From: Campylobacterales bacterium
GTDB taxonomy: Bacteria; Campylobacterota; Campylobacteria; Campylobacterales; Nitratiruptoraceae
Assembly (NCBI GenBank): GCA_027082175.1
Contig: JALWIX010000094.1
Coordinates: forward strand, 1 to 37,804
DNA: 37,804 nt
Direction of reading: 5' to 3'
The notes under the pieces were generated by a model, which saw nothing but the letters and a program-made list of their open reading frames with translations, did not search any database and was not told the DNA's origin. A program made the position numbers and the translations under genes. The first letter of the stretch is position 1, and the number at the start of each line of letters is the position of its first letter. This document shows positions 1 to 37,804 of this stretch, piece after piece.

Positions 1-651
1 AATCAAAAACTTGCCAAATACTGGATGCATAACGGTTTTGTAACCATAAGCGGCGAAAAGATGAGCAAAAGCCTTGGAAACAGTTTTTTTGTAAAAGATG
101 CGCTAAAGGCGTATGACGGTGAGATTTTGAGATTCTATCTGCTATCAACTCACTATAGAAGCAGTCTCAATTTCAACGAAGAGGACTTACTCAATTCAAA
201 AAAGAGACTAGATAAAATCTATAGGCTTAAAAAAAGAGTTTACGGCGCAAAAGCTTCCAAAGAGGATGAGGATTTTAAAAAGAGATTTTTTGCCGCTCTA
301 AGCGAAGATCTAAACATCTCTAAAGCGTTAGCCGAGATAGACCAGTTTTTGGCCACATCCAACGAATACCTAGACAAAAATCCAAAGGATAAGTCATTTA
401 AACAAAAAGTTTCCGCCACTATCGAACTTATCTCAAAAGTTTTAGGCGTTGGAGGCAAAGACGCATATGAATATTTTCAAATAGGCGTAGATCAGCAAAC
501 AAAAGATAAGATAGAGCGACTCATAAAAATAAGAAGCGAAGCCAAAAAAGAGAAAAATTTCCAAAAAGCTGACTCTATAAGAGAAGAACTTAAAAAGATG
601 GGCATTATCATAATGGACACGCCAGAGGGAACTTTATGGGAGAAAGAGTAA
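1..651 (+). CDS. cysS: Cysteinyl-tRNA synthetase, C-terminal part (5' end outside window)
   Basis: Class I aminoacyl-tRNA synthetase that charges tRNA-Cys in the cytoplasm. The frame is open from base 1 (it reads NQKLAKYW before the first ATG at 25), so this is the 3' part of a longer gene. The class I KMSKS signature is visible near the start in GEKMSKSLGNS, followed by the helical anticodon-binding region rich in Lys/Glu and a C-terminal stretch ending in TPEGTLWEKE, typical of CysS. About 217 codons are present; the whole protein is usually around 460 aa. The stop is followed one base later by the TTG start of the ABC transporter. The order cysS–msbA-like–pyrD–M16–dapA is known from Campylobacter. 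Confidence 0.95.
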   Translation, partial: NQKLAKYWMHNGFVTISGEKMSKSLGNSFFVKDALKAYDGEILRFYLLSTHYRSSLNFNEEDLLNSKKRLDKIYRLKKRVYGAKASKEDEDFKKRFFAALSEDLNISKALAEIDQFLATSNEYLDKNPKDKSFKQKVSATIELISKVLGVGGKDAYEYFQIGVDQQTKDKIERLIKIRSEAKKEKNFQKADSIREELKKMGIIIMDTPEGTLWEKE

Positions 652-652
652 A

Positions 653-2362
653 TTGAAGATAGTTTTAAAAAGACTCCTACCCTATTTAAAAGATTACAAA
701 TTTCAGCTTTTCATCGCCATTATAGGAATGATAGCTACGGCTATAGGAACCAGCGCTTCGGCGTATCTGGTAAAGCCGGTTTTGGATGAGATTTTTATCA
801 ACAAAGACAAAGAGATGCTTAAAATCTTGCCCTTTCTTGTAATATTTATGTATCTATTAAAGGGCGGGGGAAGATTTATACAGACCTACTACACAGAGTA
901 TATAGGGCAAGATATCATAAGAAGACTCAGAGACAAAATGCTCGATTCTCTACTTTTGATGGATATGGGATATTTTGTCAAACAAAGAAGCGGAGAACTA
1001 ATAAGCAGAATAACCAACGACATAAACAGAATCAGAAACGTCGTAGCCAATATGGTTCCGGAACTCTTAAGAGAGTCTCTTACCATCATAGCTTTAACGG
1101 CGGTCGTTATCTATCAAAGCCCAAAACTTGCTCTATATTTTTTAGTTATTATGCCTTTGGCTATCTATCCTCTATCGCTTTTGGCAAAAAGGATGAAAAA
1201 GATCTCAAAAAAATCCCAAGAGAAGATTTCAGACATCACCTCTCATTTAACCGAGATTTTTAACAATATCGAAATTATCAAATCTAACGTTAGCGAAAAA
1301 AAAGAGCTTGAGAGATTTAAAGAGCATAATAGTCACTTTTTCAATATCACCATGAAAAGCGTAAAAACAAGCGAACTTGTAAGCCCTCTTATGGAAGTTT
1401 TGGGAGCCATTGTGGTAGCCTTAGTTATTATTGTGGGCGGCAACGAGGTTATAGAAGGAAAAATGAGTGTCGGCTCATTTTTTTCGTTTATGACGGCTCT
1501 TTTTATGCTCTATACCCCTATAAAAAAAGTATCTTCTATTTACAACAAACTTCAAGACGCTATTGCGGCTAGCGAGAGAATTTTTGAGATAATCGATTTA
1601 AAACCGACTATCAAAGTTAATAAAAACAAGTTTAAAGAAGAGATAAAAGATATAAAATTTGAAAATGTCTCTTTGTATTACGATGACAAAAAGGCACTTG
1701 ATAACGTAAGCTTTACCGCTAAAAAGAGAGAAGTGATTGCTCTTGTGGGCGATAGCGGCGGCGGGAAGAGTTCTATCGTTAATCTTTTGGTAAGGTTTTA
1801 CGATCCAAGCGAAGGAAGAGTACTTTTTAACGACAAAGATATCAAAGATTTTGATGTCAAAAGCATAAGAAAAAAGATAGCCCTCGTAACGCAACGAATC
1901 TATATCTTTAGAGACACTGTAGCCCAAAATGTCGCTTATGGAGAAGATTTTGACGAAGAGAGAGTTATAGAAGCTTTAAAGTTGGCAAACGCTTATGAAT
2001 TCGTCGAGCAGATGGAAAAAGGCATCTACACTGAACTTGACGAATTCGGCGCGAACTTAAGCGGAGGACAAAGACAAAGAATTGCCCTAGCCCGCGCAAT
2101 TTACAAAAATCCTGAAGTATTAATACTTGATGAAGCCACAAGCGCTCTTGATACCAAAAGCGAACAAAAGATTCAAGAAGCGCTGAAAAATATCACAAAA
2201 GACAAAATCACATTTATAGTAGCCCATAGACTTAGCACCATCCAAAACGCGGATAAAATCTTAGTTATGTCAAAAGGTAAAAAAATATGCGAAGGAAAAC
2301 ATAATGAACTTATAAAAAGCTGCGAAGAGTATCAAAAACTACATAATATTTTTCAAAATTGA
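653..2362 (+). CDS. msbA: MsbA-like lipid/lipid A exporter, ABC half-transporter
   Basis: Fused membrane and ATPase half-transporter expected to work as a homodimer in the inner membrane, flipping lipid A-core or a related lipid. The N-terminal ~310 residues hold about six hydrophobic segments (for example around residues 16-38 and 248-290). The C-terminal nucleotide-binding domain has Walker A GDSGGGKSS at about 366-374, signature LSGGQ at about 469-473, and Walker B ILDE with Asp/Glu at about 493/494, then an H-loop in VAHRLST. Length 569 aa is normal for MsbA. The start is TTG at 653, one base after the cysS stop, with a GA-rich Shine-Dalgarno (AGAAAGAG) inside the end of cysS, so translation is probably coupled. 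Substrate assignment rests on family resemblance and on position beside cysS and pyrD. Confidence 0.88.
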   Translation: MKIVLKRLLPYLKDYKFQLFIAIIGMIATAIGTSASAYLVKPVLDEIFINKDKEMLKILPFLVIFMYLLKGGGRFIQTYYTEYIGQDIIRRLRDKMLDSLLLMDMGYFVKQRSGELISRITNDINRIRNVVANMVPELLRESLTIIALTAVVIYQSPKLALYFLVIMPLAIYPLSLLAKRMKKISKKSQEKISDITSHLTEIFNNIEIIKSNVSEKKELERFKEHNSHFFNITMKSVKTSELVSPLMEVLGAIVVALVIIVGGNEVIEGKMSVGSFFSFMTALFMLYTPIKKVSSIYNKLQDAIAASERIFEIIDLKPTIKVNKNKFKEEIKDIKFENVSLYYDDKKALDNVSFTAKKREVIALVGDSGGGKSSIVNLLVRFYDPSEGRVLFNDKDIKDFDVKSIRKKIALVTQRIYIFRDTVAQNVAYGEDFDEERVIEALKLANAYEFVEQMEKGIYTELDEFGANLSGGQRQRIALARAIYKNPEVLILDEATSALDTKSEQKIQEALKNITKDKITFIVAHRLSTIQNADKILVMSKGKKICEGKHNELIKSCEEYQKLHNIFQN

Positions 2363-2363
2363 G

Positions 2364-2369
2364 TATAAT
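2364..2369 (+). promoter_or_regulatory. Candidate -10 box for pyrD
   Basis: TATAAT lies immediately after the msbA-like stop and 27 bases before the pyrD ATG, which has its own GAGG-type ribosome binding site. Campylobacterota sigma-70 promoters are often recognised mainly by the -10 element. The predicted start is near 2376. No clear -35 is visible, so this is only a candidate. Confidence 0.35.
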
Positions 2370-2395
2370 TCAAAGATAACAAAAAAGAGGCGAAA

Positions 2396-3454
2396 ATGTT
2401 TGACTATTACGATTTAAGAAAATTTATATTTATGTTTGATCCGGAAACGGCTCACGATATCGTAGAGAAGTTCTTAAAAAACGCCGACTATTTCCCTACT
2501 CTTTTTAACCCTTTCATAGAAAAAAATTTCATAGACGACAAAAGGCTAAACCAAAAAATTTTTGGAAAAACGTTTTTAAACCCCGTAGGGCTTGGAGCGG
2601 GTTTTGATAAAAACGCAACTATGGTCAGAGCGATGCTCGCTTTTGGTTTTGGATTTACTGAGATCGGAACGGTTACACCAAAACCTCAAAGCGGCAATCC
2701 AAAACCAAGACTATTTAGATACCCCCAATATGAATCGATTCAAAACGCTATGGGTTTTAACAACGACGGAATGTATGAAGTGGCAAAAAGGGTAAGAAAA
2801 CTCTACCCTTTTGCTATACCAATAGGCGTTAATATAGGAAAAAACAAAACCACTCCCCAAAGCGAAGCTTTGAAGGACTATGAAAAACTTATAAATCAGT
2901 TTAAAGAGCTTTGCGATTATATGGTGATAAATATCTCCTCTCCAAATACGCCGGGTCTTAGAGACCTTCAAAACGAAAAATTCATAAAAGAGCTATTTTC
3001 AATGGCTAAAGATATAACCGATAAACCTATTTTATTAAAAATAGCGCCAGATATGGAGATTCAACAAGCTATCGACCTTACATCTATGGCTGTTGAAAAT
3101 GGCGCAGACGGCATAATAGCCACAAATACGACTATCGACTACACACTTATAAAAAATGCGAAAGATTTTGGCGGGATAAGCGGAAAAGTTTTAAAGAAAA
3201 AGAGTTTTGAGATATTCAAAGCAATATCTAAAGAGCTTTTCGGTAAAACTCTACTTATAAGCGTAGGCGGGGTGGATTCTGCCAAAGAGGCTTACAAAAG
3301 ATTAAAAGCGGGAGCATCTTTGGTTCAAGTTTATACAGCGCTCATTTTCAAAGGACCCTCTTTGATAAAAAACATAAACGAAGGTATTTTGAGGCTTATG
3401 GAGAGCGACGGATATAAAAATATAGAAGAAGTTATCGGAGCAGAACTAAAATGA
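2396..3454 (+). CDS. pyrD: Dihydroorotate dehydrogenase (quinone), class 2
   Basis: Oxidises dihydroorotate to orotate in pyrimidine synthesis and passes electrons to the membrane quinone pool. At 352 aa it has the length of class 2 enzymes, including an N-terminal helical extension (about residues 1-45) that docks on the membrane. Class 2 signatures are visible: NPVGLGAGFDKNA for FMN/phosphate contacts, INISSPNTPGLR carrying the catalytic serine, and IATNTT and SVGGV near the FMN phosphate site. A ribosome binding site AAGAGG precedes the ATG. The 3' end overlaps the next start by four bases (ATGA), so the peptidase is translationally coupled. Confidence 0.95.
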   Translation: MFDYYDLRKFIFMFDPETAHDIVEKFLKNADYFPTLFNPFIEKNFIDDKRLNQKIFGKTFLNPVGLGAGFDKNATMVRAMLAFGFGFTEIGTVTPKPQSGNPKPRLFRYPQYESIQNAMGFNNDGMYEVAKRVRKLYPFAIPIGVNIGKNKTTPQSEALKDYEKLINQFKELCDYMVINISSPNTPGLRDLQNEKFIKELFSMAKDITDKPILLKIAPDMEIQQAIDLTSMAVENGADGIIATNTTIDYTLIKNAKDFGGISGKVLKKKSFEIFKAISKELFGKTLLISVGGVDSAKEAYKRLKAGASLVQVYTALIFKGPSLIKNINEGILRLMESDGYKNIEEVIGAELK

Positions 3455-4770
3455 AAAAAAGATTTTTTGCAACAATTTCGTTGCTTATAACAATATTTAC
3501 GGGAGGATTGATGGGCAGCAGTTTACCAAAATATTACGAGAAAACGCTAAAAAACGGGCTCAAAGTAGTAGCGATACCAATGAAAAACAACTCAAACGTT
3601 ATAACTACCAACATCTTTTATAAAGTTGGAAGCAGAAACGAAGTTTTAGGTAAAACCGGTATCGCTCATATGCTTGAACATCTCAATTTCAAATCTACAA
3701 AAAATCTTAAAGCCGGAGAGTTTGACCAGATAGTCAAGAGTTTCGGCGGAGTAGATAACGCCTCCACCGGATTTGACTATACCCACTACTTCATAAAATC
3801 GAGCGCTCAAAATCTTGATAAATCCCTTGAACTATTTGCAGAACTTATGGAAAACTTGGCGCTTAAAGATGAAGAGTTTCAACCGGAACGCCAAGTAGTA
3901 GCCGAAGAGAGACGATGGAGAACGGACAACAATCCAGTGGGATATCTATATTTTAGACTATTTAATAACACTTATATCTATCATCCGTACCACTGGACTC
4001 CCATAGGTTTTATGAATGATATTTTAAATTGGACTATAGAAGATATAAAAGAGTTTCACAAAATCTACTATCAGCCAAAAAACGCTATCATCGTGGTTGC
4101 GGGCGATGTGGATAAAGATGAAGTTTTTAAAAAAGCCCAAAAATATTTTGAACATATCAAAAACTGCTGCGATATACCAAAAGTGCACCAAACTGAACCG
4201 AAACAAGATGGAGAAAAAAGAGTAATCCTCTATAAACCCAGCGAAGTGGAGATGATTGCCATAGCGTACCATATACCAAACTTCGCGCATCAAGATCAAT
4301 TTGCCCTATCGGCCATCGCATCTTTGTTAAGCGAAGGGAAAAGCAGCAGACTATACAAAAAGCTGGTTGATGAAAAGAAGATGGTGAATCAGCTTTACGC
4401 CTACAACTTGGAGCTAAAAGACCCCGGTGTTTTCTTGTTTATGGCTGTTTGTAACCCCAAAATCAAAGCTGAAGAGGTAGAGAGTGAGATTTTAGAAGAG
4501 ATAGAAAAAATAAAAAGAGGAGAAATAGATAAAGAGGAGCTTGAAAAGATTAAGATAAACACAAAAGCGGATTTTATCTTCTCTTTGGAAAACTCTAGTA
4601 ACGTAGCCGATATCTTTGGAAGCTATTTTGCAAGAGGAGATATCGAGCCGTTATTACATTATGAGGAAAATATTGATAAACTAACGCCTAAAATTTTACA
4701 AGAGGTTGCAAAAAAATACTTTTATAAAGAAAACTCCACAACAGTGATTTTGAGAAAGGAAAAGAGATGA
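3451..4770 (+). CDS. Secreted M16 family zinc peptidase
   Basis: Pitrilysin/insulinase-type metallopeptidase. The inverted zinc motif HxxEH reads HMLEH at about residues 73-77, and the downstream conserved Glu is in the AEERRWR stretch about 75 residues later. The N-terminus has a Sec signal peptide (MKKRFF, then a hydrophobic run ending near GSS at about residue 24), so it acts in the periplasm. At 439 aa it is a single-unit M16B-like protein with two homologous halves; only the first half carries the zinc site. It overlaps pyrD and dapA by four bases on each side. Its substrate cannot be read from the sequence. Confidence 0.9.
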
Positions 4771-5654
4771 GAAAGCTTAAAGGTGCAATGACGGCGCTAA
4801 TAACGCCATTTAAAAACGGCAAAATAGACGAAGCCAAATATGCGGAACTTATACACAGACAGATAAACAATATGATTGATGTTGTTGTTCCTGTAGGAAC
4901 TACGGGCGAAAGCGCAACATTAACTCACGATGAGCATAAAAGATGTATAGAAATAGCCGTAGAGGTATGTAAAGGTACGGATACTAAAGTTATGGCGGGA
5001 GCCGGCAGTAACTCTACTGCCGAAGCTATCGATCTTGCAAGCTTTGCTCAAAAAGCGGGAGCCGACGCAATTCTTAGCGTATCGCCATATTACAACAAGC
5101 CTACTCAAGAAGGAATCTATCAGCATTATAAAGCTATTGCCGAATCTGTAGACATCCCCGTGCTTTTATATAACGTTCCTGGAAGAACCTCCGTAGATAT
5201 CGCTCCAGAAACCGTATTTAGGTTATTTGACGAAATAGAAAATATCTACGGAATAAAAGAGGCGACGGGCTCGATTGAGAGATGTGTGGAACTTTTGGCA
5301 AAAAGACCCGAACTTTACGTTATAAGCGGAGATGACGCTATAAACTACCCTATAATAGCAAATGGCGGAATGGGATGTATATCTGTTACGGCAAACATCT
5401 TGCCAGATAAGATCTCCACTCTTATTCATGCAGGAATAGCCGGGCAGTTCGATACCGCAAAAATGATAAACGATGAGCTTTTCGATATCAATAAAGTTTT
5501 ATTTTGTGAAAGCAACCCTATACCTATAAAAGCTGCTATGTACATCGCCGGACTTTTAGAAACGTTGGAGTATAGACTGCCTCTTGTTCCTCCAAGCAGT
5601 GAAAATATGAAAAAGATCGAAGAAGTTTTAAAAAAATATGAAATAGTGAGGTAA
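4767..5654 (+). CDS. dapA: 4-hydroxy-tetrahydrodipicolinate synthase
   Basis: Condenses pyruvate with aspartate semialdehyde, the first committed step to lysine and meso-diaminopimelate. The catalytic Schiff-base lysine is K164 in GIKEATGS, the catalytic tyrosine is Y135 in [10 protein letters not shown], and the early GTTGESATL motif contacts the pyruvate carboxylate. Length 295 aa is standard. It overlaps the peptidase gene by four bases (ATGA) and is followed two bases after its stop by the SDR gene, so it sits inside one tight operon. Confidence 0.96.
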
Positions 5655-5656
5655 AA

Positions 5657-6424
5657 ATGAAAGGAAAAACTTTAGTCATAAGCGGCGGCACCAGAGGCAT
5701 AGGTAAAGCTATAGTAGAAAGATTTGCAAAAGAAGGAGTAAATATAGCTTTTACTTACAACTCCAACGAAGAGTTGGCAAACAGTATAGCAAAAGATATA
5801 CAAGAAAGGTACCGCATCAAAGCAAAAGCTTACAAACTAAACATTTTAGAGCCTGATGAGTATAAAACAGTTTTTAAGAGTATTGACGAAGATTTTGAGA
5901 GAGTCGATTTTTTTATCTCTAACGCCATCATTTCGGGAAGACCGGTTGTTGGCGGTTTTGCGCCCTTTATGAGATTAAAACCGAAAGGTTTAAACAATAT
6001 CTATACGGCAACCGTTTTGGCTTTTGTAGTAGGAGCGCAAGAGGCGGTAAAAAGAATGCAAAAAACAGGTGGAGGAGTGATTATATCTATGAGCTCTACC
6101 GGAAATATCGTCTACACTCCTAACTATGCGGGGCATGGAAGTAGTAAAGCAGCCGTAGAGACTATGGTCAAATATGCGGCGGCCGAACTTGGAGAGTATA
6201 ACATCAGAGTCAATGCCGTAAGCGGCGGCCCCATAGATACCGATGCTTTGAGAGCTTTTCCAAATTATGAAGAGGTAAAAGCCGAAACTATTAAAAGAGC
6301 CTCTATCAAAAGAATGGGAAAACCTGAAGATTTAGCCGGAGCTTGCTATTTTCTCTGCAGCGATGAAGCGGGCTGGATAACCGGACAGACCATTATTGTC
6401 GATGGGGGAAGTAGTTTTAAATAG
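5657..6424 (+). CDS. FabL-like enoyl-ACP reductase / SDR oxidoreductase
   Basis: Short-chain dehydrogenase/reductase of 255 aa. The Rossmann start is ISGGTRGIGKAI. The active site does not show the usual YxxxK; instead Y157 and K164 are spaced as Y-x6-K (YAGHGSSK), the pattern of enoyl-ACP reductases FabI and FabL. The segment VNAVSGGPIDTDALRAFPN and the terminal GQTIIVDGGSS resemble Bacillus FabL closely from memory. The likely role is NAD(P)H reduction of enoyl-ACP in fatty acid synthesis. It starts two bases after dapA with a GAGG site. Many annotators would call this only an SDR or FabG-like protein; I put FabL-like at moderate confidence. Confidence 0.72.
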   Translation: MKGKTLVISGGTRGIGKAIVERFAKEGVNIAFTYNSNEELANSIAKDIQERYRIKAKAYKLNILEPDEYKTVFKSIDEDFERVDFFISNAIISGRPVVGGFAPFMRLKPKGLNNIYTATVLAFVVGAQEAVKRMQKTGGGVIISMSSTGNIVYTPNYAGHGSSKAAVETMVKYAAAELGEYNIRVNAVSGGPIDTDALRAFPNYEEVKAETIKRASIKRMGKPEDLAGACYFLCSDEAGWITGQTIIVDGGSSFK

Positions 6425-6430
6425 TTTATA

Positions 6431-6533
6431 GTATATTGGTTATTGGTGTATTAGTATATTGGGTTTAATAAAGTTACCAATAAACTGACTCAAATTTTAA
6501 CCAAAACACCAATATACAAATATACCAATACAC
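6431..6533. repeat. Degenerate ATT-phased tandem/inverted repeat before pgsA
   Basis: The 140-base gap between the SDR gene and pgsA is filled by units with ATT every 7-8 bases (attggtt, attggtgt, attagtat) followed by their reverse complements. One clear pair is GTGTATTAGTATATT at 6446-6460 against AATATACCAATACAC at 6519-6533, 14 of 15 paired. GTATATTGG at 6431 also matches CCAATATAC at 6509. The monomers can pair in several alternative ways. A related element lies after pgsA. Confidence 0.7.
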
Positions 6534-6564
6534 AAAAATTACTATTTACGATAAAGGAAAGTTT

Positions 6565-7095
6565 TTGTCAAATATGAATATTCCAAACATTTTAGCTTTT
6601 ATGAGACTATTAATAGCGCCGATAATGTTTATGTTTTTAGTAAACAGAGAACTATTTCCCAATATCCATCCAACTTGGCTAGATTTTTTTGCGGCGTTTT
6701 TGTTTGTATTGGCTTCCATCACCGACTTTTTTGACGGTTTTATAGCAAGAAACTTTAACCAAATAACCCAACTAGGAAAGATACTAGACCCTTTGGCTGA
6801 CAAAATGTTGACTCTTGCCGGTTTTTTAGGGCTTATGATGTTAGGAAGAGCCGATCCTTGGGCTATATATCTGATCTTGACAAGAGAGTTTTTCATAACC
6901 GGATTAAGAGTTGCCGCCGTTAGTGAAGGCAAAGAGGTTGCAGCCTCGTTTTTGGGGAAAATAAAGACTATTATCCAAATGATAGCTATAGGATTTTTGA
7001 TAATGAACTGGCCTTTTGGCACATTGATTCTTTGGATCGCAGTAGGAGTAACACTCTATTCCGGATATGAGTATATAAAAGAGTATTTAAAATAG
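6565..7095 (+). CDS. pgsA: CDP-diacylglycerol–glycerol-3-phosphate 3-phosphatidyltransferase
   Basis: Makes phosphatidylglycerol phosphate from CDP-diacylglycerol in the inner membrane. The CDP-alcohol phosphatidyltransferase signature D-x2-D-G-x2-A-R-x8-G-x3-D-x3-D is complete (TDFFDGFIAR then GKILDPLADK), around residues 51-75. Four to five hydrophobic segments are visible over 176 aa. The start is TTG at 6565 with AAAGGAAA five bases upstream; an in-frame ATG three codons later is less well spaced. It is bracketed on both sides by similar intergenic repeats, unlike the tightly packed genes around it. Confidence 0.93.
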   Translation: MSNMNIPNILAFMRLLIAPIMFMFLVNRELFPNIHPTWLDFFAAFLFVLASITDFFDGFIARNFNQITQLGKILDPLADKMLTLAGFLGLMMLGRADPWAIYLILTREFFITGLRVAAVSEGKEVAASFLGKIKTIIQMIAIGFLIMNWPFGTLILWIAVGVTLYSGYEYIKEYLK

Positions 7096-7100
7096 TGTTA

Positions 7101-7172
7101 ATTGTTATTGGTATATTGGTGTATTAGTTATTAGGAATTAAAAATTTCCCAATATACTAATATACCAATAAC
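7101..7172. repeat. ATT-phased tandem/inverted repeat between pgsA and rseP
   Basis: Units such as attgtt, attggtat, attggtgt, attagtt are followed by their complements. GTTATTGGTATATT at 7104-7117 pairs perfectly with AATATACCAATAAC at 7159-7172 (14 of 14), with a loop that itself contains further copies. It is the same family as the element before pgsA. It could act as an RNA processing or attenuation structure, or be a mobile tandem repeat. Confidence 0.75.
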
Positions 7173-7198
7173 TAATAGACTAAAAACAAGGAGTTTTT

Positions 7199-8263
7199 TT
7201 GGGTATTTTAGTAAGTTTATTAGTTTTATCTTTTCTAATCTTTTTCCACGAACTTGGACACTTTTTAGCGGCGAGATTTTTCGGCGTTAAAGTTGAGAGA
7301 TTTAGTATAGGCTTTGGGCCTATCTTGGCAAAAAAAGATTATGCCGGCACGGAGTGGGCTATAAGCGCCATACCGCTTGGCGGATATGTTAAAATGAAAG
7401 GTCAAGACGATCTCGATCCGACAAAAAGAGATCCCGACCCGGACAGCTATAACTCTAAAAAACCTTGGCAGCGTATAGTCATACTGTTTGCCGGTCCTTT
7501 TGCAAACTTTTTTTTAGCCTTTTTGTTATATTTTGCGATAGCTATAATGGGAAGCAACACTTTAGCTCCCGTTATTGGAGAAGTTGTAAAAGACTCTCCC
7601 GCATACGAAGCCGGACTGAAACAAAAAGACAAGATTGTTGAAATAAACGGTAAAAAAGTAAAAACGTGGGAAGATCTAAGTAAAATCATATCTACTAGCA
7701 ACGGCGATCTAGTTTTAAAAGTTGAAAGAGAGAAAAAAATCCTCACTTTAAAGGTAACGCCTAGGTTTTTGGAAACAAAAAATATTTTTGGAGAAAAAGT
7801 TAAAAAAAAGATGATAGGAATTGCCCCAGCGGCTGAGTTTATAAACGTAAGCTATACACCTTTAGAAGCATTAAAAGTGGCTTATGATAAAACTATTGCC
7901 GCAAGTAAAATGATAATAGTTGGAATAGAGAAGATGATAGAGGGAGTTGTTCCTTTAAAAGAGGTTGGAGGCGTTATCTCCATAATGGATATTACTGCTA
8001 AAGCCTCTCAGATGGGAATTATCGCTCTTTTTTCTTTAACAGCTTTAATCTCTGTAAATTTGGGAGTTTTGAACCTGCTGCCGATCCCAGCACTTGATGG
8101 TGGGCACATAGTTTTTAATATTTACGAATGGATAACAAGAAGAGTTCCTAGTGAAGAGATTATATACAGACTAACTCTACTTGGCTGGGCTGTACTTATA
8201 ATGCTTATGGGACTTGGAATCTATAACGATATCAACAGACTAATGGGAGCTTCAAATGGATAA
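7199..8263 (+). CDS. rseP: RseP/S2P family site-2 intramembrane zinc protease
   Basis: Membrane metalloprotease of regulated intramembrane proteolysis. The zinc motif HELGH is at residues 17-21 in the first hydrophobic segment, and the third-ligand motif is in the C-terminal IPALDGGH. A PDZ domain lies between (about residues 120-200, with SPAYEAGLKQKDKIVEINGK). Length 354 aa is typical. The start is TTG at 7199 with AAGGAG five bases upstream. The 3' end overlaps yggS by eight bases. No anti-sigma substrate gene is adjacent, so the target is unknown. Confidence 0.93.
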   Translation: MGILVSLLVLSFLIFFHELGHFLAARFFGVKVERFSIGFGPILAKKDYAGTEWAISAIPLGGYVKMKGQDDLDPTKRDPDPDSYNSKKPWQRIVILFAGPFANFFLAFLLYFAIAIMGSNTLAPVIGEVVKDSPAYEAGLKQKDKIVEINGKKVKTWEDLSKIISTSNGDLVLKVEREKKILTLKVTPRFLETKNIFGEKVKKKMIGIAPAAEFINVSYTPLEALKVAYDKTIAASKMIIVGIEKMIEGVVPLKEVGGVISIMDITAKASQMGIIALFSLTALISVNLGVLNLLPIPALDGGHIVFNIYEWITRRVPSEEIIYRLTLLGWAVLIMLMGLGIYNDINRLMGASNG

Positions 8264-8933
8264 ACTAAAACTTAGAGAAAATTTTGACGAAATAGTTCAA
8301 AGAGTGGAGAGAGCTAGACTAAGAGTTAGCGAATATCACATTGTAAAGATTGTAGCAATAAGCAAATATGTATCAAGCGACGAAGTTAGAGAACTCTACG
8401 ACCTTGGTCAAAGAGCCTTTGGAGAAAACAGAGTACAAGAACTAAAACAAAAATGTGAAGAACTTGAAGAACTTCCTATAGAGTGGCACTTTGTTGGAAG
8501 GCTTCAGAAAAACAAGATAAATCATCTAATAGATTTAGACCCATTTTTGATGCACTCGCTTGACTCTTTGGAACTTGCTTTAGAACTAGACAAAAGATTG
8601 GAAGCAAAAGGCAAAAAAATGGATTCTCTTTTGCAGATAAACAGCGCCAAAGAGGATACTAAAGCCGGCGTTATGCCTGAAGTTGCCGTTGAAGAGTATC
8701 TAAAAATTATCGAAAACACAAAACACATAAATCTAAAAGGTGTGATGACAATAGGCGCTCACACGGATGATGAAAGCGAAATTAAAAAAAGTTTTGAGAC
8801 CACATACAAAATATATGAGGCTCTTAAACCACACGGCGCCAAAATATGCTCAATGGGAATGAGCAACGACTTTGAACTAGCTATTGAATGCGGCTCAAAT
8901 ATGGTTAGAATAGGCAGTTTGTTTTTTAAATAA
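8256..8933 (+). CDS. yggS: Pyridoxal phosphate homeostasis protein (YggS/PROSC family)
   Basis: PLP-binding TIM-barrel protein with the fold of alanine racemase's N-terminal domain, thought to buffer pyridoxal phosphate. The PLP lysine is K37 in VAISKY, followed by the family hallmark GENRVQE, then WHFVGRLQKNK, and SMGMSNDFELAIECGSNMVRIG at the phosphate-binding end (given here only as the family landmark). It is 225 aa and overlaps rseP by eight bases, implying coupled translation. It is the last gene of the plus-strand block. Confidence 0.93.
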   Translation: MDKLKLRENFDEIVQRVERARLRVSEYHIVKIVAISKYVSSDEVRELYDLGQRAFGENRVQELKQKCEELEELPIEWHFVGRLQKNKINHLIDLDPFLMHSLDSLELALELDKRLEAKGKKMDSLLQINSAKEDTKAGVMPEVAVEEYLKIIENTKHINLKGVMTIGAHTDDESEIKKSFETTYKIYEALKPHGAKICSMGMSNDFELAIECGSNMVRIGSLFFK

Positions 8934-8952
8934 GCTTTACACTTTTTTTAAG

Positions 8953-8958
8953 TATAAA
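8953..8958 (+). promoter_or_regulatory. Candidate -10 box for the small secreted protein
   Basis: TATAAA within agtataaaaa follows a T-rich stretch and lies 29 bases before the ATG at 8987. The predicted start is near 8965. There is no recognisable -35; support is only the position and the AT-rich context. Confidence 0.25.
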
Positions 8959-8986
8959 AAAATAAATTCTAGATAAAAGGATATTG

Positions 8987-9343
8987 ATGAAAAAATTATT
9001 GCTTGTAGCATTTATGGCAGTTTGTATATTTGCAGGAGAACCGTTGCAGTATGGCGCCTATTATGGAGATATAAAAGTTTCTATTAAAAACTATAATAGT
9101 TATACGCAAAATGACGTGTCATCTGCGGGTATGCTTTATCTATATAAAGAAAAGAAAAACTTAGTAGACTTTATATACGAAACTAAAATAGATCACATCA
9201 AAAAAGGATTAGAAGAGGCAAAGCAATTTGCAATAAAGAAAAAATCCAAATTTTTTGCAATCGACAACGTTAAACATCAAGTTATCGTTAACGAAAACCA
9301 GGTTATCATAATGACAGACTATAATATATTAGCTTTTGATTAA
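8987..9343 (+). CDS. Small secreted protein of unknown function
   Basis: I do not recognise this 118-aa protein. It has a clear Sec signal peptide (MKKLLLVAFMAVCIFAG, cleavage near residue 17), then a mixed alpha/beta mature part of about 100 residues rich in Lys, Tyr and Ile, without cysteines or a metal motif. The ATG at 8987 is preferred over the TTG just before it because AAAAGG lies six bases upstream. It stands alone on the plus strand, with a candidate promoter, before the toxin-antitoxin region. Probably periplasmic. Confidence 0.7.
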   Translation: MKKLLLVAFMAVCIFAGEPLQYGAYYGDIKVSIKNYNSYTQNDVSSAGMLYLYKEKKNLVDFIYETKIDHIKKGLEEAKQFAIKKKSKFFAIDNVKHQVIVNENQVIIMTDYNILAFD

Positions 9344-9360
9344 TATTAAACCAGGTTAAA

Positions 9361-9440
9361 GGGTCAGGTGATAATAATAACATAAAAAGAAAAATCCGGG
9401 CTTTAAAATTGCTAAGTCAAAAGATTTAATTTAAACTTTG
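9361..9440. repeat. Direct repeat copy A flanking the brnTA module
   Basis: About 80 bases beginning GGGTCAGGTGATAA and ending TTAATTTAAACTTTG; it includes the last codons of the antitoxin gene. It matches copy B at 9951-10029 at roughly 85% by hand count, with one single-base gap and mostly transition differences. The two copies are 590 bases apart and enclose the module. Confidence 0.85.
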
Positions 9441-9659
9441 CAATTTTTCTGCCAGCCACATTTTAATAATCGCCTGCCGACTTACTCCAATATGCTGTGC
9501 CTCTTTATCTAATTTTTCAATCATCCAAGCTGGAAAATCTATGTTTACTCTTTTTACTTTTTGAGATTTGTTTACCATTTTTATCTTTGATGTATCAAAA
9601 TATTCTAAAATATCCTCTTTGTTTTCATCAAATTTTTTATCTATTTGAGATGCTTTCAT
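9426..9659 (-). CDS. brnA: BrnA-type antitoxin (ribbon-helix-helix)
   Basis: A 77-aa antitoxin whose C-terminal half has the ribbon-helix-helix pattern: a basic beta strand (VKRVNIDFP) followed by helices WMIEKLDKEAQHIG and SRQAIIKMWLAEKL. It should neutralise the BrnT ribonuclease and repress the shared promoter. Its start overlaps the end of brnT by 23 bases, and a GGAGG lies nine bases before the ATG inside brnT. The stop codon falls inside direct repeat A. The toxin-first order is usual for brnTA. Confidence 0.85.
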   Translation of the reverse strand: MKASQIDKKFDENKEDILEYFDTSKIKMVNKSQKVKRVNIDFPAWMIEKLDKEAQHIGVSRQAIIKMWLAEKLQSLN

Positions 9660-9912
9660 ATAATTTTACCTCCTTTTTTCTTGATCTTCTAACAGATATA
9701 ATCCTAATTTTTTCTTCTCTATAAGTTATAATAGCTGTATAATATTTATTGTTAATTTTTCCAATAACTAAAAATCTATTTTCATCTAACTCTTGCTTTG
9801 ATGGTAGTTCAAATGCAAATGGGTCATCCCATAATCTTTTTGCTTCTTCAAAATCTATGCCATGTTTTTCTTTGTTTTTCATACTTTTATTCAAATCATA
9901 TTCAAATTTCAT
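9637..9912 (-). CDS. brnT: BrnT-type ribonuclease toxin
   Basis: A 91-aa toxin of the BrnT (DUF497) family, a RelE-like RNA-cleaving fold. The landmarks are FEYDLNKS...KHGIDFEEA at the start, DDPFAFE in the middle, RFLVIGKI, and the conserved end IRIISVRRSRKKEVKLYE with the catalytic basic residues. Its start has no Shine-Dalgarno. A TATAAT box at 9919-9924 puts the predicted transcript start on the A of the ATG, so a leaderless mRNA is plausible. It is co-transcribed with brnA. Confidence 0.87.
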   Translation of the reverse strand: MKFEYDLNKSMKNKEKHGIDFEEAKRLWDDPFAFELPSKQELDENRFLVIGKINNKYYTAIITYREEKIRIISVRRSRKKEVKLYESISNR

Positions 9913-9925
9913 ATAAAAATTATAT
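9911..9925 (-). promoter_or_regulatory. brnTA promoter with overlapping palindrome
   Basis: Reading the minus strand, the -10 TATAAT is at 9924-9919 and is embedded in the perfect dyad ATATAA-TTT-TTATAT, which runs into the brnT start codon. A ribbon-helix-helix antitoxin such as BrnA would be expected to bind such a site and autoregulate. This is an inference from position and symmetry. Confidence 0.5.
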
Positions 9926-9950
9926 CATATTTGTTAAAGGAAGGAAAAAG

Positions 9951-10029
9951 GGGTCAGGTGATAACAATAACATAAAAGGAGGAGTCCAGGCTTAAATTTG
10001 CAAAGTTAAAAGATTTAATTTAAATTTTG
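9951..10029. repeat. Direct repeat copy B with antitoxin-tail remnant
   Basis: Second copy of the repeat, GGGTCAGGTGATAA to TTTAAATTTTG. It begins upstream of brnT and ends a few bases from the stop of the 76-aa gene. Read on the minus strand it still encodes IQNLN followed by TAA, against LQSLN and TAA at the end of brnA in copy A, so it appears to include the remains of another antitoxin 3' end. Confidence 0.82.
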
Positions 10030-10033
10030 TATA

Positions 10034-10264
10034 TTAACTATCACAACTTGGGGGCTCGGTATCGCAAGAAGTTCCCCCGCAATACTTTGCCTCCAACTCT
10101 TCAAGAGCCTTTCGCATCTCGGTAAGTATCAATCTTGCGGCTAAATTTTCATCTAGCTCGGGAATATCCCATCCATATCTTCTCATCCACTTTTCAAAAA
10201 CCTCTTTAGTATCTTCATGTATTTCTTCGAAGTATCTACATTCCTCTTTATATTCGGCTTTCAT
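10034..10264 (-). CDS. Small protein with Cys-rich tail, partner of the SdhB-SdhE-like fusion
   Basis: A 76-aa protein that I do not recognise. It is strongly acidic and helical (many Glu, with EEIHEDTKEVFEKW and LTEMRKALEELEAK), and ends in a cysteine-containing tail (YCGGTSC ... SCDS) with three Cys, plus one near residue 9. Its ATG shares one base with the stop of the 340-aa gene (TAATG), so the two are translated together and probably act together. It has no signal peptide or membrane segment, so it is cytoplasmic. The tail could bind a metal or make disulfides; that is a guess. Confidence 0.75.
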   Translation of the reverse strand: MKAEYKEECRYFEEIHEDTKEVFEKWMRRYGWDIPELDENLAARLILTEMRKALEELEAKYCGGTSCDTEPPSCDS

Positions 10265-11286
10265 TAAACTTCCTCTTTTTTGTTTTCTATCATACTTTTA
10301 AGCTCATTAAATGAGATGATTTCTAGATATATTTCCCTGCCAGCTACTTTTTCAAAATTCCCAAAATTTTCTCTAAAATATTTAGCATCCTCATCTTTTG
10401 CGCATATCAAAATCTCCGCTGCGCTATCCATCGCATCAAGCAGTACCGCCCCGCCCTTTTTAAAAGCCATTTTTGGATTTACTTCAAGCAGTGTTTGACC
10501 TGCAAGCTTTTTTGATTTTGAAAACTCTACGATATTTGCACCAAACTCTTTTAATCTACTTTTTACATCTTCATCTGCAAAATACAAAGCGACATTAATA
10601 TCTTTTAAACTCTCTAGAGTTGGAATTTCAACTTTTTTAGAAAATTTGTAGCAAATATTTTCTAAAATACCGACAGTCGGTTTTTTAGCCATATTTTTTA
10701 GCTCTTCAATATCACTAGAATAATCTTTTCCCAAAAAAACGTTATTTTCATATTCTGAGTCCCAAAGTCCGCTTACGCCTTCGCTGATTGCTTTTAAAAT
10801 CTCTTCTTTATTTTCGTTTCCTTTTTTAATCATACTATATGCCGTAACCAATACGGCATCACCTATATAATCTAAAGAGTATTCAAAGGCACTAGATGCA
10901 TAATGAACATCATATAGCGATTTAAAATATTGGAAATCTTTTTCATCCGCAAATGGCTCAATAAGTTTAAAAGATTCAAAAAAATCTCTATCATCGATAA
11001 CCATGTCATCAACAGCTCTATACTTTGATACCGGCTCCATCACTATTTCAGTACCAAACTCATCTATTATCATCTTTGCTTTCGCCAAACTATTTACAAC
11101 TTTACCATTGATTTTTACATAAAAATACTCTTTTTTCGGATAGTCAAAATTAAAATCTTTTTTCTTTATAAAAGAGCAGATTTTTTCTATAGTATCTTGT
11201 TCATCAACATCTAAAACAAAACTTTTGTAATATGGCAGATAATCCATTTTTGCATTGAAAAAAAATGCTTTTATATGTAGTCTCAT
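10264..11286 (-). CDS. Cysteine-depleted SdhB–SdhE-like fusion protein
   Basis: A 340-aa protein homologous along its length to the fumarate reductase subunits SdhB and SdhE of this window. Residues 1-115 follow the SdhB ferredoxin fold: FFFNAKMDYLPYY against FRFNAETDYLPHY, and FGTEIVMEPVSKYRAVDDMV against FGTELTFDPVSKNRAVKDMV. The middle follows the 4Fe-4S domain (YIGDAVLVTAY against YLGPAALVKAY). The end follows the second CCG domain of SdhE (NPKMAFKKGGAVLLDAMD against APKTANRLSGNALVDAID). The aligned Fe-S cysteines are all replaced; the three Cys present lie elsewhere. Domain order resembles the TfrB subunit of archaeal thiol:fumarate reductase. It starts at ATG with AAAGGAGC, is intact, and so is probably functional but not an electron carrier. 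Cytoplasmic; role unknown. Confidence 0.85.
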   Translation of the reverse strand: MRLHIKAFFFNAKMDYLPYYKSFVLDVDEQDTIEKICSFIKKKDFNFDYPKKEYFYVKINGKVVNSLAKAKMIIDEFGTEIVMEPVSKYRAVDDMVIDDRDFFESFKLIEPFADEKDFQYFKSLYDVHYASSAFEYSLDYIGDAVLVTAYSMIKKGNENKEEILKAISEGVSGLWDSEYENNVFLGKDYSSDIEELKNMAKKPTVGILENICYKFSKKVEIPTLESLKDINVALYFADEDVKSRLKEFGANIVEFSKSKKLAGQTLLEVNPKMAFKKGGAVLLDAMDSAAEILICAKDEDAKYFRENFGNFEKVAGREIYLEIISFNELKSMIENKKEEV

Positions 11287-11347
11287 AAAAGCTCCTTTTA
11301 TTATCCAATTCTACTACTAACACATTCTATCAAAAAAGATATTTCTT

Positions 11348-12427
11348 TTAGCTTTTTAAACTTCTATGTGCAATCTCTTCCAATAAAACTGTTGCATAAC
11401 TTCCCTTAGGCAAAAAAAATCCAAGCTCCACCCACGCGTTATCCTCTTTATATTCAAACTTTAAATCTTGCGGAAAAACCCACGCAAAACGTCTATCACC
11501 AAAAATCTTTATTCTCTCATCATCAAAATCTTTCTCAATATCCCTAGCTAAACCGTTGCTCCTTTTCACCTTTACTCCCGCCAAAAGCCCCGTTGGTGAA
11601 ATATCTCTGTTTTGAAATCTTTTTGATTCATCAATCACATTTTCTATCTCAAAAAACTTTCCGAAAGGATAATGGCTCGATAGATCACCGGGCAGCAACT
11701 TAAAAAACTGCTTTTGTTTTTTAAGCTCATCTATAATTCCACTTGGAAGGTTCAAGAGATTTTTTAGTTCGTTTTTTTTAAAAGAGTTTACAAGTTTTGA
11801 GATCTCCACTCTTTTTGAAAGCCAAAGATTAAAAAGGTAGCTTTGGTATGCATTTATAAAGAGTTTCTCTTTCTTTTTGTTTCTCTCTTTTCTTTTTTGT
11901 TCTACTATCTCTTTTCCTATGATATAGTTTTCCCCATCAACTCCAAATCTTTGATACCCAAAAAAGTTTGGCACTCCCTCTTTTTCAATAATTTTTAAGA
12001 CATTTTCTATCTTTTTTGCGTCAACCGGCATAACTTTTTTTAGTCTTATAAAAAACCTATTTCCTTTTAAATGACCGATTCTTAATTTATTTTTATGTCT
12101 TGTGATCTCTATTATCTTGATATTTTTATGAGAAAAGCTTTTTAAATCTTCTTCAAATTTTTTGTTTATAGAGATATATTGATACGTAAGCGCGTTTTTA
12201 TCTTTTAGACCGGCATAACCTATATCTTTTAACTTTACTCCAAGTTGCTCGCTAAAAGCTTGAAGCATCTGCCATGTAGTAAGATTTTTCTTTCTAACTT
12301 TAAGTATAAGATGCTCCCCATCACCGCTAAAAGGATATAAAGGCTCCTCTTCTACGACAAAAGTTTCGGGGGATTGTTTAAAATAAAAATCTATTGGCGA
12401 GTGGTCTAAAAAAAATAGTCTATTCAT
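11348..12427 (-). CDS. truD: tRNA pseudouridine(13) synthase TruD
   Basis: Converts U13 of tRNA-Glu to pseudouridine. The TruD signature GYAGLKDKNALTYQY, carrying the catalytic Asp, is at about residues 75-89. Other family landmarks are VPNFFGYQRFG, SPTGLLAGVKVK and the C-terminal GSYATVLLEEI. Length 359 aa is normal. The ATG at 12427 overlaps the 3' end of the PIN gene by eight bases. truD and thiL are neighbours in Campylobacter as I recall; here a toxin-antitoxin pair separates them. Confidence 0.94.
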   Translation of the reverse strand: MNRLFFLDHSPIDFYFKQSPETFVVEEEPLYPFSGDGEHLILKVRKKNLTTWQMLQAFSEQLGVKLKDIGYAGLKDKNALTYQYISINKKFEEDLKSFSHKNIKIIEITRHKNKLRIGHLKGNRFFIRLKKVMPVDAKKIENVLKIIEKEGVPNFFGYQRFGVDGENYIIGKEIVEQKRKERNKKKEKLFINAYQSYLFNLWLSKRVEISKLVNSFKKNELKNLLNLPSGIIDELKKQKQFFKLLPGDLSSHYPFGKFFEIENVIDESKRFQNRDISPTGLLAGVKVKRSNGLARDIEKDFDDERIKIFGDRRFAWVFPQDLKFEYKEDNAWVELGFFLPKGSYATVLLEEIAHRSLKS

Positions 12428-12830
12428 CAGTTTCCTTCAAAAACCCTTCATAATCCAAAATCTTTACTCCACAATCTATAAACTTTTTATCATTTGTTAA
12501 AAATATTTCGCATTTATTCTCTTTAGCGCAAAAACATTGAAGCGTATCTTCTAAATCACTATTATGCTTTAAAGCATATGCGATAGCACTTTTTATAACA
12601 TTTTTGCCAAAAGGAACGATATGCCAATCATTTAATACAGCTTGAAAAAATTTTAATGTCTTTTCTTTATCTTTTATAATATAATAGATTGTGCTCAACA
12701 TATCTTCACTTATATAAACTTCATAATCTAAAAGTCTGTCGATTAACGTTTTGTGATATTTATGATTTAATCTCTTTTTTATTAAAATATCTAAAACTAT
12801 ATTAGTATCTAAAAATATTTTACTCTTCAC
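12420..12830 (-). CDS. PIN-domain ribonuclease, VapC-like toxin
   Basis: A 136-aa PIN-domain protein. The acidic metal-binding set is recognisable: the N-terminal IFLDTNIVLD (first Asp at about residue 8), Glu/Asp in SEDML, the DLEDTLQ motif in the middle, and the TNDKKF motif near the C-terminus. Such proteins cut tRNA or other RNA and act as toxins. It starts 11 bases inside the end of the upstream antitoxin-like gene and ends eight bases inside truD, so this module shares the message of thiL and truD. Confidence 0.87.
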   Translation of the reverse strand: MKSKIFLDTNIVLDILIKKRLNHKYHKTLIDRLLDYEVYISEDMLSTIYYIIKDKEKTLKFFQAVLNDWHIVPFGKNVIKSAIAYALKHNSDLEDTLQCFCAKENKCEIFLTNDKKFIDCGVKILDYEGFLKETDE

Positions 12831-13116
12831 CCACTTTCCTTTTTGCAGCTACCTCTCTTAAAGTATAAATATCTTTATCTAACAAATCTTTTTCCATCTC
12901 TATACTTCCGGCAAATTTTAAAATTCTTTTTAATCTCTCCTCTTTCTCTCTTTTCTCTTTCTCTTCTATCAACTTTTTTATCTCATCTGCATATTTGTTT
13001 GATACAAAAATCCCTTTACTCTTTTTTGTCTTTTTATCTTCAATCTCAATCAAATCATACTCATCTAAGATTTTTATATTTCTTGCAAGCTCTCTGATCC
13101 CTATCTTTTTTGTCAT
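12820..13116 (-). CDS. Antitoxin-like protein paired with the PIN toxin
   Basis: A 98-aa protein whose N-terminus (IGIRELARNIKILDEYDLIEIED) resembles prevent-host-death/AbrB-like DNA-binding antitoxin starts, followed by a highly charged helix (KKLIEEKEKREKEERLK) and an acidic/basic tail that would wrap the toxin. It directly precedes and overlaps the PIN gene by 11 bases, the usual antitoxin-first order for PIN systems. The exact antitoxin family is not certain. Confidence 0.78.
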   Translation of the reverse strand: MTKKIGIRELARNIKILDEYDLIEIEDKKTKKSKGIFVSNKYADEIKKLIEEKEKREKEERLKRILKFAGSIEMEKDLLDKDIYTLREVAAKRKVGEE

Positions 13117-13167
13117 ATTTTGTTCCTTATCCGATTTTTACCATTGTATGACTTTTTGTTTTATTTG

Positions 13168-13989
13168 TCAAGTAAAATGATGTGGCTTACATATATTTCT
13201 GTAAGGCTTAAAAGCGGCTTTTGCAAAAATTGTTATAGGTGTTCTTGTGATTTTTGATATATTTAAAATTGCTTTTAAATCTCTTTTGTCGAATGCAAAC
13301 AGAAGCTCATACTCTTCACCGCTACAACCTACCCTTTTTGGAATTTTTTCAAAAAACTCAAATCCTATACGGTTTAGTTTTGAAAGTTTACCAATATCCT
13401 CAAAAAGCCCGTCGCTTATATCCATAGCTGCTTTTATATATCGTGAAACTCTTTTCATAAACTCTTTTTTTAAAACCGGTCTTTTAAATTTGGAATATTT
13501 TGATACCTTTACACCCCTAAATAATCGATTTAAGTCTCTTTTTACACTGCCAAGATCACCAGTATATGCCAGATAATACCCCTCTTTTACTCTTTTTCTA
13601 AAAATTGGTTTTTTTGTTTTAGATATCAAAGTTATAGATATATCAATCTTATTTGAAGCTATAGTGTCTCCGCCAATTATTTCAGTTTTATAAAAACTAG
13701 CGCAATCTCTAAGCCCCAAAGAGAGCTCTTTCATACAGATAGGTTTTATGTCTTTTGGCAAACCTATACTTAAAATAGCGTATTTCGGCTCAGCATTCAT
13801 AGCAATTGCGTCTGATATATTTACAGCCATTGCTTTATAGCCTATCTCATAAAGGCTCATCCACTCTCTCTTAAAGTGTATATCTTCAAAAAAAGCATCT
13901 GCGCTATATACAAACCCATCTATATACGCTGCGTCATCTCCTATATGCTTGTTATTAAATAAACTTATAAAAAAGTTCTCTTTATTCAC
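13168..13989 (-). CDS. thiL: Thiamine-monophosphate kinase
   Basis: Phosphorylates thiamine monophosphate to thiamine diphosphate. Family landmarks: HIGDDAAYI near the start, SADAFFEDIHF, the NISDAIAMNAEPKYA metal/ATP site, GGDT, GDLG and AAMDISDGL. I chose the GTG at 13989 because GGCGAGG lies six bases upstream and the protein then begins MNKENFF; longer in-frame starts at 14004 (ATG) and 14025 (TTG) lack a good ribosome binding site. The protein is 273 aa, slightly short for the family. A TACAAT -10 candidate lies at 14016-14021, divergent from the sdhA promoter. Confidence 0.9.
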   Translation of the reverse strand: MNKENFFISLFNNKHIGDDAAYIDGFVYSADAFFEDIHFKREWMSLYEIGYKAMAVNISDAIAMNAEPKYAILSIGLPKDIKPICMKELSLGLRDCASFYKTEIIGGDTIASNKIDISITLISKTKKPIFRKRVKEGYYLAYTGDLGSVKRDLNRLFRGVKVSKYSKFKRPVLKKEFMKRVSRYIKAAMDISDGLFEDIGKLSKLNRIGFEFFEKIPKRVGCSGEEYELLFAFDKRDLKAILNISKITRTPITIFAKAAFKPYRNICKPHHFT

Positions 13990-14083
13990 ACGAAACCTCG
14001 CCATTTTTGGTAAGTATTGTAACAAAGCGGTACTTAAAAAACCTCTTTGTAAATCTTTTAATTTTATTTATCTTATAAAATGG

Positions 14084-14089
14084 TATAAT
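14084..14089 (+). promoter_or_regulatory. sdhABE promoter, -10 box
   Basis: TATAAT preceded by TGG, 30 bases before the sdhA ATG, in an AT-rich region between the divergent thiL and sdhA genes. The predicted start is near 14096. No -35 match is clear, as is usual in this group. Confidence 0.6.
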
Positions 14090-14119
14090 CAAAAAAATTT
14101 CATCATAAGGAAAATTTAG

Positions 14120-15832
14120 ATGGAAATACCTATTATAAAAAAAGACGTAATTATCGTTGGAGCGGGACTTGCCGGATGTGCAGCCGCAAGAGAACTTAAA
14201 AAGAGTGGAAAGGATGTTTTGGTACTAACTAAACTCCACCCTCTAAGAAGTCATTCCGGCGCCGCGCAAGGCGGTGTAAACGCCGCTTTGAGCGAAGAAG
14301 ACGATATTGAACTACATATGTTCGATACCGTTAAAGGAAGCGACTATCTAGCCGATCAAAATGCAGTCGAACTTATGTGTAGCAAAGCTCCTGAAACTAT
14401 CAGATGGATAGAAAAAATGGGAGCTGTATTTAGCAGGCGTGGAGATGGTAAGATAGCCCAAAGACCTTTTGGAGGACAGAGCAAACCAAGAGCATGTTTT
14501 GCAAAAGATAGAACCGGACTTACGCTTTTACAAACAATCTACGAACAAGCTTTTAAAGAGGGAGTAGAGTTCTGGGACGAGTGGTATGTGGCGGATATCT
14601 TATATAAAGATGGAAAAGCTTACGGTGTTGTTGCTTACAACTTAAGAGACTCAAAACCGGCAATTTTTAACGCCAAAGCCGTAATGTTTGCTACAGGCGG
14701 CTACGCAAGAGCTTTCAAAATCAACTCAAACGCACATGCAAATACCGGTGACGGACTAAGTATCTTCGCAAGACACGGACTTCCGCTTGAAGATATGGAG
14801 TTCGTTCAGTTTCACCCCTCAGGTCTTGCAGGAAGCGGGATTTTGATAAGCGAAGCGGCTCGTGGAGAGGGAGGTAAACTTTACAACTCCAAAGGCGAAA
14901 GATTTATGGAAAAGTACGCTCCCGAAAAAATGGAGCTAGCGCCAAGAGATGTGGTTAGTAGAGCAATAGCAAATGAGATAAGAGAAGGTAGAGGCGTAGG
15001 CCCTGACAATATGGCCGTATATCTCGATCTAACCCATCTAGGCGAAGAGAAGATTATGGAAAGACTCCCGGAACTTAGAGACCTAGCTCTAACTTTCCTT
15101 GGCCAAGATATGGTAAAAGAGCCTATTATGATAACCGTTACGGCGCACTACTCTATGGGCGGTATCCCGGTAGATATAGACGGACATGTGAGAAAAAACA
15201 AAGAGGAGTTTGTTGAGGGACTATACGCGGCGGGCGAGTGTGCTTGCGTAAGTGTTCACGGCGCAAATAGACTAGGCGCAAACTCTTTGTTGGAAGCACT
15301 CTTTTTCGGCAGACACGTAGGAGAGTCTATAGCTAAAGATTTGGATAATATCTCATTTGAAGAGGCTCAAAAAATCGAAGCAAACAGAATGCTTGAGGAG
15401 ATGGAGTTTCTTCTAACAAACAATGGAAAAGAGAGTACGGCGCAGTTAAGAAAAGAACTTCAAGACAGTATGTTTGAAAACGCGGGCGTTTTTAGAACAG
15501 AAGAGTCATTAATAAAACAGAAAGAGAAGTTAAAAGAGCTTAAAGAGAGATTTAAAAATATACGAATAGAAGATAAATCAAAAACATTCAATACAGACCT
15601 TCAAGAAGCGATTGAACTAGGCCATATGCTAGATTATGCAGCTTTCATAGTTGAAGGCGCGATTGCTAGACGTGAGTCGAGAGGAGCTCACTACAGGGAA
15701 GATTTTACAAAAAGAGACGATGAAAATTTCCTAAAACATACATTAGCTTATATGGATGAAGAAGGAAATATCACTTTAGAGTATATGGATGTGGTACTCG
15801 GCAAATTTGAACCTCAAGAAAGAAAATATTAA
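14120..15832 (+). CDS. sdhA: Fumarate reductase/succinate dehydrogenase flavoprotein, SdhABE type
   Basis: Catalytic FAD subunit interconverting fumarate and succinate. The dinucleotide site VGAGLAGCAAAREL is at residues 13-26. The covalent FAD histidine is H45 in LRSHSGAAQGG. Active-site landmarks include QFHPSG, the ARGEGG loop and VHGANRLGANSL. Length 570 aa is normal. The N-terminus goes straight into the FAD domain with no Tat signal, so the enzyme is cytoplasmic, unlike the periplasmic methylmenaquinol:fumarate reductase (MfrA) of relatives. With SdhB and SdhE it probably serves the reductive TCA cycle or quinone-linked respiration. Good ribosome binding site AAGGAA. Direction of the reaction in the cell is inferred. 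Confidence 0.92.
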   Translation: MEIPIIKKDVIIVGAGLAGCAAARELKKSGKDVLVLTKLHPLRSHSGAAQGGVNAALSEEDDIELHMFDTVKGSDYLADQNAVELMCSKAPETIRWIEKMGAVFSRRGDGKIAQRPFGGQSKPRACFAKDRTGLTLLQTIYEQAFKEGVEFWDEWYVADILYKDGKAYGVVAYNLRDSKPAIFNAKAVMFATGGYARAFKINSNAHANTGDGLSIFARHGLPLEDMEFVQFHPSGLAGSGILISEAARGEGGKLYNSKGERFMEKYAPEKMELAPRDVVSRAIANEIREGRGVGPDNMAVYLDLTHLGEEKIMERLPELRDLALTFLGQDMVKEPIMITVTAHYSMGGIPVDIDGHVRKNKEEFVEGLYAAGECACVSVHGANRLGANSLLEALFFGRHVGESIAKDLDNISFEEAQKIEANRMLEEMEFLLTNNGKESTAQLRKELQDSMFENAGVFRTEESLIKQKEKLKELKERFKNIRIEDKSKTFNTDLQEAIELGHMLDYAAFIVEGAIARRESRGAHYREDFTKRDDENFLKHTLAYMDEEGNITLEYMDVVLGKFEPQERKY

Positions 15833-15841
15833 GGAATGAGT

Positions 15842-16810
15842 ATGGAAAAGCAAAAAGTCACTATTAACGTTTTTAGGTTCAATGCAGAAACAGACTATCT
15901 TCCTCATTATGATAAATTCGAGATAGAGGTTTCAAAAGAAGAGGTTGTTTTAGATGTTTTAAACAGAATAAAATGGGAATATGATGGAAGTTTCACATAT
16001 AGAAGAAGCTGCAGACACGGGATATGCGGAAGTTGCGCCATTAAAGTAAACGGAAGAAGCACTCTTGCATGTAAAGAGAGAATGATAGATATGATAGAAC
16101 TTTTTGGAACAGAACTTACTTTCGATCCTGTTTCTAAAAATAGAGCCGTTAAAGATATGGTTGTTGACAAAAGCGATTTTTGGAAAAAACATGACTCCAT
16201 CATCCCTTATCTAGTTGCCGATATCGACGAGCATCCCGAAAGCGAAAATATAGTTCCTCCAAATGAAGCCGAGCAGATTGATGAGGCCGACTACTGTATT
16301 CAATGCGGATGCTGTTACTACGCTTGTCCCGTAGTAAATGAAGCAAATGAGGACTACTTAGGACCTGCAGCCTTAGTAAAAGCTTACAGATTCAATGCCG
16401 ACGTAAGAGATGGAGCCAAAAAAGAGAGACTAAAAATCGTAGATAAACTTGGAAAAGGAGTTTGGGACTGCGTAAAATGTTATGAGTGTACGGAAGCCTG
16501 TCCTAAAGAGCTTGATCCTATGAGCAAAATAACCAAACTGCACAATCAACTATTCCAAGAAGAAGTTGTGCAAAAAAATGTTGCCAGCCGTCACGCCGTA
16601 GGATTTAAAAAATCTATAGAAAAACATGGTATTTTGGATGAAGGAATGTTAGTCGCATATAGCGAAGGTTGCGCGGTATTTAAACATATCCCCGAAGCTT
16701 TGGCTATGTGGAAAAAAGGCAAAATCGTTATGCCTTGGGAGATGCCGAAATCCAAAAAACTTGATGAGATTAAAAAACTTATCAAAATTTCATCTACAGC
16801 TAAATTTTAA
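15842..16810 (+). CDS. sdhB: Fumarate reductase/succinate dehydrogenase iron-sulfur subunit
   Basis: Carries electrons from the flavin to SdhE. The plant-type [2Fe-2S] site uses C57, C62, C65 and C77 (CRHGICGSC then ACK). Two further cysteine clusters follow: CIQCGCCYYACP at about 152-163 and CVKCYECTEACP at about 210-221. Length is 322 aa. I prefer the ATG at 15842 because AAGGA just after the sdhA stop is six bases away; the ATG at 15836 would touch the ribosome binding site. A C-terminal extension of some 80 residues follows the last cluster. Its paralogue at 10264-11286 has lost all these cysteines. Confidence 0.93.
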   Translation: MEKQKVTINVFRFNAETDYLPHYDKFEIEVSKEEVVLDVLNRIKWEYDGSFTYRRSCRHGICGSCAIKVNGRSTLACKERMIDMIELFGTELTFDPVSKNRAVKDMVVDKSDFWKKHDSIIPYLVADIDEHPESENIVPPNEAEQIDEADYCIQCGCCYYACPVVNEANEDYLGPAALVKAYRFNADVRDGAKKERLKIVDKLGKGVWDCVKCYECTEACPKELDPMSKITKLHNQLFQEEVVQKNVASRHAVGFKKSIEKHGILDEGMLVAYSEGCAVFKHIPEALAMWKKGKIVMPWEMPKSKKLDEIKKLIKISSTAKF

Positions 16811-16821
16811 AAGGAAAAAAG

Positions 16822-17700
16822 ATGAGTTTAAAGTATGCGCTTTATACAGGATGTACGGCAAGAGAAAGTACGCCGGAACTGCTAAAATCTACTTTGGCTG
16901 TTGCTAAAAAACTAGATATCGAACTTGTTTTGTTGGATGAAGCAAGTTGTTGCGGAGCAAGTCATCTTCAAGATTTTGACGATTTTTTATCTTTGGTTTT
17001 AAACGCAAGAAATATCTGCTATGCAGAAATGCTTGAACTTCCTATGATAACAATATGCAATACTTGTCAATTAAATACGGCGCTGACTAAAAAAAGACTT
17101 GACGAAAATCCTGAACTTAAAGAGAGAGTAAACGAAAAACTTGGGGAAGTCGGTCTTGAATATAAAGGAAGTGTTAGCGTCAGACACTTTTTATACGCGC
17201 TTATAGAGGATTATGGGCTAGATAATCTTAGAAAAAAGGTTGTAAAACCTCTAAGTCAGTTCAACATAGCGCCATTTTACGGATGTCACAACATAAGACC
17301 TAGCGAGCTTCACCATTTTACAAACAGCACTAAAGAATCTGCTTACAACCCTACAAGTCTTGATGAATTGATTGAGGCTTTGGAAGGAAATAGCGTCGAT
17401 TACGAACATAAAAACAAGTGTTGCGGATTTCATGTTGATCTTCAAGCTCCAAAAACCGCAAATAGACTAAGCGGTAACGCTTTGGTTGACGCTATAGACA
17501 ACGATGCCGATATGATGGTTACTCCTTGCCCTCTTTGTCATCTAAATCTTGATGTTAAACAGCATGCGGCATCACGTGAGGTTGGAAGAGATATAAATCT
17601 GCCGGTTCTTCATCTTCCTCAACTAATAGGTCTAGCTCTTGGATGTACTCCTGAGGAAGTAGGAATCCAACATAACGTTACTGAAGTTAATATAGTTTAA
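16822..17700 (+). CDS. sdhE: SdhE/HdrB-like subunit with two CCG domains
   Basis: Third subunit of the SdhABE enzyme, related to heterodisulfide reductase HdrB. Two cysteine-rich CCG domains are complete: C11, C43-C44, C79 and C82 in the first; C155, C200-C201, C236 and C239 in the second. In relatives these bind special [4Fe-4S] clusters and the subunit passes electrons to or from quinone or thiols at the membrane surface. There are no membrane helices. Length 292 aa. It follows sdhB by 11 bases with AAAAGGA. Its stop overlaps the stop of the convergent minus-strand gene. Confidence 0.93.
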   Translation: MSLKYALYTGCTARESTPELLKSTLAVAKKLDIELVLLDEASCCGASHLQDFDDFLSLVLNARNICYAEMLELPMITICNTCQLNTALTKKRLDENPELKERVNEKLGEVGLEYKGSVSVRHFLYALIEDYGLDNLRKKVVKPLSQFNIAPFYGCHNIRPSELHHFTNSTKESAYNPTSLDELIEALEGNSVDYEHKNKCCGFHVDLQAPKTANRLSGNALVDAIDNDADMMVTPCPLCHLNLDVKQHAASREVGRDINLPVLHLPQLIGLALGCTPEEVGIQHNVTEVNIV

Positions 17701-17984
17701 TCAAGAGAGCTTTTGCTCTCTTTAAACTTTTGCTTTTTAGGAAAGATAGTAAAGTTAAATTTTCTGCCGACAATTTCTATCAAAGTCAAAAATACCGCGC
17801 TTCCCGGCAAAATAATAATTGGAAATAAAAAAACAATTTTTAGTATGTCTACTATTTGACCTTTGGCTTGCGGATAATTTTCAATATCCTTTCGCTTAAA
17901 TGTTTTTATCATTTTTTTGGTTTCTCTGATTTCTCTTGTTGTCGCTATAAAACTTTTTCTTATATGTTTTTTAAATTTTTTCAT
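17697..17984 (-). CDS. Small LETM1-like membrane protein
   Basis: A 95-aa protein with a basic N-terminal half (many Lys/Arg) and one long hydrophobic segment, ILKIVFLFPIIILPG and onward, then EIVGRKFNFTIFPKK. This resembles the short LETM1-like membrane segment seen in small bacterial proteins; the function is not known. The ATG at 17984 is chosen over an upstream GTG at 17999 because a perfect TATAAT at 17991-17996 puts the transcript start exactly on this ATG, suggesting a leaderless message. The stop codon is interleaved with the sdhE stop. Confidence 0.65.
   Translation of the reverse strand: MKKFKKHIRKSFIATTREIRETKKMIKTFKRKDIENYPQAKGQIVDILKIVFLFPIIILPGSAVFLTLIEIVGRKFNFTIFPKKQKFKESKSSLD
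17703..17723. terminator. sdhABE terminator hairpin
   Basis: AAGAGAGC-TTTT-GCTCTCTT is a perfect 8-bp stem with a four-base loop starting two bases after the sdhE stop, followed by TTAAACTTTT. It lies inside the last codons of the convergent LETM1-like gene, so the hairpin doubles as coding sequence. The T-run is short, so termination may be partial. Confidence 0.75.
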
Positions 17985-18056
17985 AACGATATTATACACA
18001 ATCTTTAAACTGATAGAAATAAGAGTAATTTTATCCTATTTTAATATTTAAAAAGG

Positions 18057-18062
18057 TAAAAT
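18057..18062 (+). promoter_or_regulatory. Candidate -10 box for superoxide reductase
   Basis: TAAAAT within ggtaaaattatgg, 35 bases before the ATG; the predicted start is near 18069. The gene is isolated by a gap upstream and a terminator downstream, so it needs a promoter here, but the box itself is not perfect. Confidence 0.35.
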
Positions 18063-18096
18063 TATGGTGTGACAAAAAAATTACAAGGAGGCCGAA

Positions 18097-18480
18097 ATGC
18101 CAAAAATCAATAGATATGTAGATATAAGTGAAGTTGAAAGAGAGTCTAAAAAAGATTATATTGATAGACATTCTCCATTCGTTCACTGTGAAAGCAGCGC
18201 AAAAAAAGGTGAAAAATTTAAAGTCAAAGTAAAAGTTGGCGAAGAGTATTCTCACCCTGACGATTTTGATCACTATATCGCTTATGTTCAATTATGGGAT
18301 GGTGAAAGACTTCTTGGACAAGCAACTTTTACTCCTGGAACATTAGGCAACGAAAAGAGCCAAGTAGAAGTTGATTTTTATATCATCCCTACAAAAAAAC
18401 TTAAACTTACAGCTATGAGCTACTGTACTAAACACGGACTTTGGGAAAGTGATCCTGTAGAAGTGGAAGTAACCGAATAA
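18097..18480 (+). CDS. Superoxide reductase (neelaredoxin type)
   Basis: Reduces superoxide to peroxide without making oxygen, a defence suited to microaerobes and anaerobes. The 127-aa protein is the Ig-like catalytic domain alone, without the N-terminal rubredoxin-like domain of desulfoferrodoxin. The ferrous site ligands are visible: H25, H53 and H59 (HPDDFDH), C110 and H113 (CTKHGLW). The usual Glu-Lys before the first His is Asp-Arg here (DRH). A strong AAGGAGG ribosome binding site precedes the ATG. It is a single-gene transcript bounded by a clear terminator. Confidence 0.9.
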   Translation: MPKINRYVDISEVERESKKDYIDRHSPFVHCESSAKKGEKFKVKVKVGEEYSHPDDFDHYIAYVQLWDGERLLGQATFTPGTLGNEKSQVEVDFYIIPTKKLKLTAMSYCTKHGLWESDPVEVEVTE

Positions 18481-18483
18481 TCA

Positions 18484-18505
18484 AAAACGGGCTTTCGCCC
18501 GTTTT
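18484..18505 (+). terminator. Terminator after superoxide reductase
   Basis: AAAACGGGC-TTTC-GCCCGTTTT is a perfect 9-bp GC-cored stem ending in TTTT, four bases after the stop codon. It is symmetrical and could act in both directions. Confidence 0.92.
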
Positions 18506-18542
18506 ATGAGCTTTTAACTACTCTTTGGCTATTATTCTTTTT

Positions 18543-19211
18543 ATGACTACGGAAAAAAAACATAAAATTTTAAAAAATCTTATCTTGCTTAAATGGCTTG
18601 GTTACAGATATATTGATCCTATAAAAATAGAAAACAGCAAAAAAAAGATAAATCTTCCAAATAAACTTGAAGATTTGAGGCAAATCGTATTAAACTGTCA
18701 TCTTTGCCAACTATCAAAAACTAGAAAAAACGTGGTATTTGGCGAAGGCAATCCTAACGCAAAAATAATGTTTATAGGAGAAGGTCCTGGAGCTACCGAA
18801 GATGAAACGGGGAAACCTTTCGTAGGTAGAGCCGGTCAGCTTTTGACTAAAATGATAGAAAATGTTTTGGATATAAAAAGAGAAGATGTTTATATAGCAA
18901 ACATTGTCAAATGCCGTCCTCCAAACAACAGAGTACCTACGGAAGAGGAAGCAAAAACATGTCTTGCGTATTTGGTAAAGCAAATAGACCTAATAAATCC
19001 AAAAATAGTTGTTGCATTAGGCAGCACAAGTTATAGATATCTTACTAATGATAACGCTCCTATATCAAAAATAAGAGGAGAGATAGTAAAATATAAAGAC
19101 AAAATACTAATCCCAACATATCATCCAAGTTTTTTGCTTAGAAATCCGTCTAAGAAAAAAGAAGCTTATTTAGATATGCTGAAGATAAAGAGTGTGTTAT
19201 GGGAAAATTGA
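18543..19211 (+). CDS. Uracil-DNA glycosylase, family 4 (Fe-S)
   Basis: Removes uracil from DNA after cytosine deamination; family 4 enzymes carry a [4Fe-4S] cluster and are common in thermophiles. Landmarks: CHLCQLSKTR (first two Fe-S cysteines), GEGPGATEDETGKPFVGRAG (the uracil-binding and catalytic motif), NIVKCRPPNNR (third Cys), a further Cys in AKTCLAYL, and TYHPSFLLRN (catalytic His region). I prefer ATG 18543 (222 aa) to an upstream TTG at 18525 because related proteins begin this way; neither has a strong ribosome binding site. The 3' end overlaps the next gene by 13 bases. Confidence 0.9.
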   Translation: MTTEKKHKILKNLILLKWLGYRYIDPIKIENSKKKINLPNKLEDLRQIVLNCHLCQLSKTRKNVVFGEGNPNAKIMFIGEGPGATEDETGKPFVGRAGQLLTKMIENVLDIKREDVYIANIVKCRPPNNRVPTEEEAKTCLAYLVKQIDLINPKIVVALGSTSYRYLTNDNAPISKIRGEIVKYKDKILIPTYHPSFLLRNPSKKKEAYLDMLKIKSVLWEN

Positions 19212-20434
19212 CAAAAATTTTTACACTTTTTTTAATTAGTTGCTCATTACATGCAAAAAGCTTTTTGCTATCACCTTTACCGCTACCTCCTGCGGAAATT
19301 TTAGACATAGAGATTGATAGATGCGATCAAGAGTGTTTATTATCTCTTTTAAAAAGTGGCGAAGTCTTTTCTTTTTTGGCAAAAGCGCCCAAAGTTCAAG
19401 ATGAAACCATAAGAGAAAATTATCAACTTTTAGCATCGCTATTAAACATAGCTCCCTCTTTCGTTTATACGCATAAACTAAAAATTGCTATGCTTTTGCC
19501 TACAAAAAAAATAGGAAAGTATGCTCAATCTTCTACAAAGTCGGTAATCTCTTACCTTTTGGCTAAAAATGCAAAATTTTATCTAAAAAGCTTTGAAATT
19601 GAAGATGAAGAGTACTTAACCATACAATCAATACTTTCTAAACTTGAGAGTGAGAATTTTGATTTTGTCATTGCGCCTTTAACTTTGGAAGGCGCAAAAA
19701 ATCTTGCCTCAATTCCTACTTTTTTAAGTATCTATGTTCCTACAGTCAATAAAAATGATATAAATAATCTTCAAAACTCCAACTTGATTTTCGGAGGGAT
19801 AGATTATAAAGATCAGATAGATGAGTTGTTAGATTTTGCAAATGAGAAAATAGTAATATTTTATGAGATAGAGAGTCCGCTTGCGCACAAGCTTACTACA
19901 ATCATAGAAAACGAATCAAACAAATCAATTGTAAAAAAAATTAAACTAAAAGACCAGGTAGCAAATCTGAAAAGATATTTTTATAAAAACCAAGAGTTAA
20001 ATTCCAGCACTATCTTTTTAAATACTCCTATTGTAAAAAGTTCTTTGATAATGTCGCAGTTAACACTCTACAATCTAGAGCCCAAAAACATTCTCTCCAC
20101 TCAAATAAATTATAATCCTTTGATTTTTAGCTTAACTCAATACAAAGATAGAAAAAACCTTATACTCGCAAACTCGATAAATGGCGGTTCAAACTATCTT
20201 GAAGAGATTAACTCGCTACTTAACAACGATATTGTTTATAACTGGATAAACTATTCGGTATCGATAGGTATAGACTACTTTTATGCAAAAAAGTCAAAAG
20301 ATAAAAGAGTTTTTACTGAAGAGCTTATAAATAACCAAGTTATATATAATGTTTATTTGGAAAAAGCTCTTCTGGGAAGTTTTAAAACTCTTGAGAGAAA
20401 TTTTGAAATAGATCAAGAAACTCTTTCGGAATAG
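19199..20434 (+). CDS. Periplasmic binding-fold protein, possibly LpoA-like
   Basis: A 411-aa exported protein with a Sec signal (KIFTLFLISCSLHAKS, cleavage near residue 20). The main part (about 90-390) shows alternating hydrophobic strands and helices typical of a type I periplasmic binding fold: KIAMLLPTKK, NFDFVIAPLTLEGA, KIVIFYEI, SSTIFLNTP, NLILANSINGG. The start resembles LppC/LpoA penicillin-binding-protein activators, but I cannot see a defining motif and no transporter genes are adjacent. It overlaps the glycosylase gene by 13 bases and its 3' end runs 53 bases into the convergent thioesterase gene. Confidence 0.7.
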   Translation: MGKLTKIFTLFLISCSLHAKSFLLSPLPLPPAEILDIEIDRCDQECLLSLLKSGEVFSFLAKAPKVQDETIRENYQLLASLLNIAPSFVYTHKLKIAMLLPTKKIGKYAQSSTKSVISYLLAKNAKFYLKSFEIEDEEYLTIQSILSKLESENFDFVIAPLTLEGAKNLASIPTFLSIYVPTVNKNDINNLQNSNLIFGGIDYKDQIDELLDFANEKIVIFYEIESPLAHKLTTIIENESNKSIVKKIKLKDQVANLKRYFYKNQELNSSTIFLNTPIVKSSLIMSQLTLYNLEPKNILSTQINYNPLIFSLTQYKDRKNLILANSINGGSNYLEEINSLLNNDIVYNWINYSVSIGIDYFYAKKSKDKRVFTEELINNQVIYNVYLEKALLGSFKTLERNFEIDQETLSE

Positions 20435-20762
20435 GTGAAGGTTTTTCGTTACATATAAAGGCTAGTTTAACATCCATCTCAAAAACAACATCTTCCTGTT
20501 TAAAGATTGTTTGTCTTAGTTTTACAAAAACTTTTCTAATTTCCAAAATTTTTGTCTTAACCTCCAAAATATCAGCAAATTTTGCACTTTTTTTAAATGA
20601 TGCGTCTATATGTACCACCACAAAATGACACCCATCTTTTAGAGGAAGCATACCGTTTTGGAAAAATAGCTCGCTCCTTGCTCTTTCACAAAATTTTAGG
20701 TAGTTTGCATAGTAAACTACTCCGCCTAAATCCGTATCTTCGTAATAGACTCTTATTTTCAC
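20382..20762 (-). CDS. ybgC: YbgC-type acyl-CoA thioesterase (hot-dog fold)
   Basis: A 126-aa hot-dog thioesterase. The 4-hydroxybenzoyl-CoA thioesterase signature is complete at the N-terminus: RVYYEDTDLGGVVYYANYLKF, with the catalytic Asp in DTDLGG (about residues 9-14). YbgC is usually next to tol-pal and acts on acyl-CoA or acyl-ACP linked to phospholipid metabolism; tol-pal is not here. The start is GTG at 20762 with AGGAAAAGAGA upstream. It overlaps the convergent plus-strand gene by 53 bases. Confidence 0.88.
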   Translation of the reverse strand: MKIRVYYEDTDLGGVVYYANYLKFCERARSELFFQNGMLPLKDGCHFVVVHIDASFKKSAKFADILEVKTKILEIRKVFVKLRQTIFKQEDVVFEMDVKLAFICNEKPSPIPKEFLDLFQNFSQEF

Positions 20763-20844
20763 TCTCTTTTCCTTCGACAGTAGTATGTTACTCTTTTTTT
20801 AGATTTTACAAGTTTCAAGAATCGGTTAAACATCTCATTGGGTA

Positions 20845-20870
20845 AAATAAAAAAAAAGAAATCTTTTCTT
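20845..20870 (-). terminator. Candidate terminator of the nos cluster
   Basis: On the minus strand AAGAAA-AGA-TTTCTT (20870-20856) is followed directly by a run of about nine T. It lies about 40 bases after the stop of the last NosL-like gene. The stem is short and AT-rich, but the T-run is strong. Confidence 0.55.
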
Positions 20871-20907
20871 AAGAAAATATTAGATAAAAGATAGATAACA
20901 AACTATT

Positions 20908-21405
20908 TTAAGGCATATCCAAATACTTTATGAGCGCATATCCTCTCTGTTTTATATCTGGAAAGGTCAAAACTCTGCTTCCTCCGTATTTGAGCATATA
21001 GATATTTACGTGATCTTTGCTTTTTAGTGGAATGAGATCGTCTCCTTTAGGTCCGGATAGTCTGCTGCCAAAAACATAATAGGCTTTTTTTGCATCTATC
21101 CACTCTCCCGTTAAATAATCTTTTACTAAAAGTTTTTTAAAATCACTCTCTTCTTTAACTTTATATTCAGGATAGTCAAAAGGCCTAAAGTAAAAATCAA
21201 ACATCGCTTTAGGACAGCTAAAAACCACCTCTTTGCCACTTTTTAAAATGATTTTTGCATTAAATTTCGGATACTTTGTTACATCAAGCATATAAACAGG
21301 ATCCAAATTTTTTGGCGGCACAATTTCTTTGGTTTGGTTAGAGTCTTTTTGAGGCGATGCAAAAGTAAATAGTGCAACAACGCCCAATAAAAGCAGTTTT
21401 CTCAT
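20908..21405 (-). CDS. Second NosL-like protein without the CxxC copper motif
   Basis: A 165-aa exported protein (signal MRKLLLLGVVALFTFAS) of the NosL family by its C-terminal pattern: VKDYLTGEWIDAKKAYYVFGS here matches IKDAKSGKWIDAKKAKYTTDS in the nosL product at 22243, and ends in a similar way. The N-terminal region that in NosL carries MCERCKM reads YMLDVTKYPKF here, so both Cys are lost, though one Met remains; a single Cys occurs later in FSCPKAM. It is the last gene of the nos cluster, about 10 bases after nosY. The role may be copper delivery or assembly; the changed site makes simple redundancy doubtful. Confidence 0.8.
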   Translation of the reverse strand: MRKLLLLGVVALFTFASPQKDSNQTKEIVPPKNLDPVYMLDVTKYPKFNAKIILKSGKEVVFSCPKAMFDFYFRPFDYPEYKVKEESDFKKLLVKDYLTGEWIDAKKAYYVFGSRLSGPKGDDLIPLKSKDHVNIYMLKYGGSRVLTFPDIKQRGYALIKYLDMP

Positions 21406-21415
21406 TTTAGCCCTC

Positions 21416-22246
21416 CTAAAGCAGATCTTTTTTTATAAAATATAGATATCCCAAATAAGCAAAAATCACCCCTAAACCAAAAGGATAAAGTATAGAATAA
21501 GCAATAAAAAGTTTATGACCGAAAGTATCGAGTAAAAAGTATGCTACAGGTCCCATAACCGTAAGTTCCGGATCAAACAAAGATATGGCTCCGACTCTGA
21601 AAACTTCCATAGGATTCAAAAGAGCTAAAGATATAATAAACTCATCGTTCCATCTATTTTGAAGCATAAGTCCTATTAAAGCAATATCTAAAAAAGCAAG
21701 CAGTGTTATCCAAACTACAAAAGAGGCTCCCAAAGCTACATCATGCGATTTTACCACAGTAGATATAAAAAAAGCTATTCCTAAAAATACCGCGCACATA
21801 GAAAACAAAAGCGCGCTATAGATAAATAACATCTTCCAAGGAAGTTCACCCCCTTTGAAAACTCCCCACATCACACCTAAAACCAGAGCAAGGATTACCG
21901 GAAAGAAGACAATAAAAAAACGACCTAACATCTTGCCCCAGTAATAATCTCTAAGCGAAACAGCAAAAGACAACATATACTCTAAAATCGCGCTCTCTCT
22001 ATCCCCTGAAATAGATTTTACAGTTGTAATAAGTATAAAAATAGGAAGTATAACTATAGTTACTTGCATGTATATTAAAAGAAGCCTGCTAAGACCAGTA
22101 AACCCCATTACGACTGAATCGGTAATTCCCGTTATAAAAAAAAGCGCCATCAATCCGCCAAAGACTAGAAGATAGACAAAAAACCATTTAGACCTCATCG
22201 ATTCTCTGATATCTAGTTTTGCAATCAAAAAAAGATTTTTCATCAT
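21416..22246 (-). CDS. nosY: NosY, ABC permease for Cu-centre maturation
   Basis: Membrane subunit of the NosDFY transporter needed to mature the CuZ centre of N2O reductase, probably by delivering a sulfur species or driving NosD. The 276-aa protein has about six hydrophobic segments typical of ABC-2 permeases (for example YLLVFGGLMALFFITG near 30, and FGLGVIFAYLGYLYF at the end). It overlaps nosL by four bases and lies next to the ATPase gene nosF. Confidence 0.9.
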   Translation of the reverse strand: MMKNLFLIAKLDIRESMRSKWFFVYLLVFGGLMALFFITGITDSVVMGFTGLSRLLLIYMQVTIVILPIFILITTVKSISGDRESAILEYMLSFAVSLRDYYWGKMLGRFFIVFFPVILALVLGVMWGVFKGGELPWKMLFIYSALLFSMCAVFLGIAFFISTVVKSHDVALGASFVVWITLLAFLDIALIGLMLQNRWNDEFIISLALLNPMEVFRVGAISLFDPELTVMGPVAYFLLDTFGHKLFIAYSILYPFGLGVIFAYLGYLYFIKKDLL

Positions 22247-22689
22247 CTTCCTATCTTTATAACTCTTCTTTTTACTTCTTCATAATCTATAAACTCTTTA
22301 TTTTGCGGCTTCTCATACTCTTTATACGCCGCAAAACCATAACCCATAGGAGTGATGCTATCGGTTGTATATTTTGCTTTTTTAGCGTCAATCCATTTCC
22401 CGCTTTTTGCGTCTTTTATCCAGATTTTTTTAAATCTAATCTCAGGATGCTCTTTATTTTGCCAAAGTATCAAGCATCCTATATCGTCAAATCTGTAAAC
22501 TTTCCCATCTTCCCCTATAGCTTCTACGGCGAACTTTCTATCGCTTATAGCCATCTTGCATCGTTCACACATATCTCTATCCCAGTGCAATTTAGGAGGC
22601 TCTTTAGTATAATCTTTCTTTTCGCAACCTGTTAAAAAAAAAGTGAAAATCATCAATAGATTAGAAAAAAATATTTTTTTCATACTCAT
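22243..22689 (-). CDS. nosL: NosL, copper-binding lipoprotein
   Basis: Outer-facing lipoprotein that donates Cu(I) for N2O reductase assembly. A lipobox FFLTGC ends the signal peptide (acylated Cys near residue 22). The copper motif DMCERCKMAI follows, then FAVEAIGEDGKVYRFDDIGC and WIDAKKAKY, all NosL landmarks. Length 148 aa. ATG at 22689 has AGGA upstream. It is placed between nosF and nosY with four-base overlaps on each side; in the Wolinella cluster as I recall nosL comes after nosY. Confidence 0.93.
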   Translation of the reverse strand: MSMKKIFFSNLLMIFTFFLTGCEKKDYTKEPPKLHWDRDMCERCKMAISDRKFAVEAIGEDGKVYRFDDIGCLILWQNKEHPEIRFKKIWIKDAKSGKWIDAKKAKYTTDSITPMGYGFAAYKEYEKPQNKEFIDYEEVKRRVIKIGR

Positions 22690-23342
22690 TTTACATCCTG
22701 ATTTACAATCTTTTCATCTTCGACTATTTTTCCTAAATCCATATATATTTTTCTATTTACAAGCCCTTCTATCTCTTCTATTCTGTGTGTTATATATATA
22801 GCGGAAGTTTTTTTATCAAGTTCCTTCAATAGATTGTAAAACTTTTCTCTCGCTTTTGGGTCTAAATTGGCCGTTGGCTCGTCAAAAATAAGAATATTGC
22901 TGTTTTTAGCTATAGCTATGGCGATAAGAAGTTTTTGCTTCATACCGCCACTTAGTTTAAAAAAAGGTTTTTTCAGATTCTTTTTTATATTCAAGTCCAT
23001 TTTACGAGCCTCTTCCTCTATCGTTTGAGGACTCACTTTTGAGCTTTTAGAGACATATTCTAAAAGCTCTTCAATATTTAACTTTATAGGGGGAGGAGTT
23101 TGGGGAATAAAACTTATATTTTCTAAAACTTTCGTTCTATGTTTGTTTGGATTAAAACCGTTTACTTCTATATCGCCGCTATCAAGATGATAAAATCCCA
23201 AAATTGATCTTACAAGAGTTGTTTTTCCAGCGCCGTTAGGCCCCATTAAAGCAATTTTGTCTCCATAATTTATTTTTAATGAGACATTATCTAAAACTTT
23301 TACACCCATAAAACTTTTAACGGCGTTTTTAACTACTATCAT
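22686..23342 (-). CDS. nosF: NosF, ABC transporter ATPase
   Basis: ATPase of the NosDFY system. Walker A GPNGAGKTT is at residues 34-42, the signature is KLSGGMKQK, and Walker B is ILIFDEPTANLD, followed by the H-loop YITHRIEE. At 218 aa it is short for NosF, ending soon after the H-loop. It overlaps nosH upstream and nosL downstream by four bases each, so the genes are translated as one unit. Confidence 0.92.
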   Translation of the reverse strand: MIVVKNAVKSFMGVKVLDNVSLKINYGDKIALMGPNGAGKTTLVRSILGFYHLDSGDIEVNGFNPNKHRTKVLENISFIPQTPPPIKLNIEELLEYVSKSSKVSPQTIEEEARKMDLNIKKNLKKPFFKLSGGMKQKLLIAIAIAKNSNILIFDEPTANLDPKAREKFYNLLKELDKKTSAIYITHRIEEIEGLVNRKIYMDLGKIVEDEKIVNQDVK

Positions 23343-24250
23343 ATAATATTTTTCATCCTAAATTCAAAATTATAAGCATCGGTGTGACATACGTCAAAAC
23401 ATCTTGCACACATTATACAATCACCATCTTTAACAAACTCTTTAGTTATACCTTTTTTCTTTCTCTCTTCGTCATATTTAGCTTTAGCAAATTCTAAAAC
23501 ATGATCTTCCGGACAAGCGACAAAGCAAGCCATACAGTGATCGCATTTTTCCATATCCCACTGTACTTTCATAGGGCTTATCCACCCAATAAAACTGTAT
23601 GTAGTTCCTATAGGACACACATATTTACACCATGCGCGCCTTGAAAAAAATATCTCTATAGATAAAATCACAAGTACCCAAACTATAGCTAGACTCCATC
23701 CGTAAACTATAAACCTGCTTATTATTCCTACTGGATTTATCATCTCAAACACCAAATAGCCATCTATTGCGGCAGCAGCTAAAAAAATCACCCAAAAAAG
23801 ATATCTAACTCTAGGGTTAAAACTTCTCTCTTTTATTATACGTTTGTTTACTAGGATTTGGTGGATTCTCTCACCTATCTCACTCAAAAGTCCATAAGGG
23901 CAAACCCAACCGCAAAAAGCTTTTCCTCCCACTATAAAATAAAATCCTATAATCGTTAAAGCACCGATTATTATATTTGTATGGATGTGGTGCTCAGCGG
24001 CCAATATCTCAAGGGTCACAAAAGGATCGATTAGATGAAACCCAAGAAGTCTAGAACCTGTTAATGTTCCTTCTAAAAATTGTATATCAAAATAAAAAGA
24101 GAGGAAAAAAGCCAAATTTATCGTTATAACGCTAAGCCATCTCCAAAATCTCCAAGTAGGCCTTATTTTTCCCTCTTTTGTCTTATAATAAAGAGTGGAA
24201 AGTAAAGGAGCGTTTACTACATCTTTTGAACTTGAGTTATATCTGTCCAT
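23339..24250 (-). CDS. nosH: NosH, NapH-like quinol dehydrogenase membrane subunit
   Basis: Integral membrane iron-sulfur protein that, with NosG, is thought to take electrons from menaquinol for N2O reduction. There are four to five membrane helices, two cytoplasmic CxxxCP motifs (CGWVCPYG and CKYVCPIG), and two C-terminal ferredoxin-like clusters (CDHCMACFVACP and CIMCARCFDVC). The start MDRYNSS at 24250 has a very strong AAAGGAGG just upstream; a TTG at 24280 lies in a hairpin and is less likely. Length 303 aa. Confidence 0.92.
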   Translation of the reverse strand: MDRYNSSSKDVVNAPLLSTLYYKTKEGKIRPTWRFWRWLSVITINLAFFLSFYFDIQFLEGTLTGSRLLGFHLIDPFVTLEILAAEHHIHTNIIIGALTIIGFYFIVGGKAFCGWVCPYGLLSEIGERIHQILVNKRIIKERSFNPRVRYLFWVIFLAAAAIDGYLVFEMINPVGIISRFIVYGWSLAIVWVLVILSIEIFFSRRAWCKYVCPIGTTYSFIGWISPMKVQWDMEKCDHCMACFVACPEDHVLEFAKAKYDEERKKKGITKEFVKDGDCIMCARCFDVCHTDAYNFEFRMKNII

Positions 24251-24270
24251 CCCCCCTCCTTTATATTTGG

Positions 24271-24311
24271 GGATGAGCAATAAATATATTTACAAACATC
24301 TTTGCTCATCC
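24271..24311. repeat. Inverted repeat between nosC2 and nosH
   Basis: GGATGAGCAA (24271-24280) and TTGCTCATCC (24302-24311) form a perfect 10-bp stem with a 21-base AT-rich loop. It fills the short gap between the nosC2 stop and the nosH ribosome binding site on the minus strand. No T-run follows, so it looks like an RNA processing or stability element rather than a terminator. Confidence 0.75.
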
Positions 24312-24312
24312 T

Positions 24313-24813
24313 TTATTTATTTGTTGCTTTTTGCAATTTTTCGTCAAATTGAGAAATCTCTTCCGCTAAACTTATAAGATCTTCTTCTTTCATATTGCTT
24401 AGAAGTCCGTACATAACATAATTTTTTCTCTTTCCAGATTTAAAATCTTTAAGAGCTTGCAATATCTCATCTTTGGATTTGCCAATCAATTTAGGACCAA
24501 CGGCTCCGTTACCGTTGACACCGTGACAAGAAGCGCAATTTCTTCTATATAAAGGACTAACTTCAAAAGCCGAAATGTTTCCGGCTTTCTCTTTTAGCAT
24601 CTTAAGCTGCTTCTCCTCTTCACTCTCCTCTTCTTTTTGTTGCTGTTGTACGGACTGAGCAGTCTTCGTTATTGGAACCTCTAATTTTGATTTTTCTATG
24701 ATCTCTTCTATCTTTTTGAGTTTCTCCAACTCTATATCCAATTTAGCCATATAGACTATCGCCGCAACAGTTAATGCTCCAGATATCAGTGCAATTATGT
24801 GTCTTATCATCAT
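24313..24813 (-). CDS. nosC2: NosC2, membrane-anchored monoheme cytochrome c
   Basis: A 166-aa protein with an N-terminal hydrophobic segment (IIALISGALTVAAIVYMA), a long charged linker rich in Glu, Gln and Lys (about 30-80), and a class I cytochrome domain with one heme site CASCH and a possible Met ligand later (YGLLSNM). Probably an uncleaved anchor holding the cytochrome in the periplasm to pass electrons from NosGH towards NosZ. It lies seven bases from nosC1. Two adjacent ATG codons are possible starts. The second cytochrome of the cluster, matching the gene order of Wolinella. Confidence 0.88.
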   Translation of the reverse strand: MMIRHIIALISGALTVAAIVYMAKLDIELEKLKKIEEIIEKSKLEVPITKTAQSVQQQQKEEESEEEKQLKMLKEKAGNISAFEVSPLYRRNCASCHGVNGNGAVGPKLIGKSKDEILQALKDFKSGKRKNYVMYGLLSNMKEEDLISLAEEISQFDEKLQKATNK

Positions 24814-24820
24814 TTATCCT

Positions 24821-25402
24821 TTATTCAACTTTTTCACCAGCTTGGATTTTTCTTACTTTTTTATTAAATTCGGCAATCTCTTTAGCCAAAGATTTAAGTT
24901 TTTCGTCGCTCATTTTAGAAACCAAATCTTTCATCAATACGTTTGCTTTTTTTCTGCTCTTATATGCTATAAGTCTGTTATAAATAAAAGTTTCATTTTT
25001 ATCAAGCAAAGATGGTCCGATAATACCGTTCGCATAATCATCATGACAAGCTGAACAGTGAACAATAAAATCTTTGCTGAGTTTATTTGCAAGCAAAGAT
25101 ATCTGAACTCTTTCATAAGGGGTTCTAACTCTTCTATAAGCGTCTAAAGGAGTATAGGACTCTTCCTCATCAATGTCTTCTTCGTTTTTGTTATTCTCTT
25201 TGTAAGAGTAGTAAAACTCCCCTTTATCAACCTCTTTACTCTCAGACTTTTGCTCTTTTACCACGCCTTCCGTAACTTTTATCTCTTTTGGAGTTTCGAT
25301 ACTCTCTTTTTGTTCCTCTTTTTTATCTTTGCTTTCACAACCTGCAAAAATTACGGCAGTTACCAATAAAATAGCGAAACTTTTTTTCCCGTAAAACAAC
25401 AT
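24821..25402 (-). CDS. nosC1: NosC1, monoheme cytochrome c lipoprotein
   Basis: A 193-aa protein with a lipoprotein signal (LLVTAVIFAGC, acylated Cys near residue 22), a long Lys/Glu-rich linker to about residue 95, and a cytochrome domain with heme site CSACH and DYANGIIGPSL. The C-terminal pattern (KMSDEKLKSLAKEIAEFNKK) is like that of NosC2 (NMKEEDLISLAEEISQFDEK), so the two probably arose by duplication. Likely a periplasmic electron carrier for NosZ. Confidence 0.88.
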   Translation of the reverse strand: MLFYGKKSFAILLVTAVIFAGCESKDKKEEQKESIETPKEIKVTEGVVKEQKSESKEVDKGEFYYSYKENNKNEEDIDEEESYTPLDAYRRVRTPYERVQISLLANKLSKDFIVHCSACHDDYANGIIGPSLLDKNETFIYNRLIAYKSRKKANVLMKDLVSKMSDEKLKSLAKEIAEFNKKVRKIQAGEKVE

Positions 25403-25404
25403 AA

Positions 25405-26190
25405 TTAACCTCTCTTACCGTAGATTTCCTCATAAGTAGCTCGAGGAACAATTTTTAAAACGTCTGTAGGGCAAAGCTCCACGCATGCGCCACATCCGAC
25501 ACATTTTTCTCTAATCTCGGGAATATATCCTCCATTTTTGGCAACCATTCCAATAGCTAAGGATGGGTCTGGATGATAAGGACAAAGGTCTGCGCATATT
25601 GTGCAATCTTTACCCCTAAACTTTTCAAGTTTTTTTAGTAACTCTACTTGAAGCTCTCTCTTTTCGCTTGGATTTGCTTCATCTTTAATCTTTTTCTCTC
25701 TTCTTTCTTCTTTACTTAGAGCCAACGAGTGCTCGTAAATGGCATCAATAGCGCTATCGGGAACAGGTTTGTTATATAACGCTAAGCAAGCTTTTTCGTT
25801 TACTATAACGGCCATTCCCATGTGAACATATTTTATATCGTCTTTTTCATGATCTAATGCGCCGCTTGGACATGCCAATATACAAGGAAACGCTTTACAA
25901 AGATAGCATCCTCTTCTATCAGGATCGATATATGCCGTACCTACGCCTGCTTTGCCGTCTAAACCTTCCAAAATAATGGAGTCATAAGGACAAACCTGCA
26001 AACATTGACCACACTTTATACAAAGAGCCAAAAATTGATCCTCTTCTACAGCTCCAGGAGGCCTTAGTTTTAACTCTTCTGCTTTTAAGTGTCGCGCGGA
26101 GTATATCCCGGCTGCAGCAGCTAGTCCCAATACGCCAAGACCAGCCATCTTTTTTATAAATTCTCTTCTTTTTTTCTCTTCTTTTGTCAT
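25405..26190 (-). CDS. nosG: NosG, NapG-like periplasmic ferredoxin
   Basis: A 261-aa iron-sulfur protein with a Tat signal (KRREFIKKMAG, twin Arg at 8-9, then a hydrophobic run), so it is folded before export. Four [4Fe-4S] motifs follow: CIKCGQCLQVCP, CYLCKAFPCILACP, CTICADLCP and CVGCGACVELCP. As in NapGH it should work with membrane NosH as a menaquinol dehydrogenase feeding NosC1/NosC2. It overlaps nosD by four bases. Confidence 0.92.
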   Translation of the reverse strand: MTKEEKKRREFIKKMAGLGVLGLAAAAGIYSARHLKAEELKLRPPGAVEEDQFLALCIKCGQCLQVCPYDSIILEGLDGKAGVGTAYIDPDRRGCYLCKAFPCILACPSGALDHEKDDIKYVHMGMAVIVNEKACLALYNKPVPDSAIDAIYEHSLALSKEERREKKIKDEANPSEKRELQVELLKKLEKFRGKDCTICADLCPYHPDPSLAIGMVAKNGGYIPEIREKCVGCGACVELCPTDVLKIVPRATYEEIYGKRG

Positions 26191-27410
26191 AATACCTCCC
26201 CTTCATACATTAACGGCTTTGGATCGGTCAAAAGTTTCAAAGGCTCCGAAAAAGGAGCCAACTTTGCCAAAAAATTTAGTATTGAAATAACGGGTGAACC
26301 GTAAAAAAACTTAACATTTGGATTTAATAACCACATCTTATCTGCATAATAGTAAAGATTATAAGGTATATCTCCTATTCCGTCTCCATCTCTATCAAAA
26401 CCTTGATAATCGTCCCAAAAATTCAAACTCCAATGATTTTGCACGGAGTGTGTTATACCCTTTCCCGAATCGTCATAGACATTTTCAATATTGCCTTTAA
26501 AAACATTTTTTTCGATAATGTTATTAATACTCAAAGAGTGAAAGTGCATTCCTATTGAGTTGTATAAAATCTTATTTCCTATCAGTTTGTTGCTCATATC
26601 GGGTTGAAAAGGCGATCTATCTATATAAAAACCTTTCGCGCAATATAAAATTGTATTGTTTTTAATAGTAAAGTTAGAGGCGTCTTTTAGTCCTATCCCT
26701 ATACCGGTTGTTCCCAACGAACTTATAACGATGTTATCTTCGGCAATCGTATCTTTAGAGTACATAAAAAAAATACCAACGCTATTATGTTTATAAACAT
26801 TTTTTCTTACTATATTTTTCCCGGCGTACATAAAATGCAAAGAGTACCTTCCGTACTCTCCCTCGTTCTCTTCTATAAGATTGCCGTGACTATACCAAAT
26901 AACAAAATCTCTTGACTTATAAAGTCTGTTTTTTCTTAGGATATTGTCATTGCTATACCAAAGTCTTACACCGTCTCCTCTCAATCCCAAAGAGAGCTCT
27001 TTAGAAGTAATATAGTTATTTTCGATAACTGAATTTTTAACATTTTGCAAATCTATGCCAAAGAGACAGTTTTTGATTATGCAGTTTTTTATTCTGCAAA
27101 ATTTGGCATCTTTTATAGATATAGCCGCATCTACATCTTCATGTCTTGAGCCACTGTCTGTTATAGTTACGTTTTCAATGATCACATTTGAACTTCTTAT
27201 CTTTATAACAGTTCCTTCACCCTTACCCTTAATAACCGTTTTCTCACCCTGACCAACAATCATTAATGGTTTGTTTATGACAATATTTCCTTCAAAAACA
27301 CCTTCTGGCAGCTCTATCTTTGATCCTGCCGAAGCTCTATCAATCACTTTTTGCAACTGATTAGCGCTAAGCGATATAATAAGAGCCATCAGCAAAATCG
27401 CTATTTTCAT
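26187..27410 (-). CDS. nosD: NosD, periplasmic beta-helix maturation protein
   Basis: A 407-aa protein with a Sec signal (MKIAILLMALIISLSA) and a right-handed parallel beta-helix of CASH/NosD repeats, visible as recurring short strands with Asn/Ile ladders (NVIIENVTI, NSVIENNYI, NDNILRKNRLY, NTIAEDN-like turns). It acts with NosF and NosY in building the CuZ centre of NosZ. The C-terminal part has the GDGIGDIPYNLYYYADKMWLL landmark region. It overlaps nosB and nosG by four bases. Confidence 0.93.
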   Translation of the reverse strand: MKIAILLMALIISLSANQLQKVIDRASAGSKIELPEGVFEGNIVINKPLMIVGQGEKTVIKGKGEGTVIKIRSSNVIIENVTITDSGSRHEDVDAAISIKDAKFCRIKNCIIKNCLFGIDLQNVKNSVIENNYITSKELSLGLRGDGVRLWYSNDNILRKNRLYKSRDFVIWYSHGNLIEENEGEYGRYSLHFMYAGKNIVRKNVYKHNSVGIFFMYSKDTIAEDNIVISSLGTTGIGIGLKDASNFTIKNNTILYCAKGFYIDRSPFQPDMSNKLIGNKILYNSIGMHFHSLSINNIIEKNVFKGNIENVYDDSGKGITHSVQNHWSLNFWDDYQGFDRDGDGIGDIPYNLYYYADKMWLLNPNVKFFYGSPVISILNFLAKLAPFSEPLKLLTDPKPLMYEGEVL

Positions 27411-28213
27411 TGCTCTTTCTTAGCTTTTAGATATTTATTTTTAGACAAAATTGCTAATAGCGTAAAAAAACTTATTGCCAAAAGAAGCCAAAAACCTATA
27501 GTCGGATATGAATGTGTCGTAAACTGCGCCACTTTCCCATCCCCAAAAACTGTAGGCATAAAGGGTTTTATCTTAAAAGCTCCCCAGTCGTGCATATGGT
27601 GTCCAAACCAATATAACCAGTATGCGTAAAAACCTAAAAATATAACCGGCAAAGCGACAGCTATCCACATTATATAATTTAGCCATTTCCAATCGTAAAG
27701 TATAAAAAGGATGTATGAAAAGGCCAAAAGCACTAAAACATACGGCGCAATAGCTCTTAGATACGGCGCTCCCCTCTCCATTGGGTCCATACCTATAAAG
27801 TGGTTTATGGTATTCATCTCATGTACGTCGCCACTAAATCCATCAAAATGATAATAGACCGGAATCCCCTCAGGAAAAGCGTCTTTTGGATAGTTAGGTG
27901 CTTCTAAAGAAACATACCATATAGGAGCGCTAGCCACACCTATTTCAGCGTTATATTTGATCATATCTTCTAAACGCTGATTTCCATCTTTATCAAGAGC
28001 TTCCGGTGGGGTATTGGGACTTACGTATCTGCCTTTTTGATAAAAATCCCAAACTTTATACGCTATTGGCGGGATTTTATCCGCTTTTCCATCTTTGGCC
28101 AAATCAGGGACATTGTGAGTCAACACAGCTGGAATAACAAACCAATAAAGCAATATGCCAAAAGCAATTAAAGCAAAGATCTTATATTTTATTGCTGATG
28201 CTGAACTAGTCAT
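27407..28213 (-). CDS. nosB: NosB, membrane protein of the clade II nos cluster
   Basis: A 268-aa integral membrane protein placed directly after nosZ, as NosB is in Wolinella-type clusters. Visible hydrophobic segments lie near residues 12-30 and in the C-terminal half (ALAPYVLVLLAFSYILF region, WIAVALPVIFLGFYAYW, FWLLLAISFFTLLAI). The loop between the first and second carries several aromatic and acidic residues. Function is not established; clade II specificity suggests a part in electron flow or NosZ maturation. The ATG has AAAGGAAA upstream and its own promoter (see 28244). Confidence 0.85.
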   Translation of the reverse strand: MTSSASAIKYKIFALIAFGILLYWFVIPAVLTHNVPDLAKDGKADKIPPIAYKVWDFYQKGRYVSPNTPPEALDKDGNQRLEDMIKYNAEIGVASAPIWYVSLEAPNYPKDAFPEGIPVYYHFDGFSGDVHEMNTINHFIGMDPMERGAPYLRAIAPYVLVLLAFSYILFILYDWKWLNYIMWIAVALPVIFLGFYAYWLYWFGHHMHDWGAFKIKPFMPTVFGDGKVAQFTTHSYPTIGFWLLLAISFFTLLAILSKNKYLKAKKEQ

Positions 28214-28243
28214 AAGTTTTCCTTTATTTTTTCATTTTTTTTC

Positions 28244-28249
28244 ATTATA
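28244..28249 (-). promoter_or_regulatory. -10 box of the nosB operon promoter
   Basis: On the minus strand TGCTATAAT is an extended, perfect -10 element; the predicted transcript start is 28237, 24 bases before the nosB ATG. An Fnr-type palindrome is centred at -41.5 relative to that start. Confidence 0.78.
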
Positions 28250-28271
28250 GCATTATTGTGAAATTATATTA

Positions 28272-28285
28272 TTGATTATAATCAA
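28272..28285. promoter_or_regulatory. Perfect Fnr/Crp-family operator upstream of nosB
   Basis: TTGATTATAATCAA is an exact match to the Fnr consensus TTGAT-N4-ATCAA and a perfect palindrome. Its centre (28278.5) is 41.5 bases upstream of the start inferred from the -10 box, the standard class II activator position. A Crp/Fnr-type sensor of oxygen, NO or N2O is the likely regulator; none is encoded in this window. Confidence 0.8.
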
Positions 28286-28290
28286 ATATA

Positions 28291-28381
28291 ATTTACATTT
28301 ATCTTTATAATAACTTGAAGTAATATTTATAAGAACTTATTATATTTTGTTATTAAAATATTACTAAAGACAAATGTAAAT
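28291..28381. repeat. Large imperfect inverted repeat between nosZ and nosB
   Basis: The outer arms ATTTACATTTATCTTTA (28291-28307) and TAAAGACAAATGTAAAT (28365-28381) pair at 16 of 17. An inner pair GTAATATTT (28320-28328) with AAATATTAC (28356-28364) is perfect. TAATAAC (28308-28314) can instead pair with GTTATTA (28349-28355), which excludes the inner pair from nesting, so alternative folds exist. It separates the nosZ terminator from the Fnr site. Confidence 0.75.
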
Positions 28382-28391
28382 CATATGAGGA

Positions 28392-28415
28392 AAATGAGGG
28401 GCAAGCCCCTCATTT
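28392..28415. terminator. Terminator hairpin after nosZ
   Basis: AAATGAGGGG-CAAG-CCCCTCATTT is a perfect GC-rich 10-bp stem beginning three bases after the nosZ stop; on the minus strand it is followed by TTTCC, a weak T-run. It probably terminates most nosZ transcripts and protects their 3' ends. Confidence 0.85.
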
Positions 28416-28417
28416 GG

Positions 28418-31027
28418 TTAGAAGAGATGAGCGTTTTCGTCTATCCACTTGAGATATTCGATGATATCTTTTATCTCTTGATCGCTCATATGCTGATTAG
28501 GCATTTTAAGGTTGAAATAGTCAATCATTGCTTTTACATAAGGATCGTTATAGTATTTTTCAGGGTCTTTGATAAAGTTGGCAACCCACTGCTCGCCATT
28601 TTCATGTCTTTTTAGAACACCAACCAAATCAGGTCCTGAACTAACTTTTCCTATAACGTGACATCCGTTACATCCGCCTTCAGCAAAAGCAACCTCTCCT
28701 CTTTTTGCAGCTTCGCTCATTGGAGTAGCTAACTTTTTAACTAGTAGATCTTTAGCTCTGATACCAACATCTGCAGTTTTTACTAAATATTGCCAAGCTT
28801 GATATTGGAAGTTGATTGCTGTATCAATATCGCCTTTTTTAAGCGCTTCTTCAGCTTTTTTCTCTTCGGCTGGAACTTTATTGAACTGATCCATAGCGTC
28901 ATCAACAAGTTGTTTAACTACAGGATACTTCTCGTAATGGTTATCTTTTAAGAACTTAACAACGCTTAAGATAACTTTTTTGGTTGCTTCGTTAAGAGCA
29001 ACTGTCTTATTATACTCTTTCATCAACTGTTCTTTGCTCATTTTTTTGAGCTTAATTTTCTTAACTGACTTATACTTTTTATTTGGATCTTTAACAAGCA
29101 AATAACCCATCATCTCTAAGTGTAGCGCAGAACAGAATTCTGTACAGTAATATGGAAAAACTCCTTCTTGATCAGCCTTAAAGGTTATAGCTACAGTTTT
29201 ACCCGGCTCTAAAGAAGCGTGAACGTTATACCAATCAACTGTAAATCCGTGAGTCTCGTCTTCAGCTCTTTCTAGGTTTGTTAAATAAAAAGTCACTATA
29301 TCTCCCTTATTTACAGTTACGCGTTCAGGGTTTATGTGACTTCTAACCACTGTTCCGTATACATAAACATGGTTTCCTTTTCTAACAATTCTTTCTTGAC
29401 CTGCAAGAGTTTTACCCTCATGAATTTTTCCGGTAAAAGGATTGGTACCCATTGGATATCTAACTTCGGTATGAAGCTTTTCTGCTCTAATAGCAACAGC
29501 TTGGTGAGGCTCACCTAATGGTACAGGCATATCGTATAGCAGTTTCATCTTTTTACCGCTTATGTCGATAAGCTGATGGTTTTGCGGATGAAGAGGTCCT
29601 ATCGGATTAAATCTATCGATAGCAAGTTTATTCAACGCTATTATGTACTCTCCTTGAGGATCTCTAGTTTTACCTTCCATACCGCATAGGTGACCAATGT
29701 TATAATTTACGTTAACTTTGTCTTTAACTTCACAAGTTAGATAGTTCCATTTTACAACCTGACTATCAACATAAAGCGAGGTATATACTTCTCCTTCTGT
29801 TTTCCATTTTGGACCATATTGGTTATGAAGCGGTCCTAATCCAAGTTCGGCTTGACAATGCATAGCTTTTTTCATATCCAAGATAGGTATTCCATAAGGG
29901 TCTCTTCCCGCATACTCTTTATTTTTGATAAGTTTTTGAATCTTTTTAAAATCGTATACAGTAGCGTGGGTATCAAGTTTTCCGCAAACTATAATATATC
30001 TTCCATCCGGACTAACATCAACGCCGTGTGGAGATTTTGGTTCTGGTATGAGGAAAAGACAATCGTTTTTTACGGCTACCTCTATAGGTATAACTTTTAT
30101 ACCGTTTATTATTTTAACGTTTTTAGGGTCTTCAGCAAGTTCAGCAAGCTTTTTCCAGTTATAAACATGTAAATAATCGGTATCGTTTCTACTCATACCC
30201 GCTTCAAAAGGAGGAAGACCTTTTTCAATACCTCCCGTATACATTTCTGAGTTAAACGAGTTTGTAAATCCCCATCCGTAACTCAACTCTTTACCGGCAT
30301 CGCTTAAATCTTGCATATACGGTGGCATCTCGATAACAAAAGATTTTTCAGGTATAATTCTCCCATTTTCGTGATCAAACTTCCAACAAGTTACTCCTCC
30401 TCTATAAACGTCAGCATACTCTTCAATAGGATGATATTCGTTATCAAACGGAGCGGCGTACTGACAAGCTTCTAAAATATACTCGCTATTAGGAGTAAAG
30501 AAAGCTCCACCATGGTCGGATTTAAAAACGGGATTAACTACTATCTGCTTTGTAACAAAATCTTTTAAATCAATTATAGCTATTCTAGGATTCGCTTTGT
30601 CGTTTATAGCTAACCATTTGCCATCATAAACGCCGTTTGTCTCTGAAATAGCCGGATGGTGGGTATCTCCCCAAGTAATAGGCTTTCCGCGATACCAACC
30701 TTCTTGAAGCACTTTTTTGGTATCGTCATCATATCCCCAACCTTGCCAAGGTTCCGGAGTAAAAACACCGATAAATTTTAATATTCTCATCGATGGAACG
30801 CCGTAAACCATAATCTGGCCGGACTGCCCTCCAGAACTAAAAACTATATATTTATCCCTTTTGCCGCTTGGTGTATAGGTCTTAGCAGCGGCAAGGATGT
30901 CATCTTGCGTTAGACCCCTCTCCTTCATAATCTTTTCAAGTTCGCTCTGCGCTGTCGCGAAACTTGAAATCATACACAGGGCCGCAGCTGTACTAAGCAG
31001 CTTTTTGAGCGTATGTCCCGCTTGCAT
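28418..31027 (-). CDS. nosZ: Nitrous-oxide reductase, clade II, with C-terminal cytochrome c
   Basis: Reduces N2O to N2 in the periplasm. The signal peptide (KKLLSTAAALCMISSFATA) has no twin Arg, so export is by Sec, the clade II pattern. The N-terminal beta-propeller carries the CuZ histidines (WGDTHHPAISETNG, SPHGVDVSPDG, LGPLHNQYG, PLHPQNHQ, GEPHQAVA). The CuA domain has CTEFCSALHLEM with C628, C632, H636 and M639. A C-terminal heme domain has C786-x2-C789-H790. Length 869 aa fits clade II with the fused cytochrome. GGAGG precedes the ATG. It is transcribed alone or first, with a terminator behind it. The cytochrome should receive electrons from NosC1/NosC2. Confidence 0.97.
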   Translation of the reverse strand: MQAGHTLKKLLSTAAALCMISSFATAQSELEKIMKERGLTQDDILAAAKTYTPSGKRDKYIVFSSGGQSGQIMVYGVPSMRILKFIGVFTPEPWQGWGYDDDTKKVLQEGWYRGKPITWGDTHHPAISETNGVYDGKWLAINDKANPRIAIIDLKDFVTKQIVVNPVFKSDHGGAFFTPNSEYILEACQYAAPFDNEYHPIEEYADVYRGGVTCWKFDHENGRIIPEKSFVIEMPPYMQDLSDAGKELSYGWGFTNSFNSEMYTGGIEKGLPPFEAGMSRNDTDYLHVYNWKKLAELAEDPKNVKIINGIKVIPIEVAVKNDCLFLIPEPKSPHGVDVSPDGRYIIVCGKLDTHATVYDFKKIQKLIKNKEYAGRDPYGIPILDMKKAMHCQAELGLGPLHNQYGPKWKTEGEVYTSLYVDSQVVKWNYLTCEVKDKVNVNYNIGHLCGMEGKTRDPQGEYIIALNKLAIDRFNPIGPLHPQNHQLIDISGKKMKLLYDMPVPLGEPHQAVAIRAEKLHTEVRYPMGTNPFTGKIHEGKTLAGQERIVRKGNHVYVYGTVVRSHINPERVTVNKGDIVTFYLTNLERAEDETHGFTVDWYNVHASLEPGKTVAITFKADQEGVFPYYCTEFCSALHLEMMGYLLVKDPNKKYKSVKKIKLKKMSKEQLMKEYNKTVALNEATKKVILSVVKFLKDNHYEKYPVVKQLVDDAMDQFNKVPAEEKKAEEALKKGDIDTAINFQYQAWQYLVKTADVGIRAKDLLVKKLATPMSEAAKRGEVAFAEGGCNGCHVIGKVSSGPDLVGVLKRHENGEQWVANFIKDPEKYYNDPYVKAMIDYFNLKMPNQHMSDQEIKDIIEYLKWIDENAHLF

Positions 31028-31061
31028 ATTTTGCCTCCTTTGTTAAATTAGTGTTAAACCT

Positions 31062-31067
31062 ATTATA
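31062..31067 (-). promoter_or_regulatory. Candidate nosZ promoter, -10 box
   Basis: On the minus strand AATTATAATAGG contains a perfect TATAAT; the predicted start is 31055, 28 bases before the nosZ ATG. Unlike nosB, no good Fnr palindrome stands at -41.5. Confidence 0.6.
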
Positions 31068-31205
31068 ATTCCTAAACGCTTAAATATATATTAATCATAT
31101 AAGTTTTAGAAGTAAATTTTCGATTTTTTTTATATAAAATATAATTTTTCCTTAACAAAACCAAAAGATTCTTAAAGAATTAAACAAAATATTACATTTG
31201 TGTGA

Positions 31206-31235
31206 TTTTGGTTAATTATCTTTTAATAACCAAAA
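31206..31235. promoter_or_regulatory. Dyad TTTTGGTTA-N12-TAACCAAAA upstream of nosZ
   Basis: Perfect 9-base arms separated by 12 bases, about 150 bases upstream of the predicted nosZ start. A further half-site, AACCAAAA, is at 31159-31166. No T-run follows on the minus strand, so it is more like a regulator site or mRNA leader structure than a terminator. Confidence 0.45.
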
Positions 31236-31511
31236 AATTGACCTATAAAAATTATTAAATTGAGCAAAAGATTTAAGATGACAGCATAGAAATTTTTTGT
31301 TTAAAAAGTCAAAAAAAAGCCCTATTTTTGGTGTTTTTATCAAACTCTAAGTGCTGGTTTATTAAAAATCTAAACTTTTTAGCGCAAAATTTGGCGATTT
31401 ATTAGAAGTATTTAAGTAACATTTTACGGATTTTATAGAAAATTGCGAGTCTGTTACAAATTTATAGGAGAAAAAATTTCAACTCTATTAAACTTAAGAT
31501 TCAAAACTAAT

Positions 31512-32246
31512 TTATCTTTCAAACCAATTTAATTCATCTCTAAGGTTAACTACTTTACCAACCACTATTAAAGCAGGTGTAGGTAGGTCTTTTGCCTTTT
31601 CATAAATATCTTGAAGTGTGCCCACTACTGTTTTTTGTTCTTTAGTCGTACCTCTACTTATCACGGCGACAGGAAAATCTTTAGGCTTGCCAATCTCAAT
31701 AAGTTTGTTGGCAATTTTATCAAGATTGTGTAATCCCATCAAAAAAACGATAGTATCGTCTGTTTTAAAGTTCTGCCAAGGAATTTGTGAAACCTCTTTA
31801 TTGGGAGCTTCATGTCCGGTTACTACCCTAAAAGAGACAGAAATACCTCTATGAGTTACCGGAATGCCTGCATATGCGGGAACACTAATGGCGGAAGTGA
31901 TACCGGGAATTACTTCAAAGTCAATCCCCCTTTCTCTTAGATAAGCTCCTTCTTCTCCTCCTCTACCAAAAACAAAAGGATCACCACCTTTTAATCTAAC
32001 AACTATATCCGATCTTAAAGCTGATTTGTATATAACTTCGTTAATCTCATTTTGGGGAAGTATATGTTTACCGTCCTCTTTACCTACATAAATAAATTCA
32101 CAGCCATCTTTACACATATTTAAAATCTCCGGATTTGCAAGCCTATCATAAATAATAATATCCGCTTCTTTGATCACCCTAGCCGCTTTAAGAGTTAATA
32201 GTTCAATATCACCAGGCCCTGCGCCTGTTAAAAAAACTTTACCCAT
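31512..32246 (-). CDS. cobA: Uroporphyrinogen-III C-methyltransferase (CobA/NirE)
   Basis: Methylates uroporphyrinogen III twice with S-adenosylmethionine to precorrin-2, the branch point to siroheme and heme d1. Landmarks: VFLTGAGPGDIELLTLKA at the start, VRLKGGDPFVFGRGGEE, VIPGITSAISVPAYAGIPVTHRG. Length 244 aa is a single methyltransferase domain, without the CysG dehydrogenase/chelatase part. Its position after nirF in the nitrite reductase operon suggests the NirE role, though it may serve siroheme and cobalamin too. The ribosome binding site is AAAAGGA. Confidence 0.93.
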   Translation of the reverse strand: MGKVFLTGAGPGDIELLTLKAARVIKEADIIIYDRLANPEILNMCKDGCEFIYVGKEDGKHILPQNEINEVIYKSALRSDIVVRLKGGDPFVFGRGGEEGAYLRERGIDFEVIPGITSAISVPAYAGIPVTHRGISVSFRVVTGHEAPNKEVSQIPWQNFKTDDTIVFLMGLHNLDKIANKLIEIGKPKDFPVAVISRGTTKEQKTVVGTLQDIYEKAKDLPTPALIVVGKVVNLRDELNWFER

Positions 32247-32272
32247 TTATAGTCCTTTTGGATATAAATATA

Positions 32273-33346
32273 TCAATTTTTATATATAAAAATGCCGGAA
32301 GGTTTTGGAACTTCTATTTTAAATCTTTCTTTCCAATTTTTGGTACTCACTCCTACTACTTCACTTTTTCCGTTATTAGATACGTATAATATAGGTTCTT
32401 CATTACTCCATCTAACATGCAAAACCATCCCTCCAAAATCGAATCTTTTTATTACTTTTAAGGATTTTGTATCTATTATTTGAACAATAGGAAATTTTTT
32501 ACCGCTAAATGTTACCGCTAAATATTCTCTTTTTGGACTTAAAGAGGTAAATACTGGATTTCCTTCCACTTCTATCGCTTTTATATAATTGAAATTTTTA
32601 TCAAAAACAAAAACTTTATTATCGCCAACTGCAGGTATAAAGAATTTATCTTTCATAATAGACCAAAAACCAAAATGAGGTACTTTCAAAACTACGCTTT
32701 TTTTATCAAGTCTTAAAGGGATTTTTCTATACTCAAATGTGTCTAAATTCAATACACCTACAAAAGGTGAATTAAAAAAGCCGACAACATAAAGATTTTT
32801 ATTTATCATAGCGTCAAATGGGACTTCTCCCGCATTCTCTACCTTTTTTACAAGTTTAAACTTAGGATTACTCGCTCCTTTGTTTAAATCTTCAAGCACC
32901 CAAAGCTCGTCCGTATCCATACACGCAAAAACTAGGTAATTTTTATAAACTTTGATGCCTACGTTTTTAGATCCAGTTTCAATAGTTTGCAGTAGATTTA
33001 GATCTCTATCAAATATCTGAACATTTTTGTTTGCGTAGTTGGCGACTGCAACATAATTTTTAGTTAAAGTAAAACCTATAGCGCTTTTGCTTGCTTTAAC
33101 CTCTTTAACCTTCTTCTCTTTTATCGGATCAAATTTGATTAAATACCCGTCTCTTGTTATTACATATCCATCATCTTCTATAAACTTCACAACCGCATGA
33201 TTGAAGTTGTGCATATTTTTGATCTCATTTTTAAACTTATGGTTCTCTATAACCGCTAAAGCGCTATTTTCCCTCTCAACAACAAAAACTTTTTCTGTAG
33301 CAAAAAGATTGAATATTAAAACGATAAATAAAAATAATTTCTTCAT
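32273..33346 (-). CDS. nirF: NirF, heme d1 biosynthesis protein
   Basis: Needed for a late step of heme d1 synthesis. The 357-aa protein has a Sec signal (KKLFLFIVLIFNLFA) and an eight-bladed propeller related to the d1 domain of NirS but without a cytochrome domain. It matches NirF in the segments around PFDAMINKNLYVVGFF, KVPHFGFWSI, FFIPAVGDNKVFVFD, VEGNPVF, and the ending PSGIFIY. It lies between nirJ and cobA, with a heptamer repeat in the gap upstream of its start. Confidence 0.9.
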   Translation of the reverse strand: MKKLFLFIVLIFNLFATEKVFVVERENSALAVIENHKFKNEIKNMHNFNHAVVKFIEDDGYVITRDGYLIKFDPIKEKKVKEVKASKSAIGFTLTKNYVAVANYANKNVQIFDRDLNLLQTIETGSKNVGIKVYKNYLVFACMDTDELWVLEDLNKGASNPKFKLVKKVENAGEVPFDAMINKNLYVVGFFNSPFVGVLNLDTFEYRKIPLRLDKKSVVLKVPHFGFWSIMKDKFFIPAVGDNKVFVFDKNFNYIKAIEVEGNPVFTSLSPKREYLAVTFSGKKFPIVQIIDTKSLKVIKRFDFGGMVLHVRWSNEEPILYVSNNGKSEVVGVSTKNWKERFKIEVPKPSGIFIYKN

Positions 33347-33357
33347 TATAATCCTTT

Positions 33358-33429
33358 GGAATTGGGAATTGGGAATTAGGAATTTGGAAAAAGAATATTC
33401 TAATGCCTAATTCCAAATTCTTAATTCCT
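33358..33429. repeat. Heptamer tandem repeat with inverted copy between nirJ and nirF
   Basis: Four exact-phase seven-base units GGAATT(G/G/A/T) run from 33358 to 33385 with a partial fifth; after a short spacer three complementary units follow (33406-33412, 33413-33419, 33420-33426). The whole gap can fold into a long hairpin inside the nir transcript. Confidence 0.85.
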
Positions 33430-33430
33430 A

Positions 33431-34531
33431 TTAAATATAACAGCTAGGGTCTTCAGCCCAGATATCGTCGTATATAGCCCAAGCTCTTGGTCTGCTTCCT
33501 CCGTTACATATTTCAATATATTCACACTCTTTACATTTTCCACCTATTTCCCGAGGTCTTTTTCTCAATTTTTCTAAAAGTTCATTTTTTTCGTCAAGCC
33601 AGATATCATCAAAAGAGTTCTCAAAAATATTTCCAATCTTTATAGGAAAAAATGGGTCTGGTTTAACGTCTCCTTCACTATTAATATTTACTAGATTGCG
33701 TCCGGCGCTATTTCCGCCCCACTTTTTGAGTTTTTCCTTTAAAATCTGACTAAAATGAGGATATTTTTTTGTAAACATATTTAAAAAAAAGATTGAGTCC
33801 ATCTCCATATTTCCAGTAACTATATCTATATCCAAACCTTTTTCATAATATTCAAATGCTTTATTTATAATATATTCAACAGCGCTTTTTCTTTGCTCTT
33901 TAGTAAGATCCATTTTAAGATTATCTAAACCTCTTCCGGAATAGACTAGATGCGATATATATATCTTATCGATCCCCTTCTCCTCACTAACTTGAAAAAT
34001 ATGCGAAAGCGAATCGATAGTCTCTTTAGTTATTGTAAACCTTATGCCCACTTTTCCGCCATTATCATGAATAAGTTCTATTGACTTCATACTCTTTTCG
34101 TATGAACCCGACAGTCCCCTAAATCTATCGTGAACTTCCGGCATTCCATCAATACTGATGCCAATATAGTTAAAAGTATCGATAATTTTTTTAACATTTC
34201 CGGGATTAACATAAAGTCCGTTAGTGGAAAGATAAGTGAATATTCCCTCTTGTTTAAAAGCTTTGGCTATTTCAAAAATATCTTTTCTTGCTAAAGGTTC
34301 TCCACCAGAAAATATAACAAATTTTATATTGGCTTTTTTAAGTTTTGGTATAGTTTGTAAAATCTTTTCAGTACTTAAAGTATCGCTCTCATCAAGTCCG
34401 GATTTACTATAACAGTGTAAACATGATAAGTTGCATCTATTGGTAAAATTCCAAATAAGTATGGAGCCGTTTAAACTTCTTTGTTCTTTACCTTCCAAAG
34501 TAGATTTTAGAAGGTTTGATAATCTAAACAC
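33431..34531 (-). CDS. nirJ: NirJ, radical SAM enzyme of heme d1 synthesis
   Basis: Radical SAM protein that removes the two propionate side chains from didecarboxysiroheme on the way to heme d1. The SAM cluster motif is CNLSCLHCYSKSG at about residues 33-45 (CxxxCxxC). A C-terminal SPASM-like region binds a second cluster (CKECEYIEICNGGSRPRAW). Length 366 aa. The start is GTG at 34531, sharing one base with the upstream stop (TAGTG); AAGGA lies six bases before it. It is cytoplasmic, lacking a signal. Confidence 0.92.
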   Translation of the reverse strand: MFRLSNLLKSTLEGKEQRSLNGSILIWNFTNRCNLSCLHCYSKSGLDESDTLSTEKILQTIPKLKKANIKFVIFSGGEPLARKDIFEIAKAFKQEGIFTYLSTNGLYVNPGNVKKIIDTFNYIGISIDGMPEVHDRFRGLSGSYEKSMKSIELIHDNGGKVGIRFTITKETIDSLSHIFQVSEEKGIDKIYISHLVYSGRGLDNLKMDLTKEQRKSAVEYIINKAFEYYEKGLDIDIVTGNMEMDSIFFLNMFTKKYPHFSQILKEKLKKWGGNSAGRNLVNINSEGDVKPDPFFPIKIGNIFENSFDDIWLDEKNELLEKLRKRPREIGGKCKECEYIEICNGGSRPRAWAIYDDIWAEDPSCYI

Positions 34532-36225
34532 TACTTATCCTTCCAACTTTTAATATATTCAACAATACTTTTTAACTCTTTTTCGCTTAGATCAAACGCC
34601 GGCATAGAGTTTCTTTTGTAACCGAGTTCTTTATAGGTATGTTTAGGATCGACAATCTGAGAAATAATCTCTCCTTCATCTCTTTTTTTGGCTATTTCAT
34701 TAAAAGGAGGACCAAAAGCTTCGGCAGTTTGATGATGACAGCCCCAACATTTCTCTTTAAATATACTCATACCAAAAAGTCTTGGATAAAATATTCTATT
34801 TTTATTTATAAAATTGTATTTGCCAACGGGAACATTTGCAAAATACCTCACAATCTCTTTAAAAGTATCACTCTGTAATACGATCAAATCCCCATCACTT
34901 TCATAAATACTCAAATAAGCGTATTTGCCGTCTCCGCTAAATTCTGTATGAATATATCTTTTCCCTTTAACTGGAACTAGTTTTTTTATACTATAATCTT
35001 TTTTGTCTATCAAAACAAGCTCGTCACTACCGTTATCAGCCCACAAATATGCCGAAGCCGGATGTGTTTTTACAAAAAAACCATCACCCCCAATATCTAA
35101 TTTTTTAATAAGTTTCCAATCATACATCTGCCAAATTGTTACATACGGTTTTCTAAGATGTGGAGTTGCAAAATAGAACTTACCCTCTTTATACCAATAT
35201 GTCGCACTAAAAAGATGGGGCATACCTTCAATATTTGATTCAAAAACCTCTTTTAATGAATCGATCCTATATATGCTTAATCTACTACCTTTTCTAGTAG
35301 TTCCTATAATATACTCCTCAAAAGGGTCTATAAAAAAATCCTCAATCGGCGTTTTTAGATCAAAATAGCTAAAATCAAGAGTATTTGTATCTACTTTAAC
35401 TAACTTTGGTTTATCTCTAAAAGTAAAAATAGCCTCATCTTTGCTATATAACTCGTATAGAGCGCTAATTTTTCCATCTACATCAATCTTTTTTATAGGT
35501 TTTAGAGTTTTAGAATCAAAAATTACAACGGACTGAGGCAGCAAACATGTCGCAAATATTTTTTTACCGTCTCTGCTTAGACTGATATTTCTAAGATTTA
35601 CGCAAGCTCTAATTTTGTCTTTGAGTCTCCCCTCTTCCAATGAATAATGACCAATCCATCCGTCTCTTGTGGGAACATAAAAATTTTTACCATCTAATGT
35701 ATATTTAAGTCCGCCGTGTACGTTTTTAAAGTCAAACCAGTCTAGTACTTTTTCATCTTCCATAATCCATACGCGATTAGCCCCTCTTTCCACTACTAAA
35801 GTAACATTTTCTATATTTTTTATACCTATATTTCTCTTTTTCTTGTCAATCAATTGATAAGATTTTTTGACATCGCTAAGATTCCAAACTATATTTTTTG
35901 CAGGAGTTCTAAGATATTTCACAATCGCATCTATATCTTTATCCGATAAAAAATCAAACTTTGGCATCAATGTTTGCGGAAGAGAGTTTTTTATAATATC
36001 ATGTAGTTTACTATCACTTATTTTTCTTAAAAAAACAGGAAGCAAAGGAGGTCCACTTACTCCTAGTCTATTTTCATGATGGCAAGAGGCACAATATTTT
36101 ATATAAAGCTCTTTACCGCTATTATCCAGCCTACTTTCAAGCTGATGTACGTAGAAACTATCAAATTTTGATTCTGCGAATAATGCAGAAATTAAAACTA
36201 GTAGAGAATAGAGCAGTCTCTTCAT
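34531..36225 (-). CDS. NirN-like cytochrome c–d1 propeller protein with extra C-terminal cytochrome c
   Basis: A 564-aa exported protein with three parts: a signal peptide (to about residue 18); a cytochrome c domain with heme site C45-x2-C48-H49 and a Met in LMPKFDF; a d1-type propeller (about 110-480) with FFVKTHPASAYLWADNGSDE and HTEFSGDGKYAYLS landmarks; and a second cytochrome c with C493-x2-C496-H497 and a Met in SMPAF. NirN, the dihydro-heme d1 dehydrogenase that finishes the cofactor, has only the first two parts. Position between nirS and nirJ supports a d1 role. It could alternatively be a divergent NirS relative. The SD GGGAGG overlaps a small hairpin. Confidence 0.82.
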   Translation of the reverse strand: MKRLLYSLLVLISALFAESKFDSFYVHQLESRLDNSGKELYIKYCASCHHENRLGVSGPPLLPVFLRKISDSKLHDIIKNSLPQTLMPKFDFLSDKDIDAIVKYLRTPAKNIVWNLSDVKKSYQLIDKKKRNIGIKNIENVTLVVERGANRVWIMEDEKVLDWFDFKNVHGGLKYTLDGKNFYVPTRDGWIGHYSLEEGRLKDKIRACVNLRNISLSRDGKKIFATCLLPQSVVIFDSKTLKPIKKIDVDGKISALYELYSKDEAIFTFRDKPKLVKVDTNTLDFSYFDLKTPIEDFFIDPFEEYIIGTTRKGSRLSIYRIDSLKEVFESNIEGMPHLFSATYWYKEGKFYFATPHLRKPYVTIWQMYDWKLIKKLDIGGDGFFVKTHPASAYLWADNGSDELVLIDKKDYSIKKLVPVKGKRYIHTEFSGDGKYAYLSIYESDGDLIVLQSDTFKEIVRYFANVPVGKYNFINKNRIFYPRLFGMSIFKEKCWGCHHQTAEAFGPPFNEIAKKRDEGEIISQIVDPKHTYKELGYKRNSMPAFDLSEKELKSIVEYIKSWKDK

Positions 36226-36232
36226 AATACCT

Positions 36233-36283
36233 CCCTCTAGTGAGGGGTGAGAAATAGCAAGAACTTCTTACCACTTCTCACCC
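36233..36283. other. Mutually exclusive hairpins before the NirN-like gene
   Basis: CCCTC-TAGT-GAGGG (36233-36246) overlaps the Shine-Dalgarno complement CCTCCC at 36230-36235. GGGTGAGAA (36245-36253) pairs with TTCTCACCC (36275-36283). The two stems share bases 36245-36246, so only one can form fully. This might tune translation of the NirN-like protein. Confidence 0.55.
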
Positions 36284-36305
36284 ATCAAATTTTACTAAAA
36301 TAGTA

Positions 36306-36330
36306 TTAATCCGGCATAAAGCCGGATTAA
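36306..36330. terminator. Hairpin terminator after nirS
   Basis: TTAATCCGGC-ATAAA-GCCGGATTAA is a perfect 10-bp stem with a five-base loop starting two bases after the nirS stop on the minus strand. It is followed by TACTATTTTAG, a poor T-run, so readthrough into the accessory genes is likely. Confidence 0.8.
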
Positions 36331-36332
36331 AA

Positions 36333-37804
36333 TTAATAAATATCGTATTTTGTGTTAAATACGTTAAATTTACCGGTTGGAGTTCTTACCCAATCGCCCT
36401 CAATAGCTTTTTTGAGTTTCAACGAATCAGCGTCGTAAACCAATATAGCTGAAGGAACGAGCTTATTACCCCAAACACTTACCCAAAATTCATCGCCATC
36501 TTTGTTAAATTCAATATGAACCGGACCTCTTGGTTTAACTTTTATTTTCTTACCGTTTACTTTAACTGTTCTTTCCTTGATATACTTCTTAGGAATTTTG
36601 ATAGTTTTTACAACTTCAAGCGTATTTTTATCGATCACATATAACTGAGTTTGAAGTTTTCTATCTGGATTGACCGGTCTATCTGCAATTATATATTTTG
36701 ATGCCGGATGAGTTTTAATAAACAAGTTACCCCCGCCAACGCCAGGCAAGCTTATCTTCTTAACGACTCTCCAAGCATATTGTGGATGATAAGTTGGATC
36801 TGTACCTATAAAGCTAATATCATTTGATCCTATATGTCCTGTCGCCCATAATGGACCATATTTTGGATGGTTTATGTTAGCGCCTCGTCCAGGATGCGGT
36901 TTTGTACCGCCGCTTGGAATAATAGCTGCAACTTCACCGTCTTTAGTATCAACAGCGACTATCTTATCCCTAGCATTAGCGGCAACCAAGAAATATCTCT
37001 TTGTTAGGTCCCAACCGCCGTCATGCAGATATCTTTCAGCCTCAAGCATTGCAATTCTTGGGTTATTTGGATCAGCATAGTTATAAAGCCAAACCTGTCC
37101 TGTCTCTTTTACGTTTATAACCCACTCAGGCTTGTGATGGTCAGCAACTATAGATGCGACTCTAGCCTCTCTTGTAAACTCTTCAGTATCGTATGTATAA
37201 CTAGCTGTTGAAACGATTTTTAGAGGCTCAAGTGTGTCTCCTTTTAACGTAACAATAGAAGGCGGCCAATAACAACCTACAACTGCATATTCGTCCTCAT
37301 AACCTTTAGCTTTTGAAGTGTCAATACTTCTAGCGTCGTTACATACTCTAATCTCAGCGACATTTTGAGGTTTTTTCATCCATAAATCTATAACAGAAGC
37401 TTTTCCGTCTCTACCTATAGCGTACATATATCTACCAGATTTTGAAGTTCTTAAGATGTGGGTAGCAAAACCAGACGGAACGATACTAACAAGCTCTTTT
37501 GTATCACCGTCTACTATAGCAACCTTACCAACGTCTCTTAAGACTATGCCAAAATAGTTCTCCCAGTTTCTGTTTGTTTCTGGTTTAGTAGGTCTTTTTT
37601 CAGGTGGAACAATAACTTTCCAACTCTTTTTCATATCGGCCAAAGATTTCTCAGGCGGCGCAACAGGATCTAATTGAATAAATTTGGCCATTAGCTTAGT
37701 TTCTTCTTTGCTCATCTCACCGGATGCGCCCCAATCAGGCATACCGCCAGGAGTACCGTTGTAAATGATATGGTATAAAGCATCAGTTCCCATCTCTCTA
37801 GTTT
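36333..37804 (-). CDS. nirS: Cytochrome cd1 nitrite reductase, C-terminal part (5' end outside window)
   Basis: Reduces nitrite to NO in the periplasm. The frame stays open to the right edge (TRE before MGTDALYH), so the ATG at 37793 is internal and the signal peptide and heme c site are missing. Present are the end of the cytochrome domain (NGTPGGMPDWG) and the full d1 propeller: the region HHKPEWVINVKETGQVWLYN and GGTKPHPGRGANINHPKYG hold the two distal His that bind nitrite, followed by GTDPTYHPQYAW, GGGNLFIKTHPAS and the NirS ending PTGKFNVFNTKYD. About 490 codons are seen. The gene leads the nir operon. Confidence 0.95.
   Translation of the reverse strand, partial: TREMGTDALYHIIYNGTPGGMPDWGASGEMSKEETKLMAKFIQLDPVAPPEKSLADMKKSWKVIVPPEKRPTKPETNRNWENYFGIVLRDVGKVAIVDGDTKELVSIVPSGFATHILRTSKSGRYMYAIGRDGKASVIDLWMKKPQNVAEIRVCNDARSIDTSKAKGYEDEYAVVGCYWPPSIVTLKGDTLEPLKIVSTASYTYDTEEFTREARVASIVADHHKPEWVINVKETGQVWLYNYADPNNPRIAMLEAERYLHDGGWDLTKRYFLVAANARDKIVAVDTKDGEVAAIIPSGGTKPHPGRGANINHPKYGPLWATGHIGSNDISFIGTDPTYHPQYAWRVVKKISLPGVGGGNLFIKTHPASKYIIADRPVNPDRKLQTQLYVIDKNTLEVVKTIKIPKKYIKERTVKVNGKKIKVKPRGPVHIEFNKDGDEFWVSVWGNKLVPSAILVYDADSLKLKKAIEGDWVRTPTGKFNVFNTKYDIY

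Follow-up and report, generated by a model that had tools for sequence, protein, structure and literature searches.

A gene within a 37,804-nucleotide stretch of DNA from a Campylobacterales bacterium (the whole stretch is called the window below) almost certainly encodes a copy of the electron-transfer module SdhB–SdhE that has no cofactors, and in which an SdhB-like part is followed in the same chain by the second CCG half of SdhE. A respiratory electron-transfer module has here shed every cofactor, yet it has been kept across the order, relatives of Helicobacter and Campylobacter included. Already on record for this family are a domain of unknown function (DUF) and an orphan structure, PDB 3KWL. 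The analysis offers an origin for that structure, which has been unexplained since 2010, and turns the DUF into a testable question about the maturation of FrdA-type flavoproteins where the known factor is missing.

The gene and its surroundings

The gene for the 340-aa protein runs from ATG to stop on the minus strand (Table 1), and the plus-strand reading of the same interval contains 16 stops. Its start context is ...ATAAAAGGAGCTTTT-ATG, with a good ribosome-binding site. A preliminary description of this DNA had recognized both the intact frame and the ribosome-binding site, and had left the strand unstated. Upstream, a gap of 61 bases separates the gene from truD on the same strand. Past truD the minus strand goes on with a PIN-domain pair and thiL, after which come, on the plus strand, sdhA-sdhB-sdhE and a desulfoferrodoxin-type gene. 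The SdhA of the window has the covalent-FAD histidine motif SHSGAAQGG (His45) and no N-terminal extension.

Table 1. Positions in the window of the fusion gene, its parts and the neighbouring genes
Feature	Position	Strand	Basis
Cluster-free SdhB–SdhE fusion gene, 340 aa	10264..11286	-	intact frame; AlphaFold pLDDT 94.9
N-terminal SdhB domain (residues 1-112; ferredoxin-like, beta-grasp), its [2Fe-2S] ligand loop missing	10951..11286	-	identity to window SdhB; Foldseek
C-terminal SdhB domain (residues 113-200; helical, normally with two clusters), its ligands missing	10687..10950	-	hhalign
Cysteine-free second CCG half of SdhE/HdrB (residues 229-338)	10273..10602	-	hhalign, Foldseek; HdrB-like_C in relatives
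YDVHYASSAFEYS in place of YCIQCGCCYYACP	10876..10914	-	alignment and column counts
WDSEYENNVFLGKD in place of WDCVKCYECTEACP	10723..10764	-	alignment and column counts
KDED where SdhE has its CPLC ligand site	10387..10398	-	alignment and column counts
Ribosome-binding site AAAGGAG	11292..11298	-	read from the printed sequence
truD, upstream neighbour of the fusion gene	11348..12427	-	PF01142, E 4.9e-68
thiL (thiamine-monophosphate kinase-like), ancestral-locus marker	13168..14025	-	PF00586; adjoins the family in many loci
sdhA	14120..15832	+	PF00890, PF02910
sdhB (type-E), all cluster ligands present	15836..16810	+	own ligand columns intact
sdhE (HdrB-like, ten-cysteine CCG protein)	16822..17700	+	PF02754, E 2.7e-24

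Several neighbours can be recorded in their own right. The desulfoferrodoxin/superoxide-reductase-type gene that follows sdhE (18097-18480, plus strand) is found near the family in many loci, and it stays there even where sdhABE has been lost (L037, L038). A BrnT-type toxin gene (9637-9912, minus strand) lies just downstream of the fusion gene, and the PIN-domain gene with its 98-aa partner (12420-13116, minus strand) is inserted between truD and thiL. The BrnT and PIN genes are present in the congener G003 but absent from the four further family members that were compared; PADLOC defence models gave no match.

Homology and fold

How securely is the protein tied to SdhB and SdhE? Single-sequence comparison with the window SdhB reaches the first domain only, residues 3-113 sharing 39% identity with it (E 8.9e-16), and searches of this kind with the window protein find SdhB models at E 4e-6. 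The window protein passes no Pfam cut-off; Fer2_3 is the only model seen, below its own cut-off. Profile comparison extends the match to the remainder of the chain. In hhalign, the family profile aligns with SdhB over 205 columns that span both SdhB domains (probability 99.9, E 1.7e-35), the partner protein of the two-gene forms aligns with SdhE over 279 columns (probability 99.9, E 6e-33), and the tails of the fused forms align with SdhE 140-295 (probability 99.3, E 4e-20); the control comparison, the SdhB-like part against SdhE, gave a probability of 0.3. Run against the window genome, the family profile finds SdhB (E 3.5e-27 and 3.7e-6 for its two domains) and SdhE (E 1.8e-15).

The AlphaFold model of the window protein has a pLDDT of 94.9 and a pTM of 0.89. 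Its Foldseek matches begin with 3KWL (8e-16), continue with more than 20 SdhB/FrdB chains and then reach HdrB; the match to SdhB 1nek_B stands at 2.8e-10, with a TM score of 0.66 by target length, and the C-terminal part matches HdrB (7bkb_B/5odc_B). The E partner of the two-gene form is also predicted to have an HdrB fold (AlphaFold pLDDT 93.4; TM 0.88), and DUF5644 (PF18712) in relatives covers the part that corresponds to the C-terminal domain of SdhB. The by-eye alignment of the preliminary description, with SdhB and then with the second CCG half of SdhE, is thus upheld by hhalign, AlphaFold and Foldseek; profile comparison and structure prediction, both suggested there as checks, return the SdhB/HdrB fold and not its absence. 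Chance similarity is ruled out by the hhalign E-values for the SdhB-like part and the fused tails, together with Foldseek.

Loss of the cluster ligands

By column counts, all 11 SdhB ligand positions are taken by other residues or deleted in 52 family members. Deletion has removed the first two positions for [2Fe-2S] ligands from 52/52, a cysteine recurs at one ligand position alone (222, in 5/52), and no cysteine column in the SdhB-like half rises above 23%. All 10 CCG ligand columns of SdhE are lost in 49 members, with a lone cysteine at position 201 in 9/49, and the cysteines of the CPLC site are replaced mostly by D, N or S. In the window protein, the loop that holds the first [2Fe-2S] ligands (CRHGICGSC) has been deleted, and the roughly 25-aa linker between the two SdhB domains is missing as well. 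Every ligand loss claimed earlier holds at the 11 SdhB and 10 SdhE positions, with the correction that this first loop, described as changed, is missing altogether.

No homologue examined keeps the cysteines of the clusters, and the same ligand losses in 52 and 49 homologues rule out an alignment error that hides cysteines. Judging from the sequences, electrons cannot pass through clusters of the SdhB/SdhE type in these proteins. The conserved columns of the family look structural, with no candidate active site and no regulatory or ligand-binding signature among them.

3KWL, HP0468 and related enzymes

Relatives of the window protein pass the Pfam models PF18712 (DUF5644) and PF22196 (HdrB-like_C); the window form is too diverged to pass these cut-offs itself. 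3KWL is its top PDB match by sequence (E 2.7e-8), and a 495-aa relative encoded beside a pepF-like gene matches 3KWL over the full length (E 1e-279). By homology to 3KWL and to the members that pass, within a single clade, the window protein belongs with the DUF5644/HdrB-like_C family. The preliminary description had expected family entries with no described function, and Pfam indeed has DUF5644 and HdrB-like_C only.

We strongly infer that 3KWL is HP0468 of H. pylori, because that gene measures 1488 nt by its given coordinates (PMC6090961), which is exactly 495 codons plus a stop, and is listed as DUF5644 (PMC9570263). HP0468 has no assigned function; hydrogen raises its expression, and an association with gastric cancer is given for variants of it (PMC6090961). 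Like the window protein, 3KWL/HP0468 has an SdhB-like part followed by an HdrB-like part, both without cluster ligands; the H. pylori form has 495 aa and a complete E half, whereas the window form has 340 aa and the second CCG half only. Going by gene order, Cj1456c, Cj1459 and Cj1460 are tentative candidates for orthologues in C. jejuni. The open-access literature searched yielded nothing relevant beyond mentions of HP0468/DUF5644, and neither the origin as a cluster-free paralogue, nor the link to sdhABE, nor the spread of the family was found described in it.

The type-E SdhB and SdhE of the window's own operon are homologous to the fusion protein end to end and have the same fold, but they have 11 + 10 ligands, the [2Fe-2S] loop and the inter-domain linker, all of which the window protein has lost. 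The SdhB and SdhE of MFR in Wolinella and Campylobacter have the same SdhB and HdrB-like architecture as the family and keep their clusters, whereas the family does not. MFR is periplasmic, with non-covalent FAD (PMC2680327). The window sdhABE can be ruled out as an MFR, considering that its SdhB (151.6 of 600 bits) and SdhE (231 of 500) fall far under the NCBIfam MFR cut-offs. TfrB, subunit B of the CoM/CoB fumarate reductase, carries clusters and both CCG domains. The window protein resembles it in being one chain with SdhB first and HdrB second, but has neither its clusters nor the full pair of CCG domains, and gave no match to the TfrB model. The order of parts that had been likened to archaeal TfrB is real, but the clusters are absent, and in the tree the family groups with type-E SdhB from the order to which it belongs.

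Ancestry and distribution

In the tree, 55 SdhB-like members form one clade (support 100/100) on a long stem; this clade is sister to 17 type-E SdhB with support 89/76, and MFR SdhB and FrdB fall outside. The tree argues strongly for a single origin of the family and moderately for its placement beside type-E SdhB. The family arose before the families of Campylobacterales diverged, most likely from the order's own type-E sdhB-sdhE. In the tree, forms with two genes (f5, f20, part of f11 and f14) are interspersed with fused ones (f1, f6, f7, f9, f15, f17, part of f11 and f14), which suggests that fusion or fission happened more than once.

The family occurs in about 146 of 299 Campylobacterales genomes, as a fused gene, whose product is often shortened, or an adjacent gene pair; presence and absence were assigned by hand from E-value bands and from loci read directly, and the counts may be off by a few. 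Is it bound to the SdhABE enzyme, which had been proposed as its partner? Type-E SdhE is found in 38 of the 146 genomes, and about 108 are without type-E SdhABE, nearly all of these having FrdCAB. Strict dependence on SdhABE is ruled out by these 108, and SdhABE cannot be the only partner. FrdB does not exceed the cut-off in 28 of the 146, and 27 of these (all but G114) have type-E SdhABE. The gene is absent from about 115 of the 153 genomes that have type-E SdhABE and from some FrdCAB genomes (f14 g40/g70, f11 g36), so complex II as such can do without the family. For a dependence of the family on any kind of complex II, the test has no power, because an SdhB- or FrdB-like match is present in 298/299 genomes.

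In the exception, G114 (99% complete, 110 contigs), the gene pair (L116, on contig C68) is intact and not visibly relaxed. Searches of this genome for SdhB and FrdB found no match, and its only SdhA-like protein (484 aa, 34% identity) is probably an L-aspartate oxidase. The absence of SdhA and FrdA here reflects either a real loss or an assembly gap.

Linkage to sdhABE

Linkage was counted in a 59-locus set and in 78 named loci, 8 of which end too soon and 70 of which are informative. In the 59-locus set, the family gene lies directly before sdhA on the same strand in 12 loci of f6, f7, f9 and f15 (L039, L041, L081, L083, L085, L090, L091, L106-L109, L119), overlapping sdhA by 4 nt in L041 and L106 and separated from it by a small ORF in L107; in two f17 loci it is divergent from sdhA. 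Among the named loci, sdhA comes next in 39/70, usually 100-190 bases away, and the family gene directly follows sdhE in 5/70, these loci being mostly Sulfurovum MAGs that are not independent, from a scan that favoured close relatives of the window. A contig scan with the window protein alone as query gave no match; the named loci were retrieved with an alignment of closer relatives as query.

The linkage falls in several clades of the tree, in two geometries, and supports a tie of the family to the sdh module. The ancestral order was likely thiL, pointing away, and then the family gene, sdhA, sdhB and sdhE in the opposite direction; in the window, the family gene stands on the far side of thiL and truD from sdhABE. 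Tandem duplication may have left part of the linkage behind as a relic. In Helicobacter- and Arcobacter-type genomes the neighbours are unrelated (for example pepF-like, murA-like and HNH genes), and these neighbourhoods gave no functional lead. In the Helicobacter-type loci L046, L047 and L100-L105, another neighbourhood is conserved: on one side of the gene or gene pair is a pepF-like gene with a 156-aa ORF, and on the other a gene for a 93-aa predicted membrane protein.

Possible functions

What could such a protein do? It probably works by docking on partners and not by carrying electrons. Tentatively, we favour a cofactor-free mimic that docks on the SdhA or FrdA flavoprotein during assembly. 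The family protein would carry no electrons; its retained SdhB surface, above all the N-terminal domain, would bind free SdhA or FrdA, and it would serve as a placeholder during flavoprotein folding, FAD attachment and assembly, to be displaced later by the real SdhB or FrdB. The N-terminal domain of SdhB is the one that docks on the flavoprotein in complex II. Identity to type-E SdhB in this domain is 31% for the family, 26.5% for FrdB and 27% for MFR SdhB, compared with 18%, 22% and 23%, respectively, in the C-terminal domain; the excess in the N-terminal domain may be due to fold constraint.

The placeholder would take the position held in other bacteria by SdhE/YgfY/SdhAF2, a small unrelated protein, and is proposed to act alike, on the Fe-S subunit's flavoprotein surface. 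In E. coli, SdhE/YgfY sits on the surface of FrdA that faces FrdB while FAD is being attached, and covalent flavinylation is lower when the Fe-S subunit is missing (PMC5773532). The known range of SdhE/YgfY/SdhAF2 covers alpha, beta and gamma proteobacteria (PMC5042078), in agreement with our search for this Sdh5/SdhAF2 flavinylation factor (PF03937), which found it in 0/100 genomes of the order, the window's included, with E. coli and Caulobacter controls positive. The sdh linkage, the retention of the N-terminal domain, the absence of Sdh5 and the covalent-FAD motif of the window SdhA all fit the placeholder reading. Counting against it are G114, where the pair is kept with no SdhA or FrdA found, the many SdhABE genomes and some FrdCAB genomes without the family gene, and the report that flavinylation is autocatalytic in thermophiles without SdhE (PMC9557727). 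The preliminary description had suggested that the protein might regulate, assemble or compete with the enzyme; linkage supports the tie to the sdh module, and among the three we tentatively favour assembly. A more specific proposal strikes us as unlikely: that, in an order with no SdhE/SdhAF2, a duplicated SdhB–SdhE pair lost its clusters and turned into a new type of assembly factor for complex II, a chaperone dedicated to holding the place on SdhA/FrdA. If true, it would also account for H. pylori HP0468 (3KWL).

It is possible, if doubtful, that the protein is a scaffold unrelated to complex II and that its linkage to sdh merely survives from a tandem duplication at the thiL locus. Such a role would fit the genomes of many families that keep the gene and lack SdhABE, G114, where neither SdhA nor FrdA was found, and the unrelated neighbours in Helicobacter- and Arcobacter-type genomes. 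Against it, the linkage to sdh turns up repeatedly, in several clades and with two geometries, and the N-terminal domain is retained better than the C-terminal one.

The homology and operon evidence is shared between the placeholder and a competitor or brake, which would occupy the SdhB/FrdB site or pair with SdhE or SdhB and so hold part of the enzyme inactive until needed, and a position directly before sdhA would suit stoichiometric control. Considering that the family is kept in about 108 genomes without type-E SdhABE, and that its conserved columns have no regulatory or ligand-binding signature, we think this quite unlikely. Perhaps the protein is instead an extra structural subunit of mature SdhABE or FrdCAB, for example a bridge to the membrane or to other enzymes, since the SdhB and SdhE halves are both kept, paired or fused, as if the B-E contact matters. 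The window form, however, has lost the first CCG half of SdhE, and we know of no counterpart in solved QFR structures; such a role is very improbable.

The fusion gene is under purifying selection, with a dN/dS (omega) of 0.16 between the window and the congener G003, compared with 0.02-0.10 for its neighbours. The idea of a decaying copy can be dismissed: the gene does evolve faster than sdhB (43-50% identity within f1, against about 75% or more for SdhB), but decay is contradicted by this dN/dS, the confident model, the order-wide presence, and dozens of lineages whose frames are intact and whose ligand losses agree, and the earlier judgement that the gene is not decaying stands.

Two irregularities within the family may be noted. 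One member (L086, positions 2523-4151, in G168) has 542 aa, being extended at its N terminus, and stands on a very long branch of the tree (3.58). Two Sulfurovum MAGs, HLG_WM_MAG_04 (L139, L148) and S06.Bin221 (L153, L157), have two family copies each, on different contigs, which may be true paralogues or the product of mixed bins.
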